From the NCBI GenBank assembly GCA_019652555.1, contig BPAJ01000001.1, positions 460,762 to 524,761 on the forward strand: 64,000 bases of DNA. Reading direction: 5' to 3'. Below are positions 1-64,000 of this stretch, one piece after another (the stretch's first letter is position 1; every line of letters begins with the position of its first letter). The notes beneath the pieces were generated by a model. It made no database searches. It was not told the origin of the DNA and saw nothing but the letters and a program-made list of their open reading frames with translations. A program made the position numbers and the translations under genes. Source of the DNA: Gammaproteobacteria bacterium. Its GTDB lineage: Bacteria; Pseudomonadota; Gammaproteobacteria; Magnimaribacterales; AG-339-G14.

Positions 1-1169
1 AATTTCTCCTTTCGAAATCTCATAAAATCTTGGAATTAAGTTTACTAAAGTAGTTTTACCTGAACCTGATTTACCGACGATTGCAAGAGTATTCCCCTTT
101 CAATAGAAAAATTAACATTATCAAGAATTTTTTCATTTTCACTATAAGAAAAGCTGACGTTTTTAAATGTAATATCGCCTCTTATGTCTGATATTTCATC
201 GCTTCCATCGTTTATTTCAGGCTTAAGATCAATTTGATTGAAGATAACATCAGCCGCTGCAATTCCTCTTTGAATCATTGCATTCGTAAGAGACAAATAC
301 CTTACAGGTCTTGGAAGCATTGCTGCAGCACCAAAAATGCTATGAATGTTCCCGGAGACATTCTTTCAAAGAAAGAAGCATCTAAAGCTACCCAGGTAAT
401 TACAGCAAGTGCTAATGCTAGAAACATTTGAATAATTGGAGATTGAAGAGAGTTTGTTAATTCAAGCTTCAAATTTTGATTTCTATTATCATAATTTACA
501 GCATCAAATTTATTTATTTCGTTTCCTTGCTGACCAAATATTTTTACTTCTTTATTAGCATTAATAGATTCAGAACTTACTTGAGTAACGTCTCCCATAG
601 AGTTTTGAATTCTTGTACTTACTCTTTTCATTCTTTTACCTGCGAGAGATACCACCAACAAAATAAAAGGAGATGCTACAAAAGCAAAGCAGTAAGCTTC
701 CAATTCAAAAAAATCAAATATCCTAGAAGACCCAAAACAATTAAACCTCTCTTACCAAAATGGTTATAGCATATGTTCCAGAGTCCTTAATTTGTGTGAC
801 ATTAAAAGTCATCCTCGACAAAAGATGACCGCTGTTACTCATATCGTAAAAATTTGAGGGGAGATATACCAAAGATTTAAATAAGTCTTTTCTTAGATCA
901 TAAATTAATCTGGTTGAAACAATAGCCATATTAAAATGTCCAACGAAGTAACCTATTCCTCTTCCTAGAGCAAAAAGCAGAAGAAGCAAAGGAAGATAAA
1001 GATTTAGAGAGTTATCTGGTTTAGAAATATAATCTACTATCTGCCTGAACCAGTCAGCAATTCCAACCTGCGATAAAGCAAATAAAAGATATCCAGCAAA
1101 ACTTAATATGAAAAAACCCAAATTGGGAAAAACATAAGAAATTATCCTTGAATAGGAACTTTTTTTCAT
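1..1169 (-). CDS. msbA: MsbA-type lipid A/phospholipid ABC exporter (partial, frameshifted)
   Basis: Half-transporter that flips lipid A core across the inner membrane. The N-terminal half has several membrane helices and the MsbA-like stretch [20 protein letters not shown], followed by [20 protein letters not shown]. After the helices comes the start of the nucleotide-binding domain ([10 protein letters not shown], then the Walker A region near bases 60-100). The window starts inside this domain, so Walker B and the signature motif are missing. The protein is spread over three track ORFs (741-1169, 302-703, 45-320) that join end to end, so at least three single-base indels are present. It starts 12 bases after lolD on the same strand, so envelope-lipid and lipoprotein export genes are co-transcribed. 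Family assignment is firm; MsbA rather than another type I exporter is likely from the sequence and neighbours. Confidence 0.85.
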
Positions 1170-1181
1170 TTCTTTAGTATT

Positions 1182-1849
1182 TTAAACGAATATACCAGAA
1201 TCCATGGTAAGTATTTTATCTCCAAAACTTCTAAATTCTTGATCATGAGTAGCTACAATGACTGAAGAGTTATATTCTTCGGCAATATTATTTAGAAATC
1301 TTATTACCTCCTTTGAAGTACTCTTATCAAGATTACCTGTCGGCTCATCTAAAAAAATCAATTCAGGTCTATTTATTAAAGCTCTTGCCATTGCAACTCT
1401 CTGTTTTTCTCCTCCGGAAAGCTGACTTGGAAAATGATTCAATCGATCAGACAAATCAAATTTTTCTAAAATTTTAGAAGCTTCACTTAGGGATTTGTGT
1501 TTATCTATTCCAAGAATCATTGCGCTTAAAGCTACGTTTTCAACAGCTGTAAATTCTTTCAAAAGATGATGAAACTGATATACAAATCCCATATTTTTCC
1601 TTCTTAAGAAAGTTAACTTATTATGATTATTTTCATAATGAAGATTTTTATAAATTATTTGACCTTCTGAAAACGTGTCTAAGCCGCTCAATAAATTTAG
1701 TAATGTAGATTTACCAGATCCAGACCTACCATAAATAACGATTTTTCATTTGTATTTATCTGAAAATTAATTTTATTTACAGCCTTAATTAATTTATTAC
1801 CTTCTTCAAAGACTTTAGATATTTCTCTGGCTTCAAGTAAATTATTCAT
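1182..1849 (-). CDS. lolD: Lipoprotein-releasing system ATPase LolD (one frameshift)
   Basis: ATPase of the LolCDE complex that extracts lipoproteins from the inner membrane and passes them to LolA. Visible motifs: Walker A GRSGSGKST, Q-loop region MGFVYQFHHLLKEFTAVENV, signature LSGGEKQRVAMARAL, Walker B LIFLDEPTGNLD, and H-loop VATHD. I place the start at the ATG at 1847-1849 (MNNLLEAREISKVF), which overlaps the restored lolC stop by 8 bases and suggests translational coupling. The track shows only the part from 1691 because a one-base frame change lies just before Walker A, around 1740. The C-terminus is intact. Length of about 222 residues matches the family. Confidence 0.93.
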
Positions 1850-3081
1850 TTCTTAAGATTTCAACCGGATGAAGTTTACTTGCTCCTCGCAGGAAAAATT
1901 ACAGAGGCAACTGTTATTACTAAACTCACAGCAACTATATAGAAAAGAGAATCAATTCTAATGTCATAAGGAAAATAAGAAATGAAATAAGTACCAAGAT
2001 ACTCCATTAATCTAGATAATTGAGATTCAAATATGGTGGATCCTATTAAGAAAGTTATTCCTGGGCCAAAAATCAAACCTAAAATCGTTCCAATTAAAGC
2101 TATTAATATTCCTAAAAATAAAAAAACTTTGTAGATTTCTTTACTAGTCATACCCATGGTTTGCAAAATAGCAATTTGTTCTCTTTTTTCATTGATCATT
2201 GTCATCAACATCGAAACAATATTGAAGGCTGCAACAACTATTATTAGAGATAATAAAAGAAACACTAAACTTTTTCCATCATGATGGCTTCGAATAATGG
2301 ACCGTATGTATATGACCAATCTTCTGCATTCATTAAGATATTTGTATCTTTCTCAGCAAGTATCAAAGATTGCCAAACTAGGTAGGGAGCTTCAAAAAGA
2401 TCATTATATTTAAGTCTAAAACCATGAATTTTATTTTCTAATCCTGTCAAAATTCCAGCGTTTTCTAGCGAGACATAGGCAAGTGTTTCATCAATATCTT
2501 TAGAACCAACATTAAATATTCCTACTATTTAAAAACTTTTGATCTTGGAAAATATCCGGCAAATGAAGAGTTATTGTCGGGTAAAATTAAAGAACTTTAT
2601 CTCCTAGATTAACATCTAGTTTTCTTGCTAATAATTTTCCAATAATGAGGCCATTATTATCTTGTAGATTAGAAAAAAATCTTCTTTCATATATTCGTGT
2701 ATGACAGATACCGTTTTATCTTTATCGGGTGATACACCATTTACAAGAGTACCAGCTACAGAAATCACTTTTTATTAAAGCTTCGGTTTCAATATAGGGA
2801 GAAATTCCTAGAATATTTTTATCACCATATAGGTTGAGTTCGATATTCTCCCAATCATCGAGAGGATTTACGCCGTATATAGATGCATGAGGAATAACGT
2901 TTAGAACTCTCTCTTTTAATTCCTTCTCAAATCCATTCATTACTGAAGAGACTATTATTAAAACAGCTACTCCAAGAGACGTGGAAATAAAAGCCAGAGC
3001 TGAGATGAAAGAGAGAAAGCCAGACTTTCTCCCCCTCAGGTATCTCAAAGCTATAAATAAAGGAGTATAGTTTTGAGACAT
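1842..3081 (-). CDS. lolC: Lipoprotein-releasing permease LolC/LolE (several frameshifts)
   Basis: Membrane subunit of the lipoprotein release complex. The N-terminus (FIALRYLRGRKSGFLSFISA, then a first helix) is typical of LolC/E; a periplasmic domain follows and three C-terminal helices include ILQTMGMTSKEIYKVF, the conserved FtsX-like cytoplasmic loop. In the correct frame the end reads ASKLHPVEILRNE and stops at 1842-1844, overlapping lolD. Four or five frame changes fall at about 1870, 2290, 2450-2600 and 2730. Restored length of about 413 residues fits the family. Only one permease gene is seen, so it may act as a LolF-like homodimer, but the missing partner could lie elsewhere. Confidence 0.88.
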
Positions 3082-3120
3082 TTGAATTGTTTCAAAACTA
3101 TTTTTTTAATATTTGATTTT

Positions 3121-4545
3121 TCATTGATTCAAACATTTTGCCCTATACGGAGGCATCATTTGAGCCATTAAATCTGCAGAAAACTGTTTATAAACTGCCT
3201 TGGCATGACTGAACTCCTTAAACCCATCATGTCCATGATATGATCCCGTTCCGCTAGGTCCTACCCCTCCGAAAGGAAGTTCTCCTGACCAATATGCCAA
3301 ATAACATCATTTAAAGTTACTCCACCAGAGGTAGTATTTTCAAGAACCTTTTCTCTTTATCCTTATCTTTACTGAAAAGATAAAGTCCTAGAGGTCTCTC
3401 TTTAGAATTAACATAACTAACAGTTTCGTTAAAATCATCATATTCCTTTACAGGTAATACTGGACCAAAGATTTCTTCTTGCATTATTTTCATATCATCA
3501 GTTGGATTTAAAACCAAAGTCGGAGGAATTTTATGCAATTCTTGCTGCTCAAAATCTTCGTCAGCTGGATTTATCTCTAATACCTCAGCTCCTTTTCTTT
3601 TGCGTCAGCTACAAGTTCATTAATTCTTTCGTAATGTTTCTCGTTGATAACGGAAGTATAATCCTCGTTATATTTTAAATCCTCAAACATCTCACCAATG
3701 ACTTCGCTAGATGCATTAGCAAACTCTTTACTTTTACCTTTTGGAAGCATTAGATAATCTGGAGCTAAACATATTTGTCCGGCATTCATTGTCTTACCAC
3801 GCATGACTTTTTTTGCTACTTCAGACAAATTAGCGTCTTCATCAACAATCACAGGTGATTTTCCTCCTAATTCTAAAGTAACCGGAACTAAATTTTCAGA
3901 TGCAGCTTTCATCACTTTTTACCAATTTGAGTTCCTCCAGTAAATAAAAGGTGGTCAAATGGCAATGCACTAAAGGCTGCGCCAACTTCTGCATCTCAGT
4001 AAATACTGCCGCTTCAGATTTATCGAAATAAGCTTCAAACATTTTTTAGTTATTTCCGAGGTAGCAGGAGTCAATTCAGAAGGTTTAATCATGGTTCTAT
4101 TTCCAGCTGCAAAAATACCTGCAAGAGGCGCTAAAACTAAATTCACCGGAAAATTCCATGGACTTATTACTCCAACAGTGCCAAGCGGTTGATACTTGAT
4201 ATAGGATTTTGAGCCAAGGAAGCCCATCATTAATCTTATGAAAAATGGTTGATTTACATTTGATGGTCTTTTTTCATCCTTAGTCCACTTATCTATATTT
4301 TTTAATGCATGCTCCAAAACTCCGATAGTAGAAACAATTTCAGAAAAGAAACTTGCTTTGGGATCTCTATTACCAAAATCCTTTTGGAGAGCATCCAATA
4401 TTTCTTCATTATATTCTTTGAGCATCGCAATACAGCGATTAAGCCTGTCCTTTCTTAATTCTATACTTGCAGGACCTTCTTCAATGTGAAGTTTCTTTTG
4501 GAGTTTTAATATATTCTCCATTTCTTGTAACGTTTCAGTACTCAT
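3121..4545 (-). CDS. Aldehyde dehydrogenase, coniferyl-aldehyde-dehydrogenase type (frameshifted)
   Basis: NAD(P)-dependent oxidation of an aldehyde to the acid. Motifs: [20 protein letters not shown] and MIKPSE (cofactor binding), [19 protein letters not shown] with the catalytic Glu, [12 protein letters not shown] with the catalytic Cys, and EIFGPVLPV. The C-terminal segment carrying [18 protein letters not shown] and [10 protein letters not shown] lies in another frame, ending at a TGA at 3121. The Cys context (GQICLAPDY) and short N-terminus match the coniferyl aldehyde dehydrogenase subgroup, which also takes fatty and aromatic aldehydes. About four frame changes (near 3330, 3570, 3940 and 4030) split it in the track. 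It sits 20 bases downstream of the SDR in the same transcript. Substrate is not predictable. Confidence 0.88.
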
Positions 4546-4564
4546 ATTTTTCTCCTTTCAAAAT

Positions 4565-5458
4565 TTAAACTGATCTTTGTTTTTTATCCTTTTCATTAGA
4601 TTTTTTTATCGTATTTCTTATATTATCCCAATCTTCGTCAGTTAGGCTATTAAGATTAGCAAAAGTACCTGATGAAGAAAGATACTGCGCACCATCAATT
4701 GCAATGGTTTGCCCAGTTAAATATTCACATCCATCAGCCATCAAAAAAGTCGCTAAATTTCCAAGTTCTTCCATTTCTCCTGCCCTTTGCAAGGGAATAT
4801 TCATATACTGGCTTGAAACTTTTTCATCTTTATTAGAGTCGCCTGTCTGGGGCATTAATCTCGACCAAGCTCCCTCTGTAGGAAAAGGACCAGGAGCAAT
4901 TGCGTTTAACCTTATCCCATACTGCCCCCATTCAACAGCCAACGATTTTGTCATGGCATTAATTCCTGATTTAGACATTGCAGAAGGTATAACAAAGGGA
5001 GAACCTGTCCATACCCAAGTTGCTAGAATTGAAACAATGCTGCCCTTTTGCTTATTTTCAATCCATCTTTTACCAACTGCGTTTGTTATATAAAAAGTTC
5101 CGTGAAAAACGATGCTAGCAATAGCATTAAAACCATTAGCAGATAAATCCTTGGTTCTGCTGATGAAATTACCTGCGGCATTGTTAACCAAGCCAGTTAA
5201 AGGTTTCTCTGCAAATAAATCTTCTATTGCCGATTCAATTGCTAGAGAATCTCTAATGTCTAAAGCAAAACATGAAATATTACCGCCCGTTTCATCGGTT
5301 AGTTCTTTTACCGTATCTTGTAAAACTGGTTCTCTTCTTCCACAAATTACAACCTCAGAACCATGTTTCAAAAAATGTCTAGACATTTCCTTTCCTAATC
5401 CTGAGCCTCCGCCCGTTACAAGAATCCTTTGTCCTTTTAAAGCATCTTTACTAAACAT
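4565..5458 (-). CDS. 2,4-dienoyl-CoA reductase-like SDR
   Basis: Intact 297-residue short-chain dehydrogenase. The cofactor motif TGGGSGLG is at residues 15-22 and NNAAG follows. The usual YxxxK is replaced by PSAMSKSG, and AVEWGQYGIRLNAIAPGP follows. This Ser-x-x-x-Lys arrangement with PSA is characteristic of the eukaryotic-type NADPH 2,4-dienoyl-CoA reductases (DECR1 and PDCR/SPS19), so the missing Tyr is expected and not a defect. The enzyme would reduce dienoyl-CoA intermediates of unsaturated fatty-acid beta-oxidation. Its start overlaps the MFS stop by 8 bases and the aldehyde dehydrogenase follows directly. Confidence in the SDR fold is very high, in the DECR role good. Confidence 0.85.
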   Translation of the reverse strand: MFSKDALKGQRILVTGGGSGLGKEMSRHFLKHGSEVVICGRREPVLQDTVKELTDETGGNISCFALDIRDSLAIESAIEDLFAEKPLTGLVNNAAGNFISRTKDLSANGFNAIASIVFHGTFYITNAVGKRWIENKQKGSIVSILATWVWTGSPFVIPSAMSKSGINAMTKSLAVEWGQYGIRLNAIAPGPFPTEGAWSRLMPQTGDSNKDEKVSSQYMNIPLQRAGEMEELGNLATFLMADGCEYLTGQTIAIDGAQYLSSSGTFANLNSLTDEDWDNIRNTIKKSNEKDKKQRSV

Positions 5459-6689
5459 CCTCTCTCACTCCTGTTTTAATAAAATTAAAAAATAGTTTTT
5501 GATTATAAAACATATATAAGATAAGAAATAACCCCAAAAAAGAAATAAAAAGATATGGAAAGCTTGGATTAATCATATACAAAGGCATTATTGAAAAAGG
5601 AGTTAATAAATGACCCAAAGGAAAGACTGTGCCCATCATTCCAGAAGCAGATCCTTGTTCATTCTTATTTATTGATAAGGAGAGAATAGAAACATTACCA
5701 GGTCTTGCCAACCCACCTCCGAAACCAAATATAGCTAACAATAAATAGAAGGAAATAATTTCTTCTACATTTGAAAGCATGTAGAAAACAATAGACATAA
5801 GAAATAGACCTATAAAAACTAGAGATTTAGGATTTAGGGAATATTTATCAACTATGAAAAGTTGCGTGATTAACCCTGATAAAGCGACTATTGCAAAGCC
5901 AATTGAGACAAAGAAATACAAATCTTCAGGGTTTTTTATAATTACGTCGTTTACATACAATGAGGAAGTCAAAACTATACAAGCATTTGCAATTCCCAAA
6001 AAGAAGCGATTATCAAGAAGGAAATACTCTTTATCTGAAAATTTAAGCCTTTCATTATCTTCCTGATTTTGAAAAACGAATCGTCTTTTTTAATAATTTG
6101 AAATTGAAAAAACCTATCAAAAGTCCTAATAAACTCAAGAAACAAAAGGCATCAATATATTATTACCAGATAACAACATTATAAAACCAACAGCTACTGG
6201 ACCTAAAACAACTCCAAATTGCCAGCCTGCATCTAGCCTAGCAAATCCCGAAGTTCTATTTGTGGTATCTGTAATGTCTGCAATTCTTCCTCCTGCGGAG
6301 GGTCTAACTGCACTTCCTAGCAAGCCATTAATTAATCTTGCTCCAATAAGCATTATAAAAAGAAGAGAAAGAGAAATAGGATAAAGTTGCGCAACTTTTA
6401 TAATTCCTGCAAATAAAAATAAAGAAATAGCAAAACCGATAATACCGAGCATGAAAATCTTACTTCTTCCTATTTTATCGCTTAATCTTCCCCAAAAAGG
6501 GCTAAAGAAGATCCATGCTAAAGCAGAAATAGAAAAAATCAGTCCTACTTGAAACTCATTAAATCCTAAAGATCTTATTTCTTGAGGAATTAATATAAAA
6601 ATTGTTGATTGACCAGCCCCAATGCATGCCAAAGCCCCAGATAAAACCCATATAGAATTTGGAGTTTTATTTTTTTTAGTCATACGCAA
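5451..6689 (-). CDS. MFS transporter, drug-efflux/TetA-like (frameshifted)
   Basis: Twelve-helix major facilitator. The N-terminal half (MRMTKKNKTPNSIWVLSGAL onward) has motif A as GRLSDKIGRSK between helices 2 and 3. ARLINGLLGSAVRPSAGGRI and TSGFARLDAGWQFGVVLGP resemble motif C-type TetA/multidrug exporters. The C-terminal half is track ORF 5451-5999; the two halves meet in 6000-6135 through one or two frame changes. It overlaps the upstream unknown gene by 14 bases and the downstream SDR by 8, so it is translated within one operon. Substrate is unknown. Confidence 0.82.
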
Positions 6690-7230
6690 GTAACAAACTA
6701 AAAATATTATTTGATGAATAATCTAAAATAAGAAATTCATAATATTCAGTAAGCGCATGAGTCCATTCGTGTTCAAATTTTTTTGGCTCATTAGATAATT
6801 CCTTTTTTAATACAAAAAATTCAGTCTCTTTCTTTGAGATCAGTTTTATTTTTGTCATTAAAGCTTCTTTAAGGTCATCAGAAATATTTGGAGTGTTCTT
6901 TCGCTCTTTTAATATAATTTTTGTTAAAGAATTAAAAAATTCATGATTATCAATTAATTGATAATCTGAATCGTTTAATAAATTACTTTTAAAGGGCCCA
7001 TGAAAACCTTTTACTTTGTTGAACATGAAATCAGTTAATTGAAAGTCAAGCATTCCTTTTTCTAATATTTGATTTATTAAAAAAGAACTTTCTATTGAAT
7101 TTAAGTATTCATTAAAAGTTAGATGAACAAAAATTGCCTGCCCATGTTCGTGCAAACGCATAGAATCTATACCAGAAAGCTTGATATTTAAATTATCAGG
7201 AAAGGAAATGACATTTCTATTGCCAGTCAT
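6676..7230 (-). CDS. Hypothetical protein between trpS and an MFS gene
   Basis: I do not recognise this intact 184-residue protein. It has no signal peptide or clear membrane helix, is rich in Lys, Glu, Phe and Asn, and looks soluble and mostly helical, with short charged helices such as LKEALMTKIKLISKKETEFF. It contains a HEHGQAIFVHL segment near residue 27 and a HEWTHALTEYYEF segment near residue 153. The spaced His/Glu residues might bind metal, but no known motif fits. It overlaps trpS by 4 bases (ATGA) and the MFS gene by 14, so it is co-translated with both. Its homologues would need a profile search. Confidence 0.75.
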   Translation of the reverse strand: MTGNRNVISFPDNLNIKLSGIDSMRLHEHGQAIFVHLTFNEYLNSIESSFLINQILEKGMLDFQLTDFMFNKVKGFHGPFKSNLLNDSDYQLIDNHEFFNSLTKIILKERKNTPNISDDLKEALMTKIKLISKKETEFFVLKKELSNEPKKFEHEWTHALTEYYEFLILDYSSNNIFSLLLAYD

Positions 7231-8210
7231 AAAGATCTAATACCTACCAAAGATCTAATTTTTTTTAGGTTTGCTGAAGCTATTTTTTGGGCTTTAATTT
7301 CCCCTTCTCTTAAAATCTCTTCTACCTTTTTTGGATTATTTATTAAATTTAGATATTTATCTCTAAAGGGCGCTAATTCGTGATTGATAATCTTAAAAAG
7401 TTCTTTTTTTAAGTCTCCCCAACCCATTCCCTCATCAAAATAATCATTTATTTTTATAAGATCTTTTTCATTTCCAAAACACTTGAAATATTTATATAAA
7501 ATAGAATTTTTAGGTTTTTTCTCACCAGGCTCTAGAGAATCAGTTTTAATTTGATTTATTTTTTTTTGAAGTGTTTTTTCTCCTGAAAAGAGATCAATAT
7601 AATTTGAGTAACTTTTTGACATCTTATTACCATCTATTCCAGGTAAAACTGAGTTTGTCTCATCAATCATTGGCTCTGGCAGATTAAAAAAATTGCCGTA
7701 AGTTAAATTAAATTTATTAGCAATATCTCTTGTCATTTCAATGTGTTGCTTTTGATCACTCCCGACAGGAATCAACTCTGCATTAAAGATCAAAATGTCA
7801 GAAGACATCAATATAGGGTAATTATACAAACCCATTTGTACATTTTTGTCTTTGTCTTTTCCGTTTGTGGCATCTTGAAGAGCTTTATATGCGTGTGCTC
7901 TATTCATCAGCCCTTTAGGAGTAATAGAAGTAAGTATCCAGTTCAACTCCATAATTTCTGGAATGCTTGACTGTCTATAAAAGACTGTATTTTTTAAGTT
8001 CAATCCGCAGGCAATCCAAGCAGCTGCTATTGAGAGTGTAGATTGATGTGTTAAATCAGGATCTTGTTGTTTTATTAAGGAATGATAATCAGCTAAAAAA
8101 ATAAAAGACTTTGATTTTTTTGATAATTCTATCGCAGGACGCATAGCTCCTACATAATTTCCTAAATGTGGAGAACCATTAGTTGTTATGCCAGTTAAAA
8201 CAGAAGACAT
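7227..8210 (-). CDS. trpS: Tryptophanyl-tRNA synthetase
   Basis: Class I aminoacyl-tRNA synthetase charging tRNA-Trp in the cytoplasm. The 327-residue protein is intact and of normal length. The HIGH-type motif appears as SPHLGNYVGAMRP at residues 13-25 and the KMSKS motif as GNKMSKSYSN near residue 197. The specificity segment PILMSSDILIFNAELIPVG and GSDQKQHIEMTRDIA are characteristic of TrpRS. A rho-independent terminator lies just upstream of the ATG, so transcription must begin very close to the gene or read through (see the leader candidate). It is the first protein gene of the long minus-strand run that ends in msbA. Confidence 0.97.
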   Translation of the reverse strand: MSSVLTGITTNGSPHLGNYVGAMRPAIELSKKSKSFIFLADYHSLIKQQDPDLTHQSTLSIAAAWIACGLNLKNTVFYRQSSIPEIMELNWILTSITPKGLMNRAHAYKALQDATNGKDKDKNVQMGLYNYPILMSSDILIFNAELIPVGSDQKQHIEMTRDIANKFNLTYGNFFNLPEPMIDETNSVLPGIDGNKMSKSYSNYIDLFSGEKTLQKKINQIKTDSLEPGEKKPKNSILYKYFKCFGNEKDLIKINDYFDEGMGWGDLKKELFKIINHELAPFRDKYLNLINNPKKVEEILREGEIKAQKIASANLKKIRSLVGIRSL

Positions 8211-8220
8211 GTGGTTAGTA

Positions 8221-8250
8221 TAAAAAAAAACACCAACAAAGTGGTGTTTT
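8221..8250 (-). terminator. Strong intrinsic terminator upstream of trpS
   Basis: On the minus strand AAAACACCA pairs with TGGTGTTTT (8227-8235 with 8242-8250) over a six-base loop and runs straight into an uninterrupted T tract. It lies about 10 bases before the trpS ATG. It therefore ends the tRNA-Ser/structured-RNA transcript or serves as an attenuator for trpS. Confidence 0.75.
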
Positions 8251-8375
8251 TAACCGAAGTTAAAGGGGTCTAGTGGGTTGACTAGCACAGGCGAAAAACC
8301 CTTCTCCCTGTAGGTGGCGTAATTTCTTACGTCTTCTCACCCTTCTCCTTCTATTCTTTAGCTTCCTTTTTATCG
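8226..8375 (-). ncRNA. Candidate structured RNA or trpS leader
   Basis: This stretch is visibly GC-richer than its surroundings and holds no plausible ORF. Read on the minus strand it contains consecutive hairpins: GACGTAA/TTACGCC closed by a GAAA tetraloop (8316-8333), ACAGG/CCTGT (8287-8311), CTAGT/ACTAG (8270-8285) and TTAAC-TTCG-GTTAA with a C(UUCG)G tetraloop (8250-8263). The intrinsic terminator follows. GNRA and UUCG tetraloops appear only on the minus strand, which points to the transcribed strand. I could not match it to 4.5S RNA, tmRNA, RNase P or a riboswitch. It could be a stand-alone small RNA cut from the tRNA transcript or a trpS attenuation leader. Confidence 0.5.
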
Positions 8376-8531
8376 TCTCGAGTTAATAAAATTTTCACTA
8401 AAGCTTAAGTATGATTTTAGGTAAGTGAAAAACTTTTGCAATAGCAAAATAAGACTTTTTAAGATTAAGTTTTCATAAAAAAAAATTCTTTTATCTCTGA
8501 AGATTATGAAAACTTTTTTTTTAAAAATTTT
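8376..8531. other. AT-rich spacer between tRNA-Ser and the structured region
   Basis: About 155 bases, dominated by A/T runs. I see no gene, convincing promoter or repeat. The track ORF over it (8370-8603) is a shadow that runs into the antisense of tRNA-Ser. Confidence 0.5.
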
Positions 8532-8623
8532 TGGCGGAGGGGGTGGGATTCGAACCCACGAGGCCATTGCTGACCTGCCGGTTTTCAAGACCGGTGCATT
8601 CAACCAAGCTCTGCCACCCCTCC
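8532..8623 (-). tRNA. tRNA-Ser (anticodon TGA)
   Basis: Read on the minus strand this is a 92-base class II tRNA. Acceptor stem GGAGGGG pairs with CCCCTCC, the CCA end is encoded, the T-loop is GGTTCGAATCC, and the variable arm is long as expected for serine. The anticodon loop is TTGAAAA within ACCGGTC/GACCGGT-type pairing, giving anticodon TGA, which reads UCN codons. Confidence 0.96.
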
Positions 8624-8672
8624 ATTGATATATAAGCTTTTCAGAGCTTTGTTTAGTATTTAAAGCAGTTCT

Positions 8673-10237
8673 TTAATTACCTGAAACTTTTCTATCTATT
8701 CCTTCCCAATAAGGATCTCTCAATTCTCTTCTGAGAATTTTTCCTGAAGGATTTCGAGGAAGTTCTTTAATGAATTCTATAGATTTAGGACACTTATAGG
8801 CAGCAATCTGAGATCTGGTATAGCTGATAATTTCTTCTTCAGATAATGAGCTTTCACCGATAACTACAAAACCTTTTACAGATTCACCCCATTTTTCATC
8901 CGGAACTCCCACTACCGCAGCATCTAAAATTTCATCATGACTCATCAAGGCATTTTTCCACTTCCGCTGGATATATATTTTCTCCTCCTGAGACAATCAT
9001 ATCTTTAACTCTATCATGAATGAAAAGAAATCCTTCTTCGTCAAAAAAATCCTGCATCTCCAGAATAGAACCAACCATCAACAATTGATTCCTTGGTTGC
9101 ATCGGGTTTATTCCAATATCCTTTCATATTTAGTTTTGATTTGGATATAACTTCTCCGATTTCTCCAGTTTCAAGGTCATTTCCATCATCATCAATAACT
9201 TTTAATTCAACTCCTTTAAGCGCTTTACCACAGGATCTTAACTTACCTCTTTCAGGATTATGATCATCAGGCATCATCATGGTTATTGCACCCGTTGTTT
9301 CTGTTAAACCATACACTTGATAGAGATCACACTTCATGATTTCTCTAGCTTTAACGATAGTGCTTTCTGCAATTGGTGAAGCTCCATAAACAACAAATTC
9401 CAAAGATGAGAAATCTGTGGTGATTGAATCAGGATGACTGATTAAAAATAAAATAACTGCAGGCACAAAAAGAGATGATTTTATTTTTTCATCTTCTATG
9501 AGTTGCAAAATTAAACCTGGATCGATATCAGCAATAATTATATTTCTACAGCCAAATATATAGCCCCAAATTCCCCAGTTAGTTCCAGCTACATGATACC
9601 CAGGCATACAAACAAGATTTGTACTTCCTTCTTCAAAGGGTACTATTCCGTCTATGGATTCATTGGCTGCAGCAAAATTTTCGTTAGTCAATTGAACTCC
9701 TTTTGGATGTCCTGTAGTTCCAGAAGTATAGAGTTGAAGAATGTCGTCGTTGGGAGAAGATTTTATTTCTGGGTTAGCTGAATTCTGTGAATTTCTCCAA
9801 GAAATGTAATCTTGATAATTTTCATGGTCTCCGTCTATAGCAACCACTTTTTTAATCTTTGGAAGATCTTCTAAAATTTGATCAATAACAGGGTAAAAAT
9901 CAGCACCTACAAAAAGAACTTCTGATTCAGAATCATTCAATACATAACTTACTTCAGGAGGTGCCAACCTCCAATTAACTCCAACCGTCACTGTATTTGA
10001 TTTTAATGTGCCAATTAAAACTTCAAAAAAGAAGTCAGAGTTTTTCCCATAATATGCAATCCGTGTATCAGGTTTACAACCGAGTTCTATAAGACCATTG
10101 GCAACCTGATTTGAATAATTATTTAATTCTTTATAAGTTGTTTCACGATCTAAAAATTTATGAGCTACTGAATCGGGAGTTCTGCTAAAACGCCATTCAA
10201 ATAATTCTTGTAAGGTTTTATTTTCAGGTATTTTCAT
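8673..10237 (-). CDS. Fatty-acid/aryl acyl-CoA ligase (AMP-forming; frameshifted)
   Basis: Activates a carboxylic acid to its CoA thioester through an acyl-AMP. The P-loop-like core [14 protein letters not shown] is near residue 170, followed by [18 protein letters not shown] and [10 protein letters not shown]. The C-terminal lid ([33 protein letters not shown] with the catalytic Lys) lies in another frame. Two closely spaced frame changes near 8990-9050 separate the halves; the bridging segment reads as the expected [16 protein letters not shown]. Restored length of about 521 residues is normal. It is alone on the minus strand, preceded by the small-protein promoter region. The acid substrate cannot be told. 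Confidence 0.9.
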
Positions 10238-10286
10238 AATCTAGTTGTATTTTTTTTTAGTTGATAAAGTGATTTTTAACATTAGT

Positions 10287-10315
10287 TTGACAGAAAATAG
10301 CTTTGATAGTAGTAA
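10287..10315 (+). promoter_or_regulatory. Putative sigma70 promoter of the small membrane protein gene
   Basis: A perfect -35 box TTGACA (10287-10292) is followed after 17 bases by TAGTAA as a weaker -10. The predicted start would leave a leader of about 75 bases ahead of the ATG at 10397. Together with a GGGGAGG Shine-Dalgarno at 10384-10390 this suggests strong, independent expression. Confidence 0.5.
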
Positions 10316-10396
10316 ATTTTTTTAAAATATTGCTAGCTATTTTCCTATATGTTTTTATTACCTTAGCTAAATCACATATTAATGGGGAGGTACCTT

Positions 10397-10618
10397 ATGG
10401 ATAAAGCGTTCGATATGATTAGAGATTTGGTTACTGGTTTAACTGGTATCCTAGTCGGTGTAATCGGTCTTGGTGTTGTAGCTGGTATTGTTTTTGATAA
10501 CAATGCTTGGTTCTTCGGCGGAGTTCTTGGAAATTTACTTGGTGTAATCCAACAATTGGGTGATGCTGGTATTGTAGGACTTCTAGCAGCAGCATTGCTT
10601 TATAAATTACTTAAGTAA
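10397..10618 (+). CDS. 73-residue two-helix membrane protein, stand-alone gene
   Basis: I do not recognise a named family. I choose the ATG at 10397 instead of 10382 because GGGGAGG ends 6 bases before it. The protein has a short amphipathic start (MDKAFDMIRDLV), a Gly-rich helix with GxxxG spacing (TGILVGVIGLGVVAGIVF), a polar turn DNNAW, a second Gly/Leu-rich stretch, and ends LLYKLLK. Two hydrophobic helices and a Lys-rich tail suggest an inner-membrane protein. It is flanked by its own promoter and a perfect terminator, a combination typical of abundant small proteins. The next gene encodes a diverged copy. Function unknown; a holin- or bacteriocin-like peptide is possible but no cognate genes are near. 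Confidence 0.8.
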   Translation: MDKAFDMIRDLVTGLTGILVGVIGLGVVAGIVFDNNAWFFGGVLGNLLGVIQQLGDAGIVGLLAAALLYKLLK

Positions 10619-10628
10619 TTTTAGCTTT

Positions 10629-10660
10629 GAGTCGGAGCTTTTGCTCCGACTCTATTTTTT
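10629..10660 (+). terminator. Intrinsic terminator after the small membrane protein gene
   Basis: A perfect 10-bp stem GAGTCGGAGC/GCTCCGACTC with a TTTT loop (10629-10652) is followed by TATTTTTT. It starts 11 bases after the stop codon. This is among the strongest hairpins in the window. Confidence 0.9.
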
Positions 10661-10663
10661 GTC

Positions 10664-10889
10664 ATGGATATCTTTAAATTTAAAAAATAAAAAATTCTTA
10701 TATAGATCTACAGAAGTTCTAGGTCTTTTTATCGCTATATCTTTGTTAATTGGATTAATATTTGGTCCCGAAACACCAGTTTTCGGAAATGTATTAATTA
10801 ACTTTTCAGAAGTTATGAATCTTTTTGGTGAAAATGGATTATTAGCTTTGGTATCTCTAATAATCATTTTTGCTATTTTAAAAAAATAA
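10664..10889 (+). CDS. Second two-helix small membrane protein, paralogue (probable frameshift)
   Basis: The C-terminal part aligns almost without gaps to the preceding protein: IGLIFGPETPVFGNVLINF against the first protein's AGIVFDNNAWFFGGVLGNL, then a Gly-rich second helix ending ILKK against KLLK. The track starts it at a TTG inside the terminator hairpin (10641), which is unlikely. A better start is the ATG at 10664 (MDIFKFKK), which enters the same reading frame if one A is removed from the A-rich run at 10682-10694. No independent promoter is evident, so expression may depend on terminator read-through. Function unknown. Confidence 0.6.
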
Positions 10890-10893
10890 AAGG

Positions 10894-10931
10894 GTTTTTA
10901 CGTTTTTAAATATTTAAAATTTCGTAAAAAC
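10894..10931. terminator. Inverted repeat between convergent genes
   Basis: GTTTTTACG (10894-10902) pairs with CGTAAAAAC (10923-10931) over an AT-rich 20-base loop. It lies exactly between the small protein gene and the convergent sohB stop, so it could terminate in both directions. The stem is AT-rich and the loop long, so it is weak. Confidence 0.45.
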
Positions 10932-11948
10932 TTATCTATATTTATTTTTATCAAAAAATGACTCAAGAGATACTAAAAGTTTTGTCACAGTTTCAGAAAT
11001 AAAACCTGAAAACCTATCTTGAAAAGTTTGTTTGGTAATATAAGAAATCTCAAAGATTTCATGTTTCTTAGATAAATTAAGTAGATATTCATCACTCGTA
11101 GAAATCTCATCAACCAGGCCAACTTCCAAAGCTTTAATTCCCTCCCATGTTTCTCCAGTTGCAATTTTTTTTATATTTAATGAAGGTCTAAACTTTTTAA
11201 TGTGATCTTTGAAAAGAATGTGAATATCTTCTAAGTGCTCTTTGAATTTTTTTCTTCCTGCTGGAGTAGTTTCTCCGAACATAGTTATAGTTCTTTTGTA
11301 TTCGCCTGCAGTGTGTAATTCATAGTCAATATCGTTTTTTTTAAGGACTTTATGAAAATTGGGTATTGCAGCAACCACTCCGATAGAGCCAATTATTGCG
11401 AAAGGAGAAGAAACAATTTTATTACACACACAGGCCATCATGTAGCCTCCTGACGCTGCTACTTTATCTACACAAGCTGTTACTTTTATGCCAGCATCTC
11501 TTAACCTTTGAAGTTGCGCTGCACACAAACCGTAACCTATTACAGTACCCCCAGGACTTTCTAACCTTAAAACAAGCTCTTGGCATTTTGTTTCACTTTT
11601 AAGAATGGCAGTTATCTCTTCTTTTAAGTTTTCAACACTTGAAGCTTCAATATCACCATTAAAATTGAGCACGTAAACAGGTTTAGAAATTGACTTATTT
11701 TTTTTTGCTTTTAAATTTTTCTTCTTTTCTTTAAGCAACTTTTTTCTTTCATTCTTATTTAAAGTTAAAAACTTAACAGCGCCCGCCATATTTTCCAATT
11801 TATCCGATAAATTGGTTATTTTTAAAGTACCTGTTGAAGAGGATTCTTTATTTTTGGAGGAAAAGAAAATCAAAAAAGGAATAGAAATTATTACTATTAA
11901 AGTTATAGTTTTGAGCAAAAAGATACCGTAATCAATTAAAAATTCCAT
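10932..11948 (-). CDS. sohB: SohB-type membrane serine peptidase (family S49)
   Basis: Membrane-anchored protease related to signal peptide peptidase SppA. An N-terminal helix (residues 10-30) and a Lys-rich linker are followed by the S49 core: LRLESPGGTVIGYG, then KVAASGGYMMACVCNKI with the nucleophile Ser and IIGSIGVV, then the region with the catalytic Lys (ELHTAGEYKRTITMFGE). The 338-residue length matches SohB, which has a single catalytic domain unlike the double SppA. The gene is intact and separated from serS by 31 bases on the same strand. Its likely role is envelope protein quality control. Confidence 0.93.
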   Translation of the reverse strand: MEFLIDYGIFLLKTITLIVIISIPFLIFFSSKNKESSSTGTLKITNLSDKLENMAGAVKFLTLNKNERKKLLKEKKKNLKAKKNKSISKPVYVLNFNGDIEASSVENLKEEITAILKSETKCQELVLRLESPGGTVIGYGLCAAQLQRLRDAGIKVTACVDKVAASGGYMMACVCNKIVSSPFAIIGSIGVVAAIPNFHKVLKKNDIDYELHTAGEYKRTITMFGETTPAGRKKFKEHLEDIHILFKDHIKKFRPSLNIKKIATGETWEGIKALEVGLVDEISTSDEYLLNLSKKHEIFEISYITKQTFQDRFSGFISETVTKLLVSLESFFDKNKYR

Positions 11949-11979
11949 AAGGCGGTTGAGTTTAGCAGGAAAATTGTAT

Positions 11980-13250
<1,271 letters not shown>

Positions 13251-13251
13251 G

Positions 13252-13812
13252 TTAGTTGAGAATGACTAAAGTAGTTTGTTTATTATAATCAAATAGTTTC
13301 ATATCAAGTTCTTCATTTATTTTTATTTTTTGAAAATTAATCTCAGTTTTGATACCGAACTGATCTTTGTAGCTTATCTTTTTGAGATTTTCATTATCAC
13401 TTATAACTTTTACATCACTTATGAATTCTGACTGTTCAGACTTTTTCAAAAAATTACAAACTTTTTTTTTGGATTTTAAAAGAAGTAAAGCTGGTATTTG
13501 AGATTCAATTTTTCTTAATTCATATTTTATTGTTTCATTGAGTTGATAATCAGTCCTGAAAGCTTCGGTACCATTTACTATCAAGTCTGTCTTGGTAGGT
13601 TTCGAAGTTGATATTTTGAATAAATTGGGTCTTTCGTAAAAGATCTGCCCTTTTACAAATGATCTCTCTGAATTTTCAAAAGACTGTATGAAGTCCAAAG
13701 ATATTGTTTGAGTTGAAGCTTTATATAAGTTGAGGTTGTTCAACTCCGTACATAAAAAAACATTGGGTGAATACAAAAGGATTATTGCAAAAAGTTTATT
13801 CAGCATTTGCAT
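13252..13812 (-). CDS. lolA: Outer-membrane lipoprotein carrier protein LolA
   Basis: Periplasmic chaperone carrying lipoproteins from LolCDE to the outer membrane. A signal peptide (MLNKLFAIILLYSPNVFLC) precedes a LolA fold with FIQSFENSERSFVKGQIFYERPNLFKI, the pattern where the hydrophobic cavity starts (xGxxxxxRPxxFR). The 186-residue length is close to the family norm. The sequence is divergent but gene order (ftsK-lolA-serS) supports it. The ORF start overlaps the ftsK stop by 17 bases; the second ATG (MLNK) is equally possible. With lolC/E and lolD at the left end the window holds most of the lipoprotein sorting pathway. Confidence 0.87.
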   Translation of the reverse strand: MQMLNKLFAIILLYSPNVFLCTELNNLNLYKASTQTISLDFIQSFENSERSFVKGQIFYERPNLFKISTSKPTKTDLIVNGTEAFRTDYQLNETIKYELRKIESQIPALLLLKSKKKVCNFLKKSEQSEFISDVKVISDNENLKKISYKDQFGIKTEINFQKIKINEELDMKLFDYNKQTTLVILN

Positions 13813-16152
13813 TTGGCGCTAAAACTTCTCTATTTCCATTTGAATTCATTTCGCTTACCAAACCTGCATCTTCCATAGCCTCTATTAATCTAGCAGCTCT
13901 GTTATAACCTATTCTAAATTTTCTTTGTACTGCAGATATAGATGCCCTTCTAGATTCTAAAACAAATGCGACCGCCTGATCGTAAAACTCATCCTTCTCA
14001 GAATCTCCGCCACTATCAACGTTAACATCTGCCGATTCCGGAGCTTTCGTTACTTCATCGAGATAATCTACATCTTCTTTATTCTTCCAATCTTTCACGA
14101 CACGAAGAATTTCTTCTTCCCCTACAAAGGCACCATGCACCCTCAAAGGTATGGAGGTTCCAGATCCAACATAAAGCATATCTCCTTTTCCTAAAAGTTG
14201 TTCAGCGCCAACTTGGTCCAATACAACACGTGAGTCCATTGAAGAGGCAACATTGAAAGCCATTCTTGCAGAAATATTTGCTTTGATAAGACCGGTTATC
14301 ACATCTACAGATGGCCTTTGAGTTGCTAGTAACATGTGAATTCCGGCAGCTCTTGCTTTCTGAGCAAGTCTGGCGATAAGGTGTTCAACTTTTTTTCCAA
14401 CGACCATCATTAAATCAGCAAGTTCATCAACAGCTATTACTATTAAGGGTAATTCAGAGAGTAGAGGAATTTCAGATTCTATAATTTCTTCTCCTTCCTT
14501 GGGTTTCCATAAAGGATCTTTAAGAGGCTTTCCACTCTTTATTGCTTGAGAAACTTTTGTATTGAAACCATTTAAATTTCTTACCGACAAAGCTGCCATT
14601 AGTTTATATCTTCGTTCCATTTCATTTACACACCATCTCAATCCATGAGCTGCCTCAGACATATCAGTTATTACTGGGGTTAACAGATGAGGTAAGTCTT
14701 CATATACTGAGAGCTCAAGCATTTTTGGATCAATCAGTACTAACTTGACCTCTTGGGGAGTAGCTTTATACAGAATACTCATTAACATTGAGTTAAGAGC
14801 AACTGATTTACCAGACCCTGTTGTTCCAGCTATCAAAAGGTGAGGTAAACTAGCTAAGTCTTCTAAAATTGGCTTACCCTCAATGTCCTTCCCGTATGCA
14901 AGAGTAATTGGACTTTTAGATTCTTCAAAAACTTTTGATGCTATAACTTCACTTAGTAAAACATCTTCTCTATCTGCATTAGGAATTTCTATACCAATAG
15001 TCTCCCTTCCTTGAATAACCTCAACAATTCTCAAACTTCCTACGCCCAAGGATCTTGCTAAATCTTTATTTAAACTTGAAACTTGGGAAACTTTAATTCC
15101 TTTTGGTAATTCAACTTCAAACCTTGTGACTACCGGACCGCGCATAGTTTCTTTAACTACTGCGTATTCATTTTCTGGACCTGTAATTTTGAATTCAGCT
15201 AATTTTGTAATAAGAGCATTTTTAAGAATATCTAGTTCATAAGCTTGTTGAGAAGTAAATTCTTTTGAATCAGAATTTTTTTCTTTTAAAAGAGAAATTT
15301 TTGGCATTTCTCCAGGTAAGGACTTCTCGAATAATTCTTTTTGTTTCTCAATATGAACTTTTTTACCTTGCTGGACTTCTTTAGATACTTCTTTAACAAT
15401 TGTTTTTGGCATTTCATCCATCTTTTTTTTATGTTCATCTAAAAAAGATTGTCTATTTCTTTTTTCAAGCCTTTCTTTGTTTTTATTTTAAAAAAAGTTA
15501 ATCCATCCTTAAATACTTTAGATAGAAAGTATGAAGAATTAATTAATTTATCCTGAATGCCAGAAATTAAATTCTTCCAAGAAAGGTTTGCAGTTAAGGT
15601 AAAGCTTATTAGTAGAAAAAAGAATGCAACTATGGTTGATCCAATAATTGATAAATACGGTAATAAATATTTTTTTAAAGTTAGACCTATAAAACCTGCT
15701 GAAGATTCAGGATAAAAATTATCATAAGGATCAATATGTATTGAGATCAAAACAGATAAAGAAATTAATGTAAATAAAAGGCCTAAGAGGAAAAAAAATA
15801 TTTTCCTTAAACCAAATTGTCTTTCATCTGATTTTTCAGAGAATAAATATTTTATTGGTATCCAAAAAGCTGGGATAAGTAAAAACCATGCAGTTATGCC
15901 TAATATCCAATAACTTCCATAGGATAAATATGCCCCTATTAAACCTATGCTGTTACTAAAACTTGATGAAGATGAAGTTACAAATTCCTTTTGATCCAAG
16001 GGGTCGTAGGTCCACAAAGAAATAAGAAATATTATTCCTACAAGAAGTAAAAATAATACCGAAATGTCTGAAATGATTCTTTTAGCGGCAGAAGAAATGC
16101 TCAAGTAATTAATGAGTTTAGATAATCTTGAAGATACTCGTTTTTCTGACAC
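13796..16152 (-). CDS. ftsK: DNA translocase FtsK (one frameshift)
   Basis: Septal motor that segregates chromosome termini. The N-terminal domain (15439-16152) has four or more membrane helices. The linker is short, and the motor domain carries Walker A IAGTTGSGKSVALN, Walker B LIVIAVDELADLM and LLATQRPSVDVITGLIKANI. The C-terminal gamma winged helix (RKFRIGYNRAARLIEAMEDA) reads KOPS sites. A one-base change in the A-run near 15465 gives the false stop; in the other frame the sequence continues as RNRQSFLDEHKKKMDEMPK. Restored length of about 785 residues is short for gammaproteobacteria because the Pro/Gln-rich linker is reduced, which fits a streamlined genome. It is divergent from trxB with a 39-base gap. 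Confidence 0.95.
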
Positions 16153-16191
16153 GTTATCTTTGTATAATAAATCATTATAACTTCTACTTAG

Positions 16192-17121
<930 letters not shown>

Positions 17122-17148
17122 ATCTTCTTTGAATACAATTATTAGAAA

Positions 17149-17868
17149 ATGAAATTTTTTAAATTAGAGAAGAAAAATAACATTGCAATTATTTCTTTTA
17201 CGAGAGCAAAATCATTAAATGCTCTTAATCAATCTACCCTTAAAGAACTTATTGATTTGAATAGAAAGATTCAATCCGATACAACCATAAAAGCAGTTAT
17301 ATATCGTGCTGAAGGTATTCATTTTTCTGCAGGCGCAGACATTAAGGAAAAGCCTAAAGCATCTTCAAAAATAAAAACTTGGAAGACGAATCTTGGTAAA
17401 GAAGCGATTGAATCAATATTAAAACTTGATCAAATTACTCTAGCCTCACTTAAAGGTTATTGTTTGGGAGGAGCTGCCTGTATTGCAACTGCCTGCGATT
17501 TCAGAATAGCATCGCTTGAAACCACAGTTGCTTATCCTGAAATAGATTTGGGTATGAATCTAAATTGGCTAGGATTACCTCTTCTTTTAAGGTTAATTGG
17601 TCCTGCAAGAACAAAAAAAATGGTAATTAGTGGAGAAGCTGAGGACGCAACTACTCTTTTTGATTGGGGATTTATAGATAAAATTTGTGAAACGGGCGAT
17701 TTAGATAAAACAACCTTAAAATTTGCAAAAAAGTTTACCAGTAAAGATACAGTTCCTGCTCAAATGATTAAAAGAAGTATCAATGCTTTAACTTACCAAA
17801 ACGATCAGGCAATTATGCACATGGATTATGATCAGTTTCTGTTGACTAAGGAATTTCTTAAAAAATAA
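17149..17868 (+). CDS. Enoyl-CoA hydratase/isomerase family protein
   Basis: Crotonase-fold enzyme acting on CoA thioesters. The oxyanion-hole segment HFSAGADIKEKPK is near residue 62 and KGYCLGGAACIATACDFRIA near residue 103. The family's first catalytic Glu region reads TVAYPEIDLGMNLNWLGLP. At 239 residues it is slightly short but complete. The exact reaction (hydratase, isomerase or other) cannot be decided from the motifs. It ends two bases before the convergent nitronate monooxygenase stop, with no room for a terminator between them. Confidence 0.88.
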   Translation: MKFFKLEKKNNIAIISFTRAKSLNALNQSTLKELIDLNRKIQSDTTIKAVIYRAEGIHFSAGADIKEKPKASSKIKTWKTNLGKEAIESILKLDQITLASLKGYCLGGAACIATACDFRIASLETTVAYPEIDLGMNLNWLGLPLLLRLIGPARTKKMVISGEAEDATTLFDWGFIDKICETGDLDKTTLKFAKKFTSKDTVPAQMIKRSINALTYQNDQAIMHMDYDQFLLTKEFLKK

Positions 17869-17869
17869 A

Positions 17870-18844
17870 TTAACTTATTTTGTCTAAACGTTTTTTGGAT
17901 GTTTCGTATTCAGAAACAAGCTTATCTACAGTTTCTTTTACAGAAGTAATTTCTTTTATAGAACCAATTCCTTGACCTGAGCCCCATATATCTTTCCAAG
18001 CTTTCTTTGAATTATCTCCAGAAAGTCCTGAACTACCGAAATTCATGTCGTTTTTATCTGCATGAGGGAGATTATCGGGATCCAAGCCTGCATTTACGAC
18101 ACTTGGTTTCAAGTAATTTCCATGAACACCTGTAAATGTTGGGCTATACATTATGTCATTGGCAGTACTATCAACTATCATTTTTTTATACCCAGGAGAA
18201 GCATTAGCTTCTTTTGTGGCAATGAATCTAGTTCCAATATAAGCATAATCAGCACCAAGAGCTTGAGCTGATAAAACTGAAGATCCTTCAGAAATACTTC
18301 CTGAAAGAGCTATAGGACCATCAAAAAACTCTCTTACTTCTCTAACTAATGCAAAAGGACTTAAAGTTCCAGCATGACCTCCAGCACCAGCGCAGACAAG
18401 AATTAAGCCATCGGCTCCTTCGTCTACTGCTTTTTTTGCATGTCTAACATTAATAACATCATGCATGACTACACCACCATAACTGTGAATTGAATCAACA
18501 ACAAACTTTGGAGCTCTTAGGCTAGTAATAACCATTGGAACTTTGTGTTTAACACATACATCGACATCATGTTCAAGTCGATCGTTTGAACTGTGACATA
18601 TTTGATTCACTGCAAAAGGGGCAACTACCTCTTCAGGATTTTGTTTTTTATAATTTTCTAACTCTGAGGATATCTTTATGATCCAATTTTCAAGCTCTTC
18701 TGCTGGTCTTGCATTTAATGCTGGGAAAGAACCTATAACCCCTGCTTTACATTGAGCAATTACTAATTCTGGATAAGAAATTATAAACAACGGTGCTGCG
18801 ATGACCGGAATTCTGGTATCCTCAAATAATTGTGAAACTTTCAT
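17870..18844 (-). CDS. Nitronate monooxygenase / 2-nitropropane dioxygenase family
   Basis: FMN-dependent TIM-barrel enzyme that oxidises alkyl nitronates such as propionate 3-nitronate. The flavin/phosphate segments are IPVIAAPLFIISYPELVIAQ at the N-terminus, LILVCAGAGGHAGTLSPFAL with the catalytic His, and IALSGSISEGSSVL followed by GADYAYIGTRFIATKEA. I use the ATG at 18842-18844 (MKVSQLF), which overlaps the upstream mini-gene stop by one base; the track start is out of context. It is 324 residues long and intact. It is translationally coupled to a 41-residue membrane protein and an AcuI-like reductase. Confidence 0.9.
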   Translation of the reverse strand: MKVSQLFEDTRIPVIAAPLFIISYPELVIAQCKAGVIGSFPALNARPAEELENWIIKISSELENYKKQNPEEVVAPFAVNQICHSSNDRLEHDVDVCVKHKVPMVITSLRAPKFVVDSIHSYGGVVMHDVINVRHAKKAVDEGADGLILVCAGAGGHAGTLSPFALVREVREFFDGPIALSGSISEGSSVLSAQALGADYAYIGTRFIATKEANASPGYKKMIVDSTANDIMYSPTFTGVHGNYLKPSVVNAGLDPDNLPHADKNDMNFGSSGLSGDNSKKAWKDIWGSGQGIGSIKEITSVKETVDKLVSEYETSKKRLDKIS

Positions 18845-18969
18845 TATTGCGTTGCCACCCAAAAAACAATGATTCCTGTAACAGCCAAAATTATTAAAAC
18901 AGACATCAGAGAATCTAATTTGCTATCCTCGGATGCAAGTTTTTCGTCGTAATTATTTTCTTCAGTCAT
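18844..18969 (-). CDS. 41-residue single-pass membrane protein, missed by the ORF track
   Basis: A small ORF with an acidic N-terminal half (MTEENNYDEKLASEDSKLDS) and one hydrophobic helix (LMSVLIILAVTGIIVFWV). Its ATG overlaps the end of the reductase gene by 8 bases and its TAA shares a base with the nitronate monooxygenase ATG. This double overlap is strong evidence that it is translated. I know no family for it. Location is probably the inner membrane with the acidic end in the cytoplasm. A role as a membrane tether for a neighbouring enzyme is only a guess. Confidence 0.65.
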   Translation of the reverse strand: MTEENNYDEKLASEDSKLDSLMSVLIILAVTGIIVFWVATQ

Positions 18970-19946
18970 AAACTATTCTCACTCTACCGATCTGTTTACC
19001 ATCTAAAATTTTATCAATTTCACTTGGAAGCTCATTTAGCGAAATGTCTTTTATATTTTCATCTATATTTTCAAGTTTCCAAGAAGTAGCAAAATTATTC
19101 CAGACTTCTTCTTTAGTCTCTAGCAAAGACTCAGCTGAGTCTATACCGAAAAGCGATAAACCTCTAAGAATAAAAGGAAATATACTTGTATCTAAGGAAA
19201 GTCCTCCAACCATTCCACAACATGCAATGGCTGCTCTTTGTGATGTAGAACAAATTAGATTTGACAAAATTTTTCCTCCAACCGCATCAATACCTCCCGC
19301 ATAAATGGGTTTTTGCAAAGGTGAAATTAGATCGGAGTCTAAATCATTCCTATCTAAAACTGTTTTAGCACCTAAATTTTTTAATAACTTTTCTTGATCC
19401 ATTTTTCCGGTTATTGCTGTGACATCAAAACCAAGTTTACTGAAGAGCATTAAACTAATAATGCCTACCCCGCCAGTAACACCTGATACAAATACCTCTC
19501 CATCATCAGGTTTCAATCCATGGAGCAATAACTTTCTTAAACATAAGCCAGCAGTCAAGCCTGCGGTACCAAAGGCCATAGATTCTGAGAGAGATAAATT
19601 ATCGGGCTTTTTAACTATCCACTCTTGAGGGACTCTAATATATTCGCCGAATCCACCAAAGGTATTCATGCCCATATCTAGCCTGTAATTATCACCTCAT
19701 CTCCAACTTGAAAATTTTTGCTTGTAGTTTCCTCATTATTCCAGCAGCATCTATTCCTGGTGTGTGAGGATAATTTCTAGTAACTCCTTTGTTACCGGAT
19801 GCAGATAATGCATCTTTATAGTTGAGAGATGAAAACTTAACTTTAACTAAAGTGTCGTTATCAGGAAGAGTCGAAATATCTCTTTTTTCAATTGAATTGA
19901 TAAAAGACTTATTATCTTCTGTTGTGACGAGAGCGTTGTATTCCAT
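18962..19946 (-). CDS. AcuI/YhdH-type acrylyl-CoA reductase or quinone oxidoreductase (frameshifted)
   Basis: Zinc-free medium-chain reductase. N-terminal part: KFSSLNYKDALSASGNKGVT and YPHTPGIDAAGIM. The core has YIRVPQEWIVKKPDNLSLSE, FGTAGLTAGLC, and the NADPH loop VTGGVGIISLMLFSKLGFDV. These strings are typical of the YhdH/AcuI family, which reduces acryloyl-CoA to propionyl-CoA and in marine bacteria detoxifies acrylate from DMSP cleavage. Two frame changes at about 19685 and 19730 separate the halves. Restored length is about 328 residues. No DMSP lyase or dmdA gene is visible nearby, so the DMSP link is inference. Confidence 0.85.
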
Positions 19947-20176
19947 ATTAAAAAGTGTATTTAAGCATAGTGAATCTTTCCATCAAAGACTTGAATGTTT
20001 ATTAATTTATTTTTTTTATATGGTGCACCAAAAAATAGCAGTCCTAATCAATAATTTCTAAAAAAAGCACCTTAATGAATCACTTTATCGTTTTTTTTAG
20101 AAGAATCACTAAAAAATTTCAGATAAAAGCAACTTGTATAATTTATTTTTTTAATTTTATAAATTTAGGAGAATTC
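19947..20176. promoter_or_regulatory. Divergent intergenic region with a -10 box for the first torF gene
   Basis: A 230-base AT-rich region between the divergent reductase and torF genes. It contains a perfect TATAAT at 20139-20144, about 30 bases ahead of the ATG at 20177, without a good TTGACA at the right distance. AGGAG at 20167-20171 is the Shine-Dalgarno. Nothing else is evident in it. Confidence 0.5.
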
Positions 20177-20849
20177 ATGAATACTTTTAAAAAACTATTT
20201 TTTGCTTCATTAATTTCCATCAGTTCTTTCAGTTTTGCTGAAGTTTCTCTATCCGGAAACATTGCAGTAACAACTGATTACGTTTGGAGGGGAATGACTC
20301 AAAATGCAGAAGATCCTTCTGTAAGTGGAGGTTTCGATCTTGAGCACGAGCAGCGGTTTCTACATTGGATTGTGGGCTGCTAATGTCTGGCTTCTAATAC
20401 TGATCTTGGTGCGACAACGCTGTAGGTGGTGCTGGAGCTAATGCTGACAACATCAACTGGTTCAATGGAACTGGATGGTTATCTTGGTTTCGCAGGATCT
20501 TTCAATGACGATGCTGGATACGATATTGGTACATTGCCTACACTTATCCTGGTGTTGACGCATGGGATTTTGAAGAACTTTACTTTCAGTTGACTTTTTT
20601 GGTGCTTACGTAATGTATGCTGCTGGAATAGATGCTGCAGCTGACTATTACGAAGTAGGATATGGAATGATGCTGGCCCAGGAAGCTTTTCAATCTCTTA
20701 TGGTGATTATGATGGCATGGGTACCAACTATCTTATTGGATACGATTGGTCTGTTGGAGACTTTACAATAGGTTTTGCTTACACAGACTTTAATGGGTGA
20801 CGTAGCTGCTAACGATTACGATACAGCTATCCTCACCATTAGTTACTAA
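20177..20849 (+). CDS. TorF-family outer-membrane protein, copy 1 (many frameshifts)
   Basis: Small beta-barrel of the TIGR02001 (TorF putative porin) type. It has a signal peptide (NTFKKLFFASLISISSFSFA) and then the family hallmark SGNIAVTTDYVWRGMTQNAE with VSGGFD. The track ORF stops at 20383, but barrel-like sequence continues in alternating frames (for example SISYGDYDG-like and TILTISY at the end). At least five single-base changes are needed, so this is the most damaged gene here. ATG at 20177 has AGGAG 5 bases before it. Restored length is about 224 residues. It is the first of three tandem relatives, likely general or substrate-specific porins. Confidence 0.78.
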
Positions 20850-20856
20850 TTAAATT

Positions 20857-20879
20857 CCCCCCAGTTGCTTACTGAGGGG
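20857..20879 (+). terminator. Hairpin after torF copy 1
   Basis: CCCCCCAGT pairs with ACTGAGGGG with one mismatch over a five-base loop, eight bases after the stop. It lacks a clear T tract, so it may act as an RNA-stabilising 3' hairpin as much as a terminator. Confidence 0.55.
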
Positions 20880-20888
20880 TCCCAATAA

Positions 20889-20974
20889 CCTGTTTAATAT
20901 TCTTTATTCCCTTTCTTAAGATATTAAACAGGTTTACAAACTCCTTTAAATCTGACAGGTTTTTAGGAGTTTGT
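20889..20974 (+). repeat. Two successive inverted repeats between torF copies 1 and 2
   Basis: CCTGTTTAATAT (20889-20900) pairs perfectly with 20921-20932. Then ACAAACTCCT (20936-20945) pairs perfectly with AGGAGTTTGT (20965-20974), followed by TTTGTTT. Both stems are 10 to 12 bp with loops of about 20 bases. With the preceding hairpin they form three consecutive stems in 120 bases. The second resembles a terminator; the set could also process or protect mRNA ends. Confidence 0.6.
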
Positions 20975-21087
20975 TTGTTTTTAAAGAATTTTGTGGAAAT
21001 AAATGTTTTTTTTAAAAAAACTCTTTTATAACTCTTTTTTTAATGTTTAATGCACCTATCTTTTATAAATTTATAAACGGAGATGAT

Positions 21088-21710
21088 ATGAAAACAATAA
21101 AAATGGCTTTTTGAGCATGTTTTTAATTTTAAGTTCTTATGCATCAGCAGTAGAAATTTCAGGTAATGTTGCTCTTAGCAGTGACTATATCTGGCGTGGA
21201 ATGACTCAAACTCAAGGAGATCCTTTCGGTCAACGGTGGTTTTGATGTCTCTACAGATATGGGTTTCTACATAGGTACTTGGGCCTCTAACGCAGGTGGA
21301 ACAGGTACTGATTACTCAATGGAGCTTGATGTATATCTTGGTTTTCAGGTGAAATGGCTGAGAACATGACTTACGACGTAGGTTATATTTCAGTAATTTA
21401 TCCTGGAGACAATTCTGCTGATTTTGAAGAAGCATATATCGCTTTTAACTTCTATGGATTAAACATCCTTTACTCAGATGGTCAAAACGATAGCCCAGAT
21501 TATGCAGAAGTAGGATATTCAGTTGATGCTGGTCCTGGATCATTTAGTATCTCTTATGGAGATTACGATGGCGTGGGAGAAAACTCTTTAATCGGATACG
21601 ATTGGGGAGTAGGAAACTTCACAATAGGTTTCTACTACTATGACTTCGAAGCTGAAGTAGCTGCAAACGATGACGATGGAGCGTACGTATCTATCGGATA
21701 CTCTATGTAA
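21088..21710 (+). CDS. TorF-family outer-membrane protein, copy 2 (frameshifted)
   Basis: Paralogue of the preceding gene. The signal peptide, after one frame correction, reads MKTIKMAFLSMFLILSSYAS. The hallmark VEISGNVALSSDYIWRGMTQ follows. The intact C-terminal part (21354-21710) shows alternating polar/aromatic beta strands such as GSFSISYGDYDGVG and FTIGFYYYDF, ending IGYSM. Two or three frame changes near 21110, 21230 and 21345 break the N-terminal half. CGGAG at 21078-21082 is the Shine-Dalgarno. It is followed by a strong terminator that abuts the third copy. Predicted location: outer membrane. Confidence 0.82.
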
Positions 21711-21734
21711 GAACTTATTATAAGTTAAAATAAA

Positions 21735-21762
21735 AGCCTCTCTTTTAGAGAGGCTTTTTTTT
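21735..21762 (+). terminator. Intrinsic terminator abutting the third torF start codon
   Basis: AGCCTCTC/GAGAGGCT stem (21735-21742 with 21748-21755), TTTTA loop and an eight-T tract, running directly into the ATG at 21763. The GAGAGG in the 3' arm is also the only Shine-Dalgarno-like sequence for the next gene. Confidence 0.85.
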
Positions 21763-22407
21763 ATGAAAAAAATCTCTTCGTTACTTATTCTGGTCTTTTT
21801 TTCGGTAAATTTATTCTCCGATATAGAACTATCTTTCGGATTAAACTCGAAATCGATATGGAGAGGACTAGATCAAAATGATGGAAACCCAACAATTTAT
21901 TCAGAAATAGAATATGAGAAAAATGGCTTCATATCCAATGCTTGGGTCGAAAGCTGTTGCTCAAATGGAAGTACAAACGCAAATAAAGAAGTAGGATTGT
22001 CTGTTGGATATAAACATAATTTCAAAGACGATCTTTTTTTATCTATATCTTATATAGGTACCAATTATCCAAATTCTAAGGAAGAAAATTATGATGAAAT
22101 TAAATTAGAATTTGAGATAGAAGAATTTAATTTAAAGATTTTCAACGGTCTTGAAGAAATGTCTAATTATTATGAGATAAGTTATGAACATCTAATAAAA
22201 GATACCCTTTTGACTATTTCGGCCGGAGATTTCAAACCTTATGGAGATATGTCAGAGAGTAATGGTAAAAATGCTCAATTCAATGTGCAGTTTAAGAGGT
22301 TAGACTTAGATTTTGAGCTATTTTATTTCTATTTTCATCCTAATGGTAATAGTGTTCTGAAGGATGATGGACTAGTAATAGGTATTTCTAAGAGTTTAAA
22401 TTTTTAA
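21763..22407 (+). CDS. TorF-like outer-membrane protein, copy 3 (intact, diverged)
   Basis: A 214-residue protein with a signal peptide (MKKISSLLILVFFSVNLFSD), then LSFGLNSKSIWRGLDQNDGN, the diverged form of the WRGMTQ hallmark, followed by amphipathic beta strands and a C-terminal Phe (SKSLNF) as used for outer-membrane insertion. It carries a CC pair near residue 66 (VESCCSNGS) that the first two copies lack. It begins immediately after the terminator of copy 2 and its stop overlaps the convergent carboxyltransferase stop region by 20 bases. Function is likely a small porin; specificity unknown. Confidence 0.8.
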   Translation: MKKISSLLILVFFSVNLFSDIELSFGLNSKSIWRGLDQNDGNPTIYSEIEYEKNGFISNAWVESCCSNGSTNANKEVGLSVGYKHNFKDDLFLSISYIGTNYPNSKEENYDEIKLEFEIEEFNLKIFNGLEEMSNYYEISYEHLIKDTLLTISAGDFKPYGDMSESNGKNAQFNVQFKRLDLDFELFYFYFHPNGNSVLKDDGLVIGISKSLNF

Positions 22408-23746
22408 AAACTTTCTCACTTCCGTAAGGAATTAATATAAAAGTCAGGACTTGTTCATCAATATTACTTAGATCTTTTATTTCTAGTTTCTCGCAGAAGC
22501 TTCTTAAATCATCTCTAAAGTCTTCAAAAGTTTCATTTATAAGATCCGCAGGCCTTGAGGTTATAGCTTTTTATTTTCTGAAGCCTTTGATAAAAGATTT
22601 TTATCTAGATCTCCCGGAAGCTTACCGTAATAACCCAAAACTAAATCTATAATTTCTAACGATAAGGTTTCATATTTATCATTGACTATATTTGATAATG
22701 CTTGAGCTCCGATAATTTGAGAAGCAGGTGTTACTAGCGGAACATAACCTAAATCCTTCCTTACCTCATAAATTTCCTCTACGACTTTATTCATTAATTC
22801 CTCTTTTCCTAGCCCTTTTAATTGCGTTTCTAAATTTGAAAGCATACCTCCTGGAACCTGATTTATAAGCATTTGCATATCTACTCCTCGCATACTTCCC
22901 TCGAATTCATTATATTTTTCCCTAACATTCTTGAAGTAGTTCGAAATAGGTACTAATTCATTTAAATCAATATTTAAATCTAGCCCCTTTTCATTCAACA
23001 AATAAACCATAGTTTTCAGTAGCTGAATGCCCATATCCCATACTCATTGAAGAAATAGAAGTGTCTATGTTATCTACACCTGCTTCTACTGCTCGCATAT
23101 TAGTTAAATTAGACATTCCTGTCGTTGCATGAGTGTGAAGATGAATTGGGATATTTAATGTATTTTTTAAATTTGAAATTAATTCAAAAGCATATTCAGG
23201 ACTTAAAATCCCTGACATGTCTTTTATACACAACGAATCGCATCCAAGATCTTCTATTTCTTTAGACAAATCAACCCAATTATCAAGTGTATGAACTGGA
23301 CTAATTGTGTAAGCCAAAGTCCCTTGTGCGTGCTTACCAATTTCCTTAACCACATTTACGCTATGCTTTATATTTCTTAAGTCATTCAAAGCATCAAAAA
23401 TTCTAAAAATATCAACTCCATTTTCACCAGATTTTTCAATAAATTTTGAAACTATCTCATCACTATAATGTCTATATCCAACAAGATTTTGTCCTCTAAG
23501 GAGCATTTGCTGTTTGGTATTGGGCATTGCTTTTTTAAATTCTCTTAATCTTTCCCATGGATCTTCATTAAGATATCTCACGCAAGAATCAAATACTGCT
23601 CCACCCCAACTTTCTATTGAAGAGTAACCTATTTGATCTAATTTAGAGGCGATAGGAAGTAAATCATCAATTTTTAAACGAGTAGATAACAAAGATTGGT
23701 TGCCGTCTCTCAAAACAACTTCGGTCAATCCAATTTTTTTATTCAT
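22388..23746 (-). CDS. Pyruvate carboxylase subunit B / OadA-type carboxyltransferase without biotin domain (frameshifted)
   Basis: Carboxyltransferase TIM barrel that moves CO2 between a biotin carrier and pyruvate/oxaloacetate. Motifs: TEVVLRDGNQSLL with the metal Asp, ESWGGAVFDSCVRYLNEDPW, MLLRGQNLVGYRHY, FRIFDALND, and HLHTHATTGM with metal His residues. The conserved post-barrel domain ends ITSRPADLINE, which is in another frame (22388-22560) and stops at a TAG at 22388. Frame changes are near 23010 and 22565. Restored length of about 452 residues ends where OadA proteins would continue into a biotinyl domain; no MKM motif is present. The biotin carrier and carboxylase must be encoded elsewhere. 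Confidence 0.85.
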
Positions 23747-24710
23747 CTAGGGAAAATTTAACCAGTTGATCTTTTAGAAAATTGCCAACGATTGTTGGAA
23801 GAACATATGTTATATCGTGATAACCATCATCAATTATTTTAAAAGTTATATTTGGAATATCCCTTTTTAAAGAATTTAATCCATTGATTGGTACTATTTC
23901 ATCGGCAGTACCCCAAATAACAGAAACTTTTAAATTTAATTTTCCTAGCTCTTGATACATTTCTTTTGTGTCAAATAAATTAAAGTTTTTAGCAGTTGAT
24001 AACAATGCTCTTGTGAAACCCTCATATTGCATTTGTTCTTTATAAATAGAGTTTAATTCTTCTTGAGATACGTGATTGCTATCATGATTTGAAGATAATT
24101 TTATCGATGAATTTCCTCCATACATCAATGATGGAAAGACAATCGAAATATAATGGCTTATAAATCGCAAGCTTAAGATTTTAAAAATAAGCCTTGAGGA
24201 TGTATTTGTTTCGCCCATGTATCCAGCTGGAGCTATCAAATTAATTGATGCTACTTTAGAAGAAAACTTTCCAGCAAAGTATCCAACAATAGGACCGCCC
24301 ATTGAATATCCTACTAAGTGAACTTTTGTTTCAATATTCAAATACTTTAATAATTCGGCAAGAGTCGAAATATAAAAATCTTTTGTATAGTCAACTTTAG
24401 GTCTAGCTGAATATCCTCTCCCATAGTGGTCGTAAGCTATTACATCGAAACCTTTAGACGTTAAAAAAGGAATAATACCCTTCCAAACAATGCTAGGTGT
24501 TGAAAATCCATGAACAAGGACAACTTTTTGTCCTATTGGCTTTTCCGACTTATGTTCTTCATAAAATAGATTGCCGTTTTTAAGTTTTGCAAAATTACCA
24601 TGAGGAGGTTTGATGATATTTTTTGGATTTTTTAATTTTAAATAACGATAAAAATAAGGAAGAAAAAGAATAAGAAAAAAAGAAATTAAAAAAACTATAA
24701 AAAAATTCAC
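23739..24710 (-). CDS. Membrane-anchored alpha/beta hydrolase
   Basis: Intact 323-residue protein. An N-terminal helix (residues 2-24) anchors or exports it. The hydrolase core has the oxyanion HG motif VVLVHGFSTPSIVW, the nucleophile elbow VGYSMGGPIVGYFA, the acid in VIWGTADEIVP and the catalytic His in DDGYHDITYV. The family includes lipases, esterases and C-C hydrolases; the substrate is not evident. The stop overlaps the carboxyltransferase start by 8 bases, so both are co-translated. Confidence 0.87.
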   Translation of the reverse strand: MNFFIVFLISFFLILFLPYFYRYLKLKNPKNIIKPPHGNFAKLKNGNLFYEEHKSEKPIGQKVVLVHGFSTPSIVWKGIIPFLTSKGFDVIAYDHYGRGYSARPKVDYTKDFYISTLAELLKYLNIETKVHLVGYSMGGPIVGYFAGKFSSKVASINLIAPAGYMGETNTSSRLIFKILSLRFISHYISIVFPSLMYGGNSSIKLSSNHDSNHVSQEELNSIYKEQMQYEGFTRALLSTAKNFNLFDTKEMYQELGKLNLKVSVIWGTADEIVPINGLNSLKRDIPNITFKIIDDGYHDITYVLPTIVGNFLKDQLVKFSLDE

Positions 24711-24744
24711 CTTTTTATATTAAATCCTAATATGATTTTTTTCT

Positions 24745-25471
24745 ATGAAAAATAATTTTCAAAATACTTCTTTAATTGGCCTGTCCCATAGAGGAGATTC
24801 GAAGAATTATATTGAAAACAGTCTTGAAGCCTTTGAAGCTGTTGTAAAGATGGGTTTTACTCACATTGAAACTGACTTAAGAATGACTTTGGATCATGAA
24901 GTTATTGCCTTTCATGATGAAAATTTAAAAAGATTATTTAATTTAGATCTTAATGTTGAGGACTTGAGATTTAAAGAAATAGATTATCTTTTTAAAGAAA
25001 AAAATTGCAGTTTAATTTCATTAGAAGAAGCATTAATAAGATTTCCTAACTCCTTCTTCAACATTGATTTGAAAGTTCAAGAAGTAGTCAAAAAAAGCAT
25101 AGAAATCGTAAGAAAAATGAATGCTTTCCACAGGGTATGTTTTGCATCTTTTAATTCTAGAAATACTAATTTGGTCCTCAAAAACGTACCGGAAGCAATA
25201 GTGTCTCTAGGGCTAAAAGATGTTGCATTTTTTAAATTTTTTAATGTTCTTAGTAAGAAGGCAAAAATTATACAAATTCCTCTGAAGTGGAAAGGAATTA
25301 AAGTTTTAAGCCAGAAAGTAATTGAAAACGCTAAAAAAAAGGGATTACTTGTTCATGTTTGGACTATAAATGATGAAAAAAACTATTTATGAATTAATTG
25401 ATATGGGTGTTAATGGAATAGTAACCGATGAACCAGAATTACTGATGAAGATATTAAATAAAGAAAATTAA
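24745..25471 (+). CDS. Glycerophosphodiester phosphodiesterase family protein (one frameshift)
   Basis: Hydrolyses glycerophosphodiesters to glycerol-3-phosphate and an alcohol. The active-site set is visible: HRGDSKNYIENS at residues 12-23, HIETDLRMTLDHEVIAFHD near residue 41, then the C-terminal VHVWTINDEKNYL. A one-base change near 25380 (A-run) hides the last 28 residues, which read ELIDMGVNGIVTDEPELLMK as in the family. The stop at 25469-25471 overlaps the convergent transporter stop. No signal peptide, so it is probably cytoplasmic, of the UgpQ kind. Confidence 0.9.
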
Positions 25472-26736
25472 TCTCTTAATAAGCTCTTTTTTGGTACATA
25501 AAATAAAATGACGATTCCTGGAATGAATAATATTAATAGGCTTACAATACCTGCTTTGGGATTGTTGAACAAATATGCCATCCAGCCAACCAATGCAGGG
25601 CCTATCACCACGGCTGATTTACCGATTAAATTGTAAAAGCCAAAAAACTCTGTAGCTTTTTCTTGAGGTATGAGCCTACTAAAAATTGTTCTACTTACAG
25701 ATTGAACTCCTCCCTGAACCAAGCCTACAAGACCTGCAAGAATAAAAAAAATCTACTGAACTGGTAATGAATAAGCTGTAAATGCAAATACCTATGTAAA
25801 CTAAAATTCCAAAAACCAACATATTGAATAGGCCAAACCTTTCTGCAAGATAACCATATGCAAATGTTGCAGGAAATCCTATGAATTGTGTAAAAATTAA
25901 AGCAATAATCAATTGAGAAGAATCAAATCCTAAATCTGTACCATAAGCAACGGCCATCCTTACAATGGTATCGATTGCATCAATATAAAACCAATAAGCA
26001 ATTAAAAATATCAAAACAGGCTTATATCTTTTAATTTCTCTAAAAGTTAAAAGAATCCTCTGAAAAGATTGACCAATAAGATTCCCACTTACTTTGGGGC
26101 CTTCATGATTCTTTTGTTTAACATATAAAAAAATAGGCATTGAGAATATCAACCACCATAAAGCAACAGATAAAAAAGAATATAAAATACCCTCAGCTTG
26201 GCTACTCAATCCAAAAAAGCTTGGGTATAAATACATCAAGACATTTATTAAAAATAAAATACCTCCACCCAAGTAACCTAAGGCATAACCTAGAGAGGAA
26301 ACAAAGTTTCTATCTTCATTAGAAGAAACATCTAATAAAAGTGAATCATAGAAGATATTTGCTCCGGAAAACCCAATAACTGATAAACCAAATATTATTA
26401 GACTCCATTGCCAGTTTCCATAAGGAATAAAAAAAAGAAAACTCGTTGATAAAATGCCGATCAATGCAAAAGTCATCAAAAGACTTTTTTCTTTCCAGTA
26501 AAATCAGCCATTGCTCCTAAAATTGGAGCTAATACAACAATTATGAATCCAGAAATTGAACTTACTGTTCCGAGTAAAGCTGTTGAAGCAACATCGGTTA
26601 ACTCCCCCGCCCAGAAGGATTTAAAAAAAAGAGGAAAAAATCCAGCTAATACTGTTGTAGCAAAAACAGAATTTGCCCAATCGTACAAAGCCCAAGAAAA
26701 TTTTTCTCTAAAGGTATATCTTTTAACGTCTTCCAT
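25468..26736 (-). CDS. UMF1/Atg22-like MFS transporter (two frameshifts)
   Basis: Major facilitator of the UMF1 type. The N-terminus REKFSWALYDWANSVFATTV is characteristic, then GTVSSISGFIIVVLAPILGAMADFTGKKK as motif A, SGANIFYDSLLLDVSSNEDR and FVSSLGYALGYLGGGILFL, and near the end VQGGVQSVSRTIFSRLIPQE. All are typical of this group. Frame changes near 26476 and 25720 split it. I choose ATG 26734-26736 (MEDVKRYTF) over the upstream TTG. Bacterial UMF1 proteins are poorly characterised; amino-acid or small-molecule efflux is possible. Confidence 0.85.
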
Positions 26737-26769
26737 ACAAATGAGTTTCTTTTTAGGTATTATAACCAA

Positions 26770-26928
26770 ATGAAAGATTCTGAAATCACAAAAAACTTAA
26801 TAGTCTTTTTCCTTTTGATAGCGGGAGTCACTTTCCTCCTCGGAATATTAGGTTATTACATTCAAGAGTCTGATTTTAGACAAGAAATAGAAGAAGAAAG
26901 CAGATCCAGTTATTTAGATTCTAAATAG
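26770..26928 (+). CDS. 52-residue single-pass membrane protein, missed by the ORF track
   Basis: ATG at 26770, divergent from the UMF1 transporter with 33 bases between. The sequence has a short start (MKDSEITKN), a hydrophobic helix (LIVFLFLIAGVTFLLGILGYY) and a very acidic tail (ESDFRQEIEEESRSSYLD). The stop overlaps the convergent amidase stop by 8 bases. No family recognised. Coding potential is supported by full use of the gap between two genes and by a clean membrane-protein pattern, but there is no clear Shine-Dalgarno. Confidence 0.5.
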   Translation: MKDSEITKNLIVFFLLIAGVTFLLGILGYYIQESDFRQEIEEESRSSYLDSK

Positions 26929-28362
26929 TTTTTAAAAACTTGGATCTCATTTCATTGAGTTGCTCTTTCCAAGGTTGTGCCTTTTCTAACTGTCCAGCTA
27001 ATGAAAAAAGTAAATTTTCATTTCCAAAAGCTGCTGAAAACATCGAGCCAACAGGTAAATTATTTGTAGTCCTAAAAAGAGGAACAGACATTGATGGTTG
27101 ACCTGATTGATTAAAAATTCCAGTGAAAGGTGAGTAACCAGATAATCTTTCAATATATTGATTCATATCAGAACTATTCATATTTATGTAGCCAATTTTT
27201 ACAGGAGGAGATGCTAATACTGGAGAGAGAAGAACATCATATTTTTCAAAAACTTCTTCTAATTTTTGTCCTAACCTATGATTAATTTTAATGGCATTTA
27301 CATAATCGCTTGCAGAAAAATTTTTACCATTTTCTGCCATTTGCAAAGTAACTCTTTCAAAAAACTCATTAGATATATCTCGGTTTGTTTGAGTTGCCTG
27401 GGATTCAACGACGTAAGCTACATTAGCAGAGATTATCGTTACAATCGCTCTAGAAATTTCATCTGCAGGAAAATCTAAAGATGTATTTTCAACTTTATGG
27501 CCTAAGTTTTCACATAAATTGATCGTTGAATCCATTACGTTTTTAACTTCCTGATCGATTTCTAATTGTGGTGACTCTAAATATCCAATTCTAAGTTTTC
27601 CTGGATCAAGATTTGTTTGTTCTAAAAAACTTTTATCTTGATGAGCGCTTCTATAAGGAGCTCCTTTCTCGGCTCCACTTGTTACATCTAAAAGTGGCTG
27701 CAGAATCTCTTACAGAAACAGATACACAATGAAAGATTGATTGTCCGCCCCATCCTTCAAGAGATGCTGGGCCTAAGGGTGTTCTAGCTCGTGTGGGCTT
27801 GAGTCCAAATAAACCACAGCAGGAAGCAGGGATTCTTATCGAACCTCCACCATCACTTGCTTGAGCCATTGGTATTATTCCAGAAGCTACAGCAGCAGAA
27901 GCTCCTCCGCTAGAACCTCCAGGAGATCTATCTAAATCCCAAGGATTTCTAGAAGGGCCGTACATAACAGGTTCTGTGGTTACAGTTAACCCCAATTCAG
28001 GTGAGTTTGTTTTACCAAAAATATTCAAACCAGCTTCAATTGTTCTTTTCACTAGCTCGCTAGAATGATCTGCTTCAATATTTTCTAAAACCCTAGAGCC
28101 TCCGGTTGTAACTGTTCCTTTTAAATAATTATTCAAGTCTTTGAGTAAAAAAGGAACTCCCCTGAATAATCCTTTATTTTTAAAACTTTTTGCTTCTTTC
28201 CTTGCTAGTTCAAAGTGTTTTATTGGAACAGCATTTATTTTTGGATCTATTTGATTGCATATTTCAATAGTGACTTCTAATAACTCACTTTCTGATATTT
28301 GATTTGTTCTGACTAACTCTGCTAATCCTAATGCATCGTATGAAAATATTCTTCAAAATTCA
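26921..28362 (-). CDS. Amidase signature family hydrolase (frameshifted)
   Basis: Hydrolyses a C-N amide bond by the Ser-cisSer-Lys triad. The Lys region is GVPFLLKDLNN, cisSer is in SPGGSSGGASAAVASG, and the nucleophile Ser is in DGGGSIRIPASCCGLFGLKP. The C-terminal part is ORF 26921-27535. The N-terminus MNFEEYF starts at 28362, directly after the stop of the upstream dihydroorotase-like gene (TAAATG). Three frame changes near 28140, 27680 and 27550 split it. Restored length is about 480 residues. Amidases of this family act on many substrates, so no substrate is assigned. Confidence 0.88.
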
Positions 28363-29698
28363 TTTATCTATCAAAGAGAATTTTTTCAGATGATGTTTTA
28401 TTCGCTATTAATTTTCCATCAATGACTATAGGCTTGCCATTTACAACAGTGCCATAAACAGAAGATGAGAAAGTATGTCCATCAAATGGTGTCCATCCAC
28501 ATTTTGACAACTCTGAACTATTTGAAACAGGCGTCTCTTTATCGAGATCAAAAACATGAGATCTGCTTTGTATCCTTCTCTTATGTAACCTCGATCCATT
28601 ATTGAAAACCTATCAGCTACCTTGTGACTCATAAAAGATATAACTTCGTTTAAAGTATAAAAACCCTGTTTATGGAGTTCCATCATAATATGAAAAGAGT
28701 GTTCTATGATTGGTATGCCAGCAGGTGCCTTACCATAAGGAAGTTTTTTATCATCATAACAATGAGGGGCATGATCGGTTGCAACAAAGTCAATGAACCC
28801 GTCTTTTAGAGCTTTTCTCAAAGCATTTCTATCAGATTCTTTTTTTATTGCAGGATTACAAACTATTAGATTACCAAGTTCTTTATAATCGGACTCATCA
28901 AACCAAAGATGATGAACACACACTTCACAAGTAATTTTTTTATCTTTGATATTTTTTTCTCAAATAATTTTATTTCTTTTTCAGTTGTTAGATGTAGAAC
29001 ATGCAAATCTGAAGAAAACTTTTTTGCTAAATCAATTACCTTTGAAGAGGATTTGTAACAACAAATATCATCTCTGATGACAGGATGAAAACTTGCGTCT
29101 AAATTTTTTTTATTTGAAGCGAACTGCTCAAAATTATTTTTGATTGTTTCATTGTCTTCGCAATGCGTTACTATCGTAACGGGGCAATGTTTAAATATTT
29201 GCTCCAATGCAAAGTCATCTTCAACAAGTAAAGTTCCAGTTGAAGTACCCATAAATACTTTAAGACCGCATGTTTCACTGGGTCGTAATTTTTTTATTTC
29301 TTCTAAGTTAGTTTCTGTTGCGCCGAAATAATATGAATAATTCGTCCAAGATTTTTCTGCGCCTAATTTGTTCCTTTCATTCAGTAATTCAATTGTTGTT
29401 GTATTAGGATTAACATTAGGCATATCAAAAGTTGACGTAACTCCTGCATGAACTGCAGCTAGAGATTCTGAGTGAATATCTCCTTTTCAGTGAGCCCTGG
29501 ATCTCTGAAGTGAACCTGATCATCAATTATGCCAGGTGCTGCATATATACCCTTTAAATCTATTACATCGGATGCTTGGGAGGTAATCTCTCCAGCAATT
29601 TTATCAATTCGATCATCTTTAATTCCAATGTCTACCTTTTGAATAGAATTTTCATTAATTAAATTACAATTTTTTAAAACTAATGAATAATCACTCAT
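28363..29698 (-). CDS. Dihydroorotase-like cyclic amidohydrolase (frameshifted)
   Basis: Metal-dependent TIM-barrel amidohydrolase related to dihydroorotase, hydantoinase and allantoinase. The first motif reads GIIDDQVHFRDPGLTEKE; the second includes TIVTHCEDNE and DLHVLHLTTEKE, the last VATDHAPHCYDDKKL with the catalytic Asp. The DDQVHFR form has Gln where PyrC usually has the first His, a variant I recall in several bacterial dihydroorotases. Frame changes near 29440, 28930 and 28540 split it. Restored length is about 445 residues. It is directly followed by an amidase and not by pyr genes, so a role in degrading a cyclic amide is an alternative to pyrimidine synthesis. Confidence 0.8.
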
Positions 29699-29700
29699 AA

Positions 29701-29925
29701 TTAGACAGACCTCACCATAATAGTACCGTAATTCACACCTGTTCCAATCTCATAACTCGAATTAATTTTGATTAAAGTCTGTTCAACTAAAGATATCATT
29801 TTTTGACTATTTCCACAGATAATTAATATTGGACAATCTTCTTGATTTAAATATAGATAGTTTTCTACTTCAATACTTACATCAGAATGTCTAATTCCAT
29901 GTAAGTCAAGAGTATTAAATTTCAT
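29701..29925 (-). CDS. Stand-alone Smr domain protein
   Basis: A 74-residue protein that is little more than an Smr domain: TLDLHGIRHSDVSIEVENYL at the N-terminus (LDLHG motif) and ILIICGNSQKMISLVEQTL, then GVNYGTIMV. In the usual family the second motif is H/TGxG; here it is CGNS, so nuclease activity is uncertain. Stand-alone Smr proteins bind or nick nucleic acids, including stalled-ribosome mRNA in the larger forms. It overlaps the methyltransferase gene by 11 bases and sits two bases before the dihydroorotase-like gene. Confidence 0.75.
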   Translation of the reverse strand: MKFNTLDLHGIRHSDVSIEVENYLYLNQEDCPILIICGNSQKMISLVEQTLIKINSSYEIGTGVNYGTIMVRSV

Positions 29926-30679
29926 CTTTAAAGATTGAAATTTCTATACCATCAGGATGAGATTTCGAATATTCTCTTTTTGTAGAAATAAATTTACTCT
30001 GATAATTAGGAGATGATCTAACGTATCCTAAATAATCTTCTAAATTAAATAAAATAACATTATCCGCAAAAATCCAAGCATTGTGTTTAATCAATTTTTT
30101 CCTTTCAAGCATTTTTAAATCTTCCAGATATAAATCTTTCCAATGATCAATAAAAATAAAATCAAATTTTTCTTCAAGAGTTGGAATGATCTGAGTAGTC
30201 TTTCCAATTAACAACTCATGATTTTCTGATAAACCAGATATTTTTATGTGTTCTTTAGCTATTTCAGCAAATTTTTTATTCGACTCTATAGAAGTTAATT
30301 TAGAATAATTATCTAAATTTCTTAAGATTCTAATAGTTGAGTAACCTAAATAAACTCCTAGTTCTAAAATATTTTTTGCATTTGAATCATTGATTGCTTT
30401 TTCTAGAATAAGTCCTTTTTCATCGCCGATATTCATTAAAAATGTTTTCTTATATGCAAAATCATCAATAATCTTCAAAACTGAACTAGGGTCATTAGCT
30501 ATAGCATTTTTTCTAACACGTCTTAGAACTTCTTCTTCTTTGGGTAATCTGAAATGAAATTTAGTTAGTAACCTATCAATAAGTTCTTGAAATATTAGAC
30601 TCAAAACTCCTAAAAAACTTTGTTTATTGATCCTAAAAGGTAATGCACTTTTTTTTCTTTCTGATTGATTGTTTTTCAT
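29915..30679 (-). CDS. Catechol-O-methyltransferase-like SAM methyltransferase
   Basis: Intact 254-residue class I methyltransferase. The SAM motif is ILELGVYLGYSTIRI, followed by LTSIESNKKFAEIAKEHI. The catalytic region reads DFIFIDHWKDLYLEDL and later WIFADNVILFNLEDYLGYV, then YSKSHPDGIEISIF. These match the vertebrate COMT strings FLDHWKDRYLPD and ADNV closely, including the Mg ligands Asp, Asp, Asn and the catalytic Lys. An Arg/Lys-rich N-terminal extension of about 60 residues (FHFRLPKEEEVLRRVRKNAI) precedes the domain, as in the membrane-bound COMT region but without a membrane helix. Expected reaction: methylation of a catechol-type hydroxyl; the natural substrate in this bacterium is unknown. 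Confidence 0.87.
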   Translation of the reverse strand: MKNNQSERKKSALPFRINKQSFLGVLSLIFQELIDRLLTKFHFRLPKEEEVLRRVRKNAIANDPSSVLKIIDDFAYKKTFLMNIGDEKGLILEKAINDSNAKNILELGVYLGYSTIRILRNLDNYSKLTSIESNKKFAEIAKEHIKISGLSENHELLIGKTTQIIPTLEEKFDFIFIDHWKDLYLEDLKMLERKKLIKHNAWIFADNVILFNLEDYLGYVRSSPNYQSKFISTKREYSKSHPDGIEISIFKDEI

Positions 30680-30705
30680 TAACCGATGATAATTTGTTCT
30701 CTAAT

Positions 30706-33141
30706 TATGAATTTACTAAGTTTTTCTTTAAAACAGCTCTTCTAATGAGCTTATCAATTTCAATTTTCTCTGAAGATGATAACAAGGCTAAAGAAGAGGA
30801 TAAAGAAGAGTTAAAAACTTTTCTAGAAGAGTTAGCGCCCTATCCTGGTCTTCTTGAAACCTACAGAAATAATGATAATGGAAAGGTTTACCTCCTGCTA
30901 AAAAAGAGCAACTAGATAAAGAATATATTTATTTTGCGCATATTCTAGATGGAATTGTTGAAGCTGGAACTTGGAGAGGAAATTATTTAGATAACGGAAT
31001 TATAAAATTTATTAAATATTTCGATCAAATAAGGATAGATAGAATAAATACAGCCTATGTTTTTGATGAAAAAGTCCATTAAAAATTCAGAAAATGCAAA
31101 TATTTCAAATTCCGTAATTGACTCTTTAAAGATAGAAAAATACTCCGAAGATAAAGATGAATTTCTTATAGATATTACTTCTTTATTATTGAGTGAAAAT
31201 TTATCAAAAATAACAACTCCTCCATATAAAGAATCTTCCAAAGATACTTTTAAAATAGGCTCAATTTCAAAAAACAAGTCCAGCATCCAAAAAGTACTTA
31301 ACTACCCAGAAAATTCTGATTTTGAAGTAAATTATGTCTTTTCTAATCAATCAAATAGGCCAATAGAAAATCAGGATTCTAGAAACAATACCATCAAGGT
31401 TAGATACAGTTTTATAGATTATCCTGAAAATAATTTTGTACCTAGAATAGAAAATCAAAAAATTGGCTTTTTTTCGGAAAGAAAAACTAATCTATCTTCT
31501 ACGGATATTACTCCTTACGAAGACTTAATTAATAAGTGGCATTTAGAAAAAAAGGATAATGAAATTGAGAAATCAGTTCCAATCAAACCTATTCTTTTTT
31601 GGATAGAAAATACTACTCCGATAGATCTAAGACCTATTATTAAAGATGCAGTTCTTGCTTGGAATTCTGCCTTTGAAGAAGCAGGGTTTATAAACGCTAT
31701 CGAGGTAAAAATTCAACCAGATAATGCCGATTGGGATGCTGGAGATATTCGTTACAATACAATTAGATGGACTTCTTCTCCAAATCCTCCTTTTGGAGGT
31801 TATGGACCCAGTTTTACTAATCCAAGAACGGGTGAAATTTTGGGAGCAGATATAATGCTTGAATGGGTGTATCTGACAAATAGAATAAGGTATTCAGAAT
31901 TATTTGAAGATAATCAGCCTAGTCAGGATTTCTGTAGCTATTCTCATATAAAACATCAAAATAGACTTTTTGGAAAAATTGCATCAGAAAGTATGAATTT
32001 GAATGTTGTTGAACAAAGCAGATTGTATAAAGAAGATTTATATCAGTTAGTCTTACATGAAGTTGGACATACATTGGGGTTAAATCATAACTTCGCTGCA
32101 TCTAATCTTCATAATAATGAAGATATTCATAATCCAGATATAACTTATAAAGAAGGACTCAGTGCTTCGGTAATGGATTATCACGGTCTAAACATAGCGC
32201 CTTTGGGTAAACAACAAGGTCAATTTGCTGATATTAAGCCTGGAAAATACGATACCTTAGCTATTAAATTTGCGTATACTCCTGGATTATCTGAAAAAGA
32301 TCTCAAAATATTATTGAAAGAACATTCAACTGAAGAATATTTATTCGGTAATGATGGAGACGATATGAGATCTCCAGGCAAAGGTATTGATCCAAGAATT
32401 AATACCGGAGACATGAGTAGTAATCCGGTAGAGTATGCAAAAGAAAGATTAATCTTATCTCAAAGCTTAATACCTAATTTATACGAAACTTTAAAATCTA
32501 AATCAGATAGTTGGGAAAGTGTTTATCAAGGATATAGGATAGTTTTAAGACAAATCCATACTTCTGCAGAAATAATTTCAAGGCAAGTTGGAGGAGTTTA
32601 CGTAAATAGAGGCTATATGTCAGACAGTGAGGAAAGTCCTTATAAAGTTGTTCCATATGAAACCAAAAAATTCTATAAAAATATTAAACAAATACTATTT
32701 TGATAGCAGAAAGTTATCTATTCCAGCAAACATCGCAAGTAAAATGCAAAAGGAAAGAAGAAGTTTTGATTTTTTTGGTCAAACAGAAGATCCCAAAATT
32801 CATAATATGATTTTAAAGGGTCAAAAAAGAGTTATTAAGCATTTTACAAATTCAAAGGTTTTAAAAAGATTAACTGACAGTTCTCTTTATGGAAACAAAT
32901 ACCTTCCAAGTGAGCTATTTAAAGATTTATCCTCATCAATTTTTAATGAGAAAAAATCAAGAAGACTTAATGGTATTGACCAAAATCCACAAAGCTATTT
33001 TGTAAAAGATTATTAATGATACTAAAGAGTGCAAATTTTGACTCGCCATCTGTGGCAGCAAGCTTTGCCACTTTGCAAAAAATTAAATCATATACTTTTA
33101 GTACTTCCTCCGATGATTCAACTGAAAATCATAAAAAATGA
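30706..33141 (+). CDS. Secreted met-zincin metallopeptidase, DUF5117/DUF4953 type (frameshifted)
   Basis: Large zinc peptidase. An N-terminal signal-like region (ALLMSLSISIFSED) is followed by a beta-rich domain. The catalytic motif is LVLHEVGHTLGLNHNFAAS near base 32055, which fits the HExGHxLGLxHN form, and the Met-turn is SVMDYHG. KPILFWIENTTPIDLRPIIKD and AVLAWNSAFEEAGF match the DUF4953 domain. The C-terminus continues after a shift near 32700 (SIPANIASKMQKERRSFDFF) and after another near 33015, ending at a TGA at 33139. A further shift lies near 30900. Restored length is about 811 residues. The exact start is unsure (30706 or 30745). Likely periplasmic or outer-membrane protein degradation. 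Confidence 0.83.
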
Positions 33142-33170
33142 TTAGATGGAAAATTGAGGTGTCTTAGACC

Positions 33171-34023
33171 CTAGTTAAAAATAACTGTTTTTGAGTTATT
33201 AATAAATATCCTTCTTTCTATGTGATATTTAACTGCTCGAGCAAGAGTTATAGATTCTAAATCTCTGCCAATTAATTCAAGATCTCTAGGCGTTTTTGAA
33301 TGATTAACTCTTTCTACGCTTTGGTCAATTATAGGACCTTCATCAAGTTCGGATGAAACATAGTGAGCAGTTGCTCCAAGAATTTTTACTCCTTTTTCAT
33401 AAGCTTGATGATAAGGCTTTGCTCCTTTAAAGCTAGGAAGAAAAGAATGATGAATATTGATTATTTTTCCATAAAAGTCTTTACACATTTTGTTAGAGAG
33501 AATTTGCATATATCTTGCTAAGATCATTAAATCTATATCAGGTCATTAATAATTTTTCTTATTTCCTTCTCTGCTTTTATTTTTATTATCTTTCGTTACA
33601 GGTATGTAAAAAAAAGGAATTTCATGCCAATTTGCAATTTTTTCATGATCTCTGTGATTAGAAATAACGCAAGAAACATTCATCGGTAAGATTCCAGAAT
33701 CCACTCTATACATTAAATCTTGAGACAATGTCCATATTTAGAAACGAAAATAGCCGTATTAGGCTTATAGTCAGCTTCTTTGATAGACCACTCCATCTTT
33801 AAATTTTTACATTCTTTTTCAAAATATTTTGAGAATTCATCTAGATTCAAGTGTTTTTTTGAATAAACTAATTTAGCTCTCATGAAAAAAACTTTGTTTT
33901 CTGGATCTCCATAATGTGCTGAATCTAATATAAATAAATTAGCCTTATTCAAAGAAGAGGATATTTTTGCAACAATTCCATATCTATCTGACATTGAACT
34001 CTTAATATAAATTCATTAGACAT
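33171..34023 (-). CDS. purU: Formyltetrahydrofolate deformylase (frameshifted)
   Basis: Hydrolyses 10-formyl-THF to formate and THF, balancing one-carbon pools. The N-terminal ACT domain begins [11 protein letters not shown] and continues [20 protein letters not shown] after a shift near 33990. Then come [12 protein letters not shown] and the catalytic formyltransferase fold with [20 protein letters not shown] (Asn/His site) and [16 protein letters not shown] (catalytic Asp). About three frame changes (near 33990, 33725 and 33540) break it. Restored length is about 284 residues, the family norm. The start at 34021-34023 directly follows the stop of the upstream barrel gene (34025). Confidence 0.92.
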
Positions 34024-34024
34024 T

Positions 34025-35355
34025 TTATTCTGTACAAAGATAGTTAAATTTAACTGCAAGACCTTCATTTGATCTTTCATAGAGACCTATAGAGCTTTTT
34101 TTTATTTGAAAAGTCACGCCCATATCTGCATTCCAGCACAAGTTTAAAACTTTTGTTAAACCAAATCTAAGACTCAGACCTTTATCAGTTCTCAAACCTA
34201 ACAAAGGATCACTTGCCTCATAATCTTTTTCTGAATAATTAATACTAGTTGAAGCAAAAGTACTGCTATTTATTCCTTGTCTTGTACTCACATCAAACGA
34301 TCTTTTGATATAAGTTTGTACATCTGAATTTGCATAAAAATGTTCAAAATTTGTTTTATAACTCAAAAAATACCGCTTTTTGGAAAGACAATACTCCTAC
34401 TTAAACCAACTCCTAGAATAGCTCCTGTTTTATCTAAAGACCCAATGAAGTCTCTTTCGTCCAAATATACATTAAGGCCAAATGAACCTGATCTCTTAGA
34501 GTGGTTTTCCAGTCAATCTCCGCCCTATGTGATCTTAATAATTCCTCTCCTTGCAAAAATACTCTAAAAGCAGTGACAGATGGAACAAAAGTCGAATTGA
34601 ATGTTCCTAAATCTTCATCATCTAACATATTAAACTCTCTGTTAACAGAAAAAACTCCAGTATATGAATCAAAGTTAGAAAAATTTCTATAAACCTGTCT
34701 AGATAAAGAAGTGACATAATTTATGGTATCCCTCTTGGATGTCTGAGATCTTGAGTAATTTGAGACGAAAAACCAACAGTAGTATAAGAATCTGATTCAG
34801 GCTGATTGGAAATAGCTAAATCTATTGCCCCCAAATCACCAACCACTGTAACAACGTCAGTATCAAGACCTGCATTTGCGTTGCTTGATATACCGCCTCC
34901 TAAAGAAATTACAGTTTGAGATTTAAATAATCTTGTTTCATTCTCAATTTGATCTAAAAACAGCTACTTTCTCTGTAACCTCTTTAGGGGGATCATAGTT
35001 TTTTACATCATCAAGATATCTCTTTGCAGAGGCATAGGCTCCAAGCCTAAAATATAAAACTCCAAGTTCTAATTTTATTCTAGGTAAATCAGGTTTATAA
35101 ATTAGCATTTGTTCGAAAATGCCTATTGCGCTTCTAAATCACCAACAAGAATGGATAAATTTGGCATAGTTAAATAAATTATCTAGATTTGTTGGATCTT
35201 CAATTATTGAATCAAAAACTCGTTGTCTTTCTTGTTGAGTTGCTTCTAACTCTGCTGGATCTGTTATAGATGGAGGAACATTCTGAGAAAAAGAATGATA
35301 CTAAAAATGTTATAATTAACGAATAGACAATTTTTTTTGTTGAAACTTGTATCAT
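34025..35355 (-). CDS. TPR plus C-terminal beta-barrel outer-membrane protein, SLAM-like (many frameshifts)
   Basis: Starts at ATG 35353-35355 with a signal peptide (KKIVYSLIITFLVSFFF). A TPR-like region follows; one repeat reads RIKLELGVLYFRLGAYASAK, followed by RYLDDVKNYDPPKEV. This is the hallmark of DUF560/Slam proteins and related TPR-barrels. The rest is a beta-barrel with strands such as TVISLGGGISSNANAG, ending LAVKFNYLC. At least five frame changes break it, so the track shows only fragments. Restored length is about 440 residues. It is divergent from the CHASE2 cyclase gene. Slam proteins move surface lipoproteins; other TPR-barrels of this shape have no known role. Confidence 0.68.
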
Positions 35356-35426
35356 TTGAAGCCTTTCGATGAGGATTATATTAAAAATATCTCTTTAATA
35401 GGATAAAAGTTCACATAATTTAAATA

Positions 35427-37608
35427 ATGAGCACTTTAAAGATAGGAAAATATTTGCTTATCCCATTTGCAATATTTATATCTGCAATACCAGTAATTGA
35501 TCCATTTAATGTATTTACGAGTCTTAGAAATTCTGCATTCGATACATTTCAAATCATCTCGCCAAGACAATCTCAGACAAAAGATAATATTTTAATACTA
35601 GATATTGATGAAAAATCATTATCTGAAATTGGTCAGTGGCCTTGGTCAAGATCAGTTTTATCTGAATTGGTTGACCAAACTAATCTATCAGCTGCTTTGG
35701 CATTTGATATTGTTTTCGCTGAGGCTGATAGAACTGGATCTAAAGAATTAATGAATCTATATAAAAAATAATGACTTCGTTAAAAGCCTCAAAGGACTTC
35801 AGATAACGATGACTTATTTGCCAATTCAATAAAAGATCATGGAACTGTAGTTCTTGGAGCGATACCAAGTAATTCTTTTAAAAAATAATTTTCAGATGCG
35901 TTTTGGTTTAATTCAACAAGGCGATGATCCAAAAAAATTTCTCAGAGAGTACAAAGGTATACAGACCAATTTAAAAATCCTTAATTCCTCATCAGCAGGA
36001 ATTGGTAGCATGAGTATTGGCAATAACGATTCAATAATTAGAAAGCTTCCATTATTTGAAAATATAAATGGTTCCTTGGTTCCATCTCTTAGTCTCGAAT
36101 TATTGAGAGTAGCAATAGGAGCATCGACTTATCAAATAAAATCTTCAAATGCATCTGGAGAAACTGCCTTTGGAGAAGAAACTGGGATAAATCACGTAAA
36201 ATTAGGTAATTTAATTATTCCAACTAATCCTGATGGAAGTGTATGGATACATTATCCTGAAGTGTCAGTAGATTCCATTTCTGTTTCGGACATAATTAAG
36301 CAAAAATATCCTAAGGATTTTTTTAAAGATAAGATTCTTATTGTTGGAACAAGTGCTCCTGGGCTATTCGATTTGAGATCAACGCCGCTAAAAAATAATG
36401 TTCCTGGAGTTAAAATTATTGCTGATTTAACTGATCAAATTCTTTCAGGTAGTTTCTTGCAAAGACCAGATTGGATCTTCGGTCTTGAATTATTTACGGG
36501 TTTTACCCTAGCAATATTAATCACTATTTTTATCCAATTTTTAGGACCTATAGGAGGATTGTCTGTCTTTTTAATAGGTAATGGAATTTCTATCTTCGGA
36601 AGCTTTTATATTTTTGAAAATTATTTATTTTTAATTGATCCTATTTCACCTCTAGTAATTTGTTTAATTTCTTACCTAGTAATTACTTTCTTTAATTTTT
36701 TATTTACAGAACTAGAAAGAAGAAAGGTAAGAAATGCTTTTTCTCAGTATATGTCACCTGTCATGGTCGAGAAGCTAGCTCAATCAAACAAATCCTTAAA
36801 GCTTGGTGGAGAAAGAAGAGAAATGACTTTTTTATTCTCTGACATAAGAGGATTTACAGCAATTTCAGAAAAATATAAAGACGATCCTGAATCGCTCACA
36901 GTTTTAATCAATTCTATATTAACGGTTCTTTCAGATGAGGTTTTAGATCAAGATGGCACGATAGACAAATACATGGGAGATTGCATCATGGCCTTTTGGA
37001 ATGCTCCCTCAGAAGATCCTTTTCATAGAGAAAAATCAATAGAAGCGGCTTTTAAAATGAGTGAAGCTTTAAATAAACTCAACGAAAACCTTGATAGAAA
37101 AGGAGAAAATAAACTCTCAATTGGAATCGGTATCAACTCGGGAGAATGTATTGTTGGAAATATGGGATCAGAAAAAAGATTTGACTATACTGTTTTAGGA
37201 GATGCAGTGAATCTTGCTTCAAGGTTAGAAGGACAATCAGGCAACTATGGCATGCAAATTATTTTAGGAGAAGAAACAATAAAGAAAATTTCAAAAGATG
37301 CATATTTGCAATTTGAACTTGATTTAATTTCTGTGAAAGGAAAATCTGAGCCTACATCAATATTTACAGTTTTCGATTCATGGAATGCCGAAGTTGCTTA
37401 TGAGGTGTTTTACGAAGAACACATGGATTTTTTAAAAAATTATAGAAGTAAAAATTGGGATAAAGCCAAACAACATATAGATAAATATAGGTTATCAATA
37501 CCAGAATTTACTTTATACTACACCCTATTTTTGAATAGGATAGATGAGTTGTCTAAACAATCCTTACCTGAAGATTGGTCAGGAATTTTTGCTGCTGAAA
37601 CTAAATAA
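35427..37608 (+). CDS. CHASE2-domain adenylate cyclase (frameshifts near 35.8 kb)
   Basis: Membrane sensor that makes cAMP. N-terminal helix, then a periplasmic CHASE2 domain (NILILDIDEKSLSEIGQWPW onward, ending DKILIVGTSAPGLFDLRSTP), then three helices, then a class III cyclase domain of about 200 residues. Metal Asp residues are in FLFSDIRGFTAISEK and KYMGDCIMAFW. Lys in DKYMGD and Asp in TVLGDAVNLASRLE specify adenine, and the Asn/Arg of NLASR stabilise the transition state, so all catalytic residues are present. Two or three indels lie between 35760 and 35890. Restored length is about 727 residues. The next gene overlaps its end, and MscS and a cNMP-gated channel gene follow. Confidence 0.92.
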
Positions 37609-38335
37609 GTTTTGGCTTCTATTCATTTTCTTAATAACACCAATTATTTTTTCAGAATCAATTGTAAATATTGAAGATCTCAGAAGAGATGGCGAAGAAG
37701 GTTTTTTTGCAAATTTATCAGGGTCTTATAGTTTTTCTAGGGGAAACAGAAATAGAGACAGTTTCTCCATTCAAACTTCTTTAGATTACAACAAAAATGA
37801 TTTGGAAACTTTTTTTGTTTTTAAACGAGCACAAAAGAAAATTAATAATAATAATTACGATTCAGCAACATTAAGTCACCTGAGACTTAACTTTTTATTT
37901 GAAGAAAATCCCAGTCTAGAAGTTTTTTTACAATACTCAAAAAACCCTTTTAGAAAATTTAATAAAAGAGAGTTATTTGGCTTGGGTTCAAGATTTGTTG
38001 TTAAAGATAACTTAAGAGCTGGTTTAGGAATTATGCATGAGGATGAGGAGGATCTTTTATTATTATCGGAGAATACTTTAAGAATTTCATCTTATGTTCA
38101 TAATGAATTTATCATAGCAGAAAATATTTCTTTTGATTTGTCAGCCTTCTTTCAACCTGCTTTAGATTCGTTTAGCGATTATAAAGCTACCATTATTGGT
38201 CAATTTGATTTCCAAGTTAATGATGGCTTTAAAATTTCACTTCAATACAATACTTTTTATGATTCTCGTCCTCCATCCACTGCAGTTAAAAAAGAAGAAG
38301 GATTAGCAACGGTTTTTTCGTATAATTTTAATTAA
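37589..38335 (+). CDS. DUF481-type outer-membrane beta-barrel
   Basis: I place the start at TTG 37589 inside the cyclase end, giving a signal peptide LKLNKFWLLFIFLITPIIFS. The track start at 37544 lies too far into the cyclase. The mature protein shows NLSGSYSFSRGNRNRDSFSI, then alternating amphipathic strands and a C-terminal Asn after FSYNF, like the YdiY/DUF481 family whose hallmark is a GSxxxxxGNxxxxS start. About 248 residues. The 20-base overlap suggests translational coupling to the cyclase. Function unknown; linkage points to a shared envelope-stress role. Confidence 0.75.
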   Translation: MLLKLNKFWLLFIFLITPIIFSESIVNIEDLRRDGEEGFFANLSGSYSFSRGNRNRDSFSIQTSLDYNKNDLETFFVFKRAQKKINNNNYDSATLSHLRLNFLFEENPSLEVFLQYSKNPFRKFNKRELFGLGSRFVVKDNLRAGLGIMHEDEEDLLLLSENTLRISSYVHNEFIIAENISFDLSAFFQPALDSFSDYKATIIGQFDFQVNDGFKISLQYNTFYDSRPPSTAVKKEEGLATVFSYNFN

Positions 38336-38340
38336 TTGTC

Positions 38341-39438
38341 ATGCAAGGTTTTTTTAATTTAGTTTTAGAAGTTTGGAATCAAGACTTTTTAGGTATTTCT
38401 ATTGGTAATGTAGTTATATCTCTCACGATTGTGATTTTTTCCATAATTCTTAGGGCTTTACTAATATCTAGAGTTTTCAAGTTTTTAGAAAAGGTTGTCA
38501 AAGAAACTGAGACAGAAGCAGATGATATTTTACTAGAAACACTTGAAAAGCCTCTTGGAAACGTTCCTCTTGCATTAGGTGTATATTTAATAATCGAGCT
38601 TTTACCTTTGTCTGGAATAGCAGACATTTTTCTTACAAATATTGTTAAGGCTTTAATTGCTTATACAATTTTTAGCGTACTGACAAAAGCTGTTGGTCCT
38701 ATCTTTGAATTACTAGCAGTTAAATCATGGGTTACCGCAGCTCTGTCAATGTGGCTCGAAAGATTCACTAGAGTATTAATATGGATTTTAGCAATAGCAA
38801 TAATTTTAGATATATTTGGAGTCCAAATTGGTCCAATAATTGCCGGACTAGGTTTATTTTCTGTTGCAGTTGCTTTAGGTGCACAAGATTTATTTAAAAA
38901 TCTTATTTCCGGAATATTAATTATTGCCGAAAATAGATTTCAGCCTGGTGATCGAATTGAGGTTGATGGCAAACTTCATGGAATTGTCGAAACAATTGGA
39001 TTTAGATCTACAATGATTCGACTTTTTAATACATCTCCCATGATAATTCCCAATAAAGATTTATCTGATGTAAACGTTATCAATCATGGAGAGCTTAAAT
39101 ATAGAAGAATAAAATGGGAAATTAACCTACTTTATTCCACTTCAATAGATCAACTCAAAACTATTTGCGATCAAATAACAGATTTCGTTAATAACGATAA
39201 AGAGGGATTTGCTGTCAATCCAGGACAAAACTCCTTCGCCAAAGCAGTTGAATTTGGAGCAAGTTCTATAGACGTTGAAATACTTTGTTATTCTGCAGAA
39301 AAAGACTATTCCAATTACACAGATTTAAAACAAAGACTTGTTCACAGAATTATGGAAATTGTCAGAGACAATGGATCTGATTTTGCATTCCCGTCAAGAT
39401 CAGTTTATGTTGAATCAAGCCATGAAATTGAAGAATGA
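38341..39438 (+). CDS. Mechanosensitive ion channel of the MscS family
   Basis: Intact 365-residue channel. About five membrane helices, including a pore helix region GPIIAGLGLFSVAVALGAQD followed by LFKNLISGILIIAENRF. The beta domain has GDRIEVDGKLHGIVETIGFR and MIIPNKDLSDVNVINHG, the standard MscS signature. A C-terminal alpha/beta domain ends in an acidic tail. It opens on membrane tension during hypo-osmotic shock and releases solutes. It follows the DUF481 gene by five bases and is likely co-transcribed with the cyclase. The extra N-terminal helices place it among the YnaI/YbdG-like members rather than minimal MscS. Confidence 0.93.
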   Translation: MQGFFNLVLEVWNQDFLGISIGNVVISLTIVIFSIILRALLISRVFKFLEKVVKETETEADDILLETLEKPLGNVPLALGVYLIIELLPLSGIADIFLTNIVKALIAYTIFSVLTKAVGPIFELLAVKSWVTAALSMWLERFTRVLIWILAIAIILDIFGVQIGPIIAGLGLFSVAVALGAQDLFKNLISGILIIAENRFQPGDRIEVDGKLHGIVETIGFRSTMIRLFNTSPMIIPNKDLSDVNVINHGELKYRRIKWEINLLYSTSIDQLKTICDQITDFVNNDKEGFAVNPGQNSFAKAVEFGASSIDVEILCYSAEKDYSNYTDLKQRLVHRIMEIVRDNGSDFAFPSRSVYVESSHEIEE

Positions 39439-39469
39439 GGTCATCCAGTTCTATTTGATGCGCTAGTCT

Positions 39470-40469
39470 TCAAGTCTTCAAAAGTGAGGGATACTCTTCA
39501 ATCAATTCATTAAGAGAATCTTTTGAAAGCTTTAAAAGTTTTGCCTCCTCAACAACAGAAATTGTGGCATTTCTTTTCTCTTCACTAACCAATCCAGTTT
39601 CTCCAAAATATTCTCCTGATCCAAGAATTACCGAATTTTCTATTTCAACCTCCACACTTCCAAATTCAATAATATATAAGGCATCAGCTATATCTCCTTT
39701 ATTAAAAACTGTTTTCTTTGAAGGTAAGACTAAAGGTTCTAATTTAGAGTTAATTTTAGTGATTGCTCCAATTGGTAATCTTGAAAAAAGACTGATTTCA
39801 GAAATTGCTTCTAATGAAACTAAAAAATTTCGTTTCTGAATTTCCTCGTAATAAGCAGAAGCAAGAATTGCAGCAGGTAACGCAAACATTGCAATTCCTA
39901 AAAACATAGCGAAACTAGAAATCAATTTTCCTAGATCTGATACAGGAGTTACATCTCCATATCCAACTGTTGTCAAAGTAGCAATGCCGTACCACATCGA
40001 CTTGAGAATACTTCCAAAAACCTCGGGTTGCAGATCTTTTTCTAAGAAATGAATAATTACAGAAAAAATTAATAACAATGAAAATACAACTAATTGAGTT
40101 CCCAAAATTGAAAGTCTTTGCTTCCAAATAGTTCTTAATAATGTGTTTGTTGGTAGCAAAACTCTCAAATTACTGAAAATTGAGTAAGCTCTAAAAATTC
40201 TAAAGATTCTTAAATCGAATGTATTTATAAAAAAAGTAATTTATCAAAACTATTAAATCTATGACTAGCAAAAAAGAAAAACGCTTTTCATTTAAGATTC
40301 TCAAGAAAATTTCAATTGAAAAAAAACAAAATGATAGAAATATAAAACTGTGAGATAAAAAAAGATAATTTTCAGATATGCTATAACTTGATATAAAGAT
40401 TTGATGCAAAACATTAAGGATAATCAAATATCCAATGAAATTATCAAAATATCTTTTAAAAAAAGTCAT
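39470..40469 (-). CDS. Cyclic-nucleotide-binding voltage-gated-type K+ channel (one frameshift)
   Basis: Six-helix channel similar in layout to MloK1. S1-S3 are in the N-terminal fragment (YFDNFIGYLIILNVLHQIF onward), S4 is around RIFRAYSIF and NLRVLLPTN, the selectivity filter is TLTTVGYGDVTPVS, and S6 is IAMFALPAAILASAYYEEI. A cNMP-binding domain of about 120 residues has VFNKGDIADALYIIEFGSVE and the phosphate cassette GEYFGETGLVSEEKRNATIS, where Glu and Arg that bind cyclic nucleotide are kept. The span is 1,000 bases, one more than 333 codons, consistent with one extra base near 40180. It faces MscS tail to tail. Likely opened by cAMP from the nearby cyclase (inference). Confidence 0.9.
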
Positions 40470-40543
40470 GATTGGGATTGATTCTATTAGAAAATTTAAA
40501 TAGAGTGAAATTAATAAATTAAATTTATATAAGGGAGAAAATT

Positions 40544-40858
40544 TTGTTTGAAATATATAAAGATAAATCTGGAAAATTTAGATTCAGGCTTAAAGCTAAA
40601 AATGGAGAAATAATTTGCTCTAGTCAAGGATATACCTCTAAAAGTTCCTGTAAAAGGGGAGCTTTTTCTCTAATTTTAAATGCAAAGAAGATTAAGTCTT
40701 TTAGGGTATTCAAAAATAGAGCGGGGAAAAGTTTTTTTAATGTTGTGGCTGGTAATAATAAAGTAATTGCTACAAGTCAGGCTTATAAAACTGAAAATTC
40801 ACTAAAAAAGGGAATTGAAAGCGTTAGAAAAAACGCAACAAAAAAAAATCTTTCTTAG
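40544..40858 (+). CDS. YegP-like protein with two DUF1508 repeats
   Basis: A 104-residue basic protein of two similar halves: EIYKDKSGKFRFRLKAKNGE followed by ICSSQGYTSKSSCKRGAFS, then RVFKNRAGKSFFNVVAGNNK followed by IATSQAYKTENSLKKGIES. This is the double DUF1508 fold of E. coli YegP. It starts at TTG (40544) with AAGGGAG eight bases upstream. It ends two bases before the convergent SLC13 stop. Molecular function is not established for the family; envelope- or oxidative-stress links have been suggested for relatives. Confidence 0.9.
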   Translation: MFEIYKDKSGKFRFRLKAKNGEIICSSQGYTSKSSCKRGAFSLILNAKKIKSFRVFKNRAGKSFFNVVAGNNKVIATSQAYKTENSLKKGIESVRKNATKKNLS

Positions 40859-40859
40859 T

Positions 40860-42626
40860 TTAAGACCAAAAAATAATAATTAGGGGAATACTTATAATTA
40901 CTATAAGTATTTCTAATGGTAGTCCTACTTTCCAATAATCCCCAAATTTATAATTTCCAGGAGCCATAACAAGAGTATTGCATTGATGTCCTATTGGAGA
41001 AAGAAACGCACAACTTGCTCCGATGGCAACAGTCATTAAAAAAGGTTCTATAGGCTGACCTATTTTTTCTGCAAGAGAAATTGCAAGAGGGGCCATTATT
41101 ACCGCTGTTGCTGCATTATTAATAATATCTGAGAGAAACATTGTTATGACCATAATGATTACTAGCATCCAAACATAATCCAACACTGACGATAGGCTTG
41201 CTAAATAGCCAGAAAATGAATCGGTGATACCATAATTTACAAGGGTATTACCAATAGGAATCATAGCAGCTAATAAGATAACAACTGGCCAATCTATATG
41301 TCTGTAAACGCTCTCCCCAGTGAGTAACTTTGAACTAACAAAAGCAATTACACATATAAGAAAAGCAATGACTATAGAAACATAATTAAAAATAACTAGC
41401 GCTAAGCAAGAAAAAAATAAAAAGAATGCTAATAAAACCTTATTTGGGCTTCTGATAATATCAAACTCTCTTTGCCACAATGGCATAAGACCAGCTAATT
41501 CTAATTTATCAGAAATATTTCTTTTTTCTCCTCTATTTGCAATTAAAAGTACATCTCCAACTTTAAAAATTTCATTGGATAATCTAAATCTAAATTTTAG
41601 ACCCCTTCTCCATAGACCAATCAATGACAATTCTCCACCAATAAGTCTTTTAAAATATTGATATTTTCTTCCAATTAATCTTGATTTAGGAACGATAATG
41701 GCTTCAATACCACCTAAATTTTCAATGGAAGTTAAATCATTTTCTGAATCAATATCCAATCCAAATTCCTGTTGAATGTCTGCAACTGAATCTGGATTAA
41801 TTTTCATTATCAGGATTTGTCCTTCAAATAATTTTTGATTACCATGAATCTCAATTTTTTTTCCTTCTTCATTTATTTGCCCCATCAAAGCAGTATCAGT
41901 GTCTAGTTCATCTCTAAAATCTTTTGCTCGCCTATCGATGAGATTGCTGTTTTCTGTAATTACCATTTCGACTAAATAGTCATCTAATTCAATGAGAGGA
42001 TTATTTTCAGAATTATTAGATCTTAATTTAATAAATTTCCACCCTATTAAACTGATAAACAAAATGCCAAGAATACTTACTGGTAAGCCTGCTAGTGAGA
42101 AATCAAAAAAAGCAAAGTCTTGATCCGAAGATTCATTTCTGAATTCAGAAATTATTATATTAGGTGGAGTTCCAATTTTAGTATTCATACCTCCTAAAAT
42201 AGACGCAAAGGAAAGAGGAATTAAAAATTTTGAAGCATTCCAATTCATTTTCTGACAAATACCTAATGTTATAGGTAAAAGCATTGCCATTGCTCCTATG
42301 TTGTTCATAAAAGATGAAAGTAATGCCGCAATGAAAGTGATTGAGATTAAAAATTGAATTTCTGAATTAGCAAAAGTTTGTAATTTTCTTCCTAATATAG
42401 AAATGAATCCTGATTTTTCTAATCCTTTACTAATAAGTAGAACTAAAGCAACAGTTATGACTGCAGGATGGGAAAATCCTGAAAAAGCTTTATCAGGTTC
42501 TATATAACCTAATAAAACGAATAGAGCTAATATCCCTAGAGAAACAGCATCATATCTCCACCTACCCCAAACAAATAGACCTACCATTAGAGTCAACAGA
42601 CCCAAAATTATTAATTGATCGAACAT
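40860..42626 (-). CDS. SLC13/DASS-family anion symporter with TrkA-C domain
   Basis: Intact 588-residue permease. Two inverted halves of about five helices each, with the paired substrate/Na+ loops SSFMNNIGAMAMLLPITLGI in the first half and DIINNAATAVIMAPLAISLA in the second. Between them lies a cytoplasmic region of about 200 residues with a TrkA_C-like RCK domain (for example GQINEEGKKIEIHGNQKLFE). This domain order is typical of the YfbS/SLC13 group that takes up sulfate, dicarboxylates or other anions. It overlaps the DUF1295 gene by one base, so the two form a transcriptional unit with the P450 upstream. Substrate unknown. Confidence 0.9.
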   Translation of the reverse strand: MFDQLIILGLLTLMVGLFVWGRWRYDAVSLGILALFVLLGYIEPDKAFSGFSHPAVITVALVLLISKGLEKSGFISILGRKLQTFANSEIQFLISITFIAALLSSFMNNIGAMAMLLPITLGICQKMNWNASKFLIPLSFASILGGMNTKIGTPPNIIISEFRNESSDQDFAFFDFSLAGLPVSILGILFISLIGWKFIKLRSNNSENNPLIELDDYLVEMVITENSNLIDRRAKDFRDELDTDTALMGQINEEGKKIEIHGNQKLFEGQILIMKINPDSVADIQQEFGLDIDSENDLTSIENLGGIEAIIVPKSRLIGRKYQYFKRLIGGELSLIGLWRRGLKFRFRLSNEIFKVGDVLLIANRGEKRNISDKLELAGLMPLWQREFDIIRSPNKVLLAFFLFFSCLALVIFNYVSIVIAFLICVIAFVSSKLLTGESVYRHIDWPVVILLAAMIPIGNTLVNYGITDSFSGYLASLSSVLDYVWMLVIIMVITMFLSDIINNAATAVIMAPLAISLAEKIGQPIEPFLMTVAIGASCAFLSPIGHQCNTLVMAPGNYKFGDYWKVGLPLEILIVIISIPLIIIFWS

Positions 42627-43471
42627 TATTTAAAAAAGAACGGAATAAGAGCTGGGGTTTTATTCATATATTCTTCATAGTCTGGTCTTTTTTCAAGACT
42701 TCTATTATCCATCATAGGAATTGAGGCAAATACAAACATTGCTAACATTGATAGAGGACAAATTATTAACCAAAAATTTTCAAGAGATTGAGATAAGGAG
42801 AAACCAAATAATCCAAACCAAAATAAAATTTCTCCTAAATAATTTGGATGTCGGCTGTATTTCCACAACCCTTTGTTCATAGTGACAAAATTATTATTAG
42901 GATTTGATTTAAATTTATGCATTTGTTCATCAGAAACATGTTCAAGTAAAACCGCTGAAATTGTGAATACGCAAAAGAACCAATCGATAATATTCACAGG
43001 TTCATTATTTATTGTTATTGCAAAATAGAGAGGAAAAAGACAAAGATTTACTATCAAAGTTGGAAATAGATGAATTCCAAAAAAATTTATAAACCATTTA
43101 AAATTGCCAAACGTTTGATAAAGGTTTATGTATCTAAAATCTTCTTTTTCTAACCCAGGCCAGGTTTTCAACCAGTTCCATGTCAATCTTATTACGTAGT
43201 AAGTGATTGGAATGCCTATCAGTAGAGAGCGTAATAATGATGAGTCATCTATCTCAGGATATAAAACTAAATATAAAAATATTGGAAAAGGTATGACTGA
43301 CCAAAAAGGATCGTAAAGGCTTGAGCACTTATAAATTACACTAAATATATAAATTACAATCGTTGCGATAACATGAGCAAACAAAATATTAAGCCACAAG
43401 TGACCTAAACTAAAAACTCTAATGATAAGAATCCAGCTAGAATAGAAAAAAATAGGAAACAAAACAAACAA
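42626..43471 (-). CDS. DUF1295 membrane protein (steroid 5-alpha-reductase-like fold)
   Basis: Intact 281-residue protein with about seven membrane helices. YDPFWSVIPFPIFLYLVLYP and WPGLEKEDFRYINL are hallmarks of DUF1295. The C-terminal part KGLWKYSRHPNYLGEILFWF is the reductase/isoprenylcysteine methyltransferase-like motif that binds cofactor. Relatives include eukaryotic steroid 5-alpha reductases and ICMT-type enzymes. Reaction not proven; a lipid or sterol-like substrate is likely. It lies 23 bases after a cytochrome P450 gene and overlaps the SLC13 gene. Confidence 0.85.
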   Translation of the reverse strand: MFVLFPIFFYSSWILIIRVFSLGHLWLNILFAHVIATIVIYIFSVIYKCSSLYDPFWSVIPFPIFLYLVLYPEIDDSSLLRSLLIGIPITYYVIRLTWNWLKTWPGLEKEDFRYINLYQTFGNFKWFINFFGIHLFPTLIVNLCLFPLYFAITINNEPVNIIDWFFCVFTISAVLLEHVSDEQMHKFKSNPNNNFVTMNKGLWKYSRHPNYLGEILFWFGLFGFSLSQSLENFWLIICPLSMLAMFVFASIPMMDNRSLEKRPDYEEYMNKTPALIPFFFK

Positions 43472-43494
43472 TTAAACTTTTTGCGTACATTAAA

Positions 43495-44868
43495 TTATTT
43501 CTTAGGTGTAAATGATACTGGCAAGGCTTGAATTGCGTTCACAAAATTATTAGGAGTATAAATAATATCTCCGCTTTGCATCATATCGGGAAATCTTTCA
43601 AAAATTTTCTCATAGACTACTTCAAGCTGCATATTTGCTGTATGTTTTCCAAGACACAAATGCCTCCCGTAACCGAAAGATAGATGTTTCTTTGCATTTT
43701 CTCTCCTAATGTCATATTTATCTGGATTTGCAAAAACTTCAGGATCTCTGTTTGCTGCACCATACCACAAAGAGACTTTTTCATTTGGTCCTATTTTTTG
43801 ATCTCCTATTTGAGTTTCTGCCTTAGTTGTTCGTCTCATGTAAGTAACTGGATTTGCAACTCTAATAGATTCATGAACCATATTTGTAATTAGAGATCGA
43901 TCATTCAGTACTAACTCTTTTTGATCAGGATTTTGAGAAAGTAAATGCATTGTGCCACTAATAGAATTTCTAGTCGTATCATTTCCAGCAAATATGATTA
44001 AAAGCCAAGAGCCATCTAAATATTCATTAGGAAGTTTTTCGCCCTCAATTTCGATATTTGCTATGACAGATAATAAGTCCTCTTTAGGATTTTTTCTTCG
44101 CTCTTCAAGAATATGTCTGCCATAAGAAAACATTTCTTCCACCATATTAGTGAACATTTCTATTAGAGCTGGATCTGCTGAACCACTGCTTTGTTCTTCA
44201 TTTACATCTAATTTGTTTTGTTCAGCAAGTTGAGTTGCAGCAATTAATTGAGCCATTTCTAATAGTTTCATCCATTCAATAATTTTAGGCCTGTCTTCTT
44301 TAGGAACGCCTAACATCTCACAAAGAGTAAACATTGGTAATTCTGCCGAAACTGACTCTACTAGGTTACACTCGCCTAAGGGAGCAATGGCATCTAACAA
44401 CTGATCTACCTTAATAGCTACTTTTTTCCTTAAAGCGCTTACATATTTAGGATTAAAAAAAGCCATATGGGGATTTCTCATATTTAAGTGCAATAACCCA
44501 TCTAAACTCAACATATGATCCATTGTTGATCTATACAGTGGTGAATCATCTAAAGCAGTAAAACCATGAGTTAAAGATGTTCCCCCTGCTAATTGAGATG
44601 AAAATATCTCCTGATTTTTAGATACAAATTCTATATCTTTATATTTCGTAAGGACCCAAAATCCAGGTTCCGAATCTTCAGGACCTGTTTCATGAAAATA
44701 TACTGGAGCCTTTTCTCTAAGTTCAGCAAATTTGTCGTAAGGTTGTCCATTTGTAAAAAGAAATAGATCAGTTAAATCAAAATCTCTTTTAAATGAATAA
44801 ACTTCTTCAAATTTTGGAGCATTTATTTTTACGTAAGGTTGCGAATCGCTGTTTAACTTTAATGGCAT
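43495..44868 (-). CDS. Cytochrome P450
   Basis: Soluble bacterial class P450 of 457 residues. The I-helix O2-activating motif is LIIFAGNDTTRNSISG, the ExxR is in MVHESIRVANPVTYMRR, and the haem-binding loop is SFGYGRHLCLGKHTANMQLE with Cys ligand. The N-terminus has no membrane anchor, so it needs ferredoxin/reductase partners, which I do not see in the window. The overall shape resembles the CYP families acting on fatty acids, terpenoids or sterols; the subfamily cannot be set without an alignment. It is followed by a DUF1295 reductase-like gene, which together suggest oxidative processing of a lipid. Confidence 0.95.
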   Translation of the reverse strand: MPLKLNSDSQPYVKINAPKFEEVYSFKRDFDLTDLFLFTNGQPYDKFAELREKAPVYFHETGPEDSEPGFWVLTKYKDIEFVSKNQEIFSSQLAGGTSLTHGFTALDDSPLYRSTMDHMLSLDGLLHLNMRNPHMAFFNPKYVSALRKKVAIKVDQLLDAIAPLGECNLVESVSAELPMFTLCEMLGVPKEDRPKIIEWMKLLEMAQLIAATQLAEQNKLDVNEEQSSGSADPALIEMFTNMVEEMFSYGRHILEERRKNPKEDLLSVIANIEIEGEKLPNEYLDGSWLLIIFAGNDTTRNSISGTMHLLSQNPDQKELVLNDRSLITNMVHESIRVANPVTYMRRTTKAETQIGDQKIGPNEKVSLWYGAANRDPEVFANPDKYDIRRENAKKHLSFGYGRHLCLGKHTANMQLEVVYEKIFERFPDMMQSGDIIYTPNNFVNAIQALPVSFTPKK

Positions 44869-44897
44869 ATTACTATTTTACTTAATTTATTTGAAAA

Positions 44898-44974
44898 TGG
44901 CGCGCCCGGAAGGATTCGAACCTCCGACACCCTAGTTCGTAGCCAGGTGCTCTATCCAACTGAGCTACGGGCGC
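44898..44974 (-). tRNA. tRNA-Arg (anticodon ACG)
   Basis: Read on the minus strand this is a 77-base cloverleaf. Acceptor stem GCGCCCG/CGGGCGC, encoded CCA, D-arm TAGCTCAGTTGGATAGAGC, anticodon loop CTACGAA giving ACG, T-loop GTTCGAATC. It lies three bases after the csrA stop, matching the csrA-tRNA-Arg(ACG) neighbourhood known in gammaproteobacteria. Confidence 0.97.
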
Positions 44975-44977
44975 CCT

Positions 44978-45145
44978 TTAATTATCATTGATGACCTTTT
45001 CGTGAATTTCGCCTCTATGAACAGATATAGTTTTTGGTGCATTAATGCCTAATCTTACTTGGCCACCTTTAATATCTAGAACCGTCACTTCAACGTCATT
45101 ACCAATCATTAAAGATTGATCTCTTTTTCGACTTAAAACTAACAA
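44978..45145 (-). CDS. csrA: Carbon storage regulator CsrA (absent from the ORF track)
   Basis: Small RNA-binding post-transcriptional regulator that binds GGA motifs in mRNA leaders. The 55-residue protein reads LLVLSRKRDQSLMIGNDVEV, then TVLDIKGGQVRLGINAPKTI, then SVHRGEI, which is an almost canonical CsrA with the RNA-contacting LVLSR and VHRxEI elements. The start is TTG at 45143-45145, with AGGGAGAA a few bases upstream. The track omits it because it is under 60 codons. tRNA-Arg(ACG) follows three bases downstream and tRNA-Ser lies beyond the next upstream gene, conserving the gammaproteobacterial locus although alaS is not adjacent. Confidence 0.96.
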   Translation of the reverse strand: MLVLSRKRDQSLMIGNDVEVTVLDIKGGQVRLGINAPKTISVHRGEIHEKVINDN

Positions 45146-45205
45146 TTTTTTCTCCCTTTCTTAAACCTAAGATAACAAATAATCAAATGATGCAAAAGGC
45201 ATAAA

Positions 45206-46060
45206 TTAAACGTCTAATCCATAAGGCGGTGCTTTATTTATTTCTGGATTTAAAGAATATGTTCTAGTTCTTAAATAATCTGCCAACTCTTGATTGGACA
45301 TATCTAAATTAAGTTCTGAGTATCTAAATGGTTCGCCAACGGTAAAACTAAATTCCGTACCAATTCTTCGTTTAACTTCATGGAATAACAAAGATGCTCT
45401 GAACATATCACCTAAATGACTTGCTAAATGAAATTTTATGGAGTTACATCCGTAAAAATATATTGGAACTATATTTGGATCGGTTTGTTTGATTAATCTA
45501 GAGGTAAATTTTTTCCATTCTGGATCAAATGCCATTTTTGTTTTTTCGTAAAATTTTGCTGTGGTTGAAACTGTTCCTGAAGGAAAGATAATTACTGAGC
45601 CACCTGCAGATAAATGCTCTCTTGATTTTTTTCTTGTTTCAAGGTTTGTTATTAAAGCTTGCTTGTCACCAGTAAAATCAATTGGTAATAAGTAACCTTT
45701 TGTTTCAGGAGCTCGAAGTAATAAAGAATGAGTGAGAACTTTAAAATCATTTCTGTATTTTGAGACAAAATAGCTTATTACTAAACCATCCAAAACTCCA
45801 TAAGGATGATTTGCAATGAATATAGTTGGCCCTTCTGTGGGTATTTGGATGTTCTCGTTGTAATGTAATTTAAGTCTTAATTGATCTAAACACCCGTGCC
45901 AAAAGCTTTCCCATTTCTGAGGATTTTCTTGATATTCACGATAAAGTTTAAAAAGAGCAGGTTGTCCAGCAAGAGACTCTATGAATCTTATTATTAATTT
46001 GCGATACCATGGATCGTCTGGGTCAGCGTAACTAAAATATTTTGATTCTATGTATTCCAT
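45206..46060 (-). CDS. Lysophospholipid acyltransferase family protein
   Basis: Intact 284-residue PlsC-fold acyltransferase. The acceptor motif appears as IFIANHPYGVLDGLVISYF, an HX5D variant seen in the hemolysin/putative-lipid acyltransferase branch; the second motif is VIIFPSGTVSTTAK, then IVPIYFYGCN. It likely transfers an acyl chain to a glycerolipid or ornithine-lipid type acceptor at the inner membrane; the exact acceptor is unknown. It sits between tRNA-Ser(GGA) and csrA, an insertion relative to the usual order. Confidence 0.87.
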   Translation of the reverse strand: MEYIESKYFSYADPDDPWYRKLIIRFIESLAGQPALFKLYREYQENPQKWESFWHGCLDQLRLKLHYNENIQIPTEGPTIFIANHPYGVLDGLVISYFVSKYRNDFKVLTHSLLLRAPETKGYLLPIDFTGDKQALITNLETRKKSREHLSAGGSVIIFPSGTVSTTAKFYEKTKMAFDPEWKKFTSRLIKQTDPNIVPIYFYGCNSIKFHLASHLGDMFRASLLFHEVKRRIGTEFSFTVGEPFRYSELNLDMSNQELADYLRTRTYSLNPEINKAPPYGLDV

Positions 46061-46065
46061 ACCTT

Positions 46066-46155
46066 TGGCGGAGAGAAAGGGATTCGAACCCTTGAAGGAG
46101 TTGCCCCCTTACCCGCTTTCCAAGCGAGCGCATTCGACCACTCTGCCATCTCTCC
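46066..46155 (-). tRNA. tRNA-Ser (anticodon GGA)
   Basis: Read on the minus strand this is a 90-base class II tRNA. Acceptor stem GGAGAGA/TCTCTCC, encoded CCA, long variable arm, anticodon loop TTGGAAA in CTCGC/GCGGG pairing, giving GGA for UCC/UCU codons, and T-loop GGTTCGAATCC. It lies five bases before the acyltransferase start. Confidence 0.96.
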
Positions 46156-46176
46156 TTAGTCTAAAGTAGATTTGTA

Positions 46177-46950
46177 CTAACTCCTAATTCCGTATCCTTT
46201 TTTTAACAGATAATATGCAAGTAGGAAAAATGCAATAATAAAGATGATAATCATAATTAGTGCAAACTGTACATTGATATCTGATACTCCTATCATTCCA
46301 TATCTAAAAGCATTAACCATGTACAACAAAGGATTTGCTTTCGAAACTATCTGCCAAGTGTTTGATAATAATTCAACTGAGTAAAAAACTCCTCCCAAGT
46401 AAATAAGAGGAGTTAAAATAAATGTCGGGACGATGTTTATATCATCAAAATTATCGGCAAATAGGGCATTTAAAAAACCTGCTATCGAAAATAGAAAGGC
46501 AGTCATTACAACTACAAACAAAGTAAGTGGAATATTTTGAACAGTAATGTCCGTAAAGATTAGGGAAGTAAATAAAACTAAAAAACCAACAATTATTCCT
46601 CTAACAACGCCTCCAAGAACAAAACCAGTAAGAATTAAGTACGTTGGCATAGGAGATACTAACAGTTCTTCAATACTTCTTTGAAATTTCACACCAAAAA
46701 AAGAAGAGACAACATTTGAATAAGCATTGGTAATTACGGCAAGCATAACTAAGCCCGGAGCCATAAACTGCATATAATCAAAACCTGACATTTTTCCAAT
46801 ACGTTCACCAATGAATGTTCCGAAGATCAGAAAATATAGGATCGTAGTTAAAACTGAAGGAATCAAAGTTTGACTCCAAATTCTAAAAAATCTATAAACT
46901 TCTTTTCTAAGTAATATGAATAAAGCTCTAACTTGTTCTTTCGCTGTCAT
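46177..46950 (-). CDS. ABC-2 type export permease
   Basis: Intact 257-residue permease with six helices and the ABC2_membrane pattern: RIWSQTLIPSVLTTILYFLI, then FGVKFQRSIEELLVSPMPTY and TFILTPLIYLGGVFYSVELL near the fourth and fifth helices. This arrangement resembles the YadH/NodJ group. It overlaps its ATPase partner by 23 bases, so the two form one exporter. Substrate unknown; members move polysaccharides, lipids or drugs. Confidence 0.93.
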   Translation of the reverse strand: MTAKEQVRALFILLRKEVYRFFRIWSQTLIPSVLTTILYFLIFGTFIGERIGKMSGFDYMQFMAPGLVMLAVITNAYSNVVSSFFGVKFQRSIEELLVSPMPTYLILTGFVLGGVVRGIIVGFLVLFTSLIFTDITVQNIPLTLFVVVMTAFLFSIAGFLNALFADNFDDINIVPTFILTPLIYLGGVFYSVELLSNTWQIVSKANPLLYMVNAFRYGMIGVSDINVQFALIMIIIFIIAFFLLAYYLLKKGYGIRS

Positions 46951-47854
46951 TATTAGTAAGTTTTAAGAATAATTCTTCTAATCGATTTGTTTCATTTCTC
47001 ATACTCAAAATTTCTATCTTTTCTTGATCAAAAAAATCAAAAATTGAATTTAAATTTGTTCCTTTATTAGCTTGAACTGAGAAAGTTGAATCATCAATTT
47101 TATTAATTATAAAATCTTCCGAATGAAAATTTTTGTTTGTTTTTTCTTTTAAATCAAATACAAATGTCTCTATTTCTACTTCTCTTAAAAAAGAATTCAT
47201 ATCAGAATTTCTGATAATTTTTCCATGATCAATAATAGATATATTTTTACAAAGTCTTTCTGCTTCTTCTAAATAATGGGTTGTAAGAATAATAGTTGTA
47301 CCGTTTTTATTTATCTCAATTAAAAAGTCCCATAGAGACCTTCTTAATTCTGTATCTACACCTGCAGTAGGCTCATCTAGAATTAAAAGCTCTGGATTAT
47401 TAACTAATGCTTTCGCAACCATTAGCCTTCTTTTCATACCGCCAGATAAATTTCTTCCTTGTTCATTTCTTTTGTCCCACAAATCTAAGCGTTTCAAAAA
47501 ATATTCCGTATTACTTTTCACCTTTGAAAAAGGCATTCCGAAAAAACCAGCTTGATGCAGAAGTACATTATGGACAGTTTCAAATTGATTGAAATTTACT
47601 TCCTGTCCTACTATTCCAATTTTCTTTTTTGCTTCCGAATGATGTGTGTCTATATCTAATCCAAGAATTTTAACTAATCCAGATGACTTGTTTACAAGAG
47701 AACTTATGATACCAATCATTGTTGATTTACCTGCACCATTCGGTCCCAGAAGAGCATAAAAATCTCCCTGCTCAACTTCAAAACTTATATCGTCTAATGC
47801 GATTAGGTTGTTATCATAAATCTTAGTCAGATTTTTGATTTCTAAAGCTTTCAA
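46928..47854 (-). CDS. ABC exporter ATP-binding protein (YadG-like)
   Basis: Intact 308-residue ATPase partner of the ABC-2 permease. Walker A LLGPNGAGKSTMIG, Q-loop near IVGQEVNFNQFETVHN, signature NLSGGMKRRLMVAKAL, Walker B LLILDEPTAGVDTEL and H-loop TIILTTHYLEEAERL. A C-terminal extension of about 80 residues follows, common in the YadG/NatA class. Located directly before the VWA protein gene, with one base between. Confidence 0.95.
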   Translation of the reverse strand: MKALEIKNLTKIYDNNLIALDDISFEVEQGDFYALLGPNGAGKSTMIGIISSLVNKSSGLVKILGLDIDTHHSEAKKKIGIVGQEVNFNQFETVHNVLLHQAGFFGMPFSKVKSNTEYFLKRLDLWDKRNEQGRNLSGGMKRRLMVAKALVNNPELLILDEPTAGVDTELRRSLWDFLIEINKNGTTIILTTHYLEEAERLCKNISIIDHGKIIRNSDMNSFLREVEIETFVFDLKEKTNKNFHSEDFIINKIDDSTFSVQANKGTNLNSIFDFFDQEKIEILSMRNETNRLEELFLKLTNNDSERTS

Positions 47855-47855
47855 T

Positions 47856-49034
47856 TTATTTTTTAGATAAGAAGGACATTCCGTCTTCCAATCCTTTCAA
47901 GGTAAGAGGGAACATCTGATCGTCTATGAGATGTCTTGAAATTTCGATTGAAGAGGAATAGTCCCAATGTTCTTCGGGAACAGGATTTAACCAAATTAAT
48001 TTCTCATAGGTATTCATGATTTTTTTCATCCAGACAGAACCAGCCTCCTCATTCCAATGTTCTATACTTCCACCTGGATTGGTAATTTCATATGGGGCCA
48101 TAGTTGCATCACCGACAAAAATTATTTTGTAATCAGAAGCATATTTATGAATTACCTCATCAGTTTTTATTCTTTCGTTATGTCTTCTTCTGTTATCTTT
48201 CCATACGGTTTCATAAATATAGTTGTGAAAATAAAAATACTCTAAGTTTTTAAATTCTGTTTTACAGGCAGAAAATAATTCTTCACAGATTTTTATATGA
48301 GGATCCATTGATCCTCCGACATCAAAAAAAACTAAAACCTTCACAGCATTTGTTTTTTCAGGAACCATCTTAATATCAAGTAATCCAGCGTTTTTGGCTG
48401 TACTTTTTATAGTGTCATCCAAATCTAATTCTTCATCGTTAGATTGTCTTATAAATTTTCTAAGTCTTCGAAGCGCTACTTTTATATTTCTCGTACCAAG
48501 TTCAACTGAATCATCAAGATTCTTGAAATCTCTCTGTTGCCAGACTTTTACGGCCTTATTTTGCTTTCCCTCTCCATCAACTCTTATGCCCTCAGGATGA
48601 GATCCAGCATTACCGAAGGGTGAAGTGCCTCCCGTACCTACCCATTTATCACCTTTTTGATGCTTACCTTTTTGTTCTTCTAATCTTTTTTTAAACTCTG
48701 AAAGAAGCTTTTCAAGCCCTCCCATAGTTTCTATTTTTTTTAATTCATCCTCGGTAAGAAATTTTTCAAATTCTTTTCTGAGCCATTCTTCGGGAACTAA
48801 AGCTTGAAGAACATCATCAAGAGTCTCTAACCCTTTAAAGTAAATATCAAAAGCTCTATCAAATTTGTCGTAATGTTTTTCATCTTTTACGAGGATTGAT
48901 CTAGAAAGATAGTAAAAATCGTTGATATCAGCAAAAATGACTTGCTTTTCTAGACCTGATATCAGGTCTAGAAGTTCCCTCAATGTACAGGGAACACCAA
49001 CTTCTTTTAAAGTTTTAAAAAGATTAATTAACAT
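47856..49034 (-). CDS. VWA-domain protein of the CoxE type
   Basis: Intact 392-residue protein. The C-terminal half is a von Willebrand factor A domain with MIDAS sequence VLVFFDVGGSMDPHIKICEE (DxGxS), then FYFHNYIYETVW and KIIFVGDATMAPYE. The N-terminal half is helical, with a low-complexity Gly-rich linker (KGDKWVGTGGTSPFGNAGSH). Such CoxE-like proteins pair with MoxR AAA+ ATPases as here, forming a chaperone-like complex that inserts or activates metal cofactors. It overlaps the ATPase gene by one base. A 26-base perfect palindrome lies in its first part. Confidence 0.88.
   Translation of the reverse strand: MLINLFKTLKEVGVPCTLRELLDLISGLEKQVIFADINDFYYLSRSILVKDEKHYDKFDRAFDIYFKGLETLDDVLQALVPEEWLRKEFEKFLTEDELKKIETMGGLEKLLSEFKKRLEEQKGKHQKGDKWVGTGGTSPFGNAGSHPEGIRVDGEGKQNKAVKVWQQRDFKNLDDSVELGTRNIKVALRRLRKFIRQSNDEELDLDDTIKSTAKNAGLLDIKMVPEKTNAVKVLVFFDVGGSMDPHIKICEELFSACKTEFKNLEYFYFHNYIYETVWKDNRRRHNERIKTDEVIHKYASDYKIIFVGDATMAPYEITNPGGSIEHWNEEAGSVWMKKIMNTYEKLIWLNPVPEEHWDYSSSIEISRHLIDDQMFPLTLKGLEDGMSFLSKK
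48948..48973. repeat. 26-base perfect palindrome inside the VWA gene
   Basis: TTCTAGACCTGAT is followed directly by its reverse complement ATCAGGTCTAGAA, with no spacer and no mismatch. It falls within codons for the sequence LLDLISGLEK near the N-terminus of the CoxE-like protein. Confidence 0.9.
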
Positions 49035-49888
49035 TAATTTTGATTATTCCCCTCTCTTCTAGTCATGAAGGCTAACCTTTCAAGAAGTTGAACATCTTGT
49101 TCATTTTTAACTAGCGCACCGTAAAGTGGAGGTATTGCTTTTGATGGATCTCTATTTTTTAGAATTTCATCTGGTAAATCATCAGCCATAAGAAGCTTAA
49201 GCCAGTCAACTAACTCTGAAGTAGAAGGTTTCTTCTTTAAACCTGGTACTTTTCTAACATCAAAGAAAATATCTAAAGCTTCTTTAACAAGTTTTTCTTT
49301 AACTTTAGGATGATGAACCTTTATTATTTCCTTCATTGTTTCTCTATCTGGAAAGGAAATGTAATGAAAGAAACATCTTCTTAAAAAAGCATCAGGGAGT
49401 TCTTTTTCGTTATTACTAGATATGATAACAATTGGTCTAGTAGTTGCTTTAATTGTCTCCTTTGTTTCATAGACATAAAATTCCATTCTGTCTAATTCTT
49501 GCAACAAGTCATTTGGGAATTCAATATCAGCTTTATCTATTTCATCGATTAAAAGAACGGCTTGTTTTTCGGAAGTGAAAGCCTCCCATAATTTTCCCTT
49601 TTGAATATAATTTGAAATGTCTTTAACTCTTTCATCGCCTAATTGAGAGTCTCTTAACCTGGTTACAGCATCATATTCATATAACCCTTGTTGTGCTTTA
49701 GTAGTAGATTTAATGTGCCATTCAATGAGTGGTAAATCTAAAGATTTAGCCACTTCTAGTGCAAGCATTGTTTTACCCGTTCCAGGCTCTCCTTTTATCA
49801 ACAAAGGTCTTTCTAAAGCTATTGCCGCATTTACAGAGAGACTTAAGTCATCAGTTGCTATGTATGATTTTGTACCTTTAAATTTCAT
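49034..49888 (-). CDS. MoxR-type AAA+ ATPase
   Basis: Intact 284-residue ATPase. Walker A LLIKGEPGTGKTMLALEVAK, Walker B VLLIDEIDKADIEF, sensor 1 IVIISSNNEKELPDAFLRRC with arginine finger region. The MoxR family assists maturation of enzyme complexes, acting with a VWA partner. It is the upstream gene of the pair with the CoxE-like gene and starts 55 bases after the thioesterase gene. Which target enzyme it serves is not visible; the P450, SLC13 and acyltransferase genes nearby are not the classical partners. Confidence 0.93.
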   Translation of the reverse strand: MKFKGTKSYIATDDLSLSVNAAIALERPLLIKGEPGTGKTMLALEVAKSLDLPLIEWHIKSTTKAQQGLYEYDAVTRLRDSQLGDERVKDISNYIQKGKLWEAFTSEKQAVLLIDEIDKADIEFPNDLLQELDRMEFYVYETKETIKATTRPIVIISSNNEKELPDAFLRRCFFHYISFPDRETMKEIIKVHHPKVKEKLVKEALDIFFDVRKVPGLKKKPSTSELVDWLKLLMADDLPDEILKNRDPSKAIPPLYGALVKNEQDVQLLERLAFMTRREGNNQN

Positions 49889-49943
49889 GTATTTTCCTTA
49901 TTTGTATAATTTTTAAGAATCTATGATAACAATATTTTATGAA

Positions 49944-50750
49944 TTATTTCTTAATTCTTAATTTAGCTAATTGTTTCGATTGCCCTACTAAATTCCCACT
50001 TGAATCCCAAATCTCCCTATCTTCCTCGATATAGTTACTCGTAATAAATTCTGTTTTTGCAATAACCTTGAGAGGACCAGGCTTAGGAATGTTTCTTATA
50101 TGTGACGTCAAAGTCAATGTGGGTACCCAGCCTACAGTACCCATTTTATTGAATATTGGTGGAGTAGTTGCATCTAGGAAAAGAATTAATCCAAAAAGAT
50201 CAACGATTCCTCCATCTTTCCATCCCATAAACAGTTTTAGCGTAGCTTTATTTTCTTCACTGGGATTTTTCCACCATAGAGAATCTAAACAATATTTTTT
50301 CTCTAAGTTTTTATCTAATTTGGGATTGAAACCTTCTTTGTAAGGAACCTGAATACAATTTTCATAAGGATCAAATTTTGGTTCTAACCTGAGATTGTTA
50401 TTGAGTCCTTTCATTTTAGAAAAATCTGTAAAAGTTACAGTACAAAATATTTTTAATATTCCATTTTGTTTGAGTGATACATGCGCGGTAGAGGTGCTTT
50501 TAGTTGACGCAATTTTGGTTATTTGGATATCAGCAGAACCAAACTCAACTCTATCAATATAATTTGCTGATAAAACTAATGGATCTTTATGAGACAAGGC
50601 TTTGGAGCAAGCCTTTGCAATTAAAGCCATTGAATAGCCACCATTTGCAGTTTGTCCAATACTCCAATTTTCAGAAATATTTGCTGTAAAATTATCTTCA
50701 GATAAAAGTTTTACATCGATGTCTTTTTCAAAAATCTTTGAGATACTCAT
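49944..50750 (-). CDS. Acyl-CoA thioesterase-like double hotdog protein
   Basis: Intact 268-residue protein with two hotdog folds. The N-terminal domain carries NWSIGQTANGGYSMALIAKA with the HxGG/NGGY type loop; the second domain carries GMKDGGIVDLFGL-like and PKPGPLKVIAKTEFITSNYI. The layout matches TesB-like 4HBT_3 thioesterases, which cleave acyl-CoA. The catalytic Asp/Thr/Gln triad cannot be confirmed by eye. It is divergent from tatD, with 23 bases between. Confidence 0.82.
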   Translation of the reverse strand: MSISKIFEKDIDVKLLSEDNFTANISENWSIGQTANGGYSMALIAKACSKALSHKDPLVLSANYIDRVEFGSADIQITKIASTKSTSTAHVSLKQNGILKIFCTVTFTDFSKMKGLNNNLRLEPKFDPYENCIQVPYKEGFNPKLDKNLEKKYCLDSLWWKNPSEENKATLKLFMGWKDGGIVDLFGLILFLDATTPPIFNKMGTVGWVPTLTLTSHIRNIPKPGPLKVIAKTEFITSNYIEEDREIWDSSGNLVGQSKQLAKLRIKK

Positions 50751-50773
50751 ATTCTGTTTAATTATAGGTATTA

Positions 50774-51559
50774 ATGGAAGAAATTTCTTATTTTGACATA
50801 GGTGCTAATTTAACTCATGAATCTTTTCAAAATGATTTCAATGAAGTTATAAATGAAGCAAAAAAAAATAATCTAAAAAAAATTTGTATAACCAGTACCT
50901 CGATAGAAGATACCAAAACATCTTTAGATATTGTTGAAAAAGATAGTGATTTTTTTATTACAACCTGTGGAGTACATCCGCATTATGCAGATTCTTTCAA
51001 AAATACTGACATAAAAAAAATTAAAGATTTATGCATTCATCCCTCTGTCAAAGCAATCGGAGAAACAGGATTAGACTTTAATAGAAATTTTTCTGATAAA
51101 AAGAATCAAATTCGATGTTTCAAATCTCAAATTGAGATAGCGCAGGAATTTTCTTTGCCTCTTTTTATGCATCAAAGAGATGCCCATGAAGATTTTATAA
51201 AATGTTTTAAAAATATAGATCTTAATGTAAATGCTGTAGTTCATTGTTTTACTGAAAATGAAAGTAAATTTTATGAATACCTAGATATTGGTTTTTGGAT
51301 TGGCCTAACTGGATGGATATGCGATCCAGTCAGAGGAAAGCATATGGATGATTTGCTTTCAACCATGCCTTTAGACAGAGTCATGATTGAAACTGACTCA
51401 CCATACTTATTGCCTAAAAATTTAAAAGTAAAAGGTAGAAGAAATGAACCAAAATTTATCGAAGAAGTTGCGAAAAGAATAGCTGATTTACAAAAAAAGA
51501 GTTTAAAAGAAGTATCTCAGATATTTTATGAAAACAGTTTGAGATTTTTTAATCTCTAA
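50774..51559 (+). CDS. TatD-family metal-dependent nuclease
   Basis: Intact 261-residue TIM-barrel hydrolase. Opening FDIGANLTHESFQNDFN, then TCGVHPHYADSF, IGETGLDFNRNFSDK, MHQRDAHEDF, VVHCFTENESKF and MIETDSPYLLPKNLK: the full set of metal-binding His/Glu/Asp residues of TatD/YcfH/YjjV. Acts as 3'-5' exonuclease or DNase in repair and turnover. It is closest to TatD itself by the FDIGANLT start. The stop overlaps the convergent CaiB-type gene by four bases. Confidence 0.93.
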   Translation: MEEISYFDIGANLTHESFQNDFNEVINEAKKNNLKKICITSTSIEDTKTSLDIVEKDSDFFITTCGVHPHYADSFKNTDIKKIKDLCIHPSVKAIGETGLDFNRNFSDKKNQIRCFKSQIEIAQEFSLPLFMHQRDAHEDFIKCFKNIDLNVNAVVHCFTENESKFYEYLDIGFWIGLTGWICDPVRGKHMDDLLSTMPLDRVMIETDSPYLLPKNLKVKGRRNEPKFIEEVAKRIADLQKKSLKEVSQIFYENSLRFFNL

Positions 51560-52689
51560 GATTTAGAAATAATTTCTTTGCTTAAAAGCTCCTCGATTTT
51601 TTCTTCATATCCAATAGATTTCATTATTTCTTCAGTATGTGTTCCAATTTTTACAGGAGCATGACTTACTTCACTCTTCGTATAAGAGAATTTTGGAGCT
51701 GGAGAAGGTTGTGTAACATTTTCTAAAGTGAAGAAAGAATTTCTTTCAGTATTATGTTTATGATTTATTGCTTCCTCCATAGAGAGTACAGGTGCAAAAC
51801 ATATATCAGTTCCCTCCATTATCTCACACCATTCTTCACGCGTTTTTTCTTTGAATCTTTGTTCTAAGTTGATTCGTAAATTTGGCCATGAATTTTTATC
51901 CATTTGATTATCAAATTCTTTTTCATCTATATTCATTTTTTCTCTTAATAAAGCATAAAATTGGGGCTCGATAGATCCTATGGAAACGAATTTTCCGTCT
52001 TTGCATTCATAACAACCATAAAAGTGTGCGGCTCCATCAAGAAGATTAGAGTCCCTAGAATCTGTCCATATTCCAGAGCTCATCATCCCATACATCATGC
52101 TCATTAATAATGCAGAGCCTTCTGTCATGGCAGCATCAATAACCTGACCTTTTCCTTCTTTATTAACTGTATTTAAAGCTGCACATATGCCTAAAGCTAG
52201 AAGCATGCCTCCTCCACCGAAATCGCCAATGAGATTTAAAGGGGGTGGAGGTGGAGAACCTTTTTTTCCTATAGCCCCTAAAACGCCGCTTAAAGCGATG
52301 TAGTTAATGTCATGACCTGCAGCATTCGATAAAGGACCATTTTGGCCCCATCCAGTCATTCTTCCAAAAATTAATTTAGAGTTTATTTTAAGAAGCTCAT
52401 CGGGACCAAGATTGTTCTTTTCCATAACTCCTGGTCTAAATCCTTCAATTAAAACATCAGCAGATTGAATGAGTTTTTTTATAATTTCTTGCCCTTCAGT
52501 TTTTCTTATATCCACGGTCATCGATTTTTTTCCTCTGGACGCAATATCAGAATTTGATCCTCTTCCAACAGCATTTATTCTTTCCACTGAAATTACTTCT
52601 GCTCCCATATCAGCTAAAATCATGCCGCAAAAAGGGGCTGGTCCTATACCGGCCATTTCAATAACTTTAATATCTTTAAGTGGTCCCAC
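51556..52689 (-). CDS. CaiB/BaiF-type CoA transferase, alpha-methylacyl-CoA racemase-like
   Basis: Type III CoA transferase superfamily. Opening LKDIKVIEMAGIGPAPFCGM, then VISVERINAVGRGSN and MTGWGQNGPLSNAAGHDINY with PPPPPLNLIGDFGGGGM. GHDINY and the GDxxGG motif are shared with alpha-methylacyl-CoA racemase (AMACR), which converts 2R- to 2S-methylacyl-CoA during branched-chain or sterol side-chain oxidation. I use GTG at 52687-52689 because GGGAGAG ends about six bases before it; the track's TTG at 52704 has none. It overlaps the MMPL gene end by 14 bases. About 377 residues, intact. Confidence 0.88.
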   Translation of the reverse strand: MGPLKDIKVIEMAGIGPAPFCGMILADMGAEVISVERINAVGRGSNSDIASRGKKSMTVDIRKTEGQEIIKKLIQSADVLIEGFRPGVMEKNNLGPDELLKINSKLIFGRMTGWGQNGPLSNAAGHDINYIALSGVLGAIGKKGSPPPPPLNLIGDFGGGGMLLALGICAALNTVNKEGKGQVIDAAMTEGSALLMSMMYGMMSSGIWTDSRDSNLLDGAAHFYGCYECKDGKFVSIGSIEPQFYALLREKMNIDEKEFDNQMDKNSWPNLRINLEQRFKEKTREEWCEIMEGTDICFAPVLSMEEAINHKHNTERNSFFTLENVTQPSPAPKFSYTKSEVSHAPVKIGTHTEEIMKSIGYEEKIEELLSKEIISKS

Positions 52690-55134
52690 GCGAATCTCTC
52701 CCAAAAGGTTTTAAATGTCTAATCAGTACAGGAAGTAACATTAAAGCAGCAAGAATTGCCACGATCATAGAAAAAGAAGTGAAAATTCCAAAAAATACAC
52801 TTGGATTAAAATTTGAACTCACTAAAATCATAAATCCCAATACAATAGTTAAAGAAGTATAAAACATTGCACGGCCAATTGTAGAGTGGCTATTTTTTAT
52901 AGCTAAATCATAATTATTATTTTGCTCATATTCTTTTAAGAACCTATGGACGTAGTGGATAGTGTTATCTACACCTATCCCTATACTTATTGCAGCAACA
53001 GTTACTGTCATGATATCTATTGGTATTCCAGACCATCCAATTATTCCCAAAACACTTGAGGCAGATAGTAAATTAGGAATCATAGCTATGATTGCCATAT
53101 AAAGTGACCTAAATAAAATGATGAACATTGCAAAAATAGCAGCAAAAACTATCGAAAGACTTCCAATTAATGATTGAAATAAGCTTTGAAGAAGATTGTT
53201 ATAAATTACAGAAATTCCTGATAAGTAAAATTGATCTTCAGTTAATTCATAATTTTTAATTAAATCGTTTTTGACCTCTTCAATTAAATTTTTTCTATTT
53301 AAACCGTCCATAGACTCAATTACTCTTGCTGATAATCTGACTTGATTGTCATCTTCTGATATAAAAGAACTAAGAAGTTGATTATTTATGTCCTCTGGTA
53401 AAACTTTCCTTAGAAGTGCAAGTTCAAGATCGTCAAGTTTATTTCCTTTTACTATTTCAGCTAATTTTATTGCACTTGAAACAGATAAAACCTTCCCTAT
53501 TTCTGGTCTAGCCTCTAAATAATCGTGTATTTCTTCGAGGTAAGACAAGTTTTGTGAGTTAAACCAATAACCATATTGTTCAGTTTCTAATCCAAAATCG
53601 TCAAAATCATCTTCTGATTCATAATCATTTTCAAAATTATTTTCAGGTGCAGAAATAATAATATCCAGAGGAGCTGTGCCCCCTAGTTTTTTGTCAATTA
53701 GAGAAAGGCCTTTATAAATTTCTGTTGTGGGTTTGAAATAGTCAATAAATTTATTTTCAACACTTAACTTATTAATACCTACTATAGAAAAGATAAATCC
53801 AAGTAAAGATATCAATAAGATAATATTTTTAAATCTAACAACCAATGAATTTATCCAAGTTGTGAATCCAGAAGAATAATCAATATTTGTATCTTTTAAG
53901 TTTTTATTCATTAATGATGCAAGAGAACCAAAGAAGACAAAAGATACAGAAAAGGCAATAAAAATACTAAGCACCATCAGTAGTCCAAAATCTATAATAG
54001 GTCTGATATCGCTTATAATTAAAGATGCAAAAGCAACCATCGTTGTTAGAGCGGTGTACAAACAAGGAAGAAACATTTGTGAGAGCGTCCTCTTTAGAGC
54101 TTCATTGTGAGAAATATCGTTGAATTTTGAAGTAATTTCTCTATATCGAACAACTAAATGAACAGTTAAAGAAATTCCAATGATCATCAGCAAGGCAATA
54201 AAGTTTGCCGAAACTACTGTAACTTTCCATCCTATCCAGCTGATAAGGCCTGTTGTGAAAAGAGCTGACAATCCAGCAGAGACTAAGGGTACGATAACCC
54301 ATCTAAATTGCCTAAAGATTATTGAAAGAATTAAAACAAACATAAAGAAAACTGCTACACCAAAAGTGAATAAATCCTGTTGAATCATTTTGATCGTATC
54401 GTGGGCAATCATAGCCCCTCCTCCTAAGAAGATTTCTCCGTAACCTTCATAGTCTTTTGTTATTCTTCTAACTTCATTAATAAGCGTCGCTTCATTTATA
54501 AGATTAATTTGTTTCTGCTCTTCTATTTGAAAATCGAGACTTTCAAGATCTTGCTTAAAAGACTTCTCTTCAATCAAGTTTTTTGATCTAAAAGCTCATA
54601 TCTTTTTGAAATCAATTTTTGATATGATTCATTAGGTTTTAAGGTCATTTGCAATGCGATGGTTTTTAAGTCCTTACTAATTAAAAGGCCTCTGTATACC
54701 TCATTGGTTTCAAATTCATACTTAGCTTTAGTTAAATCAACATCATCTGTTGATAAAGTAACCACATTTTCTGCTAATTCATTTATAGATTGTTCCGAGT
54801 AAGAGAGAAGAGGTACATCAAATAAACTAAGAACATTACTTATACCATCGACTTCTTTAAGTTTACCAACAAGGTTTTCTAAAAGAGATATTGTCTCATT
54901 TGTAAAAATGTTCTTATTGGGCGTAAAAGCAATAACAAGAAAATCACTTGATCCATATTTTCGTGAATTTTCTCTATATATTTTTAAATCTGGGTCATTA
55001 TCAAGTAATAACGTATCTGATGATGCATCTAACTGAAATCTAGGTAACCCAATAATACTGATTATCGATAGAGCAAATAAAAGAAAAATGAAAAATTTTG
55101 ATTTATCGACTAGAAAATTAAAAATATTATTCAT
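52676..55134 (-). CDS. MMPL/RND-superfamily exporter (one frameshift)
   Basis: Large inner-membrane transporter with twelve helices. The N-terminal fragment (55134-54574) has helix 1, then a periplasmic loop starting LDASSDTLLLDNDPDLKIYR. The rest (52676-54577) has helices 2-6, a second large periplasmic loop, and helices 7-12 with the motif GIGVDNTIHYVHRFLKE. The two fragments join at YELLDQK by one indel near 54577. Restored length is about 819 residues. MMPL/HpnN-like proteins move lipids, hopanoids or siderophores. It lies in one transcript with trhO upstream (8-base overlap) and the AMACR-like gene downstream, which fits a lipid role. Confidence 0.9.
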
Positions 55135-55990
55135 GAACCTTCAAGTCAAACTGTTTTTGACGCTCTGCATATCTAATTCTATCCGATTCGGATTTCTCAA
55201 AAACATTTATGGCAAGATATGCCTTTCTGATATTCCCTTTTTCAAATCTTCATTTGAAAGAGGTCTTCTACATGCATAACATTGTTTATAATCGCCTGGT
55301 TCGAGATCTTTAGTAACAGTTACTCTTTCGTCAAAGACAAAACAATCGCCATTCCAAATAGATTTATCTTTTGCTTTGGATAAAAATTTAAAATTCCTCC
55401 TTGAAGTTGATGTATGTCAGTAAGACCTTCTACTTCAAAAGAGTGAAGTGCTTTTTCACATCTAATCCCACCCGTACAAAAATGCCAATATTTTTCCCTT
55501 TAAATTTAGATTTTTTTTTTTTACAAAATCTTTAAATTCTCTGAAGTTTTTAGTATTAGGTGAAATAGAATTTTTAAAAGTTCCAACTTTATTCTCATAA
55601 TCATTTCTTACATCGATAATGATGTTATTTGGATCTTCTACAAAATTAGACCATTCTAAGGGAGTCAAATAGTTCCCTTGATAATCAAAGGATCTGCCTT
55701 TTGGTTCCAGATGGTACTAATTCCTGTCTTTTTTATTTTTAATCTCTTAAATGGAGAAATATCTGAAATTGAAAAGCGAAATTTTATGGTCCCAATTGAA
55801 TCATTTAAGAATTCATTTAATTCTTCTAAGGACTCTCTCTTTCAGAAGAAACAGTAGCATTAACTCCCTCTGGTGTGAGGATGATTGTCCCTTTAATTTT
55901 TCTTTTAGAGCAATAATCTCTCAACGAATCTTCGAGTTCTTTATATCCTGAGAATTCAAAGCACTTATAGAAAGTTCCTATCTGAAACAT
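55127..55990 (-). CDS. trhO: tRNA uridine 34 hydroxylase TrhO / rhodanese protein (frameshifted)
   Basis: Rhodanese-domain protein that hydroxylates U34 of some tRNAs (YceA/TrhO). Start at 55988-55990: [20 protein letters not shown], then [16 protein letters not shown] and [20 protein letters not shown]. The rhodanese core is [20 protein letters not shown], and in the right frame the active loop reads [12 protein letters not shown]. Then a Cys-rich C-terminal region. Four or more frame changes near 55720, 55490, 55400 and 55290 scatter it, so the track shows only a 68-residue piece. The stop overlaps the MMPL start by 8 bases. Restored length is 288 residues, near the family norm. Confidence 0.85.
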
Positions 55991-56004
55991 AATTTAATTT
56001 CAAT

Positions 56005-56310
56005 TTACTCTGATCCACCAAGACAATCTGGAGAATCTGAACTTGATTGATTATTTTTATCCCATTCTATTTTTGTGAAAGGATGAATTGCAATGGCATG
56101 AATAAGCTTCATTTCTTCATTTAATGCTTTATAGATCAACTGATGTCGTTGTACAGGCCTCATATTTTCAAAATCGTTAGAAACTACGATTACTTTGAAA
56201 TGTGACTCTGCTCCATCTGGAACATTATGATTTGGACTTTCATTTATAACCTCTACATACAGAGAAGATATTTGAGTCTTTAATTTTTCTTCTATTTTAT
56301 CTTTTATCAT
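56005..56310 (-). CDS. bolA: BolA-family protein
   Basis: Intact 101-residue BolA fold. Opening IKDKIEEKLKTQISSLYVEV, then HNVPDGAESHFKVIVVSNDF with the family His, and RHQLIYKALNEEMKLIHAIA. BolA proteins bind 2Fe-2S clusters together with monothiol glutaredoxins and affect envelope shape and stress. It lies between trhO and a GPH symporter gene on the minus strand with 14 and 1 bases of spacing. The C-terminus ends CLGGSE, a short extra tail with Cys. Confidence 0.93.
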   Translation of the reverse strand: MIKDKIEEKLKTQISSLYVEVINESPNHNVPDGAESHFKVIVVSNDFENMRPVQRHQLIYKALNEEMKLIHAIAIHPFTKIEWDKNNQSSSDSPDCLGGSE

Positions 56311-56311
56311 C

Positions 56312-57740
56312 TTATTCTGTCATATCGATGTAGTTTAATTCATTTAGTTTCTCTTCATGGCTTTCCTTGGTAGTTGTAACAAAAGAGATGGTGAAAAGAG
56401 ATATTGCCCATAAAATAATTGATGCTGTTACAGCTGTTACTCCAAAAGTAAAAAGTATTTCTGAGTCTACCTGTCCCGGAACAGCATTTTCAGGCCATGC
56501 TGCGAAGGTTAAGATCATCCCTGCAGCAAAAGCTCCTGCCCCGCTCATACACTTTTGAGCAAATGATCTAGCGGCTAAAAGGGTCCCTTCCATTCTTCTT
56601 CCAGTTTTGATTTCAACTTCTTCGACCGTATCCCAAACCATTGAATTTAAAGTTGTAAAAGAAATTACAGAAGTTGCTACACCAATAAAGTGAAAAATTA
56701 AAACACCTGCAAGAACAATGGGAGAACCATTTTCCGGAAGAAATCCTAGAAGTCGTAAAATTATTATTCCATTTTCTACTGTAAGTGATGTCGCAAAGAG
56801 AAACAAAGCACCATTTTTTTTTCCAAATTTGTTTGCTAAAAAAGGAGAAACAAATAAACCTACTAAAGGCGCTAAAAACAAACTTAGACCTATAGTGAGA
56901 ATATTTAATGGTGTGAATTCCCAAAAGAAACTATAGTAATAAAGCGTCAGATTAGTTCCAATTCCACCTGCAACTCCCATCATTATCATTGCTATGAAAA
57001 GAATGATGTAATTTCTGCTGACGGTCATTGTTTCATATAATTCTTTGATAATTATTCCTAATGTTTTTCTTTCTAATTCAGGTGCATGCAAATCTTCTAT
57101 GTGTCGATGAGTCCCAGTCGCTGTCACAACTATTGCGATAAACATAATTGGACTGCAAACAAGACCATAAGTAATCCATGTATCGGCAACAAATCTGGCA
57201 TCTTGAGTGCCAGTTAGCGTACTGTATACGACAAAAATCCATAAAGAATTCCAGACAGCTAAGGCCTCCCCACCAACCAAACCAGTATCGATAAGAGAGC
57301 AAAGAACTTCTTTCAACATAATCTTTAGAAAGTTCTGGACCAAGAGCATTGCTTGGAATTTCATAAATAGTTATTGCTGTTCTAATAAAGGCTCCAACAA
57401 TCAATAAAAACCAAAACAATTCCATTTGGGTCATGTTTTCAGGAGGATCCCAGATTAAAAAGAAAGATACTGCAACAGGAATAGCAGATGCATACATCCA
57501 AGGATGCCGTCTGCCCCATTTTGATTGAGTTTTATCTGAAAAATATCCAATTAATGGATCGGAAATAGCATCAATAACTAACATCAAGAGAATCGCTAAT
57601 CCTGCTAAATTTGGGGCTAACCCAAATACTTGAACATAAACAAACAATAAAAAATAATTGAATGCATTATCTTTTATTCCATATGCTAATGAGCCAAATC
57701 CATAGAAGAATTTTGTCAAAAAGGGTAATTTTTCTCTCAT
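56312..57740 (-). CDS. GPH/MelB-type cation symporter, copy 1 (one frameshift)
   Basis: Major-facilitator glycoside-pentoside-hexuronide type carrier. Opening KLPFLTKFFYGFGSLAYGIK, then DAISDPLIGYFSDKTQSKWG with GRRHPWMYASAIPVAVSFF, and TRALGPELS-like ALGPELSKDYVERSSLLSYR. The 3' part carries GRRMEGTLLAARSFAQKC with GAFAAGMILTF, the conserved MelB end. The span is 1,429 bases, one more than 476 codons, so one base extra near 57290. A paralogue lies at 60835. Solute and coupling ion are unknown. Confidence 0.9.
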
Positions 57741-57822
57741 TGTTAAATTAATTAAAAATCAAAGCCAAGTATTACATACTTCTTTAATGTATCAATAGTC
57801 GCGATTGATTAGGTTTCTGAGG

Positions 57823-60059
57823 TTACTGATAGTTTATGTAAATCGGAGATGACCAGGCCCTTTCTTCAGACATCATCGTGCAATTATCTTCTCGAGAGGT
57901 TTTATAATTTCCATAGCAGATATTTACTTTCTTACAATTACCTTGTTCATCAAAATCGCATCTTAAATTACCCGCATTTATTCTAAGAGAGGGTTCTTCG
58001 ATGGCTCTTACGTAATAAACCGAATCTCTTTTGTCTTTAGAATAATCTTTATCAGAAAAACGTACCCTGCATCCATTTCCTCTTCAGGGCAATCTAAAAC
58101 TTTCCAAGGATCCATAATTAAATTATTTATGTCTTCTTCATTAGAATTCTGAGGAGTAATTTTTATGACTTCAATTCTGGTAATTTTATTTCTTTCTTCA
58201 GAAGGGTTATAACACTCATTTTTACATAAAGTCTTGATCTTCTCACTTGAAAGATTTCCTAATTTATAATCAGGACAACCAGGTTTTTGTTTAAAAGAAC
58301 CTAAAGCTTTAACTTCAAAAACAGGAGTTTCAGACTTTGTAATTTCTGACCCCATTGGCAGAGTTTTTGTTTGATCGATCAAATTAAACCAAAGTAAAAT
58401 TCTTGGACCGCTGGTCGCATAAGTTTCCCTTCTTTTAAAGCTCTCCCAAATTCCTTCTCTAGATCTATTTTCAACATGAACAGCTGCTAAACCACCTGTA
58501 GTAAAAAAAGATGATTGTCTTATGGGTTCCCACAAAGAAAATGGATCAGGAATATCCAATTCTTCTAAATTTACTTCTCTAGGTTGATCTGACTTTTCCT
58601 CTTGAGGAGTTAAATTTTCTTCTAAAAATTTAGCTGCTGGACCATTTGCTTCAGTTGTTACCATTCGGTCAATAGGTTTATAGCCAGTTCCTGGACGAGA
58701 TCGATGATTGTCGCTCGATGCAATGAAGCCAAATTTAAACCTTTGTTCAATACCATCTTGAGAATTTCTCAAGGCAAGGGCATATTGTGCAGAGCCTTTT
58801 GGTCGATAATTAAAAGCAGGTATAAAACAATCTTTGCATTGTCCGGAATCAAGCCATTCTTCTGGAGTAATTCCTTTAACAGCAAATTTTCCAGATAACC
58901 CTCCTTCAATATAAAGTTGCCTGGCTAATGCAGCCCTTTTATCGCAAACAGCTTCACTATTTTCATTATCAAGACACCTTTCTTTGATAATTTCGCCTGC
59001 TTGCCAACAGGAAGGTAGATAATTTTCAGAAGGCTCCGGACAAAATTGCACACTATTTTCAGTATAGCTTGCAGTCCATGGTCGATATTCCTCTGAATTA
59101 CCATGACCTGACATTATTTCAAAAGATATTTGTTTATCAGAATTGTTATGATCACTCGATAACTGCTTATCCCAGCTCGATTCGCTTGGCGTGTAGAAAC
59201 CCCAAGTATTTCCATGAGGAATCACTATAGAATCAGATTCTATTTTTTCTAAAGCAGCAAAGAGATCTTTTGGAGTTAATGCTGAGAAATAGCAAGAATT
59301 TTCTGGGTTATAAAAATCTTCTGTGCAATCTTCAGTATCAACTATATGCTCACTGAAGGTTATCAAGTCTGCATATCTGCTCCTATTTTTAAAATCCAAT
59401 AAAGCCATACTCAACATATTTGATCTTACAACTGGTAATCTTTCGGCACTTCTCATGCCATCAGTTGCAACTCCTCCAGAACCGATAGGCATTATTGGAA
59501 CAGATTCTTCATCGGTTTCTAAAAACATTACATTTTTATGTCCATAATGATTGTCTTTGTTAGGATCAATTTGTGTCCATTCAAATCCTAAAAAAGATAT
59601 TAAATCTGGTGTATCGCTATTTTCATGAATAGCATTGCATTGTCTAATTGCTTTTTTTGCTTCCATCCATTTAGTTGGTGTAGCTGCTTCAGCATGATCA
59701 GAAATAACCCAAAAGTCTAAAGCAGAACAAAATCTGGCATAGTCACAAGCATCGGAAACCGGATGAGGTCCCTCTCCATTGTTAAGGGGTAAACTCCATA
59801 AAAAAGCATCTGACGAATAGGTTGAGTGAACATGCGTATCTCCAAATAGAATTTGTTTGTTAGACAAACTATGTTCTAGTTGAGATTGGATCTTTTTTGT
59901 TAAAAGATCTTTTGGATAAGTTGCATTTACATTTGGCTCAGCTTTTTCTAAAACTCCAAAAAAACCAAAATAAAAAGCTAAAAAATATATGCCAAGAACA
60001 GAAATAATAGAAAATAAAATACCAAAAATCCAAAATATTATTCTAAGTAACATATTCAA
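57823..60059 (-). CDS. DUF3604 family protein (PHP-like metallohydrolase; one frameshift)
   Basis: N-terminal helix (MLLRIIFWIFGILFSIISVL) anchors the protein. The core begins ILFGDTHVHSTYSSDAFLWS and continues with LDFWVISDHAEAATPTKWME and FLGFEWTQIDP. The GDTHVHS and SDHAEA pairs resemble PHP-domain metal sites. Later FIASSDNHRSRPGTGYKPID is another metal-type motif. The track ends it at 58008, but a one-base change near 58040 lets it continue with Cys-containing sequence (GNLRCDFDEQGNCKKVNICY) to a TAA at 57823. Restored length is about 745 residues. The family is widespread in marine bacteria but its reaction is unknown; location is periplasmic or membrane-facing. Confidence 0.85.
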
Positions 60060-60832
60060 TGCTTTCTCTTATTAATTTCTTCTTCAGATCTTTTTATGAA
60101 ATCTATCACAACATCATCTTTCCGGTTGAAGTTAAATTCTTTTGAACCCCTCTCAAAAACTTGCCAAGAAGATGAATTTTGTTCATGGAATAATTTAACG
60201 TTTTTTTTCTTAAAAAAAGGAATCAATATCATTCCAGCTAAAAAACCTCCAATGTGGGCAAAATAGGCAGTTCCCCCTTCTGACCCAATAGAGCCTGGAA
60301 TGCTAAAAAACTGCAAAATTATCCAAAAACCCAATACTAAAAAAGCAGGGATTCTAATCATTTGAATAATGATGATAATGAATACCAAACATTTCACATT
60401 TGCTTTTGGAAACAACATTAAATAAGCTCCAAGAATACCGGCAATGGCACCACTTGCCCCTACCATTGGGACATTAGATGTTGGGTCGACAAATCCCTGG
60501 CACAAAGCAGCGATAGTTCCACATAAAAGATAGAAAACTATAAATCTAAATCTTCCTAAACAATCTTCAACATTGTCACCAAAAATCCAAAGGTACAGCA
60601 TATTCCCTGCAATATGAAAAATACCCCCATGAAGAAACATAGAAGTGTAAATAGTTAAGGAAGAATAATCAGAAAAAAAGTCATTGGGAATGAATCCATA
60701 GTTGTAAAAAATTAATGGATTCATTTGACTTAAGTATTGCAATGCAAATACAAAGCAACAGGCACCGATTAAAAAATAAGTGATATAAGGAGTTGAAGAA
60801 CTTGGATTGTCATCAGAAATAGGAAAAAACAT
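60056..60832 (-). CDS. Rhomboid-family intramembrane serine protease
   Basis: Intact 258-residue protein with six helices. The catalytic Ser is in MVGASGAIAGILGAYLMLF, the His in AYFAHIGGFLAGMILIPFF, and the HxxGN-type region TSMFLHGGIFHIAGNMLYLW lies in helix 2. The C-terminus ends in a charged tail. Rhomboids cut membrane-embedded substrates. It overlaps the DUF3604 gene by four bases and is two bases from the second GPH gene, so all are one transcript. Substrate unknown; the neighbouring membrane-anchored DUF3604 protein is a candidate (inference). Confidence 0.93.
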   Translation of the reverse strand: MFFPISDDNPSSSTPYITYFLIGACCFVFALQYLSQMNPLIFYNYGFIPNDFFSDYSSLTIYTSMFLHGGIFHIAGNMLYLWIFGDNVEDCLGRFRFIVFYLLCGTIAALCQGFVDPTSNVPMVGASGAIAGILGAYLMLFPKANVKCLVFIIIIIQMIRIPAFLVLGFWIILQFFSIPGSIGSEGGTAYFAHIGGFLAGMILIPFFKKKNVKLFHEQNSSSWQVFERGSKEFNFNRKDDVVIDFIKRSEEEINKRKH

Positions 60833-60834
60833 AT

Positions 60835-62280
60835 TTAATAACCTAGATCCTTAACTGCCGATTCATACTCATCTCTGGTAATAGAATAAAAGTATATAAA
60901 AGTTAAGCCACCAATATTGAGTATAGGTCCAATGATACAAATAAATAAAACCAAATTATTTACAGGTTCTTTCATCTCCTGAATCGTTGCCTCTGTATTA
61001 CTGAAACCCAGAAACTGAAGAACGAAACCAATTATAAATACTCCAAATCCTGAAAAAACTTTTTGAAATAAACCTGGACCCGCTAGAAATAATCCCTCTT
61101 CTCTTCTTCCTGTCTTTTTTTGAGAATCTTCGACAACATCAAAAACCATTGAAATTAAAATTACCCACCCCATTACAGAAAGAATATCTGTGACACATTG
61201 ATGCGAGATCATAATCCACCATAAGGCATTAGAACCATTGTCAGGAAAAGTCTGCACTGAAAAATAAGGATCAACCAATCTTAGTGCAAAAGGTATATAG
61301 GAAATAAGAACAGTAGCAGTTAGAGCGAACAATGCTATATTTTTCTTTTCTCTGCCTTGGGAAATTATTATTGCAATAACTGCTCCAACTATTGCAGAAA
61401 CTCCTCCAGCTATAGGAAAAATTGAAATGTCTGAGGGTGTCCACTCCCAAAAATAGATACTTATATAATTTCCAATTCCAGTGTTCAGTCCGAGAAATAA
61501 TGCGTAAAGACATCCTCCAAAAAAGATCATCAACCAAGATTTATTAGATAACGTTTCAATAAGTTCATTGAAAATTTCTTTCATTCGGATGTTGGTTCTA
61601 CTGGGAACAACATGAAGATCTTTAATATGTTTGTGGGTGCTTGAGGCTGCTATAAAACCAAGAACTAAAGTTGCTAAACCAGCAAAGTAAGCAAGTTTTT
61701 CATATCCTGCAGGATTTAAATAAGCTCTTGATCCCATAAATTCTGATGTTTCTGGAAGAAAATACTCAAGCATCACATAGCCAACTAAAATTGCTCCCCC
61801 ATATCCAAAGAATAGGCCCATTGCATTTAGAGTGTTTCGACGATCATAGTCCTTCGTTAATTCTGGACCTAATGCAGCTCTAGGCGTCTCAAAAAAAGTT
61901 ATTGCTAGTCTTATGCATATCGTCAGGATTAATAATTTGAAGAATAAGTAAATTTGATCATAAGAAGATGGAGGAATAAACAAAAGCCATATACAAAATG
62001 CTAGCGGAATGATACTTGCATAGATAAATGGATGTCTTCTGCCGAGTTTTGACTTGAGCCTATCAGACCAGGCACCTACAAGAGGGTCAGATATTGCATC
62101 AAAAATCAAAGAAATTCCTAAAGCAATGGATGCTAAATAAGGTTCCAGTCCTAATACTTGATTGTAATAAAGCAAAACCCAAGTACCAAAAATTACATTC
62201 TTTATGCCAACTACTCCAGAACCTGCTGAATGGAGAAAAAGCGTTGAATTAGAAACTTGAAGATCTTTATTTTCTGACAT
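60835..62280 (-). CDS. GPH/MelB-type cation symporter, copy 2
   Basis: Intact 481-residue paralogue of the copy at 56312. Opening STLFLHSAGSGVVGIKNVIF, then DAISDPLVGAWSDRLKSKLG with GRRHPFIYASIIPLAFCIWL, ETPRAALGPELTKDYDRRN, and the end GRREEGLFLAGPGLFQKVFS. Twelve predicted helices. The two copies differ in many positions but share every motif. It is the first gene of a minus-strand run that ends with trhO and MMPL. It probably imports a sugar or a related organic solute. Confidence 0.92.
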   Translation of the reverse strand: MSENKDLQVSNSTLFLHSAGSGVVGIKNVIFGTWVLLYYNQVLGLEPYLASIALGISLIFDAISDPLVGAWSDRLKSKLGRRHPFIYASIIPLAFCIWLLFIPPSSYDQIYLFFKLLILTICIRLAITFFETPRAALGPELTKDYDRRNTLNAMGLFFGYGGAILVGYVMLEYFLPETSEFMGSRAYLNPAGYEKLAYFAGLATLVLGFIAASSTHKHIKDLHVVPSRTNIRMKEIFNELIETLSNKSWLMIFFGGCLYALFLGLNTGIGNYISIYFWEWTPSDISIFPIAGGVSAIVGAVIAIIISQGREKKNIALFALTATVLISYIPFALRLVDPYFSVQTFPDNGSNALWWIMISHQCVTDILSVMGWVILISMVFDVVEDSQKKTGRREEGLFLAGPGLFQKVFSGFGVFIIGFVLQFLGFSNTEATIQEMKEPVNNLVLFICIIGPILNIGGLTFIYFYSITRDEYESAVKDLGY

Positions 62281-62347
62281 TTATAATTTTAAAAAAATAA
62301 TATACTCTAGAAGAGTCAAATTATGAACTATTACTAGGGGTGAAAGA

Positions 62348-63250
62348 ATGGGAGTTTTGAATAATAAGGTAGCAGTAATTACAGGAGCCGGTAGAGGAAT
62401 AGGAAAGGAAACTGCTCTGTTATTTGCTAAAGAAGGTGCAAAAGTTGTAGTAAACGATTTAGGAGCAAATCCTGATGGATCTGGTCATGAAAAAATTGCT
62501 GACGAAGTTGTCGATGAAATAAAAAATCTTGGTGGTGAAGCAGTCGCAAATTATGATTCTGTTGATTCCTATGAAGGAGGACAAAATATATTCAAAACAG
62601 CAATAGATGCATTTGGAGAGATGGATATTGTTATTAACAATGCGGGAATTCTTAGAGATAAAACTTTATTCAATATGGAAGAATCAGATTGGGATGCAAT
62701 CATGGCAGTACACTTAAAAGGCCACTTTAATTGTACCCAGCCTTTCGTAAGATACATTAGAGAAACAAATAGGTTAAATTGTAGAATTGTTAATATGTCT
62801 TCGGTTTCTGGCTTGATTGGCAACTTTGGCCAAACAAACTATGGTGCTGCAAAAGCAGGAATTGCTGGCTTTAGCAGGTCGCTTTCCATGGAAATGGCAA
62901 AATATAAATGTACTGTCAACACAATCTCTCCCGGGGCAGCAACCAGATTGACGATAGATCTCATGAAAGCAGCAGGAAGAGATGTTGATCCCGAAGATTG
63001 GAGTCAAGGACCGCAACAGATTGCTCCTGTCATAGCTTGGGTTTGCTCAGATGAAGCAAATGAAATAACAAATCAAATATTTCATATTTCTTCGGGTACA
63101 GTAGGAATCATGCAACAACCTGCTGTAATCAAATCTTTTAAAAATGACGAACTTTGGACTTTGGATAAGTTAAATACACTGATGCCAGAATTAGTTGAAG
63201 CTAAGAAACTTCACGATAAGGAAGTTGAAGAGAAAGGAAAACCTTCTTAA
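62348..63250 (+). CDS. MFE-2-like SDR, (3R)-hydroxyacyl-CoA dehydrogenase type
   Basis: Intact 300-residue short-chain dehydrogenase. Cofactor motif VITGAGRGIGKETALLFAKE, NAD-preferring VVVNDLGANPDGSGHEK, NNAGILRDKTL, active site MSSVSGLIGNFGQTNYGAAK with Ser, Tyr and Lys, then ISPGAATRLT. The NDLGAxxDGxG string is typical of the dehydrogenase part of peroxisomal multifunctional enzyme 2 and bacterial relatives acting on hydroxyacyl-CoA or steroid hydroxyls. A GGGGTGA-like Shine-Dalgarno precedes the ATG. It converges on the HD gene, whose stop is adjacent. Confidence 0.9.
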   Translation: MGVLNNKVAVITGAGRGIGKETALLFAKEGAKVVVNDLGANPDGSGHEKIADEVVDEIKNLGGEAVANYDSVDSYEGGQNIFKTAIDAFGEMDIVINNAGILRDKTLFNMEESDWDAIMAVHLKGHFNCTQPFVRYIRETNRLNCRIVNMSSVSGLIGNFGQTNYGAAKAGIAGFSRSLSMEMAKYKCTVNTISPGAATRLTIDLMKAAGRDVDPEDWSQGPQQIAPVIAWVCSDEANEITNQIFHISSGTVGIMQQPAVIKSFKNDELWTLDKLNTLMPELVEAKKLHDKEVEEKGKPS

Positions 63251-63820
63251 TTAAGCTTCTGCTTTATATATAGACTTTTTGGTCTGTGATAAAACGTTTT
63301 TTAGCATAGGCATAAAGGTCTCTATTGGAAGACTTTCATATTCAGGATCAAATGAGTTTTGATCATATTTCGCACAAAATTCAACGCAATCTTTCCAATG
63401 CTCACTATCTTTGAATTTATCACGCATGTGTCTATCTAGACCTAGGAAATGAAAAAAATAGTAACCCTGGAATATGCCATGATGTTTCAAGATCCAATAG
63501 TTCTTCTCTGAGATATATGGTTCGAGAAGGGTTGCAGCAAAATCGGCATGGTTGGCAGGCGCAAGAATGTCTCCAATATCATGAAGTAAAGCACACACCA
63601 CATACTCTTCATCTCTTCCGTCACGATATGCTCTAGATGCAGTCTGAAGACAATGCTCATAGCGATCTACTGCAAATCCCCCAAAGTCATCTTTTAGCAT
63701 ATTTAAATGTTCAATAATTCTCTGAGGCAGATTCTCTGAATGAATCATTGCTGCCTCAACAATTGGCACATAATCTTCTTGAGTGCCTTTTGTCATTTCT
63801 GTAAATGTTGCTTTTTTCAT
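63251..63820 (-). CDS. HD-domain protein, COG4341/PhnZ-like
   Basis: Intact 189-residue protein. HD pattern: DRYEHCLQTASRAYRDGRDE, then VVCALLHDIGDILAPANHAD with the HD pair, ILKHHGIFQGYYFFHFLG and KYDQNSFDPEYESLPIETF. The last two are seen in the PhnZ/MIOX-like subgroup, which includes mixed-valent diiron oxygenases, so it may be an oxygenase rather than a phosphohydrolase. Substrate unknown. Divergent from the partial gene at the right end; the 130 bases between are AT-rich with a Shine-Dalgarno AAAGGAG for that gene. Confidence 0.82.
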   Translation of the reverse strand: MKKATFTEMTKGTQEDYVPIVEAAMIHSENLPQRIIEHLNMLKDDFGGFAVDRYEHCLQTASRAYRDGRDEEYVVCALLHDIGDILAPANHADFAATLLEPYISEKNYWILKHHGIFQGYYFFHFLGLDRHMRDKFKDSEHWKDCVEFCAKYDQNSFDPEYESLPIETFMPMLKNVLSQTKKSIYKAEA

Positions 63821-63950
63821 AACTCTATTTTCCCTAAATTTTATTGTTGATTCAATTATTTTGTGAAAATAATTCTCATTGTTATCTTATTTCTCATCAA
63901 GAGGTTTTCAAAAATAACCTGATAAAATTCATAAAAAAAGGAGTTATATA

Positions 63951-64000
63951 ATGACATTAGATCTTAATTTAGAAGAAGTTTGTACCACATTAAACGAGAT
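63951..64000 (+). CDS. Start of an unidentified gene (partial)
   Basis: ATG at 63951 with AAAGGAG seven bases before it; the visible residues are MTLDLNLEEVCTTLNE. The reading frame is open to the window end. Too short to identify. Confidence 0.55.
   Translation, partial: MTLDLNLEEVCTTLNE

Follow-up and report, generated by a model that had tools for sequence, protein, structure and literature searches.

Subunit c of the ATP synthase (AtpE), a Gly-rich two-helix hairpin of ~75-80 amino acids, is very abundant and forms homo-oligomeric rings. MscL has an N-terminal amphipathic segment, a Gly-rich first helix and a second helix with a basic end, and the PMP3/YqaE (UPF0057) proteins are tiny two-helix membrane proteins. 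Holins and leaderless bacteriocins resemble, in outline, hydrophobic hairpins of helices that are small and end in basic residues, and CydX, KdpF and AcrZ bind to larger membrane complexes and tune them. Here we analyzed a tandem pair of genes, g1 and g2, from a SAR86 bacterium. Our sequence comparisons indicate that the small membrane proteins they encode form a real and conserved family, so far undescribed, and that one of its members is probably very abundant.

The window, meaning the whole stretch of 64,000 nucleotides that was analyzed, comes from a genome of 1.24 Mb that is most closely related to bacteria of the SAR86 cluster, and it is assigned to a SAR86 genome. The first-pass annotation had placed in it the g1 reading frame with a TTGACA box and a GGGGAGG Shine-Dalgarno sequence upstream, a 10-bp hairpin behind it and a second open reading frame further on, and each of these was found where it had been placed (Table 1). 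Flanking genes, here and below, are named from our reading of their protein sequences.

Table 1 Features of the g1-g2 locus and its flanks, in window coordinates.
Feature	Position	Strand	Basis or remark
Acyl-CoA-synthetase-like gene, frameshifted	8673..10237	-	Flank, divergent from g1; ORF list
Promoter region: TTGACA (10287-10292) and conserved downstream block GAAAATAGCTTTGATAGTAGT	10287..10313	+	Conservation
Leader of ~80 nt with conserved block AGCTAAATCACAT	10314..10396	+	Alignment of 20 loci
Shine-Dalgarno sequence GGGGAGG of g1	10384..10390	+	In all 20 aligned SAR86 loci
g1, 73-aa helical-hairpin membrane protein, MDKAFDMIRDL...LLYKLLK	10397..10618	+	ATG 10397, stop ends 10618
Intercistronic hairpin, perfect 10 bp, followed by TATTTTTTGT; T-rich tail in the window	10629..10652	+	-20.4 kcal/mol, z -6.0
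g2, diverged paralogue of ~75 aa, MDIFKFKK...ILKK	10664..10889	+	Comparison with 14 intact relatives; paralogy to g1
sohB-like gene	10932..11948	-	Flank, convergent to g2; ORF list; 86-91% identity in genus

We found no established family to which these proteins could be assigned, in agreement with the first-pass annotation. Nothing in Pfam or NCBIfam reached the curated cut-off, and nothing significant was found in PADLOC or in PHROGs, where the best match had an E-value of 0.15 and no assigned function. The PDB yielded 0 sequence matches up to E 10, as well as 0 Foldseek fold matches up to E 10 for a moderate-confidence model of g1, and viral structure models gave no significant fold match. 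Hits to HpsJ-like C, YrvL, DUF2975, Spec3, CD47 and BrnQ were rejected: they fell below curated cut-offs, were scattered and look like matches of hydrophobic composition. A published description of the family was not found in the open literature searched, although one may exist elsewhere.

The well-described proteins of similar build are also poor matches. Like subunit c, g1 is a Gly-rich two-helix membrane hairpin of about that size, but it carries an extra amphipathic helix and does not lie in an atp operon, and hhalign gave a probability of only 0.9% against the E. coli AtpE sequence. g1 had no Pfam match of any kind up to E 10, and the ATP-synt_C model matched none of its relatives up to E 1. 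Nor does the second transmembrane helix of the family alignment hold a conserved acidic residue that could correspond to the ion-binding Asp/Glu. The amphipathic N-terminus, Gly-rich first helix and basic end of the second helix recall MscL; however, g1 and g2 are half its length, there is no Pfam match, and hhalign gave 1.0% (E. coli MscL). SAR86 is not known to store sulfur. The sulfur globule proteins of the sulfur oxidiser 'Ca. Thioglobus autotrophicus' are described as proteins of periplasmic sulfur globules (PMC6509183), and they were tentatively set aside as the identity of the Thioglobus copies of the family.

The control region of g1 is strongly conserved. TTGACA is invariant across 20 aligned SAR86 loci and the entire 27-nt promoter box is kept in relatives; the conserved promoter block has its sole match in the window at this site, with 0.02 expected. 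The TTGACA promoter that had been proposed is thus present as a conserved box, but its -10 box is weak and a promoter scan missed the hexamer as one of a pair. The Shine-Dalgarno sequence is indeed unusual, as had been noted, with GGAGG found upstream of only 1 of the 47 window ORFs of 120 aa or more.

The g1 protein shows 97-100% identity to its counterparts in 14 other SAR86 genomes and about 74% to those in the rest of SAR86. Its pN/pS is about 0.03 among SAR86 relatives, and pN lies far below pS in both g1 and g2, so that the coding nature of the two frames is well supported by comparison. This bears on the idea that the conserved element is mainly an RNA, consisting of leader and hairpin, with incidental reading frames. 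Leader and hairpin are conserved and synonymous divergence is reduced, as such an element would require, but the low pN, together with protein similarity that spans families whose DNA has diverged, makes it extremely improbable. Moreover, RNAalifold found no conserved secondary structure in the leader (0 pairs), and Rfam gave no match over threshold, only sub-threshold matches on the hairpin.

The second frame had been described as a diverged copy of the first, and this was confirmed, the two being distant paralogues (hhalign probability 97.5%, E 6e-12). In the window two runs shortened from A7 to A6 (10682-10687 and 10689-10694) break the g2 frame near its start, and the body of the gene is in frame from 10695 to 10889. 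The A7 runs are intact in relatives (for example at locus L014). Relatives in the genus begin with ATG-GA(A/T)-AT(A/C)-TTT-AAA-TT(T/C)-AAA (MEIFKFKK or MDIFKFKK), equivalent to ATG 10664 of the window; the start given by automatic ORF calling, TTG 10641, falls within the hairpin and was rejected. Because several other genes of the region are also split, as overlapping frames (an MFS transporter at 5451-6689, the acyl-CoA synthetase and SerS at 11980-13250), the two shortenings in g2 are probably assembly errors and not gene decay. The split genes and the shortened A runs (10682-10694) all look like homopolymer indel errors of the assembly.

We next consider the distribution of the family. Family profiles matched 83 of 101 genomes of the SAR86 order, nearly always as exactly two tandem copies, and at the SAR86 loci that were read g2 lay on the 3' side of g1. 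The expectation that the two genes would be conserved as a pair in related genomes is therefore borne out, and both the family and the pairing are well supported. In an even sample of 369 Gammaproteobacteria genomes, convincing members were found in 8 (three SAR86, one Thioglobaceae and four of the three small families f104, f112 and f134), a count made after dropping two matches located within large frames (L037/G205 and L061/G124). A phylum sample of 399 genomes held nothing convincing outside SAR86, and matches outside Gammaproteobacteria were weak and mostly within large proteins. Another candidate, L054, was rejected because it came from reading the region of a VapB-like antitoxin gene out of frame. 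Within SAR86 and Thioglobaceae, profile E-values were mostly 1e-13 to 1e-32.

Members share a Thr where helix 1 begins, [IV]xFG or a similar motif where it ends, a Gly before the amphipathic helix, LGxxG[LI]xxL before helix 2 and a mostly basic end, as seen in the alignments and their invariant columns. Two departures from this plan were observed. A 183-aa protein of family f112 (L033, genome G227, minus strand 1168-1719) has a C-terminal Lys-Thr-repeat tail of ~110 residues, and at L034 and L035 (f104) the loop that joins the helices of the second copy is enlarged and varies in length, for a total of 94-99 aa, unlike other members.

In Thioglobaceae, the family of SUP05, 33 of 60 genomes matched, with an uneven spread over genera: 11/11 genomes of g481 (1-3 copies), 8/9 of g482 (two with an internal stop) and 8/9 of g484, as against 0/11 of g112 and 1/11 of g247. 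The g112 genomes are 1.0-1.6 Mb and mostly complete, and from their size they look like clam symbionts. The carriers thus look like free-living types, and the symbiont-like genera mostly do without the family. Families f104 and f134 have tandem pairs as well. Thioglobaceae have up to three copies, each with its own TTGACA promoter-like box and U-tailed terminator, an arrangement that suggests dosage. At L067:1089-2151 three such units stand in a row; copies 1 and 3 are nearly identical, as might result from gene conversion or from selection for dosage in such an array.

In a tree of 72 sequences, SAR86 g1 and SAR86 g2 each form one clade (with moderate support, from few columns), and the duplication that produced them would therefore predate the SAR86 order; Thioglobaceae duplicated separately. 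Neighbours change between lineages, yet the pair stays together. The left flank varies among SAR86 lineages, and the flanks include the acyl-CoA synthetase and sohB in the genus of the window, a pnp-like gene in L024, a CoA-transferase-like gene in L027, and ubiA-like and dapD-like genes in Thioglobus. Vertical inheritance of the pair weighs on the suggestion that g1 and g2 are a membrane-active bacteriocin, toxin or holin-type pair, possibly derived from a phage, with g2 as partner or immunity protein. In size and hairpin plan, and as small hydrophobic proteins with basic ends, they do resemble holins, including the small two-helix holins of phages, and leaderless bacteriocins in outline. However, a search of phage, plasmid and viral collections returned no relatives, the genes are chromosomal and under strong purifying selection with near-complete sequence conservation, and no lysis or export genes adjoin them. 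We regard such an origin as very unlikely.

The pair can also be lost. Comparison of G176 (L080) with L022:2593-3296 revealed a block of ~0.7 kb with the promoter, both genes and the hairpin that is cleanly missing from the former, with flanks 95-96% identical. The unit has therefore been lost in one piece, and some lineages can dispense with it. Four genomes assigned to the genus of G176 and L022 had no match to the family profile. As it is absent from some SAR86 and from most symbiont-like Thioglobaceae, the family is not essential everywhere. Such conditional use, shown by the clean loss in one lineage, would suit an abundant proteolipid that serves membrane-lipid or stress adaptation and forms no defined oligomer, as would the marine, mostly free-living distribution and the lack of the family in symbiont-looking Thioglobaceae genera. 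A role of this kind has been proposed for the PMP3/YqaE small proteins, which are unrelated to g1 and g2: they too are tiny two-helix membrane proteins, but the Pmp3 Pfam model gave no match and g1 and g2 are conserved paired copies. A non-specific membrane filler, moreover, needs no near-invariant transmembrane helix such as that of g1 (see below), and we consider a proteolipid role somewhat unlikely.

We then asked how strongly the two genes are expressed, as judged from their synonymous sites. Over the same seven genomes of the genus, mean pairwise pS was 0.224 for g1, 0.306 for EF-G, 0.292 for rpsG, 0.357 for rpsL and 0.616 for g2, with the caveat that low pS may also arise from RNA-level constraint instead of expression. 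The flanking genes had a pS of 0.65 (SohB) and 0.64 (ACS) in 13 genomes of the genus. EF-G is a top-expressed gene; windows of EF-G of the length of g1 ranged from 0.20 to 0.39, placing g1 at the low end of the range. The plain codon adaptation index is uninformative in this A+T-rich genome; synonymous divergence and a log-likelihood ratio of codon use are informative. By this ratio the codon score of g1 lay above those of all 47 background genes and nearer to ribosomal genes (P 0.014, background sampling). High expression of g1 is thus supported, and the constraint is well documented for this gene. g1 is probably among the most abundant proteins of SAR86 cells, since it evolves like the cell's most heavily used genes. 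By contrast, g2 evolves as an ordinary gene, free of the expression-level constraint seen in g1. The earlier suggestion that both members of the pair are highly expressed is therefore supported for g1 and unsupported for g2.

Abundance also helps to weigh the proposal that the two proteins serve a larger membrane complex, for instance a transporter, oxidase or pump, as small accessory or regulatory subunits that bind and tune it in the manner of CydX, KdpF or AcrZ. Their size, their hairpin form and the one invariant helix would fit a binding interface, and the patchy distribution could track that of a partner. Nonetheless, no neighbour is conserved across lineages, a degree of constraint like that of EF-G points to a copy number above that of a typical accessory subunit, and several tandem copies with separate promoters suggest the dosage of a structural component. 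An accessory role is, in our estimate, on the unlikely side.

Between the two genes, which are spaced by about 43-67 nt, the hairpin was kept in 26/26 SAR86 loci, with strong stems of 7-18 pairs that vary in sequence from one lineage to another and z-scores of -2 to -7 in seven example loci. Its conservation is well supported. Its T-rich tail is less constant: the 8 nt 3' of the hairpin contain 7 Ts in the window, 0-5 in 14 same-genus relatives and 3-6 in other SAR86 lineages. The hairpin had been taken for a perfect 10-bp terminator, and the stem is indeed perfect, but with a poor T-tract at most loci its reading as a standard terminator is not supported across the family, where it would be a weak one at best. 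More likely it acts as a partial terminator or mRNA stabiliser between a strong g1 and an ordinary g2. The likeliest arrangement is that g1 and g2 are co-transcribed, with the 3' part weakened or processed.

AlphaFold2 places helices of g1 at residues 2-33, 37-56 and 58-72, with moderate confidence (pLDDT 76, pTM 0.51); a Thioglobus copy has the same helix plan at low confidence (pLDDT 59). Residues 1-12 are amphipathic (moment 0.70), 13-33 strongly hydrophobic and 37-56 moderately amphipathic (0.33). The charges at both ends, together with the Lys-rich tail of the f112 relative, favour a topology in which both termini are probably cytoplasmic. In nine aligned SAR86 g1 sequences, residues 15-33, LTGILVGVI(G/A)LGVVAGIVF, are invariant save for one column; the first helix does vary in L030, a more distant SAR86 copy. 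Such near-invariance is unusual for a membrane helix and is the main ground on which we propose self-packing. Oligomers formed through GxxxG motifs, as first suggested, are plausible for g1 given its near-invariant 19-residue first helix, although relatives do not retain the exact GxxxG motifs.

Our combined findings are tentatively best accommodated, and we put this forward as a possible reading, by g1 being an abundant, self-associating helical hairpin of the inner membrane that serves as a scaffold or a pore in the membrane, g2 being its minor, variant subunit. The two paralogous inner-membrane proteins would be encoded by an autonomous unit of two genes that is inherited vertically. From a strong ribosome site and the TTGACA promoter, and in line with its ribosomal-protein-like synonymous constraint, g1 would be made in very large amounts. 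It would fold from an N-terminal amphipathic segment into a Gly-rich transmembrane helix, then an amphipathic helix lying on the membrane surface and finally another transmembrane helix, whose end is basic. Since the first of the two transmembrane helices hardly varies on any of its faces, g1 would pack against its own copies to build a homo-oligomeric scaffold or pore. The hairpin may set the ratio of g1 to g2, either because transcription partly ends there or because the g1 mRNA is protected by it. A bolder version, which we think quite unlikely, is that g1 is the dominant inner-membrane protein of SAR86, with a relative in free-living SUP05, that forms a new kind of ordered ring or lattice capped or regulated by g2.

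SAR86 and SUP05 are among the commonest bacteria of the sea and have small genomes with few spare genes. That g1 is constrained like a ribosomal gene, yet has no family, name or structure, points to a gap in our knowledge of how SAR86 and SUP05 cells are built. The hairpin between g1 and g2 may offer a simple example of paired subunits expressed at unequal levels, and the culturable 'Ca. Thioglobus' strains make the role of the family testable.
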